64,000 bases of DNA from Capitulum mitella (Eukaryota; Arthropoda; Thecostraca; Pollicipedomorpha; Pollicipedidae): assembly GCA_030062745.1 (NCBI GenBank), contig CP099848.1, forward strand, positions 23,686,378-23,750,377, given 5' to 3'. The translations under genes were made by a program, and so were the position numbers. A model generated the notes under the pieces. The model was not told the origin of the DNA and made no database searches. It worked only from the letters and a program-made list of their open reading frames with translations. Of the stretch, positions 1 through 64,000 are shown one piece after another. Every line of letters starts with the position of its first letter. Position 1 is the stretch's first letter.

Positions 1-98
1 TACTTGTAAATTTTTTTCTAAATCTAACTGGCGTGATTCCCAGGTCTTAAGATATCAAATTCTACCGCGCTCGTCGACCGCCCAAGCACGTAGCTAGG

Positions 99-256
99 CT
101 TAAGCGCAGCCAAGGAGAGGCTCGGGGGGGGGGCCGGTCTCCCCTAGTCCCTCGGTTTTTGCGAAACCATTGCACGTCGTCTTCCCGGCAGACAGTTTTC
201 GTGTGGTTTCGGTTCACCCTGAGGTCCCCCTTGAGAAAATCCTGGCTGCGTCTTTC
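99..256. mobile_element. hAT-type MITE, copy 1
   Basis: A 158-bp non-autonomous element. It is flanked by a perfect 8-bp direct repeat, tagctagg, at 91-98 and 257-264. Its ends are degenerate forms of the inverted terminus CAGGGGCGCAGCC seen in sister copies at 36.0, 40.7, 41.2 and 45.6 kb. An 8-bp target duplication with CAGGGGCG-like termini is typical of hAT transposons. It has no coding capacity, and its diverged termini suggest an old copy. Confidence 0.8.
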
Positions 257-1343
257 TAGCTAGGATTTTCCTCGGGGGGGGGGGGATGTTCCGTTTTACC
301 ATAGACCACTGCTTATGACAAAATGTATAGGAAGAACAAATGTAAAGTTGATCGGGCCACGGTGCTGTGAGCGGTTTTGTACGGCAGGGAGCGCTGGAAC
401 AATGCCTTTACCGCCGCTAGGGGGAGTGAAAGCCGCGGCCAGGGTGTCCACCAAGAGGCGGCAACGGCGTTGTTCCGGCAATGCGGCCGCCAGACGGAGT
501 CCGCGGTAGAAACCCCCGCCATCGGGGCACTCCTCACCGTGGCCTCTTTGGGGTAGGTCATGTGGGTGTCGGGTCAAAGAGGGTCTCGAAATTTTGGGTT
601 GGGGTTTCCCGTGCGTAAATGTAGGCGCTGTGATTGTGAGTGTTAGAATCGTTCGTTTTGCTTTGAATGTTAAGGTTGGTCGTACAGTTCTTTAATTGTA
701 ACTTGTATTTTGTGAATATATGGGATCCGAGAGATCAGTTATCTTTTCTCCTTTGTGCGGGGCGCCGAGGCTGTCCTGCGGTGAACGAACATTCATTCCC
801 TACCCCGGCTGCTAGCAACTATCGTGTGGCAAGCGGTTAAAGAATAAATGTTGCTACACCCGGAGGTGGCGTCTGCTGAGTAAAACCCTTCGCCTTGTAA
901 CGCGCCTGGCCAGCGTGTGACAAGGGGGTTCGTGGATACCTGAGGTACACCTTTCACATAAACAGTCGTATGCATCTGAACTCACATTTTGCGCACAGGA
1001 GAAACATATGTTTGCTTTTGGAACATATGTATGATCACTGTGCTAAATATCTAGTGTCCAGCGGTTAGCTCAAGGCGGGGGGCATGTAACCCCTCTCCCC
1101 CTGGCTACGCCCCTAGCTACGGCCGTGTGACGGCTGTAAATGGGGTCATGCGTGAACCGGCTATTGCGTTCACGGGGGAGATGTCGATTTTGGTAACATT
1201 GGGTAACTTGGTTAGTCTGTGGCGATTATTTCATCACAGTCGATGGCAGTCAGCAAATGGAATGTATATAATTTAGTTATCGCAGATCGTCACATCTGCG
1301 CGAAAAGGATAATTTCTGCAGCCGTGAGAGGTGGCCTTCAAGC

Positions 1344-1376
1344 GAATTTTGACTCCTGAGTCATAAGTCAAAATTC
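1344..1376. repeat. perfect 11-bp inverted repeat (hairpin)
   Basis: GAATTTTGACT at 1344-1354 is matched by its exact reverse complement at 1366-1376, with an 11-nt loop. The loop itself carries GAGTC, so an alternative inner pairing is possible. Function unknown; it may be the remnant of a small inverted-repeat element. Confidence 0.6.
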
Positions 1377-1421
1377 TCTTGACGTACATCCTCCACGGCC
1401 AGGACCGCCAGAAGTTCTGAC

Positions 1422-1577
1422 CACTGGCGCGGCCAAAGGGGGGGCTTACATCTGATGCCCGCATTTTTTGTCAAAACCAGCATTGCACAGCGTTTTTCCA
1501 GCAGGCGGTTTGCGTATGATTTCAATACACAATGAGATCTGCCCCTTCCCCGTAAGAAAATCCTGGCTGCGCCCCTG
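1422..1577. mobile_element. hAT-type MITE, copy 2
   Basis: A 156-bp relative of the 99-256 element. The perfect 8-bp target duplication gttctgac lies at 1414-1421 and 1578-1585. The right terminus reads CTGGCTGCGCCCCTG, and the left terminus is a diverged CACTGGCGCGGCC. It is non-coding. Confidence 0.85.
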
Positions 1578-2876
1578 GTTCTGACCGTCTCCGTTCCGAC
1601 AAATGTTAACTGCTGACTGGGGACAAGGTATGTCCTGGCGGTACGCCACTGGGTACTAGCGGGCGGACCCCATTGTAGTTTTGGCAACGGCCACTAGGGG
1701 TGTGAGTAGCGTCACCATCGTCGGTAACTCATATTAAGATTGAGGTGACGCGTGGCTGTACAATAGTGGTATTTCATTTGAGGATGGCAGAATTATTGCT
1801 AAAATGCAAAAAAAGACAGAGAGAATCCATAGTCTGCAGGACTGCATCTCTGGGGATGGCCATCCTTGCACCTAGGTACAGCGTGAGGCATTTAGGTTCA
1901 AAAATAGATGTAAATGTCAAAAAATATGTTTTTGGAGTTAATGTGCAGGATGCCAGTCATTTTTTGTACCATTTCGAAAGCTCAGAACTTGTAATTTGTG
2001 TTTTGTCATTGAGCAAAATGCATCTAATGCACCATTTATTTTTATTTTCAGATCAGCTTTAGAATGTCAAATCAACTTTAATTTCTATAAAGCATAGATG
2101 CATTCGTGATATGCAGAAAGTGAAATTGGTTGCACTAGACCCACCCCATTTCCTATTCCAGCTTGATTTGTTTTGTCATTCTTTGATATATAATTATTCA
2201 CCCTGTTCTGTGCTCCATCATGGGCATGTGTACTCCTGATCCATGCATTGTTGGAAAAACTGACATTTTTTGTTTCCAACAAGAGTAGGAGATTGCATAC
2301 TCCCAAATGCTTCGTGGCCAAAATGATACTTTATGTACTCTTCAGTCCTCATCGACATGATGAGAGGGCTGGAATGGTGGTGAAGTTACATACTCATTTC
2401 ATTTGAACTGGTCTGATTTTAGTTTCTGATTTTGTTAATTGTTTTCAGCACGATCACGACCACATATCGCATCACCAAAAGTGATATGGACTGCACCCAT
2501 AAGTAATTTTTATACAGTTCACACGGTGTTAATTGGAGCATGAGGGGCATTACATGAAGTGATGTTGTATTGTATATTGTTTCGTGTTTGATGCATGTGA
2601 ACGGAACAGGTGATTCGACAGGCATCAAAAACGCACAACTTTAATTGTCAGAACTTTGATCTAATGTACCTTGGGTAGCCTGTAAATGTGATGGACGATT
2701 TGATGTGCGTGTTAGACTCATTTGCAGAACTGCCCATTTGCCAAACACAGTTGTGAAGTTTTTCATGTAATGATAAATATCGTGCCCACTGGTTGTTTTG
2801 GCATCACATGATCACAAAATTATGTTTTTATCTTTTACAGAAGCCTTTGGTCAACCGTGACGCCGCACCTGACACC

Positions 2877-3419
2877 ATGCGCAACGTCGAGATCAAGGCG
2901 CGTGTGCGTGACCTGGCGCGCGTGCGCCAGCTGGCCGCCGAACTGAGCGGCGCGGCCGCGACCGAGCTGGTGATGCGCGACACTTTTTTCCCGACACCGA
3001 GCGGCCGGCTGAAGCTGCGCGAGCAGCAGGGCGCGCCCAACCAGCTCATCTTCTACGAGCGGCCGGACGGTAGCGGGCCGAAGCTCTCCGACTTCAGCTA
3101 CGCGGATGTCGGCGCCGACGTGGCGGCGCTGCGGCACACGCTGCGGCGCGCGCTCGGCGAGCGCGGCGACGTCGAGAAGACGCGCAGCCTGTTCATGGTG
3201 GACCAGACGCGCGTGCATGTGGACCGCGTCACTGGGCTCGGCGACTTCATGGAGCTGGAGGTGCAGCTGCGTGATGACCAGACGACGGAGGAGGGCCGGC
3301 AGATCGCCGAGGCCCTCATGAAGCAGTTGGAGGTGGCGCCGGACGATCTGATCGACTGCGCCTACATGGACATGCTGGAGAAGAAGCGACAAGCTGGGGA
3401 CATGGCCGACGGGAAGTAG
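2877..3419 (+). CDS. CYTH-domain protein (CyaB / thiamine-triphosphatase superfamily)
   Basis: Predicted 180-residue cytosolic protein, almost entirely one CYTH domain. This superfamily forms a tunnel-shaped fold that binds triphosphates with two metal ions and includes class IV adenylyl cyclases and thiamine triphosphatases. Visible signatures are N-x-E-x-K at residues 3-7 (the classic ExExK with Asn in the first place), the GRLKLRE strand at 43-49, LIFYERP at 57-63, VDQTRVHVDRV at 108-118, GLGDFMELEV at 120-129 and a final CAYMDML at 161-167. The ATG at 2877 has a good context (acaccATGc). A splice acceptor (ttttacag) ends at 2840, so the exon begins at 2841 with a short 5' UTR and an upstream non-coding exon is expected. 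The coding part is one GC-rich exon, and a poly(A) signal follows at 3879. The exact substrate cannot be told from sequence; animal members of this CyaB-like clade are poorly characterised. Confidence 0.85.
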   Translation: MRNVEIKARVRDLARVRQLAAELSGAAATELVMRDTFFPTPSGRLKLREQQGAPNQLIFYERPDGSGPKLSDFSYADVGADVAALRHTLRRALGERGDVEKTRSLFMVDQTRVHVDRVTGLGDFMELEVQLRDDQTTEEGRQIAEALMKQLEVAPDDLIDCAYMDMLEKKRQAGDMADGK

Positions 3420-3878
3420 CTACAGAAACTTATACCATTTGTTACGCGTATCGTTTTGCCGGCCGTACGTCACACATATCGATCTTTACGGCCCTGGTTC
3501 CGCGATGTTCCTGCCATTGTGCTTTTTGCAACCTTTCTTTTTTTTCAAAATAGAACTGTGCCATGCCTGTGATGTTTTTCGTGAATCACTGCAGCCGAAT
3601 GGAATATGGAAAAGTTGTCTGTCTCGGCTTCGTCACGCGCTGTCCAGTGTAGCTCGTCTCCGTTCTCCAACGGCAGTACGAAAAGACTTCATTGCCCAGA
3701 CTTCATTGACCGTGATATTTACCGAGTTTTCTTCGCAATGGAAACGTCGTGGTTTTTGCAAGGCTGAGCAGGTGTTGAACAAAGCAGTTAGTTATGTTCT
3801 TGTGATTCTGCTACTTAGCCTCCATCGCATGGCGAGTAATCTCGTAAGTGGGGGGCCGAGAGGGGGGCAGTCGGCTGA

Positions 3879-3884
3879 AATAAA
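3879..3884 (+). promoter_or_regulatory. poly(A) signal of the CYTH gene
   Basis: AATAAA 460 nt beyond the CYTH stop codon, in the same orientation, with no other gene between them. Confidence 0.5.
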
Positions 3885-5254
3885 GTAATGGATTGTGCAG
3901 ACTTCTGAACATCCAAACCAGGTTCCCCGGAGAGCAGTTTTTCAAAATAGTGTTCAGCGCAAACGTGGGAGACTGAGAACGCAACATACTACATCGGCGA
4001 CGCCGACCAGTTGTAAGGTGGACTGAACATTTTCTTAGTTTCAACAGCTTTAAGATGGGCAGGACATCTTGTTACTGTGGCGTTCTCGGTTCCATCAAGC
4101 CCAAGGAAAATTTGGCGGATTGAAATCGAATGGAAATCGAAGCTAAATCTGACGAGACCTTGTGAAGTGGGTGCCATCATTAATTTTGAACAATATTTGG
4201 AGACGTTAAACGGGAAGACCACGTATGCCGTCAGCACCAAAAGCTGAGGCCTTAGACGTTTCTTTTCATTAAATACTCGCAGTTGTGACGTATTCTGAAA
4301 TAAGAAAAAAATGGCAATGAACGTTTGTAGTAACAGTTTTTAGTGCCTTGGGCTCAGTTCGTGTGGATACGCACTGGGAATGTGAATTCGTTGAAACTGA
4401 TGTCCTCGGATTCATAGAGGGTCTTGGGTTCATAGAAGAATCTTACATGTACCTCCAGAATAGACGCACGAATGTATCGAAGAATCATAGAGGGAGGAAA
4501 TGCCTTTGATGAAGTTTTTTGGAGAGGTGTTACGTGATTTGGCGAGGCTGTGGCGCGCCAAACCACGAATATCTGAATATCGGGAATATCAAAATTGCAA
4601 TGAATCGGCAGTGTTGTATCACTGCATGTGTGTGGGTCGTGGATAGTCTAGGAGCTGGTAATTGAGTATCATAGTTATGGTCGATTCGACAGTGGGATGA
4701 GGTAAATATCGACAACAAAATCCATCGGGACTACAAAAGGTCTGTACAATTGTTTTTGAGAACTTCAAAGGCTGAATTATTGTGCATGGTAATCTATTCT
4801 TTGTGCAAGCTATTTAAACCTTAGGTGGGCTTGCACAGTGCTGTCACTGGCTTTTACAGCCACATCACTTGTGAAGTGCAATTCACCATGCTTTTCAGAA
4901 TTGTTTGTATTTGAATGTTGATGATGGTAGGTATTTTAGCCACAGGCCTCCCACTTCTCATAACTCTAGAAATTCACATAGGTACCAAGCCATATTGATA
5001 CTAAAAGATGCTCCAGAAAAAAGTATTCCAATTGAAGGCATTTAGTGCCTTGTTAACATCACAACTTCCCCAGAAATATCCCATGAGATGTCTCAATCAC
5101 CCACTGCCTCAACAACTAACATGAGTTTGAAGCATGAACCATCTCCATGAAACAGATCATCACCAACTGGTAGGCATTGACACAGGTGTGGTGAAGTATG
5201 ACATGGCTGAAAGACCCATGAAAATGTAGCAGTTTCAAATCTTGAAATAAGCTG

Positions 5255-6440
5255 AGACAGTACTGAAATGGGACAAGGAGATGGACTGGGATTGATGACA
5301 GACAGGCATGAGTGTCTAGGAGGGAACAGGGACCAAAAAGGAAAATTAAGACTGCACAGAGATACGAAGGAGGACCTGGACAGTGTTGGGAGAGAGACGA
5401 GGATTAACAGAACAGTCTTGGGAGGGTATTTAGATTGAATTGTGAAAAAAGTCCAGGCCAGGAAATGGATGGGGAGGGGATGGGAATGGCAAGGGGATGG
5501 GGAAGGGACAGAGGCACATAAGGGGATAGGGCTAAAGTGTTAAGGCTCCTCCAGTCAATGGAAGGTGGTGAAATACCCCAGTCATTGCTGAGTCAGTGGC
5601 CACTTTCAGTCACCCTTATTGTACCAGTCTTGTTTCAGTCCTTATTTGCTTCTATTCCATCCTTGTTCCCCTTCCTGTCTCTCCCAATGTTTCCTTGTTT
5701 CCTGGCATTCAGGAGCACCAAAAAAATTATGCTCCAAGAAAAATTTTGTACTTCAAAATGGTCATTTGCCCCTCCCCAAAAAAAGACATGGGTATTCTCA
5801 CCCAACCAGAGTCTGAAGTTGCTTGGCATCCCAGGTTGATGACTGAACCCATGGCCAGCCACCTTCCCCCTGGTCAACAACTTTGCTGACCTGCCATGTA
5901 GATCCAGGAAACTGGTTTGCCCCCCCCCCCCCCAAACAGAGCCATTGGATCTGCCTCTGCCAACCACATATGCTTGCAAAGCACCTAGTTACACCATGTT
6001 TCTCACATAAATGCATGACATTTTATACTCCCAAAGAGAATTTGTACTCTGACACCAGGAAGAAAAATCAGATTCCAACACTGGCCTCCCCTCTCCCAGT
6101 CCCATCCCAATGTACTCTTTACCCCTGTCCTGTTACAGTCCCTCTTCCTTGTTCCTATTTCATCTTGTTCCTCTGCATTTCACATACCCCTTTGTCTCAT
6201 TCCCATTCCTATCCTTTTACTTGCCTCTATCTTGTGCACATCCCTTTACATCCTTTTCCTGCCCCAGATCTTTCTCACCATACCCATACCATAACCATTC
6301 CACCTTTCTGTGCCCATCCTGTCACAGTCCTCATCTCTCAGCATACCCCATCCATGTCCTCCATATCTCTGTACTGTCCTGGTATTCCTTCTCTGTTCCT
6401 GTCCCTTCCTGCCTGTCCTTTCTTGGTCCCAGGCCACCTT
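5255..6440. repeat. purine-rich then pyrimidine-rich degenerate repeats
   Basis: About 5255-5530 is strongly G/A-rich on the plus strand (ggatggggaggggatggg-like units). About 5590-5700 and 6080-6440 are strongly C/T-rich (units such as cctgtcctgttac and cccattccta). The two arms look like loosely inverted low-complexity repeats. Several long reading frames here are by-products of this skew and do not look like genes. Confidence 0.5.
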
Positions 6441-6839
6441 CCTGGCCTGTTCCAGTGCTGTCATCAACCGATGTTGAATTTCAAGACTGCTGCATTTTAA
6501 TGAGTCCTTCAGTGACATATTTCATGTCACCTTTGTGAACCTTCAACCCTAACAAGTTGGTGTCGATCTGTCTTGCACAGAGGGGATGCTCAGTGCTTTA
6601 AACTTGTGCTAGTTGTTGAGGTGGTGGGTAACTGGAATGCTCCAGGAAATTATTTTGGGGAACATGTGGTGTTGAGAAAGCACAAAATGCCTTCACATGT
6701 AAATAGCCTAACAGTTGGCTGATGCTGGGAGTGGGGACTGGCATTTCATCTTGGTATAGCTAAACATACCCAGTGTTTTTTTCTCCTGTTTCTCTTCAGA
6801 GGATACATTAATATCAGGAAATGTATTGCTGTAGAAAAA

Positions 6840-6941
6840 TGCAATTTCACCTAGATGAAGACCTTGTCATTTGCTTTAAAAGACATAACCTGCAATTTCA
6901 CCTAGATGAAGACCTTGTCATTTGCTTTAAAAGACATAACC
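6840..6941. repeat. perfect 51-bp tandem duplication
   Basis: Two adjacent identical 51-bp copies beginning tgcaatttcacctag, at 6840-6890 and 6891-6941, with no mismatch. The identity implies a very recent duplication or an assembly artefact. Confidence 0.9.
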
Positions 6942-8200
6942 TGTTACTGATTTCCTGCAAATGCATATTCCCTTTGCAGCATGATATTCTGTAACCCATG
7001 TGGTTATTTGCAGTCCATATATGAAGTTTGTAACGATTGTGCTTGTATAATTTTTAGGTGATGATAATATACTTACCATGATTTGTTGTGAGTATTGCTT
7101 GTTGTTGCATCATTGTTGTAGCATTGTTGTTTATTTTATTAATTGGATTGTGTACAGAAGTAGTACTGTAACACAGTAATAGGTCCTAAGCACTCTCATT
7201 ATTGCCACCACAGATTTTTGGCAATTTCTCTATTCAGAAACCTAACCCAGCCAGCAGTTTTCACATTTTTCCCATGCCTTTCAGTAATGAGAATTTGTGT
7301 CATCTGTTTGGCTTTTGACAGGCCAAAATGAATGCAGTTAATTGGTTGAGTTTGATATACAGTATTTGTATAAACAGTTAGCTGTAGAAATAGAGTTTAA
7401 CATTGTTTTGAGCATTTCATTCCATTTCACCCCTATTTTCGTCCTCCAAATAAAAAACTGTTTAAAACTAGTGCCAAACATTATTTTAGCCTGTCCCTGC
7501 CAACACTGGCTATTGGCTAGTATAATGCACTTTAAAGCATGCTTGCACAGTACCACTTAATATGGTAAAAACATACTGTCATCTTCCATTGTCATTTTTA
7601 CTCTATTTCAAACAAACTGTGCTGTAAAAGTTTCTTTCTTACATTCAACATAAACGGAGTTATTTTGACTTTGTTAGCACTCGACTTGTACTGGAAATAT
7701 CTCCAGGACACACTCATACAACATAAGAGTCGGACATCATGTAGGAATCATTGCATGAAGGCTGTAACTTTTGAATAGCATGCTACCAGAAATTGCAGAT
7801 TGCCTTGATTCTTTGGTTGTGTCTTTTTTCAGAGGACTGGATCATGCCAGAAAGCACATGCTAGGTAATGTGTCAAATGACATTGCAATGATCTGACATA
7901 AGAGTTATTTTTGTATGTTTATGAGCTAAAATTAAGGAGCTTGCTAGTCCATGAACTCTGGGAAATGTAATGCTTCAGGCTCATTGCTTTGGTTTTTACA
8001 GGGCATAAATCACTCATAAAAAAATATTCTTCTTGTCATACATTTGTGGCTAGAACTAACGCTTTGGTACATGTGTAATGTACCACTTACAATATAGGCA
8101 CATCGTCACAGGCATACTAGTAAAACCTGTTGGGCCTCTATCGTGACTGAAGATTAAGACTGGCACTGCTGACAGTGGTGATGACAACCCTCAGACGAGC

Positions 8201-11200
8201 ATGTGGGGCTCCTCGACGGCGAGAAAGCCCGGCAGGGGCCTGCCGCTGCAGTTCGTTGTGCCGGCGGCTCCGCCGGCTCCGCCGGCGGCGCGCCCGCCGG
8301 CGCCCGCCGCCGCGCCCGATGACGACGATGTTTGGGGCGAGGAGCTGCCGGAGGACGCGCTCGAGGAGGCCATCCTGCTGGAGTCGCAGATCCAGACGGC
8401 TCCGCCGGCGGCGGCGGCGGCGGCGGCGGCGGGCAGCGGTGCCCGGCCCCGCGCAGAGCTGCTGCCGCCGGATGACGACCTCTGGGCGGAAATGGAGCTG
8501 GAGGAGGAGGACGCGGCGCCGGCCGAACGGCTTCAGGAGCTCCGCGAGCAGCTGCGCCAGCTCAGGCAGGAGAACTCGGCCCTCGGCGAGGAGGTCAGGG
8601 CGGCCAAGGCGGAACGCTACACTCACCAAGGCGAGGTGAGCGCCGGTGAACACACAGAGGAATGATGATGGTATGCGCGTGGCGATGGTGCATCAAGGAG
8701 AAAAAATGCCACCTCGAGAACCTCGCCACTTGCATGAGCTTGATGACATGAATATTGCTTCTTCACATGTACCCTTCTCTCCTTTTGCATTAAGATTATT
8801 ACGGTAGGACTTAAACGATATGTTTATTCTTCTTTGTTATAAGAAGACGTGTCCATGTTGCTAGGCACCATGAATGTCATTCGCTCACATAAGCTGTACA
8901 TAACAGGACATGTCGATCTCCATTTCATTTTTTCTCCCCAGGCGTCAGTGTTGCGAGCGGAGCTAGCGAAACGCTCAAGAGAGCAGGAAACATTCCGTCT
9001 GGAGAGCTCGCGAAAGCTCCAGGAGCAGCAGCAGCAATTCCAGGAGAGCACGGCAACGTTAAAGAAAGACCTGGATGCTGTGAAGTCAGAGCTGCAGTTT
9101 AAGGTATCTGGGATCAGATTGACGTAATGATTGCATGCATGAGTCGCATCTGGAGGTTGGAATTATTCCACGGGTACGACAGGCGACGTCTTGGAATGAT
9201 GAAACGTGTTTCTACTTATCTCGACTGCGGCGATGTTTCAGTACCGTGTCTGCATTTTTCATCGCTGCATGTTTTTGCTGTATAACGTGATGCAGAGACA
9301 TTGTAAACCGTGCGCCACGTCCCACTGCTGACCAGATTTCGTGGCGTCATCGTGCACATGGCCTTTGGAACGATCACAGACGTCACGCCGTGCTCCACGC
9401 TCAGACGTGCTTTTATGACGTCACCAGAATAACGACCCTCTGAGACCAGCCGACGGAACAGTGTCTGTTCAGCACGGACCTGATCCTATGACGTCATCAG
9501 AGTCACGAGCTGTCCTCAGCACTGGCCTGGTTTCATGGCGCCACCAGAATGACGACTCCCAGAGACCGGCTTCGGAGCGGCGTCCTGGCGTCTCCCGCGC
9601 TCACGTGATTTTCTGACGCCGCCAGAGTCACGAGCTCGCCGAGGTCAGTCGGCAGAACCGGGCGCTGCGGTCGCCGGCGCTGGCCGTCAGTCCTCCCCGC
9701 AAACAGGCCCGCCTGTCGACCGGCCCGCCCGACCCGAGGCGGGGCTTCATCACCAGGTCAGAGCACCCCGCCGCCGCTATGCGGCCGGCCGCCGAATCGG
9801 CTGTTACGGAGCTACGCCGCACGTGGGAGGCGACGTCTGGAAGACTGTCTTTAGATTGACAGGCATTTATGAAAGAAAACGAAAAAAGTAGACAAATCAG
9901 GAATGAGTGATGGCAGCATGCTGTTCTGTTTTCGCTCTGTAGACTCCGGTTTTGGAACAGAGCGTTTAGACGTGTGTGACATTACTGATCAATTCTATGT
10001 AGTGGTTGGTTCGTCCGTCCATTGCAGTGGTTCGACTTGGAGTTTGCTTTGGCATTGTCTCTTGCTTCAGGCGTTCTCATTTTTTTTACTATAAGATGGC
10101 TGCCAGGTAAAAATCAGTAATCTCTTGCCTGGCTGACAGTCACTAGAGTTAATGCGAGGCAATACGAGCATATTTTGTCGTCGATAAGGCAAAATTTGAC
10201 GTTATTTATCGTTATCCTAGCGAAACTAGCGAATAGAAATTAAATATTTCTGTTTGAGTGTCGATTTTCAGTTCCGAGTTTCGGAAGCCCGAGGTGCCAC
10301 AGACGCCCCGAGAGACGGCAGCTACGCAGACTGAATCCACCTCCCCGGATGGGTTAGGTTTGTAATAAAATCGTCTTATGTGTTTCCTGAAGCCCGCGCG
10401 TAGAATGAGGATAGCCCGTCATTCGTGATGACCAATGTGCGTTCCACAATCATCATACTGTCCGAGATGTCTGTTGCTGGGATGCATATTTCAGAGTTTA
10501 CCAGATTCTCATTGCTTTCACCGAAACAAGTCAGCTTACCGCAGAGCGGCTGACGTGCTGCCGCCTGGTGTCGGCCACACTAACCTCCGTCCGTCCGCCG
10601 TCAGACCAGGACGAGCCGCCGCCCTGCCACCTGGTGTCGGCCGTGCTGGCGGCCGGCGGCGGCGCCGACTGGCTGCCTGCCGGCGCGCTGGCGGCGCTGG
10701 CCGAGCTGGCCCGCCTGCCGCGGCCGTGTCCGGCGGCGGCCGGCCGCGCCGCCCGGCTGCTGGCGGAGGCGGCCGCCGCCCGGCTGGCTGAGTACCTGCG
10801 CGCCGCCGAGCGGCTTCAGACGGCCGCCGACGACGACAGGTGGGCGCCCGGCCACCCGGCCGCCGGGACGTTGGGCTAATACTGGAGACGCCGGGAACGA
10901 GCGGCGGCACAGTTTGGTAAACACATTGAAGGAGGTGTGAAATCAGGCGGTTCTGGAATGGGAAATGGAACGGACGTATACCTGTTCACAGGGAAAGTAA
11001 AACTGAGGTTAACAAATGTCGCTCCACACAGGACAAAAAGAAAACGGGAGAGAGGAGAGCCGACCATCGTTTTCGGAGACGCCTGATATTCGACCGCACT
11101 ATCTTACGTTGCACGCATGGTGCGCTTAAGGCATTAACGTTTCCCGGCGGCCGCTGTTGTTTTCCTTCGTTTCGCCTCGTTTACCCCGTGCCTGTGTCTC

Positions 11201-14200
11201 CGTAGGCGGCTGTGCACGCTGGGCTCTGGCCGAGGCCGCGCCGCCGCGCTGCTGGCCCTGCTGCGCCACGAGCGCGCCTCGGTGGCCGTGCTGTCGGCGC
11301 TGTCCCGTCTGGCCGAGTGGCCCGGCCTGGCCGCCCGTCTGCTGCGGCACGGTCCGCTGGCTGACCTGCTGCCGCGCCTCCTCCGGCCTGTCATTGTGGA
11401 GGTGAGCGGCCGCTGATGGGACTGACCGCGGGCCAGTGGCGCCGGCACAGGACGGCCGGTCCCTCACCGTCACAGGACAGCCGGCCCCTCACCGTCACAG
11501 GACAGCCGGCCTCTCACCGCCACAGGACAGCCGGCCCCTCACCGTCACAGGACAGCAGGCCCCTCACCGTCACAGGACAGCCAGCCTCTCACCATCACAG
11601 GACAGCCGACCCCTCACCGTCACAGGACAGCAGGCCCCTCACCGTCACAGGACGGCCGGTCCCTCACCGTCACAGGACAGCAGGCCCCTCACCGTCACAG
11701 GACAGCCGGTCCCTCACCGTCACAGGACAGCAGGCCCCTCACGGTCACAGGACAGCCAGCCCCTCACCGTCACAGGACAGCAGGCCCCTCACCGTCACAA
11801 GACAGCAGGCCCCTCACCGTCACAGGACAGCCAGCTGCTCACCGTCACAGGACAGCCGGCCTCTCACCGTCATAGGACAGCCGGCCTCTCACCGTCTGGG
11901 GTTTCCCTAGATTTTGGGATTTCTTGTCGGCTAAAGAGGCAGCTGGAATGGTTTTGGTTAAGTCAGTCGGTGAGAATGTGGATTTTTGGACCGAAGGTTG
12001 TTCGATTTTGATAATGCGCGAAAATATTGCTGCGTGGCGTTGCTGAAATTCAAATTTCTTTCAGAATGAAGTCAGAAATCTTCTGATGATGGAGTACACG
12101 GGAGCTTTGCTAGCAATTACGGCAAGCGAAACCATTCCTGAAAACCTGTAAGTGACGAGATATGCCTGTTGTACGTAACTTGTCCTTTATTGAGCTGTCT
12201 GGTAAAGTTTGCTGCACATAATGCACACCAGGAAAGTGATGTTGCTGCCTATCATAAAATTTCTGTTGTTTTGTTTCCTGCCTGCAAGCGATTCGCCTTC
12301 TCGGCTTAGCTCTGTGTCGTATTGACGATATCTCTGGTGCTATCACGGTCGTCGATATATGTACCGGTTGATCCTTGGTGGCGTGTATCTTTTCTCTTTT
12401 CCCGGGTTGGGATTCGCCGCCGCCAATGAAGCTGTAGTCCTTCGAGACGGTGTCTTTTGCCTCGTAACCACAGAGTCCTTATCGCCAGTATCGTCTCCTG
12501 TCTCCCCACCATACTGCTTCTGCCCGTCAGTGGAGTGTTCGGTGCACCGTGTCGCGACTCTGCAAACTGAAGGTCTCCAGAGTCTCTACCGTGTGGCTCT
12601 TCGTCGCCACTGTGCACGGTGTGATTTTCCGACGTAGTTGTGTCTCCACAGTTTGGTTCTCTCTCGTCAGTCTCTTCACTATGTGGTCCTCAGTATTCAC
12701 TGCCTCCACCATGCGGTCCATAGTCGTCACTGTTTCTCCACCGCATTGCTCTCTGCTGTGATTTTCCCAGTGCCATGTGTTTTCTTCTGCCATTGTCTCT
12801 CCACCGTGCGGTTGCCTGCCGCCACCGTCTCAGTGCCGTCCGGTTTTCTGCGTCCAGTCTGCGGTGTCTGGAGCCGGCCGTCAGTGAGCTGCTGAACACA
12901 AAGCCTCCCGGCCGGGTGCTGCGGGCAGTGCTGGAGCTGCTGGCGGCCGCGGCCAGCACCGGCCAGGTCTCCTCCTTCTGGTGCTGCCACCGCGCCGCCG
13001 ACCGCCCGTCTGGTGAGGGCGCCTACGTAGGAGGAGAAACCCCTCGGCCTTGGAACCGAAACTTTGGGGCAAGGCGGTGAAGAGAGATAGTTTTAGGACG
13101 GTTTTATCACGACGTCGGAAGCTGGAGAAAGACGGATTGCTGGTGTTCAGCACAGTGCGAGGCGTTATCTGCCTGTGTCTCAGCGCCTCTATCGCCAAAG
13201 ATTACTGGCACATATCTTGTTGACGCTGAGCACGAAGGCGGGAAAAGATTCTGTTTTGTGGTGCTGAAGAACACCAGAAAATATGTGCTCCAAAAACATT
13301 TTGTACTCCAAAAGTCTGATATTGTACCTCCAGCCAAAACCTACATTATAACCATGCTGAAGAATTTCTAACTCTGGGAGCAAATGACTCTGTATCCATT
13401 CAGTAAGACGCAAGTATGATTTCATAACTGGCTTACACAGTGAATGCTAACCGAAAGTAGTATGACTGCAAAATTTTGTGCTCCAAAACAAGAATTATAC
13501 TCCAATGCCAAGAACAAAACCCAAATTTCCAACCCTGCTGAGCACGTTACAAGCTTGGGCTCCATCCCATGCTGTCGCGGACGCCTCGCCGAGACGGCCC
13601 TTTTCCAGGCACGTGCCTGCTGAAGAAGCTGTGTATCCTGCTGACGGAGTCCGCGGCCGGCGGCGAGGTCTCTGCCAGCCACCCTCTGCCGGCCAGCCAC
13701 GGTCGGCGCCGGCCGCCGCCGCCCAGCCGGCCGGTGGACGCGCTGCGCGGCGAGCTGCGGCCACCCGAGCTGCGGCAGTGGACGGTCAGTGGGAGCCTGG
13801 GGCTGCTCTGCGGGAGGGAGGGCAGAATGGTGACCGGGAGCAGCTGCCCTGGGGAGGGAGGGGACCGCGACCTGTCGAGGCCCGAGTCTGCTCTCCTGGG
13901 AGAGACGTGGACCGTGGTCAGTGGAGCCTGGGGCTGGTCTGCGGGCGGGAGGTGAACTGTGATTAGTGCCATCGGAGGATTGCAAATTATGGTCCATCGC
14001 TGTTGGGCGCCAAGATGTCGTGTAGGCTGTGTACTTTTCGAGCAGCCTTAAGTGTTGGCTGTGAGCCGTAACTTTCTGAACACGGTCTTCTTGCCTGCTG
14101 CATGCAAAAACAGCGTGTGTGTGAAGAGGTAAAGTTTTGTCCTTCCATATGGTAGCAGGAGTTTTAGCACGAAGACCATCACACTTTATACTTTTCTTTT

Positions 14201-15407
14201 GTCGTGGAACCCACTTCAAACGGTGTACATCACGCATTGTTGCAGGTGACCACGCCGCCGGCCGTGAACAGCACGACAGATGCACAATTCGTCCGCCTGG
14301 TGGCGTTAGTTGCATCCCGTAAGAGGGCTCTGCCGTCGTTGGGGTGCTGCCGTGGCAACCTGTCGCTGCTTGTTGTTCATCTCCTGCACAGGGTGGTCAA
14401 CGAATGGGAATACGGTGAGTACAGGGCCCCTACTGGGACTGAACTGTCGCTCGTAGCCGCTTCGTTGATGCTGGAAAGTGGATATACGTCGTACACGGGC
14501 CAGTACTCCGTATCCCCAGTCTGGTTTTAACATTTTTTTGTGAACAACACCATAAGGCGAGGTTTTTCTCCAGCGTGCCGACCTTGCTTCGGATCGTGGG
14601 TCCTCGAGTTTCAATTTCATTATGTCTAGTTAAGCAGATTTTGACCGGGATAATTATTACGTTTGTTCATGTCAACGGCAACAAGACACACAAACGGAAA
14701 ACACTAACATACGCTCCCATGGACTCGTAATAGCGGGACTCCTCTGTTCTGTGTACTGCCGTCGTGACCCGGATCCGTGCCGGCAGGCGGCGGCGGCGAC
14801 TCGTCCTCAGCGCAGCTGCTACTGGCGGCCCTGCACCGGCTATCAGACCTGGACCCGGCGTTCTCGGCGTCCGTCTCGCGCGCCCGGCTCCACTACCTGC
14901 TTACCATGGAGACGCTGGGCCGCCGCTGGCGCCAGATGGCCTTGTCGTCTGAGATCGGTGGGTGGATTGAGGATGGTCGAGCAAGCGGAGCACGTGGCGC
15001 ACGGGTGGCGTTGGGGGCTTAATTCCTGTTGCGTGCACTGTGAAGGCCAGATGATCCCAGTTTGTTGCGAAATCCTGCTGAAGCCCCAGCGTTTTTCTCG
15101 CGCGCGGCAATCTTCACCACAGGATTTTATAATGAGTTATGGAATAGAATGCATTCATAGTGTATGTTGTGTTGCCAAACTAACTCGCACAGATCCCAAA
15201 AACAGTTATGGACTAGAAGTCGGCACGGAGTACGTGTTGTTACCATTACCAGCGAATGCCAGTGTCGGCTGGGGACCCCAGACTCGCGGCTGTACCGTCC
15301 GCTGACTAACGCCGCTTGCCTGTTTGTTTACAGTGAGCGTGCTGCAGGAGCTGTACAAATTCGAGCCGGGCACCTTCGACGTCGCCGGCGAGAACTCGCC
15401 AGTGTGA
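8201..15407 (+). CDS. ATRIP: ATR-interacting protein, complete, 12 coding exons
   Basis: ATRIP brings the checkpoint kinase ATR to RPA-coated single-stranded DNA in the nucleus. Exons read by hand: 8201-8635, 8942-9103, 9626-9756, 10272-10357, 10605-10839, 11206-11401, 12065-12147, 12858-13012, 13609-13784, 14246-14414, 14787-14957, 15334-15407. All sites are GT-AG, all phases agree, and the total is 2073 nt, giving 690 residues (human 791). Residues 40-60 are an acidic amphipathic stretch (DDDDVWGEELPED) like the RPA70-binding region, and a second DDDLW motif starts at 91. A coiled coil runs from about 105 to 200 and ends in SELQFK, as in vertebrate ATRIP (SELQFK). A helical-repeat C-terminal half rich in Leu and Ala follows. 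An in-frame TGA lies upstream of the start ATG. Exons are very GC-rich. Introns carry minisatellites. It converges on XBP1. Confidence 0.88.
9415..9650 (+). repeat. ~120-bp tandem duplication covering the ATRIP exon 3 acceptor
   Basis: Two diverged units of about 120-125 bp. The first begins tgacgtcaccagaat near 9416 and the second tggcgccaccagaat near 9536. Each has an inner half ending in cagagtcacgagct, near 9498 and 9622. The last copy of that motif is the proposed acceptor and first codons of exon 3 (SHELAEV). Upstream copies therefore resemble decoy acceptors. Confidence 0.6.
11446..11895 (+). repeat. 25-bp minisatellite, 18 copies, in ATRIP intron 6
   Basis: A unit of 25 bp (cacaggacagccggcccctcaccgt) is repeated for exactly 450 bp with scattered substitutions and no length change. 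It begins 45 bp after the exon 6 donor. Because no unit contains a stop in two frames, long open frames arise here; they are not treated as coding. Such arrays are usually length-polymorphic. Confidence 0.95.
12480..12855 (+). repeat. degenerate pyrimidine-rich tandem repeat in ATRIP intron 7
   Basis: Six or seven diverged units of roughly 32-60 bp around the theme gtctccaccgtgtggttctctgtcgtcactg, running up to the exon 8 acceptor. Several units contain acceptor-like ends (ctccacag, cccag, gtctcag). The chosen acceptor (cgtccag at 12851-12857) is the one that keeps the frame. Confidence 0.6.
13250..13560. repeat. AT-rich insert in ATRIP intron 8, related to 5.7 kb
   Basis: An AT-richer island inside a GC-rich gene. 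It contains motifs such as gtgctccaaaaacattttgtactccaaaa that recur near 5712-5760 as tgctccaagaaaaattttgtacttcaaaa. It is probably a dispersed element; its ends and class could not be set. Confidence 0.35.
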
Positions 15408-15825
15408 CGCACGGGGAGCTGCCGGGGAGTCCCGGGGATTCCCCGGCCCCGGGCAAGGCCGTCCCGCTCCGCCGCGTCCGGCCAGTGACCGTGTACCCGA
15501 CCATTGTTCCTGCCAGCGCGAGGTTTTTGGGTGATGTCGCCGCACCCTAGCTTTTGACGGTATTCACGCCCCAGGCTCTCATGGAATGTGTTCTGCAGAG
15601 TCATGTTCGGGCACATGCGATCACTCCTTGAATGCAAGTCGTGACGTAAGGGTGTGTTTTACTCAGAGCGCCGGCGCTGCACACTCCCATGGCGTCCTCG
15701 ATCTTCTGTCGCCGCGTTTCAGCGGGTAAAGGCCGTTTTTCCACCGACCCGCGACCATGGTCTTCGGCCGTTTTCTTCAGCCGCGCGGTGCAGGATTTCA
15801 GCCAAACAAGGGACTGCAGGTGCGC
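15408..15825. other. convergent 3' ends of ATRIP and XBP1
   Basis: The 3' regions of ATRIP (+) and XBP1 (-) meet here. The XBP1 poly(A) signal is at 15826. I found no AATAAA for ATRIP before XBP1's coding region, so the two transcripts may overlap. Confidence 0.4.
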
Positions 15826-15831
15826 TTTATT
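15826..15831 (-). promoter_or_regulatory. poly(A) signal of XBP1
   Basis: AATAAA on the minus strand, 200 nt past the XBP1 stop codon. Confidence 0.6.
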
Positions 15832-16030
15832 CGCCGCTACCCAGCACCCTCCCCTCCCACACAGTCTAATGCAGCGTGCAATTCAAAAACAAATCAATGC
15901 GTTTCTTCATAATATACAATATTTAATTACTGTGCAATGGAAACATTGCTATGCAATGTTGATAAACATAACGAGTCCCTTAATGCAACCATAAACCTTT
16001 TAGAAATGCGGTGGAACGGCTCGTTCAGCA

Positions 16031-19000
16031 CTACAAGACGAGTTGTGGAAATAAGAGAAACTGATCATCAAAGTGGGTGTCCAGGGGCTCGTGGTCGAAC
16101 ATCAGCCAGTCGTCGTCCGTCTCCGCCTTGACCTTGGTCAGGTCGCAGGAGGCGGCGGGAGAGGGGGGCAGGGAGGGCGACTCGGGCGACATCTGCGGGG
16201 AATCGGGCACGGCCGCCTCCTGCTGCAGCTGGGCCAGCTCGTCCAGCTGCTCTGGGCAGGCGCCACGCAACAGCTGGGCGAGCAGCTCGTCGTCGGCCGG
16301 CGACGGCGGCTCCAGCAGCTCGGCCGGCAGCGTGTCCGCGTCCGTTATCGTATCATCGCCGGCCTCCATGTCTTCTGCTGGGGTCCCCACCACAGGAGCG
16401 GCGGAGGTGGTCGTGTCCCCTTCAGACGTCTGCAGACGAACAAGATGTTTCTTTACATGGTATTGGCTAGCTAGGTATGGACCAAAAGCAGAATAATTAC
16501 TTTTGTGAAAATGCTAAATGCAATGAACTGGAAAATGCATTACAAAATGGGTATATAATGCAAAATTACACTGTTGACTACGCAAAATAAGAAAAATAAA
16601 AATCGAGCACATTTAAAACTGCAGCTGTTTCACAGCAGACAGTACTGCTGGGCCAAATTACCTCTTTGCTTCCAAAGAGTGTCTCTGTGAGGAGTTCGAG
16701 CAGGTCAACATGTTGACTGCTGCTGTCCCCAGAGCGACCTGGAAGCTGGCCCAGCTGATCAGGCTCAGAGCCAGCAGGGCTGCCACCCGCACATCCTGTC
16801 CCTTCTGCTGAGGGCCACTAATGAGTGCTGCAGACTCAAGGGGTGTGCTGGAGGCGACAGCCACTGCCGGCTTCTGTTCCTGGCTCAGCTTGAGCTGTTC
16901 TGGCTGCTGCTGCAGTCGTTCTTGCAGCAGGGCATTCTGGGTGCTCAAGAGCTCATTCTGCTTCTGGAGGAAGGTGTTTTGCTGGAGAAGCTCATCATTC
17001 TGAAATGGAGGATCAGCTATAGCATGGCAATGATGCCCAACCAGAACAAAGAAAATAAAACACACCCTGGACACATACTGAAATAAACTGCAGTAATGCA
17101 TGGATACCAATGAATTCAGTCACCATATACTATCAACACAGCTAGTGTATGCACTATGCTTTCAGCTCATGCTTCCAAAGTGAGGTTTCATGAAATGATT
17201 GCACATTAGATGCATGGGTAATCTTCACTAAATGTGCCTGCACAGACAGAACCAGAGGTTTCTAGGACTATGGCACAAATGCAAATGCTCATCACATGGG
17301 ATTTCTTCTCACAGCTTAGTGATGTCACTGTTGGGTACCTGGGTGAAAGACCATACAACAAAGAATTGTAAACAAAAGACAGAAAGGCAAATGATCTAAG
17401 AGATAAATAACAAAATAAAGGGCCGAAACGTCGTGCTGCAGCGCCGTATCGACTACTAGAGGCCATGGGCCAATAAGTGTGATCCATCTTGGCTCTATGG
17501 GACTAATGTTAGATCACACACAGCACAGTATTAGATTATATCTACACTGGGACCGTGCGCTGGGCTGGCTACATGGTGGCAATATATGACATATTACTTA
17601 TGGTATGTTACTCTTTTTGCACCCCTGCCAAACTATTCAAACAAGGCAATCCATCAAACACATTGTGCTACGGGGCGCCCAGGGCCGGATGGTGTAATCA
17701 TCCACTTGAGGGCTTAGACAAACATCCATTTCCGAAAGATGTGCGTGGTACAGGGGTACTGGCTGTATGGGCATGGCAGCTAAGTTCTGTAACATGCTCA
17801 GGGCCCCTATCTAGACATAACAATACTGTGCTTCTGGACACAACCTCTTCTGATAGAGAGCCAAATCTGATCACACCTTTTCATTAGTCTGTGGCTTCTA
17901 GTATCCTACACTGTGCCTTGAGGCTGTGCCTTTGCCTATGGTGTAGCATTGGTTTTTGGTATTTATCCCAGACTACCTTCTGCCATACAATCTTCTGCTT
18001 ACAAGCCTTTTGTCATACAACCTTTCACCTGGTTACCCAACAATGGCATCACTAAACTGTGATGAAAAATGATCTCAGTGGACAAAAAAAGCTTGCACTT
18101 TGACTTCTGCAACATCACACGCATCCCCATTTGCACCATAATCTTTCTAGAAACTGTGGATTCTGGCCACAGCAGTACCATTAGTTAACAGGTGCATGGC
18201 TTTCTGGTAATCAATACCAATTGCCTGCTTACCTGACATTCAAGACTTGCCACTCTGTTTTCCAACAGGTCCATTTGCATCTTTTTCCTGTCTCTGGCTG
18301 TTTGTGCCGCAACTCGGTTCTTGAGTTTCCTAGAAAGCAGAGAGAATATGTAAGAATGCTTGGCAACAGAAAATTTATTGCCAGAGAAGCAACTCATTCA
18401 CAACTGTAACAAATGACCCCATGATTTACCTAAATATCAATTATCTGGGGTCATATGATATGATAAAAATAAGGAACGCATAGTACCAGATCCAAAATGC
18501 AGCTATTAAAACAGCACAAAATGGCACAAACAGAAAACCCATAATGGTTACCAATGTGCAATTCAACTTACTTATGCAATCAGTTCACTGTCATTCAACA
18601 AATGAATCCTCATTCATGAATTACAGTGCAGCTATACCTGATTAAACTTGAAGCATGTGACTCATTTGTATCATAAACCAATACTCACCTCCTTTGATTC
18701 TTCTGGTCTGAAGTAAGATGGTCAAGTCTTTGCCTCTTCCTTGGTACACCTGGCATCATAGGTGCAAAACTAGAGGGCTCTGAAGCACTGAACAGTCTCT
18801 TCACAACTGTGCGCGTTTCGCCTGTTGATCCAGCGGGTGCAGCCTTCAGCTTAGCAGGCATGGGGAGGGTTACCACTGACGACTTGCTGTGGTCCTTGCC
18901 GAGGGGTCCTCCAACAGTGACAACACGTACTGTTCGCGGGACTCCACCAGTGTTGCCTTTGACGGTCCCATGATTCGCTGGGGTGATGATAATTTTCGTA

Positions 19001-19068
19001 GTCATGTCTTCGGCTGGTGCAGACACAGAAGAAAAGCTGGCCTTCAGGCCCTCCCAAAGAACTACCAC
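16031..19068 (-). CDS. XBP1: X-box binding protein 1, bZIP factor of the unfolded-protein response
   Basis: XBP1 is the target of the ER-stress endonuclease IRE1; the spliced form is a nuclear activator of chaperone and ERAD genes. Exons on the minus strand: 19068-18689, 18329-18233, 16999-16662, 16429-16031. The bZIP begins near residue 112 with KRQRLDHL, then KLKNRVAAQTARDRKK, followed by a Leu/Asn/Gln zipper. Exon 3 carries a 23-nt IRE1 intron (separate entry). Without it the product is about 299 residues, ending at 16345 with LLWWGPQQKTWRPAMIR. With it removed the frame shifts into the long exon 4 frame, giving about 396 residues (human XBP1s is 376) and an acidic tail ending FLLFPQLVL. 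All conventional phases agree. An upstream ERSE and two CREs suggest ER-stress control. The start at 19068 is the first ATG; Met22 is an alternative. Confidence 0.95.
16345..16429 (-). CDS. XBP1: XBP1u-specific C-terminus (overlapping frame in exon 4)
   Basis: When the IRE1 intron is retained, exon 4 is read in another frame as RLKGTRPPPPLLWWGPQQ, then KTWRPAMIR and a stop at 16347-16345. Just upstream, exon 3 in this frame encodes a hydrophobic stretch (AALLALSLISWASFQVALG). Mammalian XBP1u has the same order: a hydrophobic region with SLISCWAFW, SSQR, then an arrest peptide with PPFLCQWGRHQPSWKPLM. The resemblance was read by eye; the arrest function is inferred from mammalian work. Confidence 0.7.
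16808..16830 (-). promoter_or_regulatory. XBP1: IRE1-type 23-nt cytoplasmic intron of XBP1
   Basis: On the minus strand the first cleavage hairpin is TGAGT-CTGCAGC-ACTCA, with a 7-nt loop cut after CTG. The second is CCCT-CAGCAGA-AGGG, cut after CAG. Both loops fit the IRE1 consensus CNG^CNGN. The enclosed 23 nt (16830 down to 16808) shift the frame and open the whole 133-codon exon 4 frame. Mammals remove 26 nt; 23 nt is the length I recall for fly and worm. Confidence 0.93.
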
Positions 19069-19228
19069 GCCTCAACCGCTTCTTAACTCGCCCGCATTCG
19101 ATGTCACACTGCTTCACTGTTCACTCCTCACAAGCTCGAGTCCAGAAAAATCGCGGTCACATTTCGTCAGACGCACCATCCGAGCTTCGGCCCAGAATGA
19201 CAACGTCGGCCGCCAGCCATCGGGCCAC

Positions 19229-19325
19229 CGTGTCGCTCAGTCATTGGCCAAGAGACCTCTGACGTCAGTGTGAGTCACAGGAAACGGCGTGGTGGCCTAT
19301 CATTGGTAGTTTGGGCATGACGTCA
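19229..19325 (-). promoter_or_regulatory. XBP1 promoter: ERSE, near-ERSE and two CREs
   Basis: On the minus strand, 19306-19288 reads CCAAT-N9-CCACG, a perfect ER stress response element (bound by NF-Y and ATF6 in mammals). 19247-19229 reads CCAAT-N9-ACACG, one mismatch from consensus. TGACGTCA palindromes lie at 19260-19267 and 19318-19325. The cluster is 160-260 bp upstream of the XBP1 start codon. Confidence 0.8.
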
Positions 19326-21671
19326 TGTGTCGCTTTAGACATTTCTCAGTGGCGCTGCCCGGACCGTTATCGCGGTAGTAGACGCGGTGCTTTGAGCGGA
19401 CAGTAGAGGAAGATGGGAGGGCGGGAGCAGTGGCGTATTCAGGAGGGAACATGGGGAGCTCGTGTCCCCTTTACGAAATTTTTCACTTTTATCGATATGC
19501 ACGCGAACAAATGTCGACAATTAGACATTCGAGGTAGGCCGGTAAAAGTAGATCGAGAACATGTGATGTTACGTCATGCAGAAAAATCCGCACGTCTGTG
19601 GCGCACTAAACTAGGTTTTCAGTGAGAAATTCTGAGTTGTGACATCTCCTCCATTTGCGAAATCCTGCATACGCCCCTGGCAGGGGGTGAGAGTCGCCAT
19701 TTACCCTTGAATTGTTAAGTTATCTATATCATTCCGTGAGGAGAAATGAGAAGAAAATGCCAGTACCTGTGGCTACCCTCTTTCATCCCTTAATGCTTGG
19801 CAGATAATGATACAGGTAACATTTGCGCTTTCAGGTCCAGGAACTCTGATAACGCTATCCTGTATGCCAGGCACTATTCGTATACGGCAGGGCAGCGTAC
19901 TTTCCACTGTTTACAATGGCGGCGACGGTGTACTTTTCACTGTTCATAACGATGACCATGTGCAGACGGAAAAAAACCTGACTGACGCATGGGGACAGTA
20001 ATTGAAGTCCTACGTTATCTGCCCTGAACTGCACCAGCAAGCCACCCTAAGTTCTGATGTTTCCAGAACAAAAAAATAGCAAGGACGCCCTGTGCCAGCC
20101 ACAGATATAGTGGACGCATTTACATTAGTTGATGTTTTTAGAAGTCGGTTCATTGGCCGTGTATTCAGCAATGCCTTCACAACACTGCGTATACAGCAAT
20201 ACGGAACACCCTGCCCGCGATGTTTGTGGAGCGCTTAAGCACGCGCTCTTTGGGTCGGTCGGCAGTTCTGCCTACTGATCTCGCCGGCTTGAAATTTTCT
20301 GTCAGATCCGGAAAACCAATGGATCCTCGGCGACTTCAGCGGCTCTTCGGATGGATCCTGTAACATCGACGGGCCATTTCCGTACGATCTGCGACGCAAA
20401 CGCATGTCATCGCATGAAGGGTACCATCAGGATCTCGAGGCAGCGTAATCGTTATTCACCGTCATTGTTATGTTGCTTATTGTTACTCGCCTACTCAAAT
20501 TTTGTGTTGGGTATTAGTAGGGCTCCAACGAAGACGACGAGATAGCTCGAGTTGGATTCCATTTGTTTGAAAATAGCTGCATTTTTTAAAAGTCCAACCA
20601 ATCAACACACTTTGTCCACATTAGGTTGCGTGGCCAAAGCCCCAGTGACGGCTTACATGCTCGGTTCTTTTGGCTGGGAGTTGGAGCGCAACGAAGCTGC
20701 CCCATTACTGCAAAATAAGGTTTGTGGAGTGGGGACCATATAAACAGCGGTCCAAATGAAAACTGGATCGAGTGTATCGCACTGTATTGGATTACGTAGT
20801 GTTTATTGACGGTAATGATTTGTTTCGTTAGTGGCGCCATGGAATGCCACATCAAAGCCTGACCAAAGTCGCCAGTTACAAATCTGGACCATGCGCGCTA
20901 AAGATGAATTTCCTATTCAGTTCTGGCGCTACAGCTACTCTGCTACGTCGTCCGGCACCTGCATATTTGGTCTTAACGATTCTTTCTTTCAATAAGCGGA
21001 CTGTTGTCAAAATTTCCTCATCCACGCTGTCGAAAAGAAAAATACCGACCTATGGTGGATCTTGGTCCAACGCCACCAGTTAGTGTAACGACACTCGATA
21101 CACGGTGTCATTATCAACAAAGGAGCTCTGTGCAGCTGGTGATGAACACGGCGTATCTTCTTTTCAGATGTGGAAGCCAATGTTGGAATACTGTTTAACA
21201 CATTATTTTGCCATCATGCGTTTCCCAGTCTTAAACGGGTATTGGTCCACCTACTTCAGCAGTGGTGCAGGAGCATCCAGAAAACGAGGGGGGGGGGCAG
21301 AGACCTTTTCCCCCATAGGTCTAATGTTAAATTTTCCAATAGTGAGAAACCATCCCCCCGCCCGCCGGCCCGCCGTTCCCACGCCCATGGCCCATGTACT
21401 TCAGCATTTTGCAGGGAATGCTTTGAACTTTAAATTACGAGGACTTCGTACGTTTAAAGCTGTAATTCTCGAGGAATTGTAGGTTTTAACGTCACTCGTG
21501 GCCATCATGTTGTCCGCTGTCATTACTGGGTGGCTCAAAAACACCGTCGAAGAAATACGGGAGCAAGAAACCTTCATCATTTGATACCCGGTGGTTGCGA
21601 AGTTGTCATCCTACCGAAAGTCGGGCCGGGACGACCGATCAATATGATTTTTCTGCCAGTTGACGCAATGC
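19326..21671. other. spacer upstream of XBP1, no gene recognised
   Basis: No supported exon. About 19428-19678 looks like another hAT-like insert: cagtggcgtattcaggaggg at the left and cctgcatacgcccctg at the right form imperfect inverted ends, but the flanking 8-mers match poorly. The rest is unremarkable sequence with a G run near 21283. Confidence 0.4.
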
Positions 21672-23979
21672 CAGGGAATGATCCAGGATTTCGCCAAGGG
21701 GGCGAATGGCCAACGCGGGACCCCCCTCCCGGCCGGGTCCCCATTTTTTGCTCTTCAGATATGAAACAGGCTGATTTGCTCGGGTTCAGGCTGAAATATT
21801 TGATGACATATTGCTTTTTTGACATATAAAGCAACCAAAAAAAAAAAATCAAGCGCATCAACTCATTTGAGGGAATTTTGCGTTTTGTTCTCCTGCAAAG
21901 TGGCCAAAATATGACAACAGTGGTATTCAAGGCGGTTGCGTCCCTCCCTCTACTTCAAATGTCGTTCCTGTATCTGGTCCAGAGGCCCCTCTTCCCCCTC
22001 GTAACTTCTGGAGACATTTTTGCTAGCTTTTTGGAAGCCTCGGGCCGTCTGCTGTGTCAGGGCCCTCTAGTGGTCTCAGGTTCCTTTTACACGCGTCCCT
22101 CAGGACGTCTCAAGCGCTCCTTTGGCAGTTCCAGGGACACCTCGGTCAGTATCATGTACCCATCTAGCAGCTTCAAGAATACTTAAGTCATCTCGGGCTC
22201 CCTCCTGCCGTCCCTGGGGAATTTTCGCCGTCTAAAAAACCCTCTGGTAGTAACCAGGACCCTCTCTAAGTCTCTCTCTGCCGTGATAGAGGCGTCTCTG
22301 ACAATGCTCTAGGTCCCTTGGCCGTTTCAGGAGCTGTCTGGACGTCTCAAGGCTTAGCAGTTTTGGGGCCCATCTGGTCGTTTCAGTGGACCCGCTGTTT
22401 TCTTAGGTGCCCTTCTTGTCATCTCTGGGGAACATTTTTGCCGTCTCAAGAGCCCTCTGGCAGTTACAAAAGACCTTTTGGTGATTTCAGAGCCCCTGTG
22501 CAGTGTCATGGGCCCTATGAAGGTTTCCGGTAGTCTACATGGCTGTATAATGGGTCTTCCTCTCTCACATAGGGTATATCTAGCAGTCTTAAGGCCCCTT
22601 AGCCGTATCAGAGGCTTTTGTTAGCGCTTCAGGGTCCTCGCTGGCGGTCCCAGGGGAACTTTTCTGTACCAGGAGCTCGTCTGACATACTGGAGGGCAGG
22701 GGCGTAGCCAGCCAAGAATTTCTGGAAGGGCGGGGCCCTCGCCCAGCGGTGGGCCCCATCATTTCATGTGGACCCCCTGGACAAAAATATTAACATAACG
22801 TTCCGCAAAAGGCTCTCATAGCGGTACAGCCGGCCTAAAAATACGGTAATGATGGGTGCGTGACCAATGGTGAGCCGTATCCTATGAGAGGGCCTCCTGA
22901 ATAAAAACAGCCGATGAAAATTTTACGACAATGGATGGTTGCTGTTACTAAACTTTATTAATTGCAACCAGCTAGTTCTTGTCTGATTGCCGATGGCAGC
23001 GCCAAAAACAGTTTTTTACTGGGGGTCTCCACGGATGTTAGGGGGCCCCTCTGCAGGCCGTCAGGGGGCCCTACAGGCCACGGCAAGAGCCCCTGGATGT
23101 CAGCAGGAGCCGCTTCATGCCGACAGGGGGCGGCTACATGCAAGCAGGGGCCCTTTCCGACCGGCAGGGGGTCCTTGCAGGCCGGCAGGGCCCCATAGAA
23201 GGGCAGGGAATCCCTCCACAGGCCAGCAGGGACCCCGAAGGCTGGAGGAGCCCCACAGACCGACAGAGGGCCCCCTGTAGGCCAGCAGGAGCCGTACACA
23301 CTGGCAGAGAGCCCTACAGGCCGGCAGAGGCCCCTACTGGCTGACAGGGAGCTCGCACAGTCTGGCAAGGAGCACTTCAGACCGACGGGGGGGGCCCTAC
23401 AGGCCATTAGGGGTCCTCTATGGGCTTGGATCTCTAAGTTTTGCCGTGTTTGGGCCCCTCTTGCGGTCCCGGCGACCCTTAGAGAGTTTCAGAGGCCCTT
23501 CTATCCATCTTTGGGACCATCTTGTCATCTGATGGCCTCATTAGCTTTATTGGAGGCCCTCTGACTACATCAGGGGCCTTCAGTTTTTCACACAGGTCCG
23601 TGGAACCCATTCAGGGCCTTATGCCATTTCACGGGTTCCTCTGCCGTCCTAGGCACAACAGTCCTCACTCTGGCCGTCTCAGGGCCTTGTTGGGGCCCTA
23701 TTGTGGTCTCAGGTGGCAATGGGGAGCTTCAGGGGCCCTTCTACGCATCTCAGGGGCTGTCTAATCCTTCCAGAGGCCCTCTGACTGCATCCTAACTGCA
23801 TCAAAAACCCGTTACGTTTTCACTGGGACCCCGTGAGGCTCATGAGGGGCCCCTCCGGAGCCTCTTTTGAGTCTGAGAGGACCCCCTTTAGGGCCGACCC
23901 AAAAGGGGCCCTCTCCCAATCTCCCTTCTCAGTTCCCAGGGGGCGATCGCCCCCATTGCCCCCCTTGGACCCGCGCCTG
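21672..23979. mobile_element. non-autonomous hAT element with nested insertion, copy 1
   Basis: A 2.3-kb element flanked by the perfect 8-bp repeat cgcaatgc (21664-21671 and 23980-23987). The left end (cagggaatgatccaggatttcgcc) resembles the CAGGGGCGGAT terminus of the inverted copy at 53135-54635. The interior is a degenerate repeat of about 20-30 bp around the theme ggcccctctggcngtctcagg. A different element begins at 22697 inside it, which explains the extra length relative to the 1.5-kb copy. No transposase was seen. Confidence 0.8.
22697..23430. mobile_element. nested hAT-like element (relative of 42316-43029), right end missing
   Basis: It starts with CAGGGGCGTAGCCAGCC. It matches the reverse complement of the 42.3-43.0 kb element, including ctgaataaaaacagcc and gaaaattttacgacaatg near 22890-22940. 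It then runs into a GC-rich repeat of about 20-24 bp (ggccctacaggccggcaggg). The expected second terminus and target repeat are not visible, so the right boundary is approximate. Confidence 0.55.
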
Positions 23980-24044
23980 CGCAATGCCCCATACACAATG
24001 CGACCGTCGTCTATTTCACAGCCATGGCACGGTCGTATAAAGTC

Positions 24045-24215
24045 CCCCCGCCGTGACGTGGTGAGTCGGGACCCGGACAACGGAATCCGGTGCGTGGCAG
24101 GCACTGGGTTCGAGTCCCAGATCGGGCGTATGCATTTGGCCCGAAACCGATAGGGTCAGCGCGTCACGGGGCGGCCGTGTCGTTCAGTTGCATGGCACCG
24201 AAAAAAAAAACACTG
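24045..24215 (+). mobile_element. tRNA-derived SINE candidate
   Basis: There is an A-box-like tggtgagtcgg near 24059 and a strong B box, gggttcgagtccc, at 24106-24118 inside a perfect 5-bp T stem (ctggg/cccag). An A-rich tail (gaaaaaaaaaac) lies near 24199. The 3' acceptor strand has no partner at the 5' end, so this is not a functional tRNA gene. Confidence 0.55.
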
Positions 24216-25099
24216 ATAAAGATCCTTGAGTACGATTTGGTTCACCCAACTGGTGCAAGATTTGGACAGGAAGACAAGACAGTACAATAATTCCCTTTTT
24301 GGGAACATTTGGGTAGGGGGGTCAGGGTATGACAACAAGCCCGGCTTATCATGGACTCCGACACCCACTTAGCACATTCGGGCTAAAGAGAAAACAACAC
24401 TGGCTCTCGGAATAAACATGTGAGCACAGCTCCGTGGAAGCCAGCCCAACGTGGATGAGACTGCAAATAATAAAATAATTGTCTTCCAGTGTGAAAACGT
24501 CGTGATTCGTTGTACCGTGGTTGCCAATCTATTACGGCGCCGAAATCATTCTGACCAAGTCGGGTCGGCCATTGAATTTCATTTTGCTGCTGGATGACGT
24601 AATGGCATGTCCATACTGAGCCCGTCACCCGTTTTACCTTAGCAATAATATGGCCGTAAAACATTGAAAAAATACGTCCCGTTTCTTTTCTTTTAAGAGC
24701 AGCGCTATACACCTGGAAGAAATTCTGACGTTCATCTGCTCGGAAAAGTCGAGTATGACTCACCCGTCATCAAAAAGCTCAACAAATTATGACATCTTTT
24801 TAAACGACTGTCAGCTCCACTTTAAATCCGAATTTTGAACCCAGCATCCCATGACGTGTTTTTGTATCCGTGACCGCCTGAAGGGTATTAAAAATAGCAC
24901 CCCTTGTTATCTCAAGATCTAACCATCGGATCTGAACCGGTCTACCATCAGTCGATAGCCCTGCGTCCTGCGATTCAGAAAATACTATGCAAACGCTGGT
25001 CACGTGGCTGATGACGTCACAGGCCACGTAAAACGCATAACACGACATCGGAAAAACTGGCATTGGTCTGTACACTATGTCATCGGCAATAATGGTCTT
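24216..25099. other. spacer, nothing recognised
   Basis: A minus-strand open frame at 24383-24763 has no domain I recognise and no clear splice context, so it is not called. Confidence 0.4.
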
Positions 25100-25640
25100 A
25101 GACCTTTCTACTGGGTTTCAAACGAAAGTTCATGATCTTCTGCATCAAAAGCATGCCAAAATATAAAAAAACAATGGCAGGTCAAGGTCAGGCTAGGTCA
25201 GGTGAAATATTGGTCCTACTTTACACACCAAAGATCGATACTTACTCGCAGGCGTTTTGATCCACGTGGCGACAAGGACGGAAATGAAACCATCTAATAA
25301 TCAGTTTTGCGTTACGTATTTTTCATCCAGTCAAGGTCAGTCTAGGTCAAGTAAGATAAGGTTATATTACTCTTCCTGATAAAGGGCAATAATTACTCGC
25401 TGGAATTCTTAACTGCGTTAAGAACAAAACTGAAATGGCAACTGATGACAATTAAATCTGCGCTGTCTGCTCTTTATCGGGTTAATGTCAAGCCAGGTCA
25501 GGACAGATAGTCATTTTTCTTTTCTGATTAGGATCAATAACTGCTCTTTGCTGCTCTTGAACGATCTTCCACAGACAGTGTTGTATTTCATTCGTTTTGA
25601 CATCAACCTATGACGTCAACTGACATGACCTAACGTTGCA
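25100..25640 (+). repeat. ~150-bp degenerate tandem repeat with AGGTCA half-sites
   Basis: Three to four diverged units. Anchors recur about 150 bp apart: AGGTCA motifs at 25185 and 25195, then 25334 and 25344, then 25495; and a second anchor (cttactcgc, attactcgc, actgctc) at 25241, 25392 and 25540. Similar AGGTCA-rich sequence is scattered through 27.7, 29.0-29.3, 30.8, 31.2-31.6 and 41.5 kb, so the monomer is probably part of a dispersed family. Confidence 0.65.
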
Positions 25641-28600
25641 TCTGATGAACCCTGCTAAGAGGCGCATATAGATTTGCTTGTCTGGCTTGAACGACGATAG
25701 CACATGAATACTTTTGAACTATAACGCACAGTCATGATACTGATCGATCTCGTGAATCAGTTACGTCTGCGAATAACGGTTAATGTAACGTAACGGCACT
25801 ATAATTCGCCGCCGTCCGAGCATCGTAAATATTGCAAACGTTTTTCAGGTAACGCCTTTTACAGATCTTGAGCTTTACGGCGATGCTTCTTCTACAGTGG
25901 GGGTCGCGCCCAGGTGACAGGAGTCTGACTTGGCTACTTCAAACATGACAGTCACATCCTTTCGGTCCTTTCGGCCCTTTCAACAAATGCGTCTCTAGTC
26001 GAGAAACACAACTGACCGGTGTCATGTCGACGCCGATTATATAAATTAAGCATATACACACAGACAATGAAATCACACGTTAATAGAATCAGCATACAAC
26101 ACAACATCCAAAAAACAAACACACATTCATCAAATCAATATACAAACAATCTAAACAGCTTTACGGCAACTTTTATCGGATAGATGTGACTCTAACCTAG
26201 CATGTGACGTTTAATTTTAATAGTGTTCTTCACTCCTCTGTTCTGTTTCCTTATCGTAATGTGTTTTTCACTGCTGGGAGTGTGCCTGACTGTATATGTT
26301 CAATGTATACTGATATTTGTGGTGTTTGTCAATCTCGTCGACTTGGGTCGTAACTGGATGAGTACCTGTAACCGATGTGTCTTAAATGATCAGTAAATAC
26401 AGAATTAGTTAAATATATAACACCAGAATTCCACAAGAACCACAAGAAACGACCGAACGCATGCTAATGTAACCGTGCCATTACACTTATGGCTCATTTT
26501 GTATCTGTCGTTGAATTTGTGTCGGATAGAGATGTATCAGGCTGAACATCTCAGTGGTGCGCCAGGCAACAACGATTGGAAATATGTAAGCATCATGTTG
26601 TACTGTTTGTGTAAGAACGTCTCAGAAAGTTGGGGTGCCAAAGCCAATTTTGAAGTCGATTCTTTCCATGCATCGCGATAGGGTTAATGTTCAGAATTCT
26701 CGGAAAGTGGAGGTGCCATGATGCCCATGCCCCCCCCCCCAACGTTCCTACGCCTATGTGTTGTACGTCAACGCTTATCACGATTGACCTCGCCTTGTTA
26801 CACCGATGTTTAAAGGGGGATTGGAGACGATGGGGTTTACATAACTATCTGTACAGACAAAAGCCGGTGCAGTCAGGCATGACGCAGCCGTCACACACCA
26901 ACCGGTCAGGCCAGCCATCCAACGTCTTGCAACAAGCTGCGATGGCACAGGTAAGCGGTCGTCAAACATCGTCAACATGCGGATCTATTCATCGCAGCCA
27001 AAAGAACCGTCCGGGCGGTGCACCTCCCGCCTTTCGCTTACGTACCAGACTGTGTACGACGCATTCACAGCATCTCCCAACAGAGCTTGGCGCTTGACCC
27101 GCCTACCGGGAAGGCATTGCACACTGAAGCTCCCACAAGGACGGATCCGGAATTTTGCCAATGGGGCGGATATTTCTGAGGGACGCCAAAATCTCGCCGA
27201 AAGGGCTCCAAAACCGCTCGAAGGGCACCAAACTCCAACGTAATAACGCTTAACCCTCGTCGGACGGGCCTCCGGATCCACCCTCTTCGCACCGGTGGGG
27301 GGGGGGGGGTCACGAGAACAATTTATCCGCCCGATCTTGAGAACTATACATCGCACAAAAAAAGCAGAAACTCCATTTAAAAGGCCTTTGCGAAACTAGA
27401 AGAAAAACCAGATTTATTATATTAATTCACATCAATATTGAAATCACCAGGTCTCATCTTAGTCGAAATCACTTGCTGACATTTTTGAGGGAAAAATGGA
27501 TAATCAAGTCGTTTACGTGGCTCCAAAGAAGTTATACATAAAACGAAGGACTAATTTATATACCTATCTGGTGCAGTAAGAAAGCACCTGAGGTTAAATG
27601 GAACCATTTCACACGAAACTCAGTGGTGTTTTTATTAGGGCGAGTGCCACGTTTTTCTATTGAAAAAGACTGTGTTTACACTAGATCGCACCGAAAATGT
27701 GTTTAGAGTGCACATCAAGTTTGCAACCGTCATACTGAGGTCAAGCAAATCAACTTAAGTCAAACTTTGACGCTTATAAGTCGGGAGTTTATGACGTATG
27801 CCGCATTACTATTGATCAGACCGACGACACAGTATAGAATCCTACCGTCCAACACCGTTTCATGCAATATCCCTTCTGGACCATAAAACCTATGCCCAAA
27901 AATATTTTCTTCACGTTAGTCACATACAGAGACATGGAAAGGCAATCTTGGAATGTAAGCTCGTGCCATCCGCTACAAACCGTAGGAACAAAGCCAAGAG
28001 GAGCCAGAATGGGAAACCTCTATCTAATTTCTAATACAAACCCGTACTCTTAAAAACTGGTTAAAAGCTATTTAGTTTTATCATAAGAAAAACATATAAC
28101 AAATAATACATATGGAAGAAGGCCAGTCTCTGTCATTTGCCTACACACTTTATTTTCTCAGGACCTTCTCATCTCTGTTTAAATTTTTCACCACCCAGCA
28201 TCTGGATTCCTCCCCACTCACTATCACTTGATGGTAGAACACAAGAACTCCATCCACTTGAGATGTTAAGATCAGGGGTGTTGATTTGTATTCTTCTGAG
28301 AGGGCCCTGGCCAATAAATAAGCGCAACAAAAATGCGCAATAAAAAATAAGCACACCGCTGGAAAGCTCGTGACAAGTAGAGCTAGAAACTAGTGCTATT
28401 TTCAGTTTTGGATAGTATGCAAGCCATTTATGCCCTATACATGTTTTCTCACTGCCTACTACATGAAACTGAGAAGCTGCCTGGATCTCAAAGACTGTGA
28501 TAAATAAAGCCTAGGTACGTGCACCAACCCACAGGTAAAAGTTCGCGGATGTCGATAAACGCCTAATTTCTCCGATTTGTTTCATATATACACCGAAACG

Positions 28601-29360
28601 TTGAGTTAAAGTCACGGTGATTTTTGCGCCCACTGCCGGCAGACGCCATAGCCGAACGCGTGGTGAAATTAACGGAAACTAACATCAGCGTTTCTTGTTT
28701 TTGCGACGTTGGCCGTTTCACGTGATGTTTCTTTATCGTATTGGTTCTTGTGTTGGTTTCTGATGCTTAAATTTTGTAAAAAATATTTTGCTATCAGTCT
28801 ACACAACTGGCAGAACTTTATTCGCGAGAGCCCGTTTATTTCCAAAATATGTCATTTTTGAAACTTTATGAGTCTTTTGGTATTACTCGCAGCTGTACGA
28901 ACCAGTTCTGCCATTTCTACCTGTTCTGAGTAATTCATCACCGATTTTGACGGCGGTGCGATTTGGCCCATAGCAATTATTAGTGACCTGGCCTCAGGTC
29001 AATGGCTGGAAGTCATTGATACTTTGAGTATTGACGATAAATGAACATCTGAAACACCGTACAGTTCAAATGCTGTGAAAAAATTACGGCAATTTCCGAA
29101 AAAAACGACATGTCTTGAAGATTGGCTTGGCCTTAGGTCAGTGACCAGGAAAATTCCAACTGAGATGTCGGGTGTGTTGTATTTATCAGTATCTCCAGTC
29201 CCTGAGAATTTCATTGTGTTATCGTGTTTTCCGACAAACTTACATGGCGCTCAACTTTTTGGGACATAGATTCACTTGAACTGGCCTAGGTCAAACACCT
29301 GATCTGGCCTTAAGTCAAAACTTTGACACAAGGTGTAAAAATGATCAAGAAAAGGGTATA
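25641..29360. other. spacer, no gene recognised
   Basis: AT-rich sequence with simple C and G runs (26730, 27298) and an imperfect hAT-like terminus near 27137 (ggacggatccggaattttgcc). A 45-bp sequence at 28273 (CAGGGGTGTTGATTTGTATTC) recurs at 39838. No exon with matching splice sites was found. Confidence 0.45.
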
Positions 29361-29566
29361 CAAGGTTTCGTGGCGCTGCGCTGGTCTGTTCTTTCGCAAT
29401 CTTGGAAAAACCTCTGGGGATGGTCACCCCCCCAGTCGGGGGCAGGTTAAACATTAAAAAAAGCAAGGTTTCGTGACGCTGCGCTCGTCTGTTCTTTCGC
29501 AATCTTGGAAAAACCTCTGGGGACGGCCATTCCCCCCAGTCCGGGGCAGGTTAAACAAATTCTTCA
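29361..29566 (+). repeat. 103-bp tandem duplication
   Basis: Two copies beginning caaggtttcgtg, at 29361 and 29464, about 93 percent alike by eye. Each ends in a short C/G-rich segment and gcaggttaaac. They sit just before a retroelement fossil and may be part of its remains. Confidence 0.8.
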
Positions 29567-29599
29567 GTCCAACCGGGGTCCAGTCTGGCGGACTGGATC

Positions 29600-30010
29600 G
29601 TACTGTGAGATCTGCCGAACTGATCCAGTCCGTTTTGTGCTCTCGTCCGGACGATTTCGCCGCCCTTTGCGCCACTCTTAAGCAGAGTTTGGCCCACTCG
29701 CGTGCTGTACGTCCCGAAGCACCCGTCAGGGGACAACAGCTCGTCGACCAGAAACTGCCACGACTCTTGGGCCGTAGAAAGTCAGAACTGAGAGCCGCCG
29801 GCGACGTCCCAGCCTGCAGCGGACTTCTCCGGACGTTGTTCCTCCAGCGGTTGCCGCAGACGGTTTGTGCCGCTCTAACGCCGCTGCCAGATGATCAGCA
29901 TTTGGACCAACTAGCCACTGCTACCGACCATGTCTTTAGAAGCACACGCGATGCGTACCTGGCCGGGCCAAGGTCAGGTCGCCGCCGTCACTGCCTACCC
30001 TCGCAGGTGT
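29600..30010 (+). mobile_element. broken LTR-retrotransposon gag fossil (Ty3/gypsy-like)
   Basis: A stretch with the look of a Ty3/gypsy-type gag: a Leu-rich segment with LLRTLFLQRLPQTV and a following LDQLATATD motif. Only this gag-like part is visible; no pol, envelope or paired LTRs were found nearby. It is a fragment of an old, clearly non-functional copy. Confidence 0.55.
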
Positions 30011-32162
30011 CTGCGTCAGACCTAGCGGTTTTCCCTGGTCTGGTCTTCTCCTACCGGTCCAAACGTCTTCCGTCGCCTCACTGCAGCGTCAGGTTCTAAG
30101 GGCGCCAAAATAAAATGGAGGAGGGCGTCCGCCCCACTCGCGCCTCCTTCCTCAGGTCCGTTCCTGCGCTCCGGTACAAGCTTACACCACGCGGAACCTC
30201 CCGCTGCCGCAGAAGACTTGTGTCATGTGGCTGCAGGTGAAGAAGATTAACGTGTGCATTTAGATGCGATTCCCATATGCACGCGGAATGCTGACGAAGC
30301 AGGAAGCGACACGGTGAGAAGTCGTACGCGTCGTTACGACCGCTAAGGCCGGCCGGACGCCCGTCGACCGCCTCCACGCCGCCTGAGAGGGCAGCCGCTG
30401 TCAGCTGCCCCAGCCCGGCCCGGCCCGTCCGAACGGGACGCGGCTGCTGGTGCCCGCCACTGATCGGCCCCTGACACATTTGCCGGCGAGGTGGGCCAGC
30501 GGAAGGCGACGCTGTCCGTTGCTTTAGAGGCTTTGCCGGCGGGGCGAAGTGCTGCCGCTCCCGGTGAACACTTGGACGGCATTCTGTGGCGACACATACC
30601 GTCGAGTCGCGTCAGACGTGCAAGGCACTAACTCTTAACACTCGCCCGGCCGGAGGGAAATCCGTCCGCCTGAGGTTTTCCGAATGGAGGGAGGAAACGG
30701 CGGCGCGCAGCTCCGCGAAATTTCAATGCCTTTTTGTTGTTAATTTTGCATCCTGTGTGAAAATTTAAAGTTCCGAGTAGGTCAGGTTACTGACCGAAGT
30801 CAGGCCAAAGAGGTCTTAGGGTTGGGCAGATTTATATGAAACCTGCAGGAGTGGATGAGCGTAATAAACGTAGCAACATTTACATTTCGTTTTTTTCCGG
30901 AAAATTGAGGACCAATGACCTCAAGTCAGCTCATTTTTGCGCACGTTTTGAGATTTTGCATAAATTTCAGCGAATTTTCGCGGGGTTTGCATGCGAAGAT
31001 ATTGCCAAAAACATGGCTGATGACGTATGTTACCATTATATTGTTAGACCAAGCGAGACCTTAGCTCAGATCATGATCCCCGGTGCGGATATCTAAATTG
31101 CCGGCAGCATACGATTTCCAAAAAACCAAAACTGTCCGCCTAGGAGCAATTATTTATTTTTTCTAGGATAAAAAGAAAGGATGAAACCAAACTTAGCGCA
31201 AAAATAAGTTTATGTAAGGTCACCGGAGATCACCAAAGGTCAATGATCCCTGATAACTTTATTTGACCCATATTGACCTTTAGGGCAGCTTATCAAGTGT
31301 TTTACTATGCCACGGGTATCATCTGCGATCCAACTTGTTACCAAAACCATCGAGTAAGTGGAAGCGCCATACATCATAACAGCGCCACGGACATGCATGA
31401 AATTACATCGTGGCTTGACCTGACATTATTGATTAATTAGGTCACTCGCGCTATGAATGCGTTCGGCATGTTAATCGTCGAAGTGTTCCACTAAAATGAA
31501 AATCACAGCGTCAATTTCCTGTTTTATCTCGCTTCCATTTTAGCTCAGTCTGACCTATCATGACCCCTGGTAACCTCAATATTGACCCAAATAAAAAAAA
31601 GCATGGTGCTCATTCGACTCGCTTCGATGAGTTCTTTCTGGCGTTTCATTTTTTCCGTGCGGCGCACAGAACCTGAGGCCCTGAGGGGGAACGACGGATT
31701 GCCCGCATCTCCGGGCGGCTCACTCAGGCAAGCTCGGTCGTTGATGTGGTTCCCTAGGTTTTCAAACGGATTCGATCGATTTCATGAAGGTTTACCTGTA
31801 TTCGGTAGCATATGGAAACGAAGCTAGTGCTGAAAGTTTTCAAAAAGAGAGTTGCCGTAAGACACTATTATAGGTATTATTCTTTTTTAATATCTTACGC
31901 TTACTGAAGTGTCAAATCGTCCATTTCTCTTCAGATAATTGTAAATAGCATAGGTCGTTTATTGTATTGCGTGCCTTATCTTGTATTAACAGAATTTCAC
32001 TGCAGCTGTACGAAGATTCCCGAGAATCTCCAACTCCGGTCAAATCTGCAATCATATTTCGCAAGTACAGTGTTCAAATCGTGGATTTAGGTGAATTTGT
32101 ACGCGATAGTGCGGGTGTTTCTGTCTCATTGGGGATTTTTTCGCATCTGTACTAGATAGTTT
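30011..32162. other. spacer upstream of CoREST
   Basis: GC-rich to about 30.7 kb, then AT-rich. AGGTCA-like motifs recur (30.78, 30.92, 31.22, 31.55 kb). A possible 5' UTR acceptor (ttgtattaacag) lies near 31991. No coding exon other than the start of CoREST is supported. Confidence 0.45.
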
Positions 32163-33889
32163 ATGCCTTCAAGCATGGTTATGGCTGATAAACCGGCCGA
32201 AAATGGCATTCGGTCCAGGGTATCAACACCAGTGGACTACGAGTCTCCGGACAGTATCAGTGGAGCAAGTGACATAGAAAAAGAGTCTGAAAGTGAGGGA
32301 AAGATCAAGGTGGGTCAAGAATATCAGGCTCGTGTACCAGATCTGTTACCCTCAAACCAGAGAAAGCCTGAGAAATGCACGGAAAGAGGCTTGTTGATGT
32401 GGGCCCCAAGCTCCAAAGCCTCTGATGAGCAGCTAGAAAGATATCTAAAGAAATCAAAGGAGAAATACAATTATACCTGTGAACAGGCCCTTGGAATGCT
32501 TTTTTGGCACAACTACAATTTTGAAAAGGCCATGGCAGACTTGCCAAACTACACACCTCATCCAGAAGAGTGGACTGTGGAAGACAAAGTGTTGTTTGAG
32601 CAAGCATTTTCATTCCATGGGAAAAACTTCCACAAAATCCATCAGATGCTTCCAGACAAAAGCATCCACTCTCTAGTGACATATTACTACTCATGGAAGA
32701 AGTCCAGGTCCAGAGCTTCACTCATGGACAAGCAGGCTAGGAAGCTGGCAGCCCAGCGTGAAGACGGAAACTACCAGCTGTCAGACCAGAGCAGTGAGAG
32801 TGATGAGGAAAACAAGGATTCTAGTGAAGCAGAAAATGGAAGCAAAAGTCAGTGCTCCAACTGTGGTATTGCATGCCTGATCACAAACAACACTCAAAAA
32901 GGAGTGATGTGCAATACCTGCTACAACTACTTCAAAAAGAATGGCACTCTAAGGCCAACAGTAGGGCCTATCAAGGGTGAAAAGAGGGACAGACCACACT
33001 CAATGACTAGGAAGAAGTCACAGCTGCCTAAAGGGATGCATGTCAATCATGAAGACCTCCTAGAATGTGCCAAGAAAGATGGTGGAGATGCCATTATCCA
33101 TGCCATGGAACAAGAGATCACTGGCTTGAAAAGGCACATTCAGAACAACAAGCAGACCATCAGCATGCTGAAGAGGAAGACATGGCTAAACATGAGCCCA
33201 TATAGGTCATCAGACACCTCAGGGAAGATAAACGCCCGGTGGACCAATGATGAGCTTTCGCTTGCAGTGCAGGGTGTGAGGAAGTATGGCAAAAACTTCA
33301 AAGTCATAGCAGAAGTCATTGGCACAAAGACTGAACAACACATGAGAATGTTCTATACAAACTACAAGAAAAAATACAATCTGGACAGTCTCATCAAGGA
33401 ATTTGAGGAAGAGAATGGGCCAATTTCTGATGCAGATTCTAAGGTAATTTCAAGCATTATTTGTGTGTTATTGATTTGGTTATGATACATTTTCACATGC
33501 TTGACAAAAATGTTGATTGTTTATTGCATCATTACAGTCATTTTTGTATGATTTTTTGTTGGGTGCCATTAAATCATGTAAAACCTTTGATTTCTTTTGG
33601 TCTTATTATAATATCCCATACCAGCCATAGGAGTTTGCTGGTGTTCATGATTTTTTGCATACTTTTCAGAAAGATCTTTAGTTCAGAAGCTGAAATAGAA
33701 ATTGTACCTAACAGTGCACCACACTGCTATAGCTCAGTCATCTGTGCATCTCTTGACACTTGCTGCCTCCCAGCCAGACCCTGACAGATTGCTCCTCCAC
33801 AGATGGACGTGGACACGCCCACCAGCGGTGCGGACACGCCGGCGAGCGTGCAGGGTCGCGGCGGCTCGCCGGTGACCCTGCGCCACTGA
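32163..33889 (+). CDS. RCOR1: CoREST / REST corepressor (ELM2-SANT-zinc finger-SANT)
   Basis: Scaffold of the LSD1-HDAC1/2 repressor complex in the nucleus. Two exons, 32163-33443 and 33803-33889 (phase 0), give 455 residues. The order is: acidic N-terminus; ELM2 at about 48-130 (YQARVPDLLP, EQALGMLFWHNYN); SANT1 at about 136-180 (VLFEQAFSFHGKNFHKI); a C-x2-C-x15-C-x2-C GATA-like finger at 231-253; an LSD1-binding linker helix at about 310-340; SANT2 at about 356-403 (NARWTNDELSLAVQGVRKYG); and a short tail beginning MDVD. Vertebrate RCOR proteins lack the finger; I believe arthropod ones have it. Nearly the whole protein lies in one exon whose base composition is much less GC-rich than the neighbouring genes. 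The start could also be Met5 or Met7. Confidence 0.93.
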
Positions 33890-36017
33890 CCCCGTCTGGG
33901 CCGCGGGCCGCCGGTCGCCGCCGGCCGCGCCGAAGCCCTGGCGGCGGACGGCGCCGCGGGCACGAGCCGGCCGGAGAGACGGGCCGGCGGCAGGCGCGAG
34001 AGCAGCCGCCGGTAGCCGCGACGTCGGCAGCTAGCTGCCATCCGTGGGCGCGGCGGTGGCCAGCTCGCCTGCCGGGCCGCCGCTGCCGCCTGGGGAGGGT
34101 ACGGACTGGACGTCTGGTGCGGGCTCGGTCGGTCGGAGCAGGTTCGACGCGGTCGTGTCCCCAGGCGGTCTCTGGTGCCCGGGCTGAGAACCTGTGTGCT
34201 GGCCCGCGTGGCGGGACTGAAGGCTGGGCTGCACCAGGACACGCCGAAATGCGTCTTATGCATATGTGTTTTGTGCGTATGTGCAGCGTCGGTTGAGAGT
34301 GTGTTTATTTGGTAGCGATGGATGTAGATTTACGTTTGATTTGTACCAGGATTTGGAAGTGTTTATGTGGGGAGCCAATGCTCTGGTGTGGTTCAGATAT
34401 AGTTTACACATAATGAAGACAGTTCGCAATCTTCCATATCAAGCACTAGACTATCATGCCATAGTGCATGTCATGTATGATTGCGTTCAGCACCGCGTCA
34501 CCACGTCTGAGGGCCTTACGTGGTCGAAAAGCAGTTTGATTTACTCAGCTTCCACGTTTCCCGCGCTCATATGAGCTCAGGACTAACGTCAGCACTGTTA
34601 GCAGTATGTGGCAAGTACGTGCACGATCGCGAAAGTGCATTTTGCGTGGAGAAGTGCCAGTCGACGCGCTCGTGGATTGCCGGAAACGTAACTTAATTGG
34701 ATCAGAATGCACCAGGTAGTCCGACCGTAGACAAGCAGTCGAGAGCACGCCTTCACTCAGCACGGTCTTCTGCGCCGTGTCCCGTGTCCAGTGTCGCGTC
34801 TGAAGAGACGAGATAGAGCTGAGAGCGCCCGACGATCGTTGGCCTCCCGTCTCCGTAGTATTTATTTGCGCCTGCCGTTGCGTGCATGTGTGCGTACGCG
34901 AATCGTGTCCGATGCTCAAGTGCCCCAGTCCCGGGAGCGCGGACGCTGCAGGGCGGCCCGCGCCGTCCGTGCGGCGGCGGCGCGCGGCGCCCTCGAGAGC
35001 GTGTCGCTCTGGTCCGCGCTGGTCTGCGCCGCCTGACTGTCCCCTCTGGTGGCCGTTCGGTGAAGCTGGCGGGCGGGCGTGTCGCAGGCGGTGGTCCCAG
35101 GCGGCGTTCCTCTACATCGTGTGGTTATGCGCTTAAAGCTAAATACAGTTCAGAACGGTATCGTTTTTTGCGTTGCATGCCGTTGTACCGACGAGCGGGA
35201 GTTGACTGTGACGTTTTGAGTTCGTGGGAAGCATACTGAATGCGGTACGGCGGTTTCGTTCGACCGAAGCGTTTTCTCAAACCTCCGCTCTTTTTAGAGC
35301 AGAAAAAGCAAGTTCGTTTCGGAGGCGCAAATCGTAGCGAATGCTTTGATGTTGATGGGCCAATGGGTCCGTGACCTCGTGTGACTACAACCGTGACATC
35401 GCAACTGTGCCTCGCGTGCATGGGGAAAGGGCCGGACCTGTGGACAAGTTTTCTAGTGCTTCTCCCATGTAGGCTAGATGTCGCCAAAGCTCAAGCAGGT
35501 AAGCCTGAAACATGCTATACTCCGTTAGTTACAGCTGGTAAGGTGCCCCTCATATTCTCGGAGGCCAGTGCTTCCATAGTTCCAAAGACCCTCAACTTTA
35601 AAGCAATCTTGTAAACTGGCCGCCGTACGTGGCGTCAAGTTCCTGAAGTCGGGGAGGGTACAGCGTTTTATGCTTTCTTGTTTGGCAGGACTGTGAGAAT
35701 GTTGCAAACCGTCTTGGGTTAGAGAGCGCAGCTGTGCTTCATACCCTTCACGAGTGGTCAGGGATGTAACGTCGTTAGAGATGGGGCCCAAATGAAGTGA
35801 TTTCTCTCTATGTAGTGCCATACGTCGGATGTTTAATTTGTAAAATCTAGGAGGCAGGTGTCTCGCAACCGTCTTACGTGCTTCTGATGTCCATGCTGGT
35901 GACATGGCGAATGCATTTACAAACGACTATTCATGGTCATTTGACCCGAGAGACAGCTTGGCCTATATACGTTAGTTAAATGCTGACGAGGTCAGACTTG
36001 TTTCTTGGTCTTGAAAC
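33890..36017. other. CoREST 3' region and spacer
   Basis: GC-rich to about 34.2 kb, probably CoREST 3' UTR at first, with another GC-rich patch at 34.9-35.1 kb. Long frames on both strands here reflect composition. No AATAAA close to the CoREST stop was found. A minus-strand frame at 35525-35905 is unrecognised. Confidence 0.4.
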
Positions 36018-36181
36018 CAGAGGCGCAGCCAAGGGGGCCCGGGGGCCCGATCCCTCCTCCCCTTAGGTCCGCATTTTCCGTGGAAACCATTGCAGTCGTC
36101 TTCCCAGCAGGCAGTTGTCGTATGATTTCGGTTCACTATGAGCTCCTAGCCCCTCTTCAGAAAATCCGGGCTGCGCCCCTG
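36018..36181. mobile_element. hAT-type MITE, copy 3
   Basis: A 164-bp copy with ends CAGAGGCGCAGCCAAG and CGGGCTGCGCCCCTG. Flanks cttgaaac and gttgaaat are a 6 of 8 match, a decayed target duplication. Confidence 0.8.
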
Positions 36182-38018
36182 GTTGAAATGGATTGCTACG
36201 CTTCTTTTGAGACTGCATGAGATCAAACACAGTCTGGAATATTTTGAAATTATCCAAGGCTACAATATATTTCTTAATTTCCAAACATCAGCCCACGACT
36301 TTTGAGGTGTCCTAGAACGAATTGCCTGTCAGGAAGTTAAAGACGAATACATGTCCATCACTATAAGTTCCGACATGAATGTTGCATTAGCAACGCAAAA
36401 GAGTCAATTATGGTGTGTGTATATATGTGGAATTCACATGGCATATATGCATGTGAGCCGGAACCGGAAGGGAAGCACACCTAAAGTACGCTGTGTTGAA
36501 CTGTACCATATGAAGAACTGGTCCTGAGTTTGAGGGTACCTGTGGTACTGTCCCATGTAGACGTACTTGCGACTGCACGCTTTAGTCGTGCACTTAGGGA
36601 TCTGCAGTCGATGTGCGACGGGAAACCCGTGGGCAATTGTATATTCGTTTGTTTGTTTGTGACTTTAGACACACAGCCTCTTGGGCAAGGTGTCCGGTGT
36701 TGGGGCGAGCCTTGTGTTGCATTAGGCATCAGTCAGTCGTTGCAGTTGTATGAACACAAGGATGTAGCGGTGCTGGGTGTGTGTGAATGTGGCACCGTTA
36801 TGTAATTTGGAATCACCCAAGGCTATGCCCATGGGTGTAGCATCCCACATTTCAGTTAGGATAGCAGGCATTCCAACTCGGAATAATCTCAACATCTATT
36901 CAGTCTTGTGCAGAAATATAGCCTAAAATAGTTAGCCATGTCAAGTTGGAAAATGCATCTGTGCCAATAACTATGTTGTAGAATAGGATCATGTGATAAT
37001 GGGTGGAAAGTTTTGAGCCATTCCTGAGCACATCAATGATGCTCAGGAGTTTCCATTGCTTTGCAGGTTCTCCGCATTCACTTGTTGTGAAGAGAATAAG
37101 GCTGGTAATTGTAAGGATGTGAGCTTATTTTGGTACTGGTAACTCTTGAGTGGTGGTGTACATTGTATGGTTTGGGCACCATAAATCTGAGCCCAGATGG
37201 CTGTGTGCTTGAAGTCCAAAGGAAACCCTAAACCTAGTTTCCAGGTATAAAAAATGGATGTAAGGAATGTGTTGGTTTAAAGGGTATGAAGCAATTCTGG
37301 ATGATATCACTGTTGAAGTCTTTATCATGCTCTCCATTATGTTAAAAAGGGAAAACTAAAAATTTACTACTCATCTTTTTCTGTATGCTCCTAAGACTAA
37401 GCAATATAAGTTTATAGATACTGCTAGCAAATTGCCACTGGAATAAACTAATCATGATTTTGGCAGTACTGAGGAAAACCTTATGGCTGGTTAAAGTTTT
37501 GTTTAAATATGCAACTATTGCCTTGTAGGTCCATTTGCTCATTCCATCAGTTAAACAGATGATATTAGTATGGAAATGAATATACCTCAGAAATATGTGA
37601 TTTTTGCAGTCATGTGTTGTTGCCATTATACATTGCATCCTTGCCTGGCCAACCTGTTTTCTCATGGTTTAAGCAAAATGAGTATCCATTGAACATTAAA
37701 GGCTTCAGGCTTTTGGAAATGGTCCTGTTTGTGGTACATCACAGAGTCCATGGAAAGTGTGAAGTTATCAAATGTTTGGTATAGACCAGGTCTTTCTTTG
37801 CAATGCTAGGCTTATTTCAAGGATAAATTCTAGGAATAATGGAAAAATGATGGTTGAATAAGTCAAGGTCTCAAAGCTTCATAGTTATGCCAACCATACC
37901 TTTAGCTTAAACATATTCATATTTTAATGTGGCCATAACATTTTGTGGATCAGCTTTCTTGGCAGACCTTTTAGTCAGTCCAAAACATTGTGTATTCATG
38001 ATTTCTGACTGCACACAG
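36182..38018. other. spacer upstream of PGAM5
   Basis: AT-rich; no supported exon. The sequence directly before the PGAM5 ATG (ctgactgcacacag) could be an acceptor for a 5' UTR intron. Confidence 0.4.
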
Positions 38019-38936
38019 ATGGCATCCTCTGGAACTCGGCTGCAGCGGCTGCTGCTGATGGGGCTGGGTGCACTGGGTGGCAGCTCTGCCGTGTTGTTGC
38101 TGCAGCCCCAACAGCAACAGGAAAAGCAGTCTAGGCTGCAGCTGGAGCCTTCCAAGCCGCCTCCGCCAGTGTCGTACAGCGCCCCCGAGCTGTTCAGCGG
38201 TGGCATCGCGCTGCCCACTACCAAGTGGGACTTCAACTGGGACCAGCGGGCGCCGAGCTCGCTTGTCGAGCCGCCCAAGGGCCGCTCCGAGGCCGAACTC
38301 AAGGAGGACGCCCAGTACCAGGAGGCGCTGGCCAAGGCCAAGTCGCGCGCGCGCCGCCACCTGATCCTGATCCGGCATGGCCAGTACCACCTGGACGGCG
38401 CCAGCGACGAGGAGCGTACGCTGACCGAGCTCGGCCGGCGCCAGGCCGAACTGACGGGCGCGCAGCTGCGCCGGCTCGGCCTGCCCTACACGGCGCTGGT
38501 GCGCTCGAGCATGACGCGCGCGCTCGAGACGGCCGACATCATCCGGCGCGAGCTGGACGCCGCGCTGCCGGTGGCCACGTCCGACCTGCTGCGCGAGGGG
38601 GCGCCGTTCACGCCCGAGCCGCGGCTGCGCCACTGGCAGCCGGGGCCTCGCCGCTTCTTCGAGGACGGGCCGCGCATCGAGGCCGCGTTCCGGCGCTTCG
38701 TGCACCGCGCGCCGCCTGAGCAGGACGCCGACAGCTACGAGATCGTCGTCTGCCACGCCAACGTGATCCGCTACTTCGTGTGCCGCGCGCTGCAGCTGCC
38801 GCCCGAGGCGTGGCTGCGCTTCAGCCTGCGCCACGCCAGCCTCACGTGGATCACCGTACTGCCGAACGGCCGCGTCAAGCTCGACTTCATGGGCGACGCC
38901 GGCTTCATGCCGCCCGAGGCCATGACGACCACGTGA
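38019..38936 (+). CDS. PGAM5: PGAM5-type mitochondrial Ser/Thr/His phosphatase
   Basis: A histidine-phosphatase-fold enzyme that dephosphorylates proteins and is anchored to mitochondrial membranes. It is 305 residues in a single exon (human 289). The N-terminal anchor is at about 9-28 (LQRLLLMGLGALGGSSAVLLL), followed by a Gln/Pro-rich segment. The WDxNWD oligomerisation motif (WDFNWD) is at 70-75. The catalytic RHG (LIRHGQYH) has His120, with SSMTRALET at 163-171, the acid/base region LLREGAPF at 190-197, the second histidine in CHANVIRY at 246, and PNGRV near 282-286. The ATG at 38019 is chosen because it matches the family start; an in-frame ATG at 37929 would add 30 residues not seen in the family and is probably upstream of an acceptor. 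A poly(A) signal is at 39112. Confidence 0.93.
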   Translation: MASSGTRLQRLLLMGLGALGGSSAVLLLQPQQQQEKQSRLQLEPSKPPPPVSYSAPELFSGGIALPTTKWDFNWDQRAPSSLVEPPKGRSEAELKEDAQYQEALAKAKSRARRHLILIRHGQYHLDGASDEERTLTELGRRQAELTGAQLRRLGLPYTALVRSSMTRALETADIIRRELDAALPVATSDLLREGAPFTPEPRLRHWQPGPRRFFEDGPRIEAAFRRFVHRAPPEQDADSYEIVVCHANVIRYFVCRALQLPPEAWLRFSLRHASLTWITVLPNGRVKLDFMGDAGFMPPEAMTTT

Positions 38937-39111
38937 CCGGCGCCGCGCCGCCGCGTGCGCGTGTGGCGCACCTGTCGGTGTCCTGTGCGTGTTAACGGGT
39001 GTGGGCTACGAGCGTAGGGGTCCGATGGATGTCGTCTCAAGGTGGATATCCTGAGGATTCGGACATTGCACTCCGTATTACTTGGCTTATATGTAAGCGT
39101 CGTCAGAAACA

Positions 39112-39117
39112 AATAAA
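39112..39117 (+). promoter_or_regulatory. poly(A) signal of PGAM5
   Basis: AATAAA 176 nt after the PGAM5 stop codon. Confidence 0.7.
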
Positions 39118-39434
39118 ACTAATCGCACAATGTTTGGTGTAGCTGTGCATTTTTTTGAGCCAGCCAGGTAAATTTAAAATGTTTCAAAGGAGTCGCAAAA
39201 CTGCGACCTTCACATGATCAGGTGTCATCGTATTTATCCTTTGCGCCTGAGATATCTGAAATTAAAAATACATAAGCGACGTATGCAGGTGAATGCCAAG
39301 GCACTAGACCAAGATGAATGCGGCATGCAACAACGCCTGGTTGACGTGCAAATTATTTTCAGTTATGGTTCGCGCTACCCATTCCGCCCTGCTCATTGCC
39401 GTGTATTTTCATTGCAGAGGCAGTTTGCCACAAC

Positions 39435-39519
39435 ATGGCAGCTAAAGTGGTGTATGCCAACAAGTCTCCTGATGTCCAGTTACCCCGGCATGCTGCCTAT
39501 ATCACAGAATCTTGGCGAA
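39435..39519 (+). CDS. orphan start exon, unknown protein (partial)
   Basis: The exon spans 39418-39519. It is preceded by a good acceptor (gtattttcattgcag) and followed by the donor GTAAGC. It encodes MAAKVVYANKSP, then DVQLPRHAAYITESWR, with a strong start context (acaacATGG) and phase 1 out. I do not recognise the protein and could not find its next exon, which may lie in the 39.5-43 kb repeat zone or further on. It could also be a chance combination of signals. Confidence 0.35.
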
Positions 39520-40047
39520 GTAAGCGAGCGACTGCCGTCGCTGAGCGTGCTCCCCGGCGGCCGCTCAGGGGATGACGGCTTGCGTCACACGGTTGTCCGA
39601 AAGAAAGATGTCGCTGATGGGATAGCATCTACCCGTACGCGTTTATTGCGTAGCAAGATGACGCATTGTTAGGTTTAAAGGACGGGGGAGGGAGGGTTAA
39701 TGAATGAAAAATGAGTGCAGGCATACCAAGCACAAATTAAAGCTAAGCACCGAAGGTGAACGTGCCCCCTCCCCCCGAGGAGGCATCCGACTCCGAATTG
39801 CGAGGCCTGGGTCCAAAACTTGCCGACAATGCTGTATCAGGGGTGTCGATTTGTATTCTTTCGTGGAGGCCGTGGCCCACCCAATGTTGATTTGGTCCCC
39901 TTTACTGTTGGTTTGGGCCCCTTCAATATTTTCTGCCAATTTTAAAGGAAATTGGGCGAGAATAACGAAAGAAACGGCCGCAACAGAAAAAAGATAGGCA
40001 CGAAGTATAGAATAAGGCATGAAGTGATGTATCTATCTATCATTTTA

Positions 40048-40078
<31 letters not shown>

Positions 40079-40739
40079 GATATATATACCTACATACATG
40101 GAATATATGCAGTTTTTTATTTGAAAAATGGTAACAAAAAACTTAAAAATTTCCACTCATCAAAATAAAGTGGGCTAAATCCATTGAGAAACCTACATTT
40201 GGGGAAAGGTTAGGTTGCCGTGCCCACGGTTCGGCCCACCCAATCATTGACAGAAACTGACGCCTCTGTGCTGTATTTGCCGACTCCGTGAGATTCGCGG
40301 TAAAACGCTGGTCACCTGATACTGTACCTGTCGCAGCTCATCATTGCTCTTTTGTGGCAGTGTGACATGCAATAGTTCCACTAACGTTCGGCGGGACAAC
40401 CTCCGGATCCACCTGCGCGACGCCAGGGAAGGGTTTCATCAGAAACTCCGAGATCAAGCATCGCCTGACGGTTTAGAGAGACTAGACGAAGTTTTTTTTG
40501 TTTTAAATGGAGTCACTTAAGGTTGCCAGGGATCATGTGTTTATTTACATGTACACATGTGTGGCCAGAAAACTGACAATCAAGTCTAAGGTGCGGATAC
40601 AGGGCGGGGGCGGCGGGGTACTGGGGGCGGAGGCGAGGGCATTCTTGGTTTACCAAATTGGCCTCGCTGACTTCTACTCAGCTAAAGCTGTTTTTTCCAA
40701 GGAAGATGCGCCTGCCCCACCGAAAGCGGCCCGCCGAAC
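39520..40739. other. repeat-bearing spacer
   Basis: Contains the 45-bp sequence shared with 28273 (at 39838), a TA microsatellite at about 40053-40088, and GC-rich degenerate repeats from 40590. No gene seen. Confidence 0.45.
40053..40088. repeat. TA microsatellite
   Basis: (TA)n interrupted by GA, about 36 bp. Confidence 0.9.
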
Positions 40740-40909
40740 CAGGGGCGCAGCCAGGGTTTTCTTAAAGGGGAGGAGGGGCGAGCTCCGGGTGAACTGAAAT
40801 CATACGAAAACCGCCTGCCGGGAAGACGATGCGCAATGGTTTTTGCAAAAAATGCGGGCCCTAGGGGGCGGCCCGTGCCCCCGCCCTCCCCCTCTTGGCT
40901 TCGCCTCTG
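40740..40909. mobile_element. hAT-type MITE, copy 4
   Basis: A 170-bp copy with left end CAGGGGCGCAGCCAGG and right end CTTGGCTTCGCCTCTG. Target repeat cgccgaac/cgcctaac is a 7 of 8 match. It sits inside a GC-rich degenerate repeat (accgaaggtgcc units, 40.6-41.1 kb). Confidence 0.88.
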
Positions 40910-41199
40910 CGCCTAACCGAAGGCGTTCCTGCCACTTTCTACCGAAGGTGCCTCGTCGCAGAAGGTGCTTCTGGCATCAAAGATACCCTTTCCAACTGAA
41001 GGTGCCCCTTACCGACAAATGTGTCCCCAGCTAATCCACCGAAGGCGTTTCCCTGTACAGAAAGCGCTTAGAGTGTCAAAGGCACCCAATCCCAACTGGC
41101 GGCAAGCCTGTCGGAGGTCGCTCATGCTTCCTCCTGCCCCCAGAATGTCCCCCACGATCGACATTACTGAATTTGCCCCTGTCAAGCCTTACATGTGGC

Positions 41200-41380
41200 C
41201 AGGGGCGCAGTCATGATTTTCTTAAGGAGGGGGCCCGGTGTTATGATCTTAAGTTCAGTGTGACCTGAAATTATACAAAAACCGCCGCTGGGAACACGAT
41301 ATGCAATGGTTTTCGCAAACAATTCTGACCTAAGGGGCACCCGGGTCCCCCGCCCCTCCCTCCCTTTGGCTACGTCGGTG
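41200..41380. mobile_element. hAT-type MITE, copy 5
   Basis: A 181-bp copy with the perfect 8-bp target repeat catgtggc at 41192-41199 and 41381-41388. The left end is CAGGGGCGCAGTCATG; the right end is diverged. Confidence 0.9.
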
Positions 41381-42315
41381 CATGTGGCTCCAAAAGAGTT
41401 CAAAGCAAATGTATCTCCTGTTTTGTCTATGCAGTGTAGCAAAAGGGCGTTCGAGGTCATAGCAGGTCATATCAGACAAAATGGGAATGAAGTAATGCCG
41501 CATTTGTACGGGCAGAAGTCTCATTTCTCTGAACGTGTATGAATTTACATCGTCTGAAACCCTATGAAAATACCGCGTCCATCTGATTAAAATCAAAGGT
41601 CAATCTAGGTCATATGTTTGTCGCCTAAAAGTAGTGCGTTGCTGATGTCTGTCTTATCATCTGCCGCATTACCATAGAGCAGACAATACACGGTTTACAA
41701 CCGTGTAACATGGCTTCTTGTAACACTCCTCAAGGCCCATGAAACTCAAATCCGAAACATTTTTCACTTGTCATTTGGGCACTGAGCGGCGGGCGCAGGC
41801 GCAACGTAAAAGATTGGAAGGTTTGATGGGAACGTATTCGTGATGGAAAGGATTGTATTTATCAGCAAAAATAACACGACGAGGGCTGTTCATAATGTGT
41901 AAAAAGGAGAGAAGCTCTTATGACTGCTGCGCAAGTAACATGTGCTCGCTTAGAAAACAGCCAGCATGCTTAGAGAGGTCAAACCAGGTCAGCCTAAATG
42001 AAATCATATTGGGCCACCCCAGGAAAGTAAGGTTTGGCCCAGGACCATTGGATTATGCCAAAGGCCCCATATTGACAATGACGACTGGTGGCCAATAGGG
42101 TGCGCAAGGAGTCGTGCTGCCTATGACTAAAACACATGTTGCCTCGATGTGGTGCCAACGGCGCGTGCACGTAAAATATCGTGCAGGGCTCTCGTGCGAG
42201 CCTCAGGAGCGCCCCGAGCCCTGAAAAGGCACCCTAGACCTGTAGATGAACCCCTTAGACCTGAAAGGATGTCCCGAGGTTTAAGACGATGTCCCGCTTG
42301 AAAGGGCATCCCGAG
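41381..42315. other. spacer, no gene recognised
   Basis: AGGTCA-like motifs near 41455-41620 and a short G/C-rich repeat at 42.15-42.3 kb. No exon supported. Confidence 0.4.
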
Positions 42316-43029
42316 CAGTGACGCAACCAGGGGGGCCCTAGAGGTCCCAGGGCCCCCGAAATGCTTGAAGGGGCCCACCGAGGTTAGAAAATTATCGTTA
42401 TAAGAACCGAGTCATCGCCTTATTGTTTTAAGAACGATAAACAAGAAAACGAAATATTAAATGTATAGATCCAAGCCTCTAGAGGGACCCCTATCGGCCC
42501 GTAGGGTCCCTTCCGGCCTGGGGGAACCCTCTGCCAGCCCGTGTGAGCCTTCTGACAGCCTACATGGCCCCCTACCGGCCTTTTGGGCCCCCTAAACATA
42601 TTTTGGGGAATCGTTCATAACATGTTAGGTTGTTGATGTTCCGCCTCCATCTGCACTGTGGGTGCCAAATCCAACTTTGTGGTTGTCGGGGTGCACTAAA
42701 AAAGACAACAAATCACGCCCCAGGCAGTGGCAGCCCCAGTACAAACGCATTTTTGGGGCGAGCATCGACAGTCAGAGAAGAGTGAACTGGATGCAACTCA
42801 TAACGTTTAGGAACCGCAACCACCCATTGTCGTAAAATTTTCAATGGCTGTTTTTATTCAGGGGCCCGCTCATAGGATACGGCACACTGTTGGTCAAACA
42901 TCCCCCCTGAAATTTTGGACTTGCTGTGCCCCTGCTGCGAGCCCCCTGGGGCTGTCTAGGGGGCCTACATTAAGTGAGGGGCCCGCTGCTGTACGAGGAC
43001 CCCCGAAATTTTGGTTGGCTGCGCCCCTG
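42316..43029. mobile_element. 714-bp non-autonomous hAT element
   Basis: Ends CAGTGACGCAACC and GGTTGGCTGCGCCCCTG. The target repeat atcccgag (42308-42315) / atcccgat (43030-43037) is a 7 of 8 match. The interior includes a GC-rich degenerate repeat and a segment (42785-42865) that is the reverse complement of 22890-22990, tying it to the nested element there. Confidence 0.8.
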
Positions 43030-43782
43030 ATCCCGATGCAGAGAAGAGCGACCCAACATATTATGTCGCGTCCCTGAAAATACCAGCGTCCCTTTGAATT
43101 TGCCGGCCCTCCCCTTTATCAGTCCTCAAATACGCCACTGCCCACACTCGCCAGGGAAGAGAGCTGCAAAACAGCTGAGTGCCGGCCGAAACCGCCCGAA
43201 GCGGTTTCAACGCCGCAAACAACGACGCGAAAAGGCGCCAGCACGGCTTATCAGCATTCAACGAGCCAGGCCGGTCCGCTCCACGGGTCGCCGGCCCGGC
43301 GCGGATGGCCGTCTCCGGGCGCCCCGAGCTCCGGCAGCGCCCAAGGCTGCCGGCGGTCCGGTTAGGGGCAGGCCGGTTCTGCCCGAGCCGGGAGCCGGCA
43401 GTCCGGCCGGCCGCCTCCACACCTCAGAGGGCGCTGTACCGCGGCGCACCATCTGAGTTCCTTATGCAGTCCTATCGCAACTGCGGTTCGACCGTGCGCA
43501 TCGGCTGCGACACAAGTTGAACCGGCCAAGGAAAGAAACTGTTTAATAGCAAACGATACTAACGCTAAAGTTCCAAAAAAAGTTCAGGTAATGGACCCCC
43601 GTTTCTACGTCTATGTCTCCATTGACCCAATGATATGCTACATCACAGGTAGGATAAAACGCACGCAGTCACAACTAAGGGAATCAAGAGTGCAGCTCGA
43701 CGACGGCTGTGTTCTTGTCCCTGGTCGCTAAGAGTCTGCCTGCAGCACGGGTTGACCCGGATCAGGCGACTGCGGGACGTCG
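43030..43782. other. spacer upstream of gene A promoter
   Basis: GC-rich at 43.1-43.5 kb, with long frames on both strands that look compositional. No gene supported. Confidence 0.4.
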
Positions 43783-43903
43783 CACGTGACGTCACCGGTT
43801 CGGTGCCCTCTGTCGCGCCGAACTCGGGACCTGTATAAAACGGGTCCGGCCGAGCGGGCAGGACATTCGTGATCTGTAGCGTGGCCCGCTGCTACTCCAG
43901 CAT
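43783..43903 (+). promoter_or_regulatory. TATA promoter and non-coding first exon, probably of gene A
   Basis: TATAAAA is at 43834-43840. An overlapping E-box and CRE (CACGTGACGTCA, 43783-43794) lies 40 bp upstream. About 25-30 bp downstream of the TATA box is the likely start, near 43864, and a perfect donor, GTAAGT, begins at 43904. The next fitting acceptor with a coding start on this strand is just before the gene A ATG (cctcattccag, about 48201), so this is most simply a 40-nt non-coding first exon and a 4.3-kb intron. Confidence 0.6.
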
Positions 43904-46900
43904 GTAAGTGGGAGAGACGGGAGCCCTGCTTGTCTAGCCACGGGTGTTTGCTTTTTTTAGATTTACAAACGAACGTATACCGATCCTTCCAAGCTAAACT
44001 TCTAAAACGCCCGTGTCAGTAGCCTGAAAATATATGTCGGTCCGCAAGCCGAAGTCTGTGAATGTTTTGCCTGTCTGTGTGAGTGTGCGCATTTACCAGG
44101 CGAAGACTTACACGTAATCATTTTCATGACACAGACTCTCGCATGAGCAGTCCGTAAACGAGGTAACGGTAAAAGAATTGCGTTCACGTAACTTCTTCAC
44201 TTGCTTTCGCCAGTTTTATTGCTAGATGATACAACTGGTATAAGATCATACTCCTCTGTCATCATGACGTGCAGATTCAATGCTTGATTATTCGAGTGGT
44301 CGAAAATCGGAGAGACCTCATAAACTCATGCACGAAAAGATATGCTCTTGGCGATAACCCGCACTAAAGTCTCGCTCACCACCCACCGGCTGAGCTTCCA
44401 GAGCCGTGATTCTGCTTGAAAGCCGCAAGGTCTACGGGACGGGGCGGACGTGGGATTTCGCTGCTGTCGATTCGTTTGGAAACAGATTTCGAATCTTGGT
44501 TTAGCGGCCGAGCTCCTTTCCAGATGGGTAAAAACCGTGGGTTAGTGCGAGGAGTACTTCTGATATAGAGCCGGTATGTCGTTCTCCAAGTGCTGAATTA
44601 TTTCTCCTTTCAAAAGCTTTAATGTAGGGGAGCTGTCCGTAACGTATATTGTTCTCGCGCCCATTTTTTGTGGTGGTATGTGGTGCCCGTACAGCTCCGT
44701 CCTTAGCATAAGCGTAGAGTGGGCGCGCTGCGTCCTGTCAGATGGCTGAGAAAGCACCAAATGCGCTTCAGCGCTGGTGAGAAAATAAGCACGGGTTCCT
44801 CTACGGTTTTCGTGCAGGTGACATGCCCAGACAAATGCGATAGCCTATCTGCAGACCATGCAGTGGATATCAACAACATTTTCTGCGGCGACGCAACAGT
44901 GCGTCGGAGCGAGTCAAAACCGCATCTCGTCGAAGTCCACGGAGAGCAGGTTGGCGGTAAGGGGCATCGCGACATTGGATCACGGGTATAGCTGATGTTT
45001 TATTCGACTACCTAACATGTACGGGCGTCATATGCATATGACTACATATGACTACATACTACAAAAGGCTGACCTTATTCCTGATATATGTTGCATGGTG
45101 TTTTCATATGCTGCAGAATTGCATTTTTGTTTCCTATGTGCATGTAATCACATTAGTTGTTATCAACCTTTAAAAAAACATTCTGTATGAGATCTAAGAA
45201 ACTGTGCTGGTCGTCAGTCGCGTGAATGCCAAAGGGAGCATGCCCACAGCCTCTCTTCAACAATTACGATTTCCTCAAGGGACAGCTTCATAACAAGTCA
45301 TAACCACATAATCGGTATGCATGTTCAAACAGGTCTGACAACCAGACAGCTTTGAAACATATCATCAAGAGGTCTGGTTTGACTGCAGCCAGATAATGCC
45401 ACAAACGAGGGTGTTTTCTAACGTAACGTGGGGACATGATAGCTTGTTACCAACTGATTCCAACATTACGCCTACATTCTTTAAACCAGACTGATTTTTC
45501 ATTCGCGCTGCATTGGCCCAGCGCGACGTGATGTCGAGAGCTGCTGACGGCGTTATGAGGCGGAGAACGTGGCCGCCACCGTCTGCTGCCGCAAGACAAA
45601 AACAGTCCCCGTCCGTCCTGGGCACGGGCGCAGCCAGGATTTCCGAAAGGGAGGTGGAACTCAGTGTGAACTGAAATCATACGAAAACCGCCTGCTGAGA
45701 AGACGATGTGCAATGGTTCTCACAAAAATGCGGGCCTAAGGGGAGGGGGTGCCGGGCCCACCGAACCCCCTTTGGCTGCGACGGTGGTTCTGGGTACACT
45801 CTTTTCATCTTCTGGAAACAGGCACTGTAAAAACCACCAACGCTCAAGAATCATATGCGTCTTCAGAACGGCTCTTCTGATCGATCCGTGGCACAAAGGA
45901 TCGGTTTTAAACATTCACCTGGGAGACGATTTCCACAGAGTATTTAGAACAAACAGTTTAAAGTATCTACGCTTGGTTTCGCTGTACATGCAGACTCCAA
46001 TTTGTTCTGCGGTGCAAATTCTAACGTCTGCAAGCAAGTCTTGTCAAGACTTGTTTTTGTCAAGACCTCCAGCGAAGTGGAAGTAAGAAACCGACCACCT
46101 TGATTAATTCAGAGGAAGAAATAGGGTCATTAGATCTCTGTTGTTGATGTCAACTGATAGGATCTAGATCTAGATCCCAAAGAGCTGAAAAACTGCAAGG
46201 TCAGGTAGCACGGAACAATAGGCGCTGCTGTTGAAGAGAAGCCGCAATTGCGGAAATCAATCTCTTCCTATAAATTCCAATCATCTCCGAGTTGCAGGTT
46301 GCAGCAGGAGGCCTTGAGCAACATAATGGTTACCAGTAGCTGCCGCAAAAAAACCACAGGACTATCCACCTCAGATCATTGTCTCTGAAGAGCACGTAAA
46401 CGGCTCGTTGGGAATAAGTATTTCATATACAGAACAGTCGATGCAAATGGACTTGTGGTTTCAGACTGTTCAGTCACGGGCCTCCTCAAATGAAATCCCA
46501 GTATGCGAGACGTGAGACACTCCGGGCCGCCTCGTACTGGCCAATGGCCATGGTGCTGTGTGGTGCTTAGGATGTGACAGATACGGAAAACGACGTCGAT
46601 TTTGGCCGAACGTCGGTGTCGGAGTATTTTACCAGAGTTCCGCCTGTATTCGTTGTGTTAAGTTCGAGATTAGGGTAATCGATGTCTTGTCCACCGACTA
46701 CCTACTAATCACTCGAAGACGTTGAAATGTTTTGTCTCAGTGTTTCTTCACCTGGGATGTCCCCATGCCCAACAGAGGGCAGATTATTTTCCGTCTTGTC
46801 CTGCCCGTCCGATATTTTGTCTACTCTTCGTTCTGTCATTATCTACACTACATTTATACTGACTGCCGGAAAACGTTTTTCCTGCCGTTTGGCGCGAGAT

Positions 46901-48200
46901 GTAAAATTCCTTCAGGCTGTCGTGGCCATTCTGTATGGGAACCAGGAAGCTTGGCTACGTGGTAGTCATATTTGTTTCATATCTTCCTCGATGGTCTTAT
47001 TTCTTTGCTATGCTCTTTGGCCGTTAATGGCATTACTGGGGGAAGTTAAAATAACCCATAGGTAACTTTGTTACATACTTCTTGAAATCAGATGTCATCG
47101 CCGCGTGGGGCCTGGAGTCGTTTTGGTTTCGTGTGCTCGTTTTTCCTAAATTCGGACCAGTACTCTCGTCACCTGTATCATATTTTATTCCACATTTCGG
47201 TTACTGTCAATCTTCAGTTGTTCCCAAAAGAATGTGAAAAATCCGTCAACCTGTGGCATTTCGTTCAAGACGGTGGGGCATTTATATTGGCCGGAACACG
47301 GAGTTACATGCACTTGCAGAGTTACGATTAATGGACCGCGTTTAACGCACAAAAGATGCTCTTTTTAGGGCTTGGTCCGAATGGTTGGTGGGATGATGTT
47401 AGGGATCGGAACTTCTGTTAAGCATATTTTATTACGATAATCCCGATTCGTTCACCCGAACGAGCCATTTCAAGAACGGTTGATTTTGTGGTGAAAGTTA
47501 AACGTGGCGCCAAGGGCATGGCCATGGCGTAACAGCCGTGTGGTAGTCAGGATGAACTCCAGTTGCCGGGTGAGTCGTCGTCAACGTCTCGCCAGGGCGA
47601 GGAGACTACCGCTCTGCCGATTGAGCTTTCGATCAAGGCAGTCTAATAACATAAACGGCAATTTTCCAAAAAAACCGCTACTTTGATTTTGTAAAGCATT
47701 TCATCCCTGTGCACGTCATGGACTCTTTTTAAATGTTTGTTTCGCATTATTTAAAATTGGCGGCTCATTAAGTACTAAAAGGGAGTTAACGGAAAAAAAC
47801 AAAACAAGACAAAAACAACGACTAACAGCGCGACTGGTCTGTTAGTGATGTGATCAGTGTAGTCCGAGAAACCGGGTCTGGTGCGACTATGCGCATGGAA
47901 ATTCAAAACGCTCGATGGAATCTACTTTGGATCTGGGGTAGCGCTAACGAGCTGATAGTGTGACATTGGTCAAATTTTAGCACTGCGTTTGTATTTGTTT
48001 GTTCTGATACCGTTTCTTCTTGCCGGTCCCGTTCAGTCAGTCTTTTGATTTCGCTCAGCCTGCGGCAAAACGTGATGTAATGTACGGTCGTCAAACCATT
48101 CGCCCGGTCCCGGGAGAAACATCCGAAAGAAAACGTCATCAAAAACTACCGTGAACTCAGCATATGCACGCTCATTTGACTAACCATTCACCTCATTCCA
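43904..48200 (+). other. proposed intron 1 of gene A
   Basis: Besides the MITE, this stretch holds two unusual adjacent open frames (46727-47065 and 47092-47331) with hydrophobic stretches such as SSSMVLFLCYALWPLMALL. A donor-like and an acceptor-like site lie between them, but the phases do not join, so no gene is called. Confidence 0.4.
45623..45786. mobile_element. hAT-type MITE, copy 6
   Basis: A 164-bp copy with left end CACGGGCGCAGCCAGG. Target repeat gtcctggg/gttctggg is a 7 of 8 match. It lies in the proposed first intron of gene A. Confidence 0.85.
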
Positions 48201-48237
48201 GATACGCTTGAGGTAAAACACAACCGTGCAAGACAAA

Positions 48238-48569
48238 ATGAAGATCGCCATCGTCTTGGTCTTGCTCTCTGTGGTGATCGCGTCCAGCGGTTTCTCGTGG
48301 ACAGGTACGTACTTGCCAGGGACCGCCGTCCACGGCAGACGTGAAACCTCACATGGAGGACACATTGTTCAGACCTGATCACGGCGTCAAACTTTCTGCA
48401 TCGCGGGGCTGGCCAGCCGGGTTGAACGGTTGCTACATCACAACTGGTATACACCGAAGAGCACGCTTACGGAGGCAGGTCCACATGCGTAGACACCGCT
48501 TTGTACCACGCCTAGAGACAGTGTGGCTGGATATGTGACCAAGGCGTCTGACTTTTTTCGGTCTCCGCT

Positions 48570-48605
<36 letters not shown>

Positions 48606-50534
48606 TCTGTCTGTCTATCAATATTTCTGTCTGTCTGCCTGTCTGTCTGTCTCTTCCTTTCTCTCTTTCTTTTTCCTTTTTCTTTCTCATTCCTTATTTT
48701 CTCAGGCCAAGGCACAGTAAGCTTTTCTGTTCCTCCGATATCCCTTTAGCCAAGTGAATGTCTCCGATAAGGTCTCGTTTTCACGGCTCATGAGGCCAGA
48801 TAGTACACGACAGCAAAACCCTTCCCCTCCTGGCCACTCCATGGGTACAGGACTGCGATAGAGCCGCCGCCCTCCGGCGTTTACCTCAGGCCATGAATGA
48901 GGGGCCTCGCTACAGCCGCCGCCCTGTGGTCCGTGCCTCAGGACTGGCGCGAAGCCCGCTGGGGGACTGCTCCACTTGTCCAGACTCGTGCTGCGGCGGC
49001 GAGTGCTGCGACGGGCCCTCCTGCTGCGGCGGCAACTGCTGCGGCGGCATCTGCTGCGGCGGCTCCTGCTGCATCGACGGCGTCTGCTGCAGCGGCAAGT
49101 GCTGCCACGGCCAGTGCGTGGCCGCCGAGTGCCAGGTGGACGGGGTGAGCAACATGACGGCCTCCGTCGCACGACACAGCCGCTTTGAGCATGCGGGGTG
49201 TTTTGTGGAGATGGGCCGGTTTTTGGGAGGTTGAGTCCACCTGGTCCGATTGGCCGGCTGTAAACGATTTTGATGACGCGACGACAGGGTGTCGCCCATG
49301 AGTCTTGCTCACTCTGCGCGGTCATGTGAGCCGGTGAAAAAGTTCGAGCATCTTGTTGTTAATACCTGTTGCGAATATCTTAAACTTTGCATGGGTTCAG
49401 TCCAGAAGAACTTGTGTTTGTGATCGTGATTAGCAGCGTCCCAGCCTTTGCGTTGCTGATTGTTGGCTGCGTTAAAATCGGGAAAAGGAAAGACAGAAAT
49501 CTGTAAGTGCACTGTGCCGACGAACTGTCATTCCGTGATACAGAGGACCCTTGCTTTCGCGAGGGTTATGCATTGACCCCCCTCCCCTTCCTCTGCGAAT
49601 AAGACTGCAAATCCGCGAATAGACTGAACCTAACCCCAAAACTATTAATTATAGTGTTTAACTTATTCCCATGACCTACAAACCAGTTTACGAGACTATT
49701 AAATGCAATTTAAGGCACAGCCATGTAGTAATACCTCCTGAAAACTGCACAGATGCGTAAATATAGCATTCTACGAGTCTTACTGGATACAGTGTGCAGT
49801 ACTCACCGATGCAGTATTTCTTCATGCAGTATTATTTGGAACATCGTTTTTCGTTAGACACATGCAATAAAAGCACTCTGGACCAACCTTCGCCCAGCCA
49901 AGGAATAACCTTGGCGGCAAAAATGCAGGAGACATCTTGGGAGATACCTACTGTGATTTCTTGAATTCATTTCCAACAAAAATCCGCAAATACGCGAAGC
50001 CGCGAATAGTGGGTTCCACCGTATTCCCATTTCAGGCATTCGGTAGACCTTTAGTGATAAGGGGCTGTACTGATTCTGGGCACTGTGGGCGCCATATGAC
50101 CTAGTAGGCGGGACGCTTTAGAGCCCCAATCACGCGAAACGATTCTGGGCATTCATAGTTAATACCCGAACTTTTTTTGGTGCTGCTTCCTCACCACATC
50201 TCACGTTTTGATCTCCTCAGCAATGAGCAAGTTGATCTGCCAATCTATGTGAAGACCGCAACCAATATCTCCAATTCGTAAGTGGATTGTTACTTTGCCA
50301 ATAGCTATTCACGTAGCTAATGCCAAGCATTCGGTTCCTGGACAGATCATCGCTCCTGATTATTTTCGGCTTGCGGCATGCGTGACATATTTGCCTTGCC
50401 AGCATTTGCCAGCTAAAATGAAATGGTGATTTAGGTGGGAATGGTCCTTTATTTAGGTCTTCAGCTTTGTGGTTTGTGGATCGTTCCAGCTCTTCCCGCT
50501 AAGCAGGTGTTTTTTCCGTTCCAGGGCCTGCTGA
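48238..50534 (+). CDS. gene A: cysteine-repeat single-pass membrane protein, unknown function
   Basis: Exons read by hand: 48238-48304, 48942-49144, 49288-49325, 49401-49502, 50221-50277 and 50525-50534. Phases agree and the total is 477 nt, giving 158 residues. The signal peptide is MKIAIVLVLLSVVIASSG. The ectodomain has about 22 cysteines, mostly in CCGGxCC units (SCCGGNCC, ICCGGSCC), plus a final SCSLC encoded by a 38-nt exon. A membrane span follows (ELVFVIVISSVPAFALLIVGC), then the basic stop KIGKRKDR and a short tail (LPIYVKTATNISNSAC). The 38-nt exon is needed to reconcile phases and is the least certain link; the last exon has two possible acceptors that lead to the same stop. The Cys exon is GC-rich with a 15-nt internal repeat, while the membrane and tail exons are not. 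I do not recognise the family; metal binding or a structural disulfide stalk are guesses. Confidence 0.55.
48573..48605 (+). repeat. CT microsatellite in gene A intron
   Basis: (CT)n of about 30 bp followed by degenerate tctgtctg/ctttct repeats to about 48690. Confidence 0.9.
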
Positions 50535-51500
50535 GGACGCCGGTTAGCCGTTCACGGAGGCCGCAGACGGTCGTTTCTGCCCGGTCGAGCGGTGGAAAAG
50601 TGGCGTGCGGGTCGGATCGGCGGAAAATTTTTGGGCCAAATCATGAATTTTTAGCTCCACCCTGAACTTGGAAGCGGCGCACCTGATGCTTTGTGTTGAG
50701 TACATCAGCAACTGAGCTGCCACGGCTGAAGTACTACAAAGAAAAACATCTGATGGCAAAAAACAAAATATGGAAAAATACATGAAACGACTTGAAAGCT
50801 CGATCTCCTTTATGCTCTTGACGGCCTTTGCGTATCCATTACATAATTATGACGCGCTAATGTTCTCGAGTGCATGCTTGATAATCGGAATGCGCTCTGA
50901 TCTGCTTTATCCCCGTCCAAACCACCCGCGTGCCAGTTCGGTAGCAAGCTGCTGAGAGCTCGAACGGTATGATATACTGCGCACTGAACGGGCTTGATCG
51001 GGTTTCGCCACGGCGCGACAGAACGGCGAGGTGTATTATCTTTGTTCTCAGCCAGCGTGAGAGAAATGACACCTTGTGGGGATTGGGATGCTGTTCTACC
51101 CCGTCAATGATAATCGTCGATACACCTTAGCCGACTCCACGTCAAGTTCGCAGCGCAGGACATCTGCTGACCTTCCTGTCGCACGAAATCGGATATTTGC
51201 CCGCGTGTAAAACATCACCCGAGACCAGCCTGAGACGACGGCCGTTTAGAATAACTCCACCATTGCCGCGTGAGCCACGCCACATCACAGCAAGCGATCA
51301 GAACTGAGCCCAGGCCTGACGGGGTCTCAGTGACCAGTGGACAGACGGGCGCCAGATCGCGGCCACGGCCGCAGATTGGACGCCGAGTCCGGACAGGTCC
51401 ATCGAGCGGGCCGCGGCGGGCCGGCCTGAACTGCACCGTTTGTTGTCGCGCCGTTGCCCCAAGCAGCCGGGCCGGCGAAGCTGGAGACGGGAGCGTCTCC
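50535..51500. other. spacer between gene A and gene B
   Basis: Holds the 3' UTR of gene A and the promoter region of gene B. No TATA box or other gene recognised. Confidence 0.4.
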
Positions 51501-54500
51501 ATGGCGACGCTCCGACCGGCCGGCGGCCGAGGCGACGGCAGCAGTCTCGGCAGGGTCCGCCGCCTCGGCATGGTGTTCCCGGGTCCGGCGCTGCTGCTGC
51601 TGCTGGCCGCACTGCCCTGCTCCTGCTCCGGCTGCTGGTCGGCCTCAGGTCGGTAGGTCTCGCGCTGAGCATGACGCCAGGGGCGGCCGCGTGGTGAGCT
51701 GGAGCCTCGCGTTAACGCAGCGAAATCGGTCGCTTGGTGTTACTGGTCGGTGGTGGTTCAAAGGTAATCGCGAGCGTCTGTCGTCCTGAACATCCTGTTA
51801 GAGAACACGGGACCCACCGCTCATGTGTCCATTCCACCAGTTTTGGGATCTGTCTGAAGTCAAACCGTGCCCGGAGCGACGTGCCATTTGTTGGTTACGT
51901 GACAGACTATACGCTTCTTGTCAATGACGGGCCAGAGTTCCGACAGATACGGTCAGATGAAAATCGGCTGAGCGAAGCTGTCGGCTGTGTGTGAATGATC
52001 AGTAAAAGCTGGGTAAAAATGTAGGCAATACCGAAATCTTAATCTGAGTATTTGACGACTATTCTTCAGCCCTAACTTGACCATCTGAAGTTTTATGACG
52101 AGAGAGACCGCAGCCCGAACGAGCCTTCATTCAACAGGCGGGAAAAAGTCAAACTGAGCGACCGTCCCGGCCTGATCTGGCCGTGACGACATGGTCTGAC
52201 AGCTAAAAACATGTAATCGTTGGACAATGAAACACGATTTTTCCACTGGGAAACAGCTTAGTATTTTCAATTGCATGGAAATCCATTAGCATTGCGTTGA
52301 CTTACAAGCTTTTTTGTACGCGTGTAAATATTTCGAGAGTAACGTTTTGACTCCTCGACATATTTCATTACGGCTGTTTTTGAACCGCTCATTAATGGCA
52401 GCGAGCAATCCAAAGGTGAGCGTGATGTTTAAGTTACCATTTACTAGCATGTAAAAGAATGAAACACGTTGAAAATTCATAAAGGGATAACCTAAGAATG
52501 TCGAATGCAAAGCAGCAACGTATTGTACTGAACAATATAAAAATATAACACGAAGTACAGACTTTGCTACCCGTGCACCCCAAAAGGCATTGTGTCGTTT
52601 TGCGGCATATCTCATTTCATGCTCCATTGAAGTTGTAATCCGATCACGAGGAAGATACTGCTGGCTTTCCCGCAGTAATGAGCTGGCGAACGCCAACGAC
52701 ATTCGCTGGACCGCACCAAGAGAAGTAATGGGACGGGAAACAATACCTGTGACCCAAATCTGCCACGTATTGCCATCTGCCACATACCGTGCACTCCGTG
52801 GTACGGCCGTTCGGAATCGGGCACTCGTCTCTTCAATGTCCAAAAGGCAGCTAGATCAAACAGATCTAGCTAATTTTTATTGCAAATTCATCGTCCGATA
52901 TATTTTGGATAAAGAAGTCTTCCCGGTGTACTGGATGGCTTATCACATAACACATGTAAATGCAAATGTGCGGCACAATTGTCAGCTGGAATTTAGTCGC
53001 GGACGTCACAGTCTTAAAACGAGACATAAATGGTACTGTATAACTCTGATTATAATCAGATAGGCTCTTTACCGCATAAGCAAAAGGGAATCTCTTTGTT
53101 TCTAAGATTACAATTTACATGGCACGCGTGGATCCAGGGGCGAGTAAGGCGACCGCCCCCTACCCCCGGAGACCCGAGAAGGGGCCCTGTTTGAGTTTCG
53201 CGGGTCCTCTGTGAACACGTGACGGGTTCCTGATGCAGTCAAGGGACCTCTGGGAGGATTAGATGACCTCTGAGACGCACAGAAGGGCCCCTGAAACTCC
53301 CAAAGGGTCCCTAAGATCACAACAGGACCCCAACACGGCACATTGCCCCTGAGACTGCCAGAAGAGTCCCAGGGCTCTTGAGACGGCGAAGATGACGGCT
53401 GAGTCCCTAGGACGGCATAGGAAGCCCCTGGAATGTCATACGGGCCACGATTGGGTTTCACGGATCTGTGTAGAAAGCTGAAAGTTCCTGATGCAGTCAG
53501 GGGGCCGGAGGGGGGGGGGGCATGGCACTCTGAGATGGCAAGATGGCCCCTTACAGGGAAAGAAGGGCCCCTGAAACTCCCCAAGGGTCCCTGGGACCGC
53601 AAGAGGGCCCAAACATGGTTAAGGGTCCATGGGACCTACAAAGTACAGACGGCAAAAACCTGAGAGGGTGCCTAACGCAACATAAGGAACCCCTGGCCGG
53701 CCGGAGGGGCCACTGAACAGGGATTCGTCAGTGACCTCCACCTCGAGCTGCCAGAGGGCCCCTGAGACGGCAAAAATGTGCTCCAAGGACGTCAAGAGGG
53801 GATCTAGGACAACATGGTCCACTGAGACTGCAAGAGACTGCTAACTAACTTTTGAGACCGCTTACTAGCAATCTCTAGCAACAGGGGCCCCTGGGACGAC
53901 CAGAGGGACCCCTGAAACCACCAAACCTTGAGACGTCTAGGCAGCTCCTGAAACGACCAAAGGACCTAGAGCATTGCAAGAGCCTCCTCTGTTACGGCAG
54001 AGGGAAACTTAAAAAGGGCCTTTGTTACTGCACGAGGGGCTCCTTAAACGGCAAAAATTCCCCAGGAACGACAGGAGGGAACCCGAGGTGGCTGAATTGT
54101 CCTTGGAACTGCCAGATGGGTCCATGACACTGCCCGAGATGCCTCTGAAACAAAGGAGCGCCTGAGACGTCCCGCGGGACACGTGAAACTGTAAAAGGAA
54201 CCTGAGACCACCAGAGGGCACTAACACTGCCGACGGCCCGAGACCACCAAAAGTGCCCCAGTAAGTGCAATATCAAACCTGACCTAAAGTAGCGAAAAAG
54301 TCTCCAGCAACTACGGAAGGGCAGAGAGGCTCCTAGACCCGATACAGACACAGCATTTCAAATGGAGGAAGGGACGCAGCCGTCTAAAATAGCACTGCTC
54401 TTGTCATATTCCGCGAACTTTGTGGGGGAACAAAAAACAAAAGTGTCCGAAATAAGGTAACGCGCTTGAATTTTCCGATTATTTTATGTGGTAAAAACGC

Positions 54501-54817
54501 GAAATTACATTAAAAATTTCTCCCTGAATCCAAGCAGACCAATGTTTTTTTCATATCTGAAGAGAAAAAATGAGGAGGGGGCGGCCGGGAGGGAGGTCCC
54601 GCATTGACCTTGGCGGAATCCTTAATCCGCCCCTGTTATGCATATATACTATATATATATATATATATCGACATTGCATCATTGTATTTGCAGCCTTACA
54701 CATCAAATGCAATTTTGTAATTCGATTTTACGATCCACGACCACCAAGCGTCTGACTGTGGTCGGGCTCCTGCTGCTCCGGCCATTTCGTCCGGCTCTGA
54801 CAGTCACAGTGCCGTCA

Positions 54818-54849
<32 letters not shown>

Positions 54850-57800
54850 CCGGGCACTGTCCGACCCTGACGGCGACCCCGCGCCGCCGGCCGCCGGCGT
54901 CGACGCGGAGCCCGACGGCGGGCCGGGTGGGACGGCCGTCACCGACGCCTGCCGCCACTGGCCGTCGCTGCGCTGCCCGAGCCTGCGCTGCTCCGGCCGC
55001 GGCGTGATCGACTGCCGGCCGCGCGGCAGCGGCGTCAGTGAGTGCCTCGGCCGGCCGGCCGGCCGCGCTCCTCTCGAGACGGCACTGGACGTGTCGGCGT
55101 CTCGCCGGCACGGGGCCGGCGCGCTGAGCCATAAGGCCAAGCACTCCATGTCCGCATTTGTGGGGGGAATCACAATCGCCGAAACTAGTTTCAGAGCTGA
55201 GTGCATCACGCTCTCCAAGCTCGATCCTGCAGTCACTTTGTATTGTTCATGTCTTTTCAAGGATCAGTTTCATTTGAAACATGAAATTACGGTGCTTCCT
55301 GCTTGTAAGGAATAGCCCATGTTAAACCACGCGGTAACGCGCCCCACTATGAAGCAAAATCGGTTGGGCAGTCTAATCAATGTTGTCCGCATGGCAAATA
55401 CTAGACAAGACCTTGTCACGACTAACACGGATGTATTTTTTAGTAGACGACGACTTCGTTAAGATGCTGGCCACGTCATTCTTCCTCCACCTGAAGAGCA
55501 CCGTTCTGGCCGAGTTTTTCAAGACGCCGTCAGCGTCGATCGACGAAGCGGCTGTGCCGGCCCGCGCTCAGAGTCAGCCGGGGCGGCACGTTCAGGACAG
55601 GCCCGAGGGCGACGCTGGCTCCCAGGCCGACCCATGGCCGGGTCCTACCGCGGCGACCGAGGGCTCGGACGCCGCCGGTACCGGGGCGTCGGACGGGGCC
55701 GCGGCGACCGCCGGCGAATCGACGGAACGACGGTCGTCGTCCGCGGACAACGGAGCCGAGCGGCCGGCCGTCCTGTCGGCCGGCGGCGTGGCCGACAGCA
55801 GCGCGGACGGCGGCGGCGGCGCGTCTCCAGCCGTCGTCCCGAGCCCAGGCCAGTCGGCGCCGACGCCGCCCGGGGCCGGACGCCCTGAGAGCCAGGCGAC
55901 CGGCGGCGGTCGGGGGTCGGCGGCCGCCTCTGAGGCCGCGGGTCTCCGACGGTGCAGACCGGGCGGTCCGGACGGGCAGGCGGGCGGGCCGGGCGGCGGC
56001 AGCCGGCAGCGGTCCGGCGGCGGCGGGAGACGGCCAGGCGCCGCGCTCCAGCGGACCGACTGTGGCCAGCCCGACCCCTCCGTCTGACGGGGACGGGGGA
56101 GCGACGGACGCGGACAGGACGGTGACCCGGCCGCTCCCAGCCGGCACCGCTAAGGAGACCTCCAGAGTCGCAGAAGGCTGGGCGCAGACCAGACGGGAAG
56201 AAGAAGCAGCCCAGTCCCCCTCCCGGTTAAGTACAGAAGACCGTGTCCATGGTGGGAAAGGTGAACGGAAGATCTTGACTGATGCCTCTTCTAACAACCT
56301 CCCTTTCAATCAACGTTCTACAGGTGGCAAGAGCAGGCGCAAGAAACACAGCGTGATTCGGCCGAGCCGCTACGAACTGGACCCTTCGAGCGTCGACAGA
56401 CCCAAAGTGTTATTGGTCCACCCGGAACCAGGCGGTAAAACCACGGCAATCGGGCCTGTAAAAACCGTGGTAAAAGTGAATGTCGGTTCGACCCCTGGGT
56501 CGCCTCCGCAGTTTACTGTGAGGTCCCTCGTTAGGGTGACCGCTCCGCAAGACAAACACGTGGAGTTCTCGCCGGACAAGGCCAGCGGGCTACATTCGCC
56601 CACGCGCGCTGGAGATACGGAGCTAGGAGACAGTAGCGAAGGAGGACGTCTAATGACAGCCCAGAAGCCGACCACACCTCTCACAAAGACATCCCAAGCG
56701 GACGACGGCGCCAGTGGTCTGTCCTCCTCACCAGGCAGGTTCAGCGGCAACGGTGGCCAGCAGGCGCCCATGGAGGGAGGCAGAGTCGGCCAGGTCTCCA
56801 GCAGGTCTGAGACAGTGCCCGGCGGCGGCACAGCCGCGCCGGCCGCCTCCGCATCGGAGGCCCCTGCACCCACCGGGGGACGTCCCAGCCGCCTGCCGGC
56901 CGGCCTCTCCGCCGACTCCGCCCTGCGCCTGCCGGAGCAGAGCGCGCCGGAGCCCACCCCGTCCGCGGAGCCTGCGTCAGAGCCGGCGCCGACAGGCCCG
57001 TCCGCCGAGCCTGCGTCAGAGCCGGCGCCGACAGGCCCGTCCGCCGAGCCTGCGTCAGAGCCGGCGCCGACAGGCCCGTCCGCGGAACCTGCGTCAGAGC
57101 CGGCGCCGACAGGCCCGTCCGCGGAACCTGCGTCAGAGCCGGCGCCGACAGGCCCGTCCGCCGAGCCTCCGTCAGAGCCGGCGCCGACAGGCCCGTCCGC
57201 GGAGCCTTCGTCAGAGCCGGCGCCGACAGGCCCGTCCGCCGAGCCTCCGTCAGAGCCGGCGCCGACAGGCCCGTCCGCGGAGCCTTCGTCAGAGCCGGCG
57301 CCGACAGGCCCGTCCGCGGAGCCTCCGTCAGAGCCGGCTCCGACAGGCCCGGCCGGCGAGACCGCCGCGACGGCCAACCTCCTGGGCGTGCTGTCACCGG
57401 CCCAGCTGGCTCAGTTTCAGCGCACCCTCCTGCAAATCCTGCAAAATGATACCGGCTTCAAGCAGCAGGACCGCCAAATGGGTGAGCTACAGCTCGAAGT
57501 CTGAACGCCGAAAATGTTTCTGTATGCCCGCCATCACTCCTGCTGATGTCAACACGACGTTTGATGTGATTCCTTTGCCTCCGACGAGAAAAAAATCGCC
57601 CACTTAAGAGATCAATTATCAGCTTTTTAAACGAAGTGAAGGAAGGCTTGCACGAAGCAGAGATGCAAGTCTATGCAGGTTAAGGGTCATGTTTGGGCCG
57701 TTGGCTGCGCTTACCCAGTATCGATGACCTCTCGCAGTGAGGTCGCTGGTCCTGGAGAGGACCCGGTTCCCGGACCTGCCCAGCCCAGTGACCAGCACCG

Positions 57801-59087
57801 GCGCCTGCACCGTCTACAACATCAGCTGCCCGCAGCAGCCGCCGCTGCTCAGCCAGTGCAGCGGGATCTCGCCGGTCGTCTGTGCCGGTGAGCGGCGCTG
57901 TCGCCGACTTGAGCAGACCTGCTCGGCCGAAACATCCGAGACTGGGCTTTGCATGATTTCTGGTCCCGTTAGCGTCTTGGAAGTCCATTGTCTCCATGCT
58001 TCACCGTGGACCTAATGCTACATTTCGGCATTACTGCTGTTGCATTCACAACGCCAATAGTATAGGAGACCTCACCCACGTCTCGGCCTTTGATCCACCT
58101 TCGAGCGGGCGTTTCACGGCTGGAGCGCCTCGAAGCTCAGCCGCCGCCGCGACCGAACGCCGACGTCGACGCGTCCACCATCGAGCGCAGGGGCGACCGT
58201 GACGTCACTGAGCCGGCGGGGGCCGTCTGACCCGCCGCGGCGCTTCGTCGCCAGAGACGGTGGGCGAGCAGGGGGGCGCCGGCGTGCTGCGTATGGTGCT
58301 GCTCTCGGCCGTCGGGGCCGTGGTCCTGCTCCTGCCGCTGGTCTGGATCTCCGGCAGGTACGCGCGGCACGCCGCGGGGCGTGCCCCTGCAGAGCACGCG
58401 GGGCCCGGCAGACTGTGCCTCTGCAGGCACACGCGGGACGCCGCGAGGTGTGCCTGTGCAGGCTGGGCTCCACACAGGTCGTGCGTCTTGTCCTGCGGGC
58501 ACATGATTTTTGGGGATTCGTGGGACATGTGTTGGACCCATTGCAAGCCTGATCTGTATGAATGAGGTCGCATGCTATACTTCGTTCACGAGCGATCTGC
58601 TACTCTGACGGTGCAACACATCGATCTGCGATGTACTGTGGAAGCAGGTCAGCCTGCAAGCTCTGCAGCTCCCACGAGGGAGTGTTTTCGTGCATGTGGA
58701 GGAAACATCATCATATGCACAATATTCGTGGGAAGAACGTTAAGAAAAACGTGTTCCCGTACTAACGGAATCCGTCTGGTGACGAAGCCTGACAACACGC
58801 GGCTGATCACGTCTTCACGCTCCCTCCAAAACCCCAGCAGTGACAGACTTTTTTCACTTATCTGAAGTGGGGATCGGCTCCGCGCAGACGAAGGACCCGC
58901 AGGCGGCCGTCGATCCTGAACAGCGGGGCAGTGACGCCGCGAAACACATACGTCACAGTGGCGTCACGGCCCCCTGGCTTGCTCTGAGCGGCAGATCCCG
59001 CAGGTCGGCGTCCGTCTAACACTCACTACTGCCGGCACCTGTCGCAGGAAGCGGCCGAGTCGGGTGTTCGCCAACGGTTCCGTCTAG
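51501..59087 (+). CDS. gene B: mucin-like single-pass membrane protein, unknown function
   Basis: Proposed exons: 51501-51648 (signal peptide VFPGPALLLLLAALPCSCSG after a short N-terminus, Met24 being an alternative start), 54804-55037 (Ala run, then a four-Cys segment RCPSLRCSGRGVIDC), 55444-56260, 56324-57481 (Ser/Thr/Pro/Gly-rich stalk with ten PSAEPASEPAPTG repeats, then a helix LSPAQLAQFQRTLLQILQ), 57738-57887 (ACTVYNISCPQQ, four Cys), 58255-58357 (membrane span VVLLLPLVWISGR) and 59048-59087 (tail KRPSRVFANGSV). Every intron but the last is phase 1. The 55.4-56.1 kb part is open in one frame and the stalk in another, with no visible intron between, so an indel or unseen splice is likely. 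If the last exon is read in another phase, it stays open to 59323. Linking the signal exon across 3.1 kb rests on phase alone. I recognise no family. Confidence 0.45.
52306..52843 (-). CDS. chemoreceptor-like multi-pass protein exon, antisense in gene B intron 1 (partial)
   Basis: A 180-codon open frame on the minus strand that ends at a perfect donor, GTAAGT (phase 1). Two long hydrophobic stretches (VLRVIFLYCSVQYVAAL and VSFFYMLVNGNLNITLTF) are followed by GLLAAINERFKNSRNEI. A membrane helix leading into an INERF-type intracellular segment recalls arthropod gustatory-receptor-like 7TM proteins. Codon use is much less GC-rich than in gene B. The true 5' edge is unclear (first Met at 52843, or an internal acceptor), and no following exon was found. 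The family assignment is inference; it may be a pseudogene fragment. Confidence 0.4.
53135..54635. mobile_element. non-autonomous hAT element, copy 2 (inverted relative to 21672-23979)
   Basis: Ends CAGGGGCGAGTAAGG and CTTAATCCGCCCCTG. The interior is the reverse complement of the degenerate ggcccctctggc-type repeat of copy 1, and the right-hand unique part (catatctgaagag) also matches copy 1 inverted. It lacks copy 1's nested insertion. The flanking 8-mers do not match, so its target duplication is lost. It lies in gene B intron 1. Confidence 0.75.
54651..54669. repeat. AT microsatellite
   Basis: A short (AT)n directly beside the hAT element end. Confidence 0.8.
56261..56323 (+). other. 63-nt intron or exitron in gene B
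   Basis: Donor aaag|gtgaac, branch-point-like ctaac 31 nt before the end, pyrimidine tract (ctccctttc) and acceptor ttctacag. Its length is a multiple of three and it has no stop, so the frame stays open whether or not it is removed. It is AT-richer than the flanking exon and phase 1, like the other introns of the gene. Confidence 0.6.
56959..57348 (+). repeat. 39-bp coding minisatellite, 10 copies, in gene B
   Basis: Ten in-frame units of PSAEPASEPAPTG. Position 6 reads Ala in units 1-5 and then alternates Pro, Ser, Pro, Ser, Pro in units 6-10. This suggests later duplication of a two-unit block. Units are nearly identical at the DNA level. Confidence 0.95.
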
Positions 59088-60370
59088 CGGGAAAGACCGT
59101 GGCCTCGCCGGCGGGCCGCCCGACCGGGCGCCATTTCGCGGGCTGCGCTCCGCCGACGACCCGAGAGCTGGAGAAGCTCGCACGGACAGGCGGCGGCGGA
59201 GCGGAGCACCGCCAGGGACAGCGCGTCACGGGCAGGTCGCCGGAGACCGGCGGCGGCCAGCGCACCCTGCGCCTGTCCGAACGCTCTCAGCCCTCTGCTG
59301 GGGAGGGCGAGGAGCTATTCTGATTTGTCAGTTCGGAGATGTTCCTGGACAAAGTTACACATTGGTGATGGCTAAGTGGCGCGTTTGGATATCACATGTA
59401 GCTTACGGGCCATGTTTGATGTTTATGGAGCATGATCGTCTTGTACATTATGCCATGCGGCTGCCATCCGGGCATCAATGATTTTGCAGTCATGTCTACA
59501 GAAAATCAGTCACAACTGATGACAAACATCCTGGAGCTTTCCTTACAAAGAAAAGGCACATGCGAGCCGAGTTTAGTGCTGTTTTAACCGATGTCGTGCA
59601 TTCTTCGATGTTCTATGTTCGCCAATTTCGTTAATATTTGCTGGTTTTTGCTCTTCTCCACATGAATGCTGACCAGTTGTATCATACACTATAATGTGTC
59701 CTACGATCACCATAGTGAATATAAAGCAGGCACACAAACTCCAGGTACGGCTCGAATCAGCGTCAGGTGTAACAAGGCCGGAAGAAGAGTTTCACCGTGG
59801 TTTTCACTTTCGTCAAGTTAGCGATAACCTCTGCAACGACAGAGAATATCTGGTGTACGCAACCCACAAACATCTAACTTCCTTCAAATGTAAGCTCCGC
59901 TAAGGAGGCACTGGGTCGGATTGAAATGCCTCTCAAGGTCACGACGTCTTGAGTGGCTGGCCAAATACCCGGCACGAGCTTTCCGCCCTTGTAACGAGTT
60001 TTGCAAGTCGCGACCGGCTTATAGTCGGTTGCGGAAAGCCTGAAAGGCTGATGATCTTTTAAGTGTGTCCATGGCCCGAGTACTGATGCTTCGCCACCGT
60101 CACTGCACGTTGGATGTTGCTTGGACAGACAAGATCGCAAGCGTACCTCGAAAATATATTTTTCCGTTAGTATCGAGTGTAACAAAGCCTAAGTTAGACG
60201 GACGACGGATGACCGGCTCTCAGCCCACTGTCGCGACGCGGAAGCCGGGAGTACTGGCGCCGGCACAGCACCGAACATCTACAGCCAGCAGTCAGCACAG
60301 TAAGGCCCCTGACGTCGCCCGAAGCGCGAGGCACAACGGCTTCTCCAGCAGTCAAGTCCGACAGAGCGAC
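59088..60370. other. gene B 3' end and spacer
   Basis: 59088-59323 stays open in the alternative last-exon frame. Beyond it there is no supported exon. A variant poly(A) signal (AATATAAA) lies near 59718. Confidence 0.35.
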
Positions 60371-60535
60371 TGACCCAACAGAGGGGGACACCTCCGACAG
60401 GGGGAAGCCTCCGACAAAGGAACACCTCCGACGGAAGAACACCTCTGACAGAGGGACAACCCCGACAGAGGGACACCTCAGACAGAGTGAAACTTTCGAC
60501 GGAGGAAAACCTCACAGAACACTTCCCCTTGAAGA
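60370..60535 (+). repeat. ~17-18-bp degenerate tandem repeat
   Basis: About eight units around the theme cctccgacagagggaca, ending in cgacggaggaaaacctc. Confidence 0.75.
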
Positions 60536-60775
60536 ATACTTTCAACGAAGTGTCATCCGAGTCGCGTCCCCCCCCCCCTCACGAACGGGACACAGAGTCT
60601 GGTCACGACGCAGTGACGTGGAAACGGCCGACAGCTCGCGTCACGGCGCCGCCGCCGGACGCCGGGCGCCGGACGAAGGCGCGGCCGAGCCGCCAGGGTC
60701 GGCGCGGAGCGCTCAGGGCCCAGCCGGCGGCGGCACCGAATCACAGCACAGTAGGGAGCGCGCCAGCCGGCCTAG

Positions 60776-61030
60776 AAGTGTCCGCTGCCGGCCGGCTGCG
60801 AGGACAGCGACAGCTTGGACGTCTCCTGCGACGGCGGACAGCGTCAGCGGCGGCATCACGGCCAACGGCCGGGCGGCAAGGGTGACAGAGACGGCGCCAG
60901 GGGCGGCACGTTCACCGAGCCGCCGGCAAGGAACCATGTCAGAAATGCCCCCCCCCCCCCGGGCTGGCCGGCGTTTGGTGGTATTAACCGGAAACAGTAT
61001 TGTCTACGCCAAATTTCCGACAAATCCTGA
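60776..61030 (+). CDS. possible Cys-containing exon, unknown (weak)
   Basis: After an acceptor-like ggcctag at 60769-60775 the sequence reads KCPLPAGCEDSDSLDVSCDGG with GC-rich codons and stays open to about 61030. The cysteine spacing loosely resembles gene B's second exon. Other frames are also open here, there is no clear donor, and no signal peptide or membrane exon was found, so this is weak. Confidence 0.2.
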   Translation, partial: KCPLPAGCEDSDSLDVSCDGGQRQRRHHGQRPGGKGDRDGARGGTFTEPPARNHVRNAPPPPGWPAFGGINRKQYCLRQISDKS

Positions 61031-61728
61031 CACTGCACGACATATCAAGGACCAATGGGCAGGCAGACAGAAACGTCTGAACACATTCTTTGAAAGGTCA
61101 CAACAGGAGCCTATCAAACACGACCGATAATTACTGTAGCCTGGTGATACAGTTGGGAGGCGGCCAGACGGACAAACAGGCAGATCGGCCTCTTTGGAGG
61201 TCTTCGGAGGTTAGCCAACCAGAGGCATCAATGCCACACAGTTTGACCACTGAGCCAAAGGTGAGTGGCCGCATCTGTCCTAATCCGCCTTCAGCCCACC
61301 TCCCACCTCCCCAATAAGCCTCACATCCTTCCCATTTCTACCCACGTTATCCGCCACAGTACATCCTCTATCTCTTCCGCATGTCATGCCCATTGTGACA
61401 GGTACATGAATGGCCTCCATGTCCTAAGGATGTACTTGTGTACACAAACCTGAGACCGGTTCTTGGCCCCCGGAGCCCTCCTTGCCGCGCTCGCCGCATG
61501 TGACGCCTGCAGCGACAGGTTGGTCAGCGAGCCCGTGCCACCGGCGCTGCGACGCACGCCTGCAACAGGCCCCGCCCAGTCAGCCGGCGACCAGTCAGCG
61601 TCAGAGCAGGCGCGCCGACCACCAATGAGAGACCGCCGCAGTCTGATGATGGTCAGTGACTGGCCAAGGCAGTGCTAAACTGACAAATAATATGCTGCAA
61701 AGACAGAAACATTACATGCATGTTGCGT
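61031..61728. other. spacer with isolated splice-like signals
   Basis: A strong donor sequence (aag|gtgagtgg) lies near 61261, and a short hydrophobic frame, GALLAALAACDACSDR, precedes a gtt donor near 61512. They could not be joined into a gene. Confidence 0.3.
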
Positions 61729-62829
61729 TAGGGGCCAAAATGCAATAACTTGTTCCAGTACAATGGGAGCCGGGTTTTTCCCATTACCCTTTGTAAGAGG
61801 TTTCCGAAAAGGTGCGACACAACATATTTTGAACAACTTTCACCTTGCCGCAAACCGATTGAAGTTGCCATATTTGTAAGCTTCCGCCCGTTCGCGCGCG
61901 CGTTTGCAACGCCATCCTCTGATTGGCTGTTGGGCGCAGATGTTAGGGTTTGGCTTTCAGGGGGTCTCCGTTGACTCGCGCCATCAGCACTAGACCTAGA
62001 GTCGCCAACAGAGCAAGAGGGCGATGATAACGCACCTCTCAGCTGGAGACCGAGTGGAACGGGACCGTGCATTATCACCTCACTTACATCAGCAGGGCCG
62101 TACTAAGGGTTGAAACCAATAGATTGTATTTTTATCGGCAAACGGTGGAATGTTACTGTATTAATCGATTTTGATGAAGTGGGAGCGTATTATAGATTTA
62201 CATCATACCGTAATGGCCGGACATGGCGGCGGGGGAGAGGTAGAGCGGAAGTACGTGGAGAACTCAAAAAGTCATCAAATAATCACATCCTTTCAATCAG
62301 CTGGATTTAAACGACACTCTGAAGCATTGTAATGCTGTTTTAAGAAAAATGGACGTGAGGTTCCCTGGTTTATTTCAAGTGAGCTTTCGAGGAACACAGA
62401 CGCGATTTTTCCAAACTTCGTCATCACTGACGCTCTGTCAGTAGTGACGGAAGCTATGTCGCTATCCATGGATAGTCTGAACTCCAGCAGAATTCTTCAC
62501 GAATCCTACATGTGTTTTGGCATTCATGCTTCCCACGATTCTTACCATACCCAAGTTCCACTCTTAGCTTTGTCCGTGAACATGAATGTTCATATATCGT
62601 CTGTTTTTCTGAGTAGTGTACCTATCAGTGGACAAGGAAACTCGCTTACTGATCCTCAGCTTCTCTCTCAACCTCTTACTAACATCTTCCTTCACTTTCG
62701 CAGCATATTTCAGCACAAGTTGGGTGACAGCTTCATGATCCTCGGGGATAACGAAACACCGGTCTGGTACGGCAGACAGAATGTAGGAGCTGTTTGTAAC
62801 AGTGTTGAAACCAAAGCCGTCTAAACTCA

Positions 62830-62875
<46 letters not shown>

Positions 62876-63820
62876 CCATAATCACCGATCAAAACGCGCA
62901 TGATATTTATCAGTTCCAAAACATTATTACGGGACTCTAATTGCAGAGCATTTGCCATGTCAATGTATTTGCCATCTCAAGAGATACAGACAAAGATGGG
63001 CGAAGTTCCGAGAACGCGAAGACAAGCAGCAGCCAGCCAAGAACAGAAGCATTTTTAAGGAATGGAACGTCAGAGTAAATGCTAGCAAAAGTCGTGGCTT
63101 TAGACGAATTTGGTTTCAACGCTGTTAAAACAGTTTAACTATTCGGTCTGCCGTAGCAGACCGAGGTTTCGTTTTGCCCGAGAATCATGAAGCTGTGAAC
63201 TTGTACTGAAATATGCTGCGAAAGTGAAGGGAGGTGTTAGTAAGAAGTTGAGAGAGAAGCTGCGGATCAGTAAGCGAGTTTCCGTTGTCCACTGATAGGT
63301 ACACTAGTCAGAAAAACAGACGATATATGAACATTCATGTTAGAACGCTCCCACCTCATCAATTATCGATTAATACAGTAACATTCCACCGTTTGCCGAT
63401 AAAAATACAATCTATTGGTTTCAACCCTTAGTACGGCCCTGCCGTGATGTGAGGTGATAATGCACGGCCCCGTTCCACTCGGTCTCCAGCTGAGAGGTGC
63501 GTTATCATCGCCCTCTTGCTCTGTTGGCGACTCTAGGTCTAGTGCTGATGGCGCGAGTCAACGGAGACCCTCCTGAAAGCCAAACCCTAACATCTGCGCC
63601 CAACAGCCAATCAGAGCATGGCGTTGTAAGTGCGTGCGCGCGAAAACATGGCGCTGGCGGGAGCTTACAAATATGGCAGAACTCCAGTCCATCTGCGGCA
63701 AGGTGAAAGTTGTTCAAAGTATTTCATACCGCATTATTTTGGAAAGCACTCCCAAAGGGCGGTAGGAAAAACCCGGTTCCCATTGTATTGGAACAGCTTC
63801 GCGCATTTCGGGCCCTCCTA
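61729..63820. mobile_element. palindrome of two head-to-head hAT copies with transposase remnants
   Basis: The outer arms 61729-62189 and 63344-63820 are inverted copies of about 460-475 bp. The inner arms, about 62578-62830 and 63090-63340, are also inverted copies. The left minus-strand inner arm encodes a hAT transposase-like piece (RVSLSTDRYTTQKNRRYMNIHVHG), and the right arm carries the same region inverted and more decayed. 62190-62577 has no partner on the right, so the right copy has an internal deletion. A TA microsatellite lies at the centre. Neither copy looks able to make a full transposase. Confidence 0.75.
62831..62872. repeat. TA microsatellite
   Basis: (TA)n of about 42 bp at the centre of the palindrome; a natural point of instability or assembly trouble. 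Confidence 0.95.
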
Positions 63821-64000
63821 ATGCTACCTAATGTATTAACGACCTTCCTAATGCTACATAATGTATTAACGACCTTCCTAATGCTACCTAATGTATTAAC
63901 GACCTTCATAATGCTACCTAATGTATTAACGACCTTCCTAATGCTCCTAATGTATTAACGACCTTCCTAATGTTCCTGATGTATTAACGACCTTCCTAAT
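63817..64000. repeat. 30-bp minisatellite, at least 6 copies, running off the window
   Basis: Unit cctaatgctacctaatgtattaacgacctt at 63817, 63847, 63877, 63907 and 63937, with later copies shortened by 1-2 nt. It begins exactly at the outer end of the palindrome's right arm. Confidence 0.95.

Follow-up and report, generated by a model that had tools for sequence, protein, structure and literature searches.

The 64-kb window (the whole stretch of DNA analyzed here) contains the XBP1 gene of an animal, probably an invertebrate. Its unspliced product XBP1u carries a strongly hydrophobic stretch followed by a C-terminal tail that matches the human arrest peptide beyond what the coding of XBP1s can account for. 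On the strength of work in human cells and flies, we consider it likely that these parts form a functional device, comprising a ribosomal pause, membrane targeting and delivery of the mRNA to IRE1, and that the device has a common origin with that of vertebrates and flies. The gene structure, the match to the IRE1 intron family, the hydrophobicity of the targeting stretch and the tail match were observed directly; pausing, targeting and common descent in the present animal are what the human and fly work would lead one to expect.

The XBP1 gene and its IRE1 intron

The gene occupies positions 19005-16031 of the minus strand, with four coding exons that have AG/GT at every internal border, the splice sites being predicted from the genomic sequence alone. 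Translation of the unspliced message yields XBP1u of 278 amino acids (stop at 16347-16345), and taking out 23 nucleotides yields XBP1s of 375 amino acids (stop at 16033-16031). In the joined protein Pfam identified a bZIP domain (bZIP_2, E 1.1e-10; bZIP_1, E 1.3e-10). The features, all on the minus strand, are as follows.

18689..19005, minus strand: XBP1 exon 1, coding sequence starting at the ATG (open frame, GT donor, in-frame join to the bZIP exon)
18233..18329, minus strand: XBP1 exon 2, encoding the basic region and the first part of the leucine zipper (AG/GT borders; Pfam bZIP on the joined protein)
16662..16999, minus strand: XBP1 exon 3, remainder of the zipper, IRE1 intron and HR2 (AG/GT borders; XBP1u and XBP1s frames both kept)
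16805..16827, minus strand: unconventional (IRE1) intron, 23 nt (Rfam RF04247; borders set by the CAG/CA pattern and the frame shift)
16730..16786, minus strand: HR2-like stretch VAALLALSLISWASFQVAL, XBP1u amino acids 210-228 (top hydrophobic 19-mer of XBP1u; the ends are those of the 19-mer)
16031..16429, minus strand: coding sequence of XBP1 exon 4, with the activation region of XBP1s and, in an overlapping frame, the XBP1u tail (once the 23 nt are removed, XBP1s continues to 16033-16031)
16354..16407, minus strand: arrest-peptide-like segment PPPLLWWGPQQKTWRPAM, XBP1u amino acids 259-276 (9/18 identical to the human arrest peptide)
16345..16347, minus strand: stop codon of XBP1u, separated from the predicted P-site Met by an Ile and an Arg codon

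The original prediction had quoted several XBP1u peptides as belonging to one protein, and they do: LALSLISWASFQVALG, SSQR and PPPPLLWWGPQQKTWRPAM, the last followed by IR and the stop, lie in one continuous minus-strand frame when exon 16999-16662 is joined at the predicted splice sites to the exon running from 16429 onward.

The Hac1/Xbp1 intron family of Rfam (RF04247) matched at 16781-16856 with 41.0 bits, a score equal to the gathering score of 41, and was the only Rfam family to reach its gathering score within the 64 kb. The whole model was matched (1-72 of 72), including both small hairpins, with no notable difference from the family. Removing the predicted 23-nt intron shifts the frame from XBP1u to XBP1s, as for the IRE1-spliced bZIP factor XBP1. 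A sub-threshold match to the MIR169 microRNA family over the same hairpin (16765-16874, minus strand; 21.5 bits, gathering score 80) is probably due to chance because the local hairpin is strong.

A duplication reported for barnacles had made a second XBP1 copy conceivable. When the animal's own genome (477 Mb in 16 contigs) was searched with XBP1u, four of the five matches at E <= 0.01 were the exons of the present gene, and the fifth, on a different contig, was weak (29% identity, E 0.0017); one XBP1 gene, and no second copy, was found in the 477 Mb.

Elsewhere in the window, all on the plus strand, a long open frame at 32160-33485 encodes ELM2, REST_helical and Myb domains and represents a homologue of REST corepressor (CoREST), a frame at 37911-38936 encodes a PGAM5-like phosphatase (top PDB match PGAM5, 5muf, E 5.8e-83), and one at 2757-3419 encodes a CYTH-domain protein (Pfam PF01928, E 1.5e-18). 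XBP1 with its unconventional intron, together with the CoREST-like and PGAM5-like genes, points to an animal as the source. Long ORFs at 11365-12011 (plus strand) and 56370-57504 (both strands) are made of short repeat units, such as SEPAPTGPSAEP, that are open in several frames, and look like tandem repeats.

The tail compared with human and fly XBP1u

XBP1u ends in PPPLLWWGPQQKTWRPAM-IR (16407-16348). Aligned to the human peptide without gaps, amino acids 259-276 are identical to it at P243, P244, L246, W249, G250, Q253, W256, P258 and M260 (human numbering). The BLOSUM62 score of this 18-mer, 55, ranked first of the 127,894 in the six frames of the window (runner-up 29; mean -23.5, sd 9.3; z 8.5) and first of the 357 positions in the same offset frame of XBP1s, where the next reached 18. 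Among 177,635 distinct PDB sequences, a 28-residue query with the tail returned six matches at E <= 10. Human XBP1u from the paused ribosome came first (E 0.83), ahead of ribosomal protein L29, which is unrelated (E 0.93), and of a nascent chain that carries the motif as well (9mr4, E 1.1). As expected for a query of this length, no match is significant alone.

In human XBP1u (PDB 6R5Q, 6R6G, 6R6P, 6R7Q; PMC6624018), as here, HR2 precedes the tail, the tail lies in the same frame relative to XBP1s, and the pattern W-G-x-x-Q-x-x-W-x-P-x-M is present. The end of the HR2 19-mer lies 48 residues from Met276, compared with 52 for the human counterpart (PMC6624018). At human positions 241, 248, 251, 252, 254 and 255 the tail in the window has Arg, Trp, Pro, Gln, Lys and Thr in place of Tyr, Gln, Arg, His, Pro and Ser, and it continues for two residues rather than one past the Met.

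Drosophila is reported to conserve both HR2 and the C-terminal pausing region (Coelho et al. 2014, PMC4138184). Ribosome profiling in the fly reportedly shows a peak toward the 3' end of Xbp1u, and zebrafish, mouse and human have peaks that align with it, with five residues conserved (PMC8152447). Comparing with the fly through these published residues, we found that all five residues common to fly and vertebrates are kept, at -11, -10, -7, -4 and -2 from Met276; the Glu printed at -7 in PMC8152447 we took as a slip for Gln, the residue present in both human and the window. Human L246 and W256, whose replacement by Ala abolished pausing (PMC4138184 / PMC8152447), are also retained.

Mutagenesis of the human peptide identified Y241, P244, W249, G250, R251, H252, W256 and P258 as optimal (PMC6624018). 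Five of these eight are kept, and Arg, Pro and Gln stand at 241, 251 and 252. The tail thus lacks the full set of eight, which is not required for membership, since the fly has a reported ribosome peak with just five residues in common with vertebrates. One of the three changes, R251P, is found in natural sequences and merely raised the full-length product from 0.46 to 0.61 (PMC6624018). At position 255, which is Ala in Drosophila (PMC4138184), the tail has Thr. Ser255 was completely conserved across 90 BLAST hits, and in a strengthened version of the human peptide every tested change of residue 255 from Ala, even to Ser, abolished the measured arrest (PMC6624018).

The three altered residues and the Thr at 255 lend some weight to an explanation that we nevertheless regard as unlikely, namely that the tail has been kept by descent while its pause is too weak to matter here, with XBP1 mRNA finding IRE1 in some other way, as it partly does in the fly. 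When both HR2 and the tail are missing, splicing in the fly is lowered but not abolished, from 15/37 to 9/38 clones (PMC4138184). Two observations weigh on the other side: the match exceeds that expected from XBP1s coding (see below), which argues that the tail has been under selection at least until recently, and the human arrest peptide is itself described as being held weak by selection (PMC6624018).

We think it very improbable that the arrest peptide arose in parallel, with an origin of its own in the present lineage. Nothing speaks for this directly, except that the overlap eases the appearance of some residues, the second Trp coming free from a Met-Glu of XBP1s, and it has to contend with a tail whose place and frame relative to XBP1s are those of the human tail, whose spacing from HR2 differs from the human by at most four residues, and which contains the residues common to fly and vertebrates (PMC8152447).

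The SSQR motif counts for little. It is present in frame and in the mammalian order, as predicted, but it lies four residues farther from the W-G pair than the human SSQR and MAFFT left the two unpaired, so we dropped it as evidence.

Constraint from the overlapping XBP1s frame

Because the wobble base of XBP1s is the second codon base of XBP1u, a synonymous change in XBP1s usually alters XBP1u. We exploited this relationship by holding the XBP1s residues of the tail region fixed and redrawing synonymous codons 200,000 times under each of four codon usages, counting draws that contained a stop as misses. Scores of at least 55 arose at a frequency of 1.5e-5 when codon usage was taken from the gene outside the overlap, 3.5e-5 when taken from the whole gene, 2e-5 when taken from 911 codons of three neighbouring frames, and 5e-5 when uniform, values that are rough in that each rests on 3 to 10 successes. 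Joint occurrence of L, W, G, Q, W, P and M was seen in 1.2e-4 to 3.4e-4 of the draws. Over the whole 75-residue overlap (20,000 draws), local alignment against the human tail gave P values of 6e-4 with gene usage and 5e-5 with uniform usage. The tail match therefore goes beyond the synonymous null and is not accounted for by the coding of XBP1s.

Hydrophobicity in XBP1u is highest, among all its 19-mers, at amino acids 210-228 (Kyte-Doolittle value 1.94); LALSLISWASFQVALG starts at amino acid 214 of the unspliced frame. Its human counterpart HR2 spans residues 186-208, and mammalian HR2 is caught by SRP and then taken to Sec61 and IRE1 (PMC4456659). In 20,000 draws the hydrophobicity exceeded the synonymous null (P 2.5e-4 with gene usage, 1.6e-3 with uniform usage), with the proviso that draws containing stops were retained and the stops scored as strongly polar, which somewhat favoured the observed sequence. 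Residue similarity to human HR2 (SLIS, WA), measured by the alignment score, did not exceed the XBP1s-coding null (P 0.53 and 0.29). A residue match to human HR2 is not what defines the segment in the cited papers, so this result weakens the argument from residues and not the claim of a hydrophobic segment. Both this result and the finding that an open XBP1u frame over the overlap is not rare (P 0.20 and 0.06) run counter to the wording of the original prediction. The gene model, together with the null for the tail and for HR2 hydrophobicity, supports the broader claim that an HR2 and an arrest peptide of mammalian type are encoded in overlap with XBP1s.

For a further comparison of the tail, human DNA was taken from a construct given in PMC6624018, whose authors had altered codon 255. 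Identities to human numbered 9/20 in the XBP1u frame (BLOSUM62 sum 50) and 6/19 in the XBP1s frame (sum 23), and similar residues were level at 10/20 and 11/19, respectively; chance gave the third frame 5/19 residues in common with human. With codon 255 set aside, bases agreed with human at 13, 10 and 8 of 19 sites at XBP1s codon positions 2, 3 and 1, such that agreement at the wobble base was, in this small sample, not the lowest of the three. That the XBP1u frame has no function and is a by-product of XBP1s coding or of chance is scarcely credible, for even granting that XBP1s resembles human here too, that its codons account for the residue similarity of HR2, and that an open XBP1u frame across the overlap is not rare under the null (P 0.20, 0.06), this account fails to produce the tail score, the hydrophobicity of HR2 and the larger number of identities and higher sum in the XBP1u frame.

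Proposed mechanism and its place among known arrest peptides

The anatomy fits the mammalian scheme, in which the tail turns within the exit tunnel and slows the ribosome (PMC6624018), and predicts a pause of a strength that is not readable from sequence. As a ribosome synthesized XBP1u from the unspliced mRNA and Met276 reached the P site, the tail PPPLLWWGPQQKTWRPAM would slow it from inside the tunnel. By then the end of HR2, 48 residues off, would lie beyond the tunnel and be open to capture by SRP or the membrane. Captured HR2 would bring the XBP1 mRNA to IRE1, which would excise the 23-nt intron and shift the frame, giving rise to XBP1s. In all likelihood this is the established mechanism, and what is new is one further species.

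Of the two origins that the original prediction allowed, the better reading is a pausing device that arose before the vertebrates, but the novelty implied there does not stand, the idea having been published already (PMC4138184, PMC8152447). Among the open-licence PMC papers listed we found no report of the tail in non-insect invertebrates, which is weak evidence of absence. Papers on ticks (PMC9426425) and honey bees (PMC5562734) mention unspliced XBP1, and the word 'pausing' is absent from the portions of their text available; further XBP1 literature includes PMC8948244, PMC4891664 and PMC10501990. The combination of Thr at 255 and Lys at 254 was not found in the text, figures aside, of the cited papers, and the string 'T255' in the available text of PMC8908735 was rejected as a residue, belonging instead to a notation.

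Searches for relatives gave 31 pattern matches in viral contigs with exon 1 and 59 in genome contigs with XBP1u, and a two-row alignment of the human and window tails gave 88 in viral contigs and 103 in genome contigs, none of them confirmed. Because these collections are viral, bacterial and archaeal, absence from them is uninformative about animals.

As a tentative extension, slightly more doubtful than probable, the tail may be an ancient bilaterian device in which nothing but a W-G..Q..W.P core, usually with Met after it, is fixed and positions 251, 252, 254 and 255 have been retuned in each lineage, with Thr255 and Lys254 resulting in a differently timed pause.

The gene would add one more animal, possibly not an insect, to the few so far listed for this cellular arrest peptide, a well-studied one that aids the ER delivery of its own mRNA. 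The XBP1s frame provides a built-in control, which allows selection on the tail to be argued from a single sequence, and the substitutions at 251, 252, 254 and 255 would serve as natural tests of the arrest model based on the human structure.
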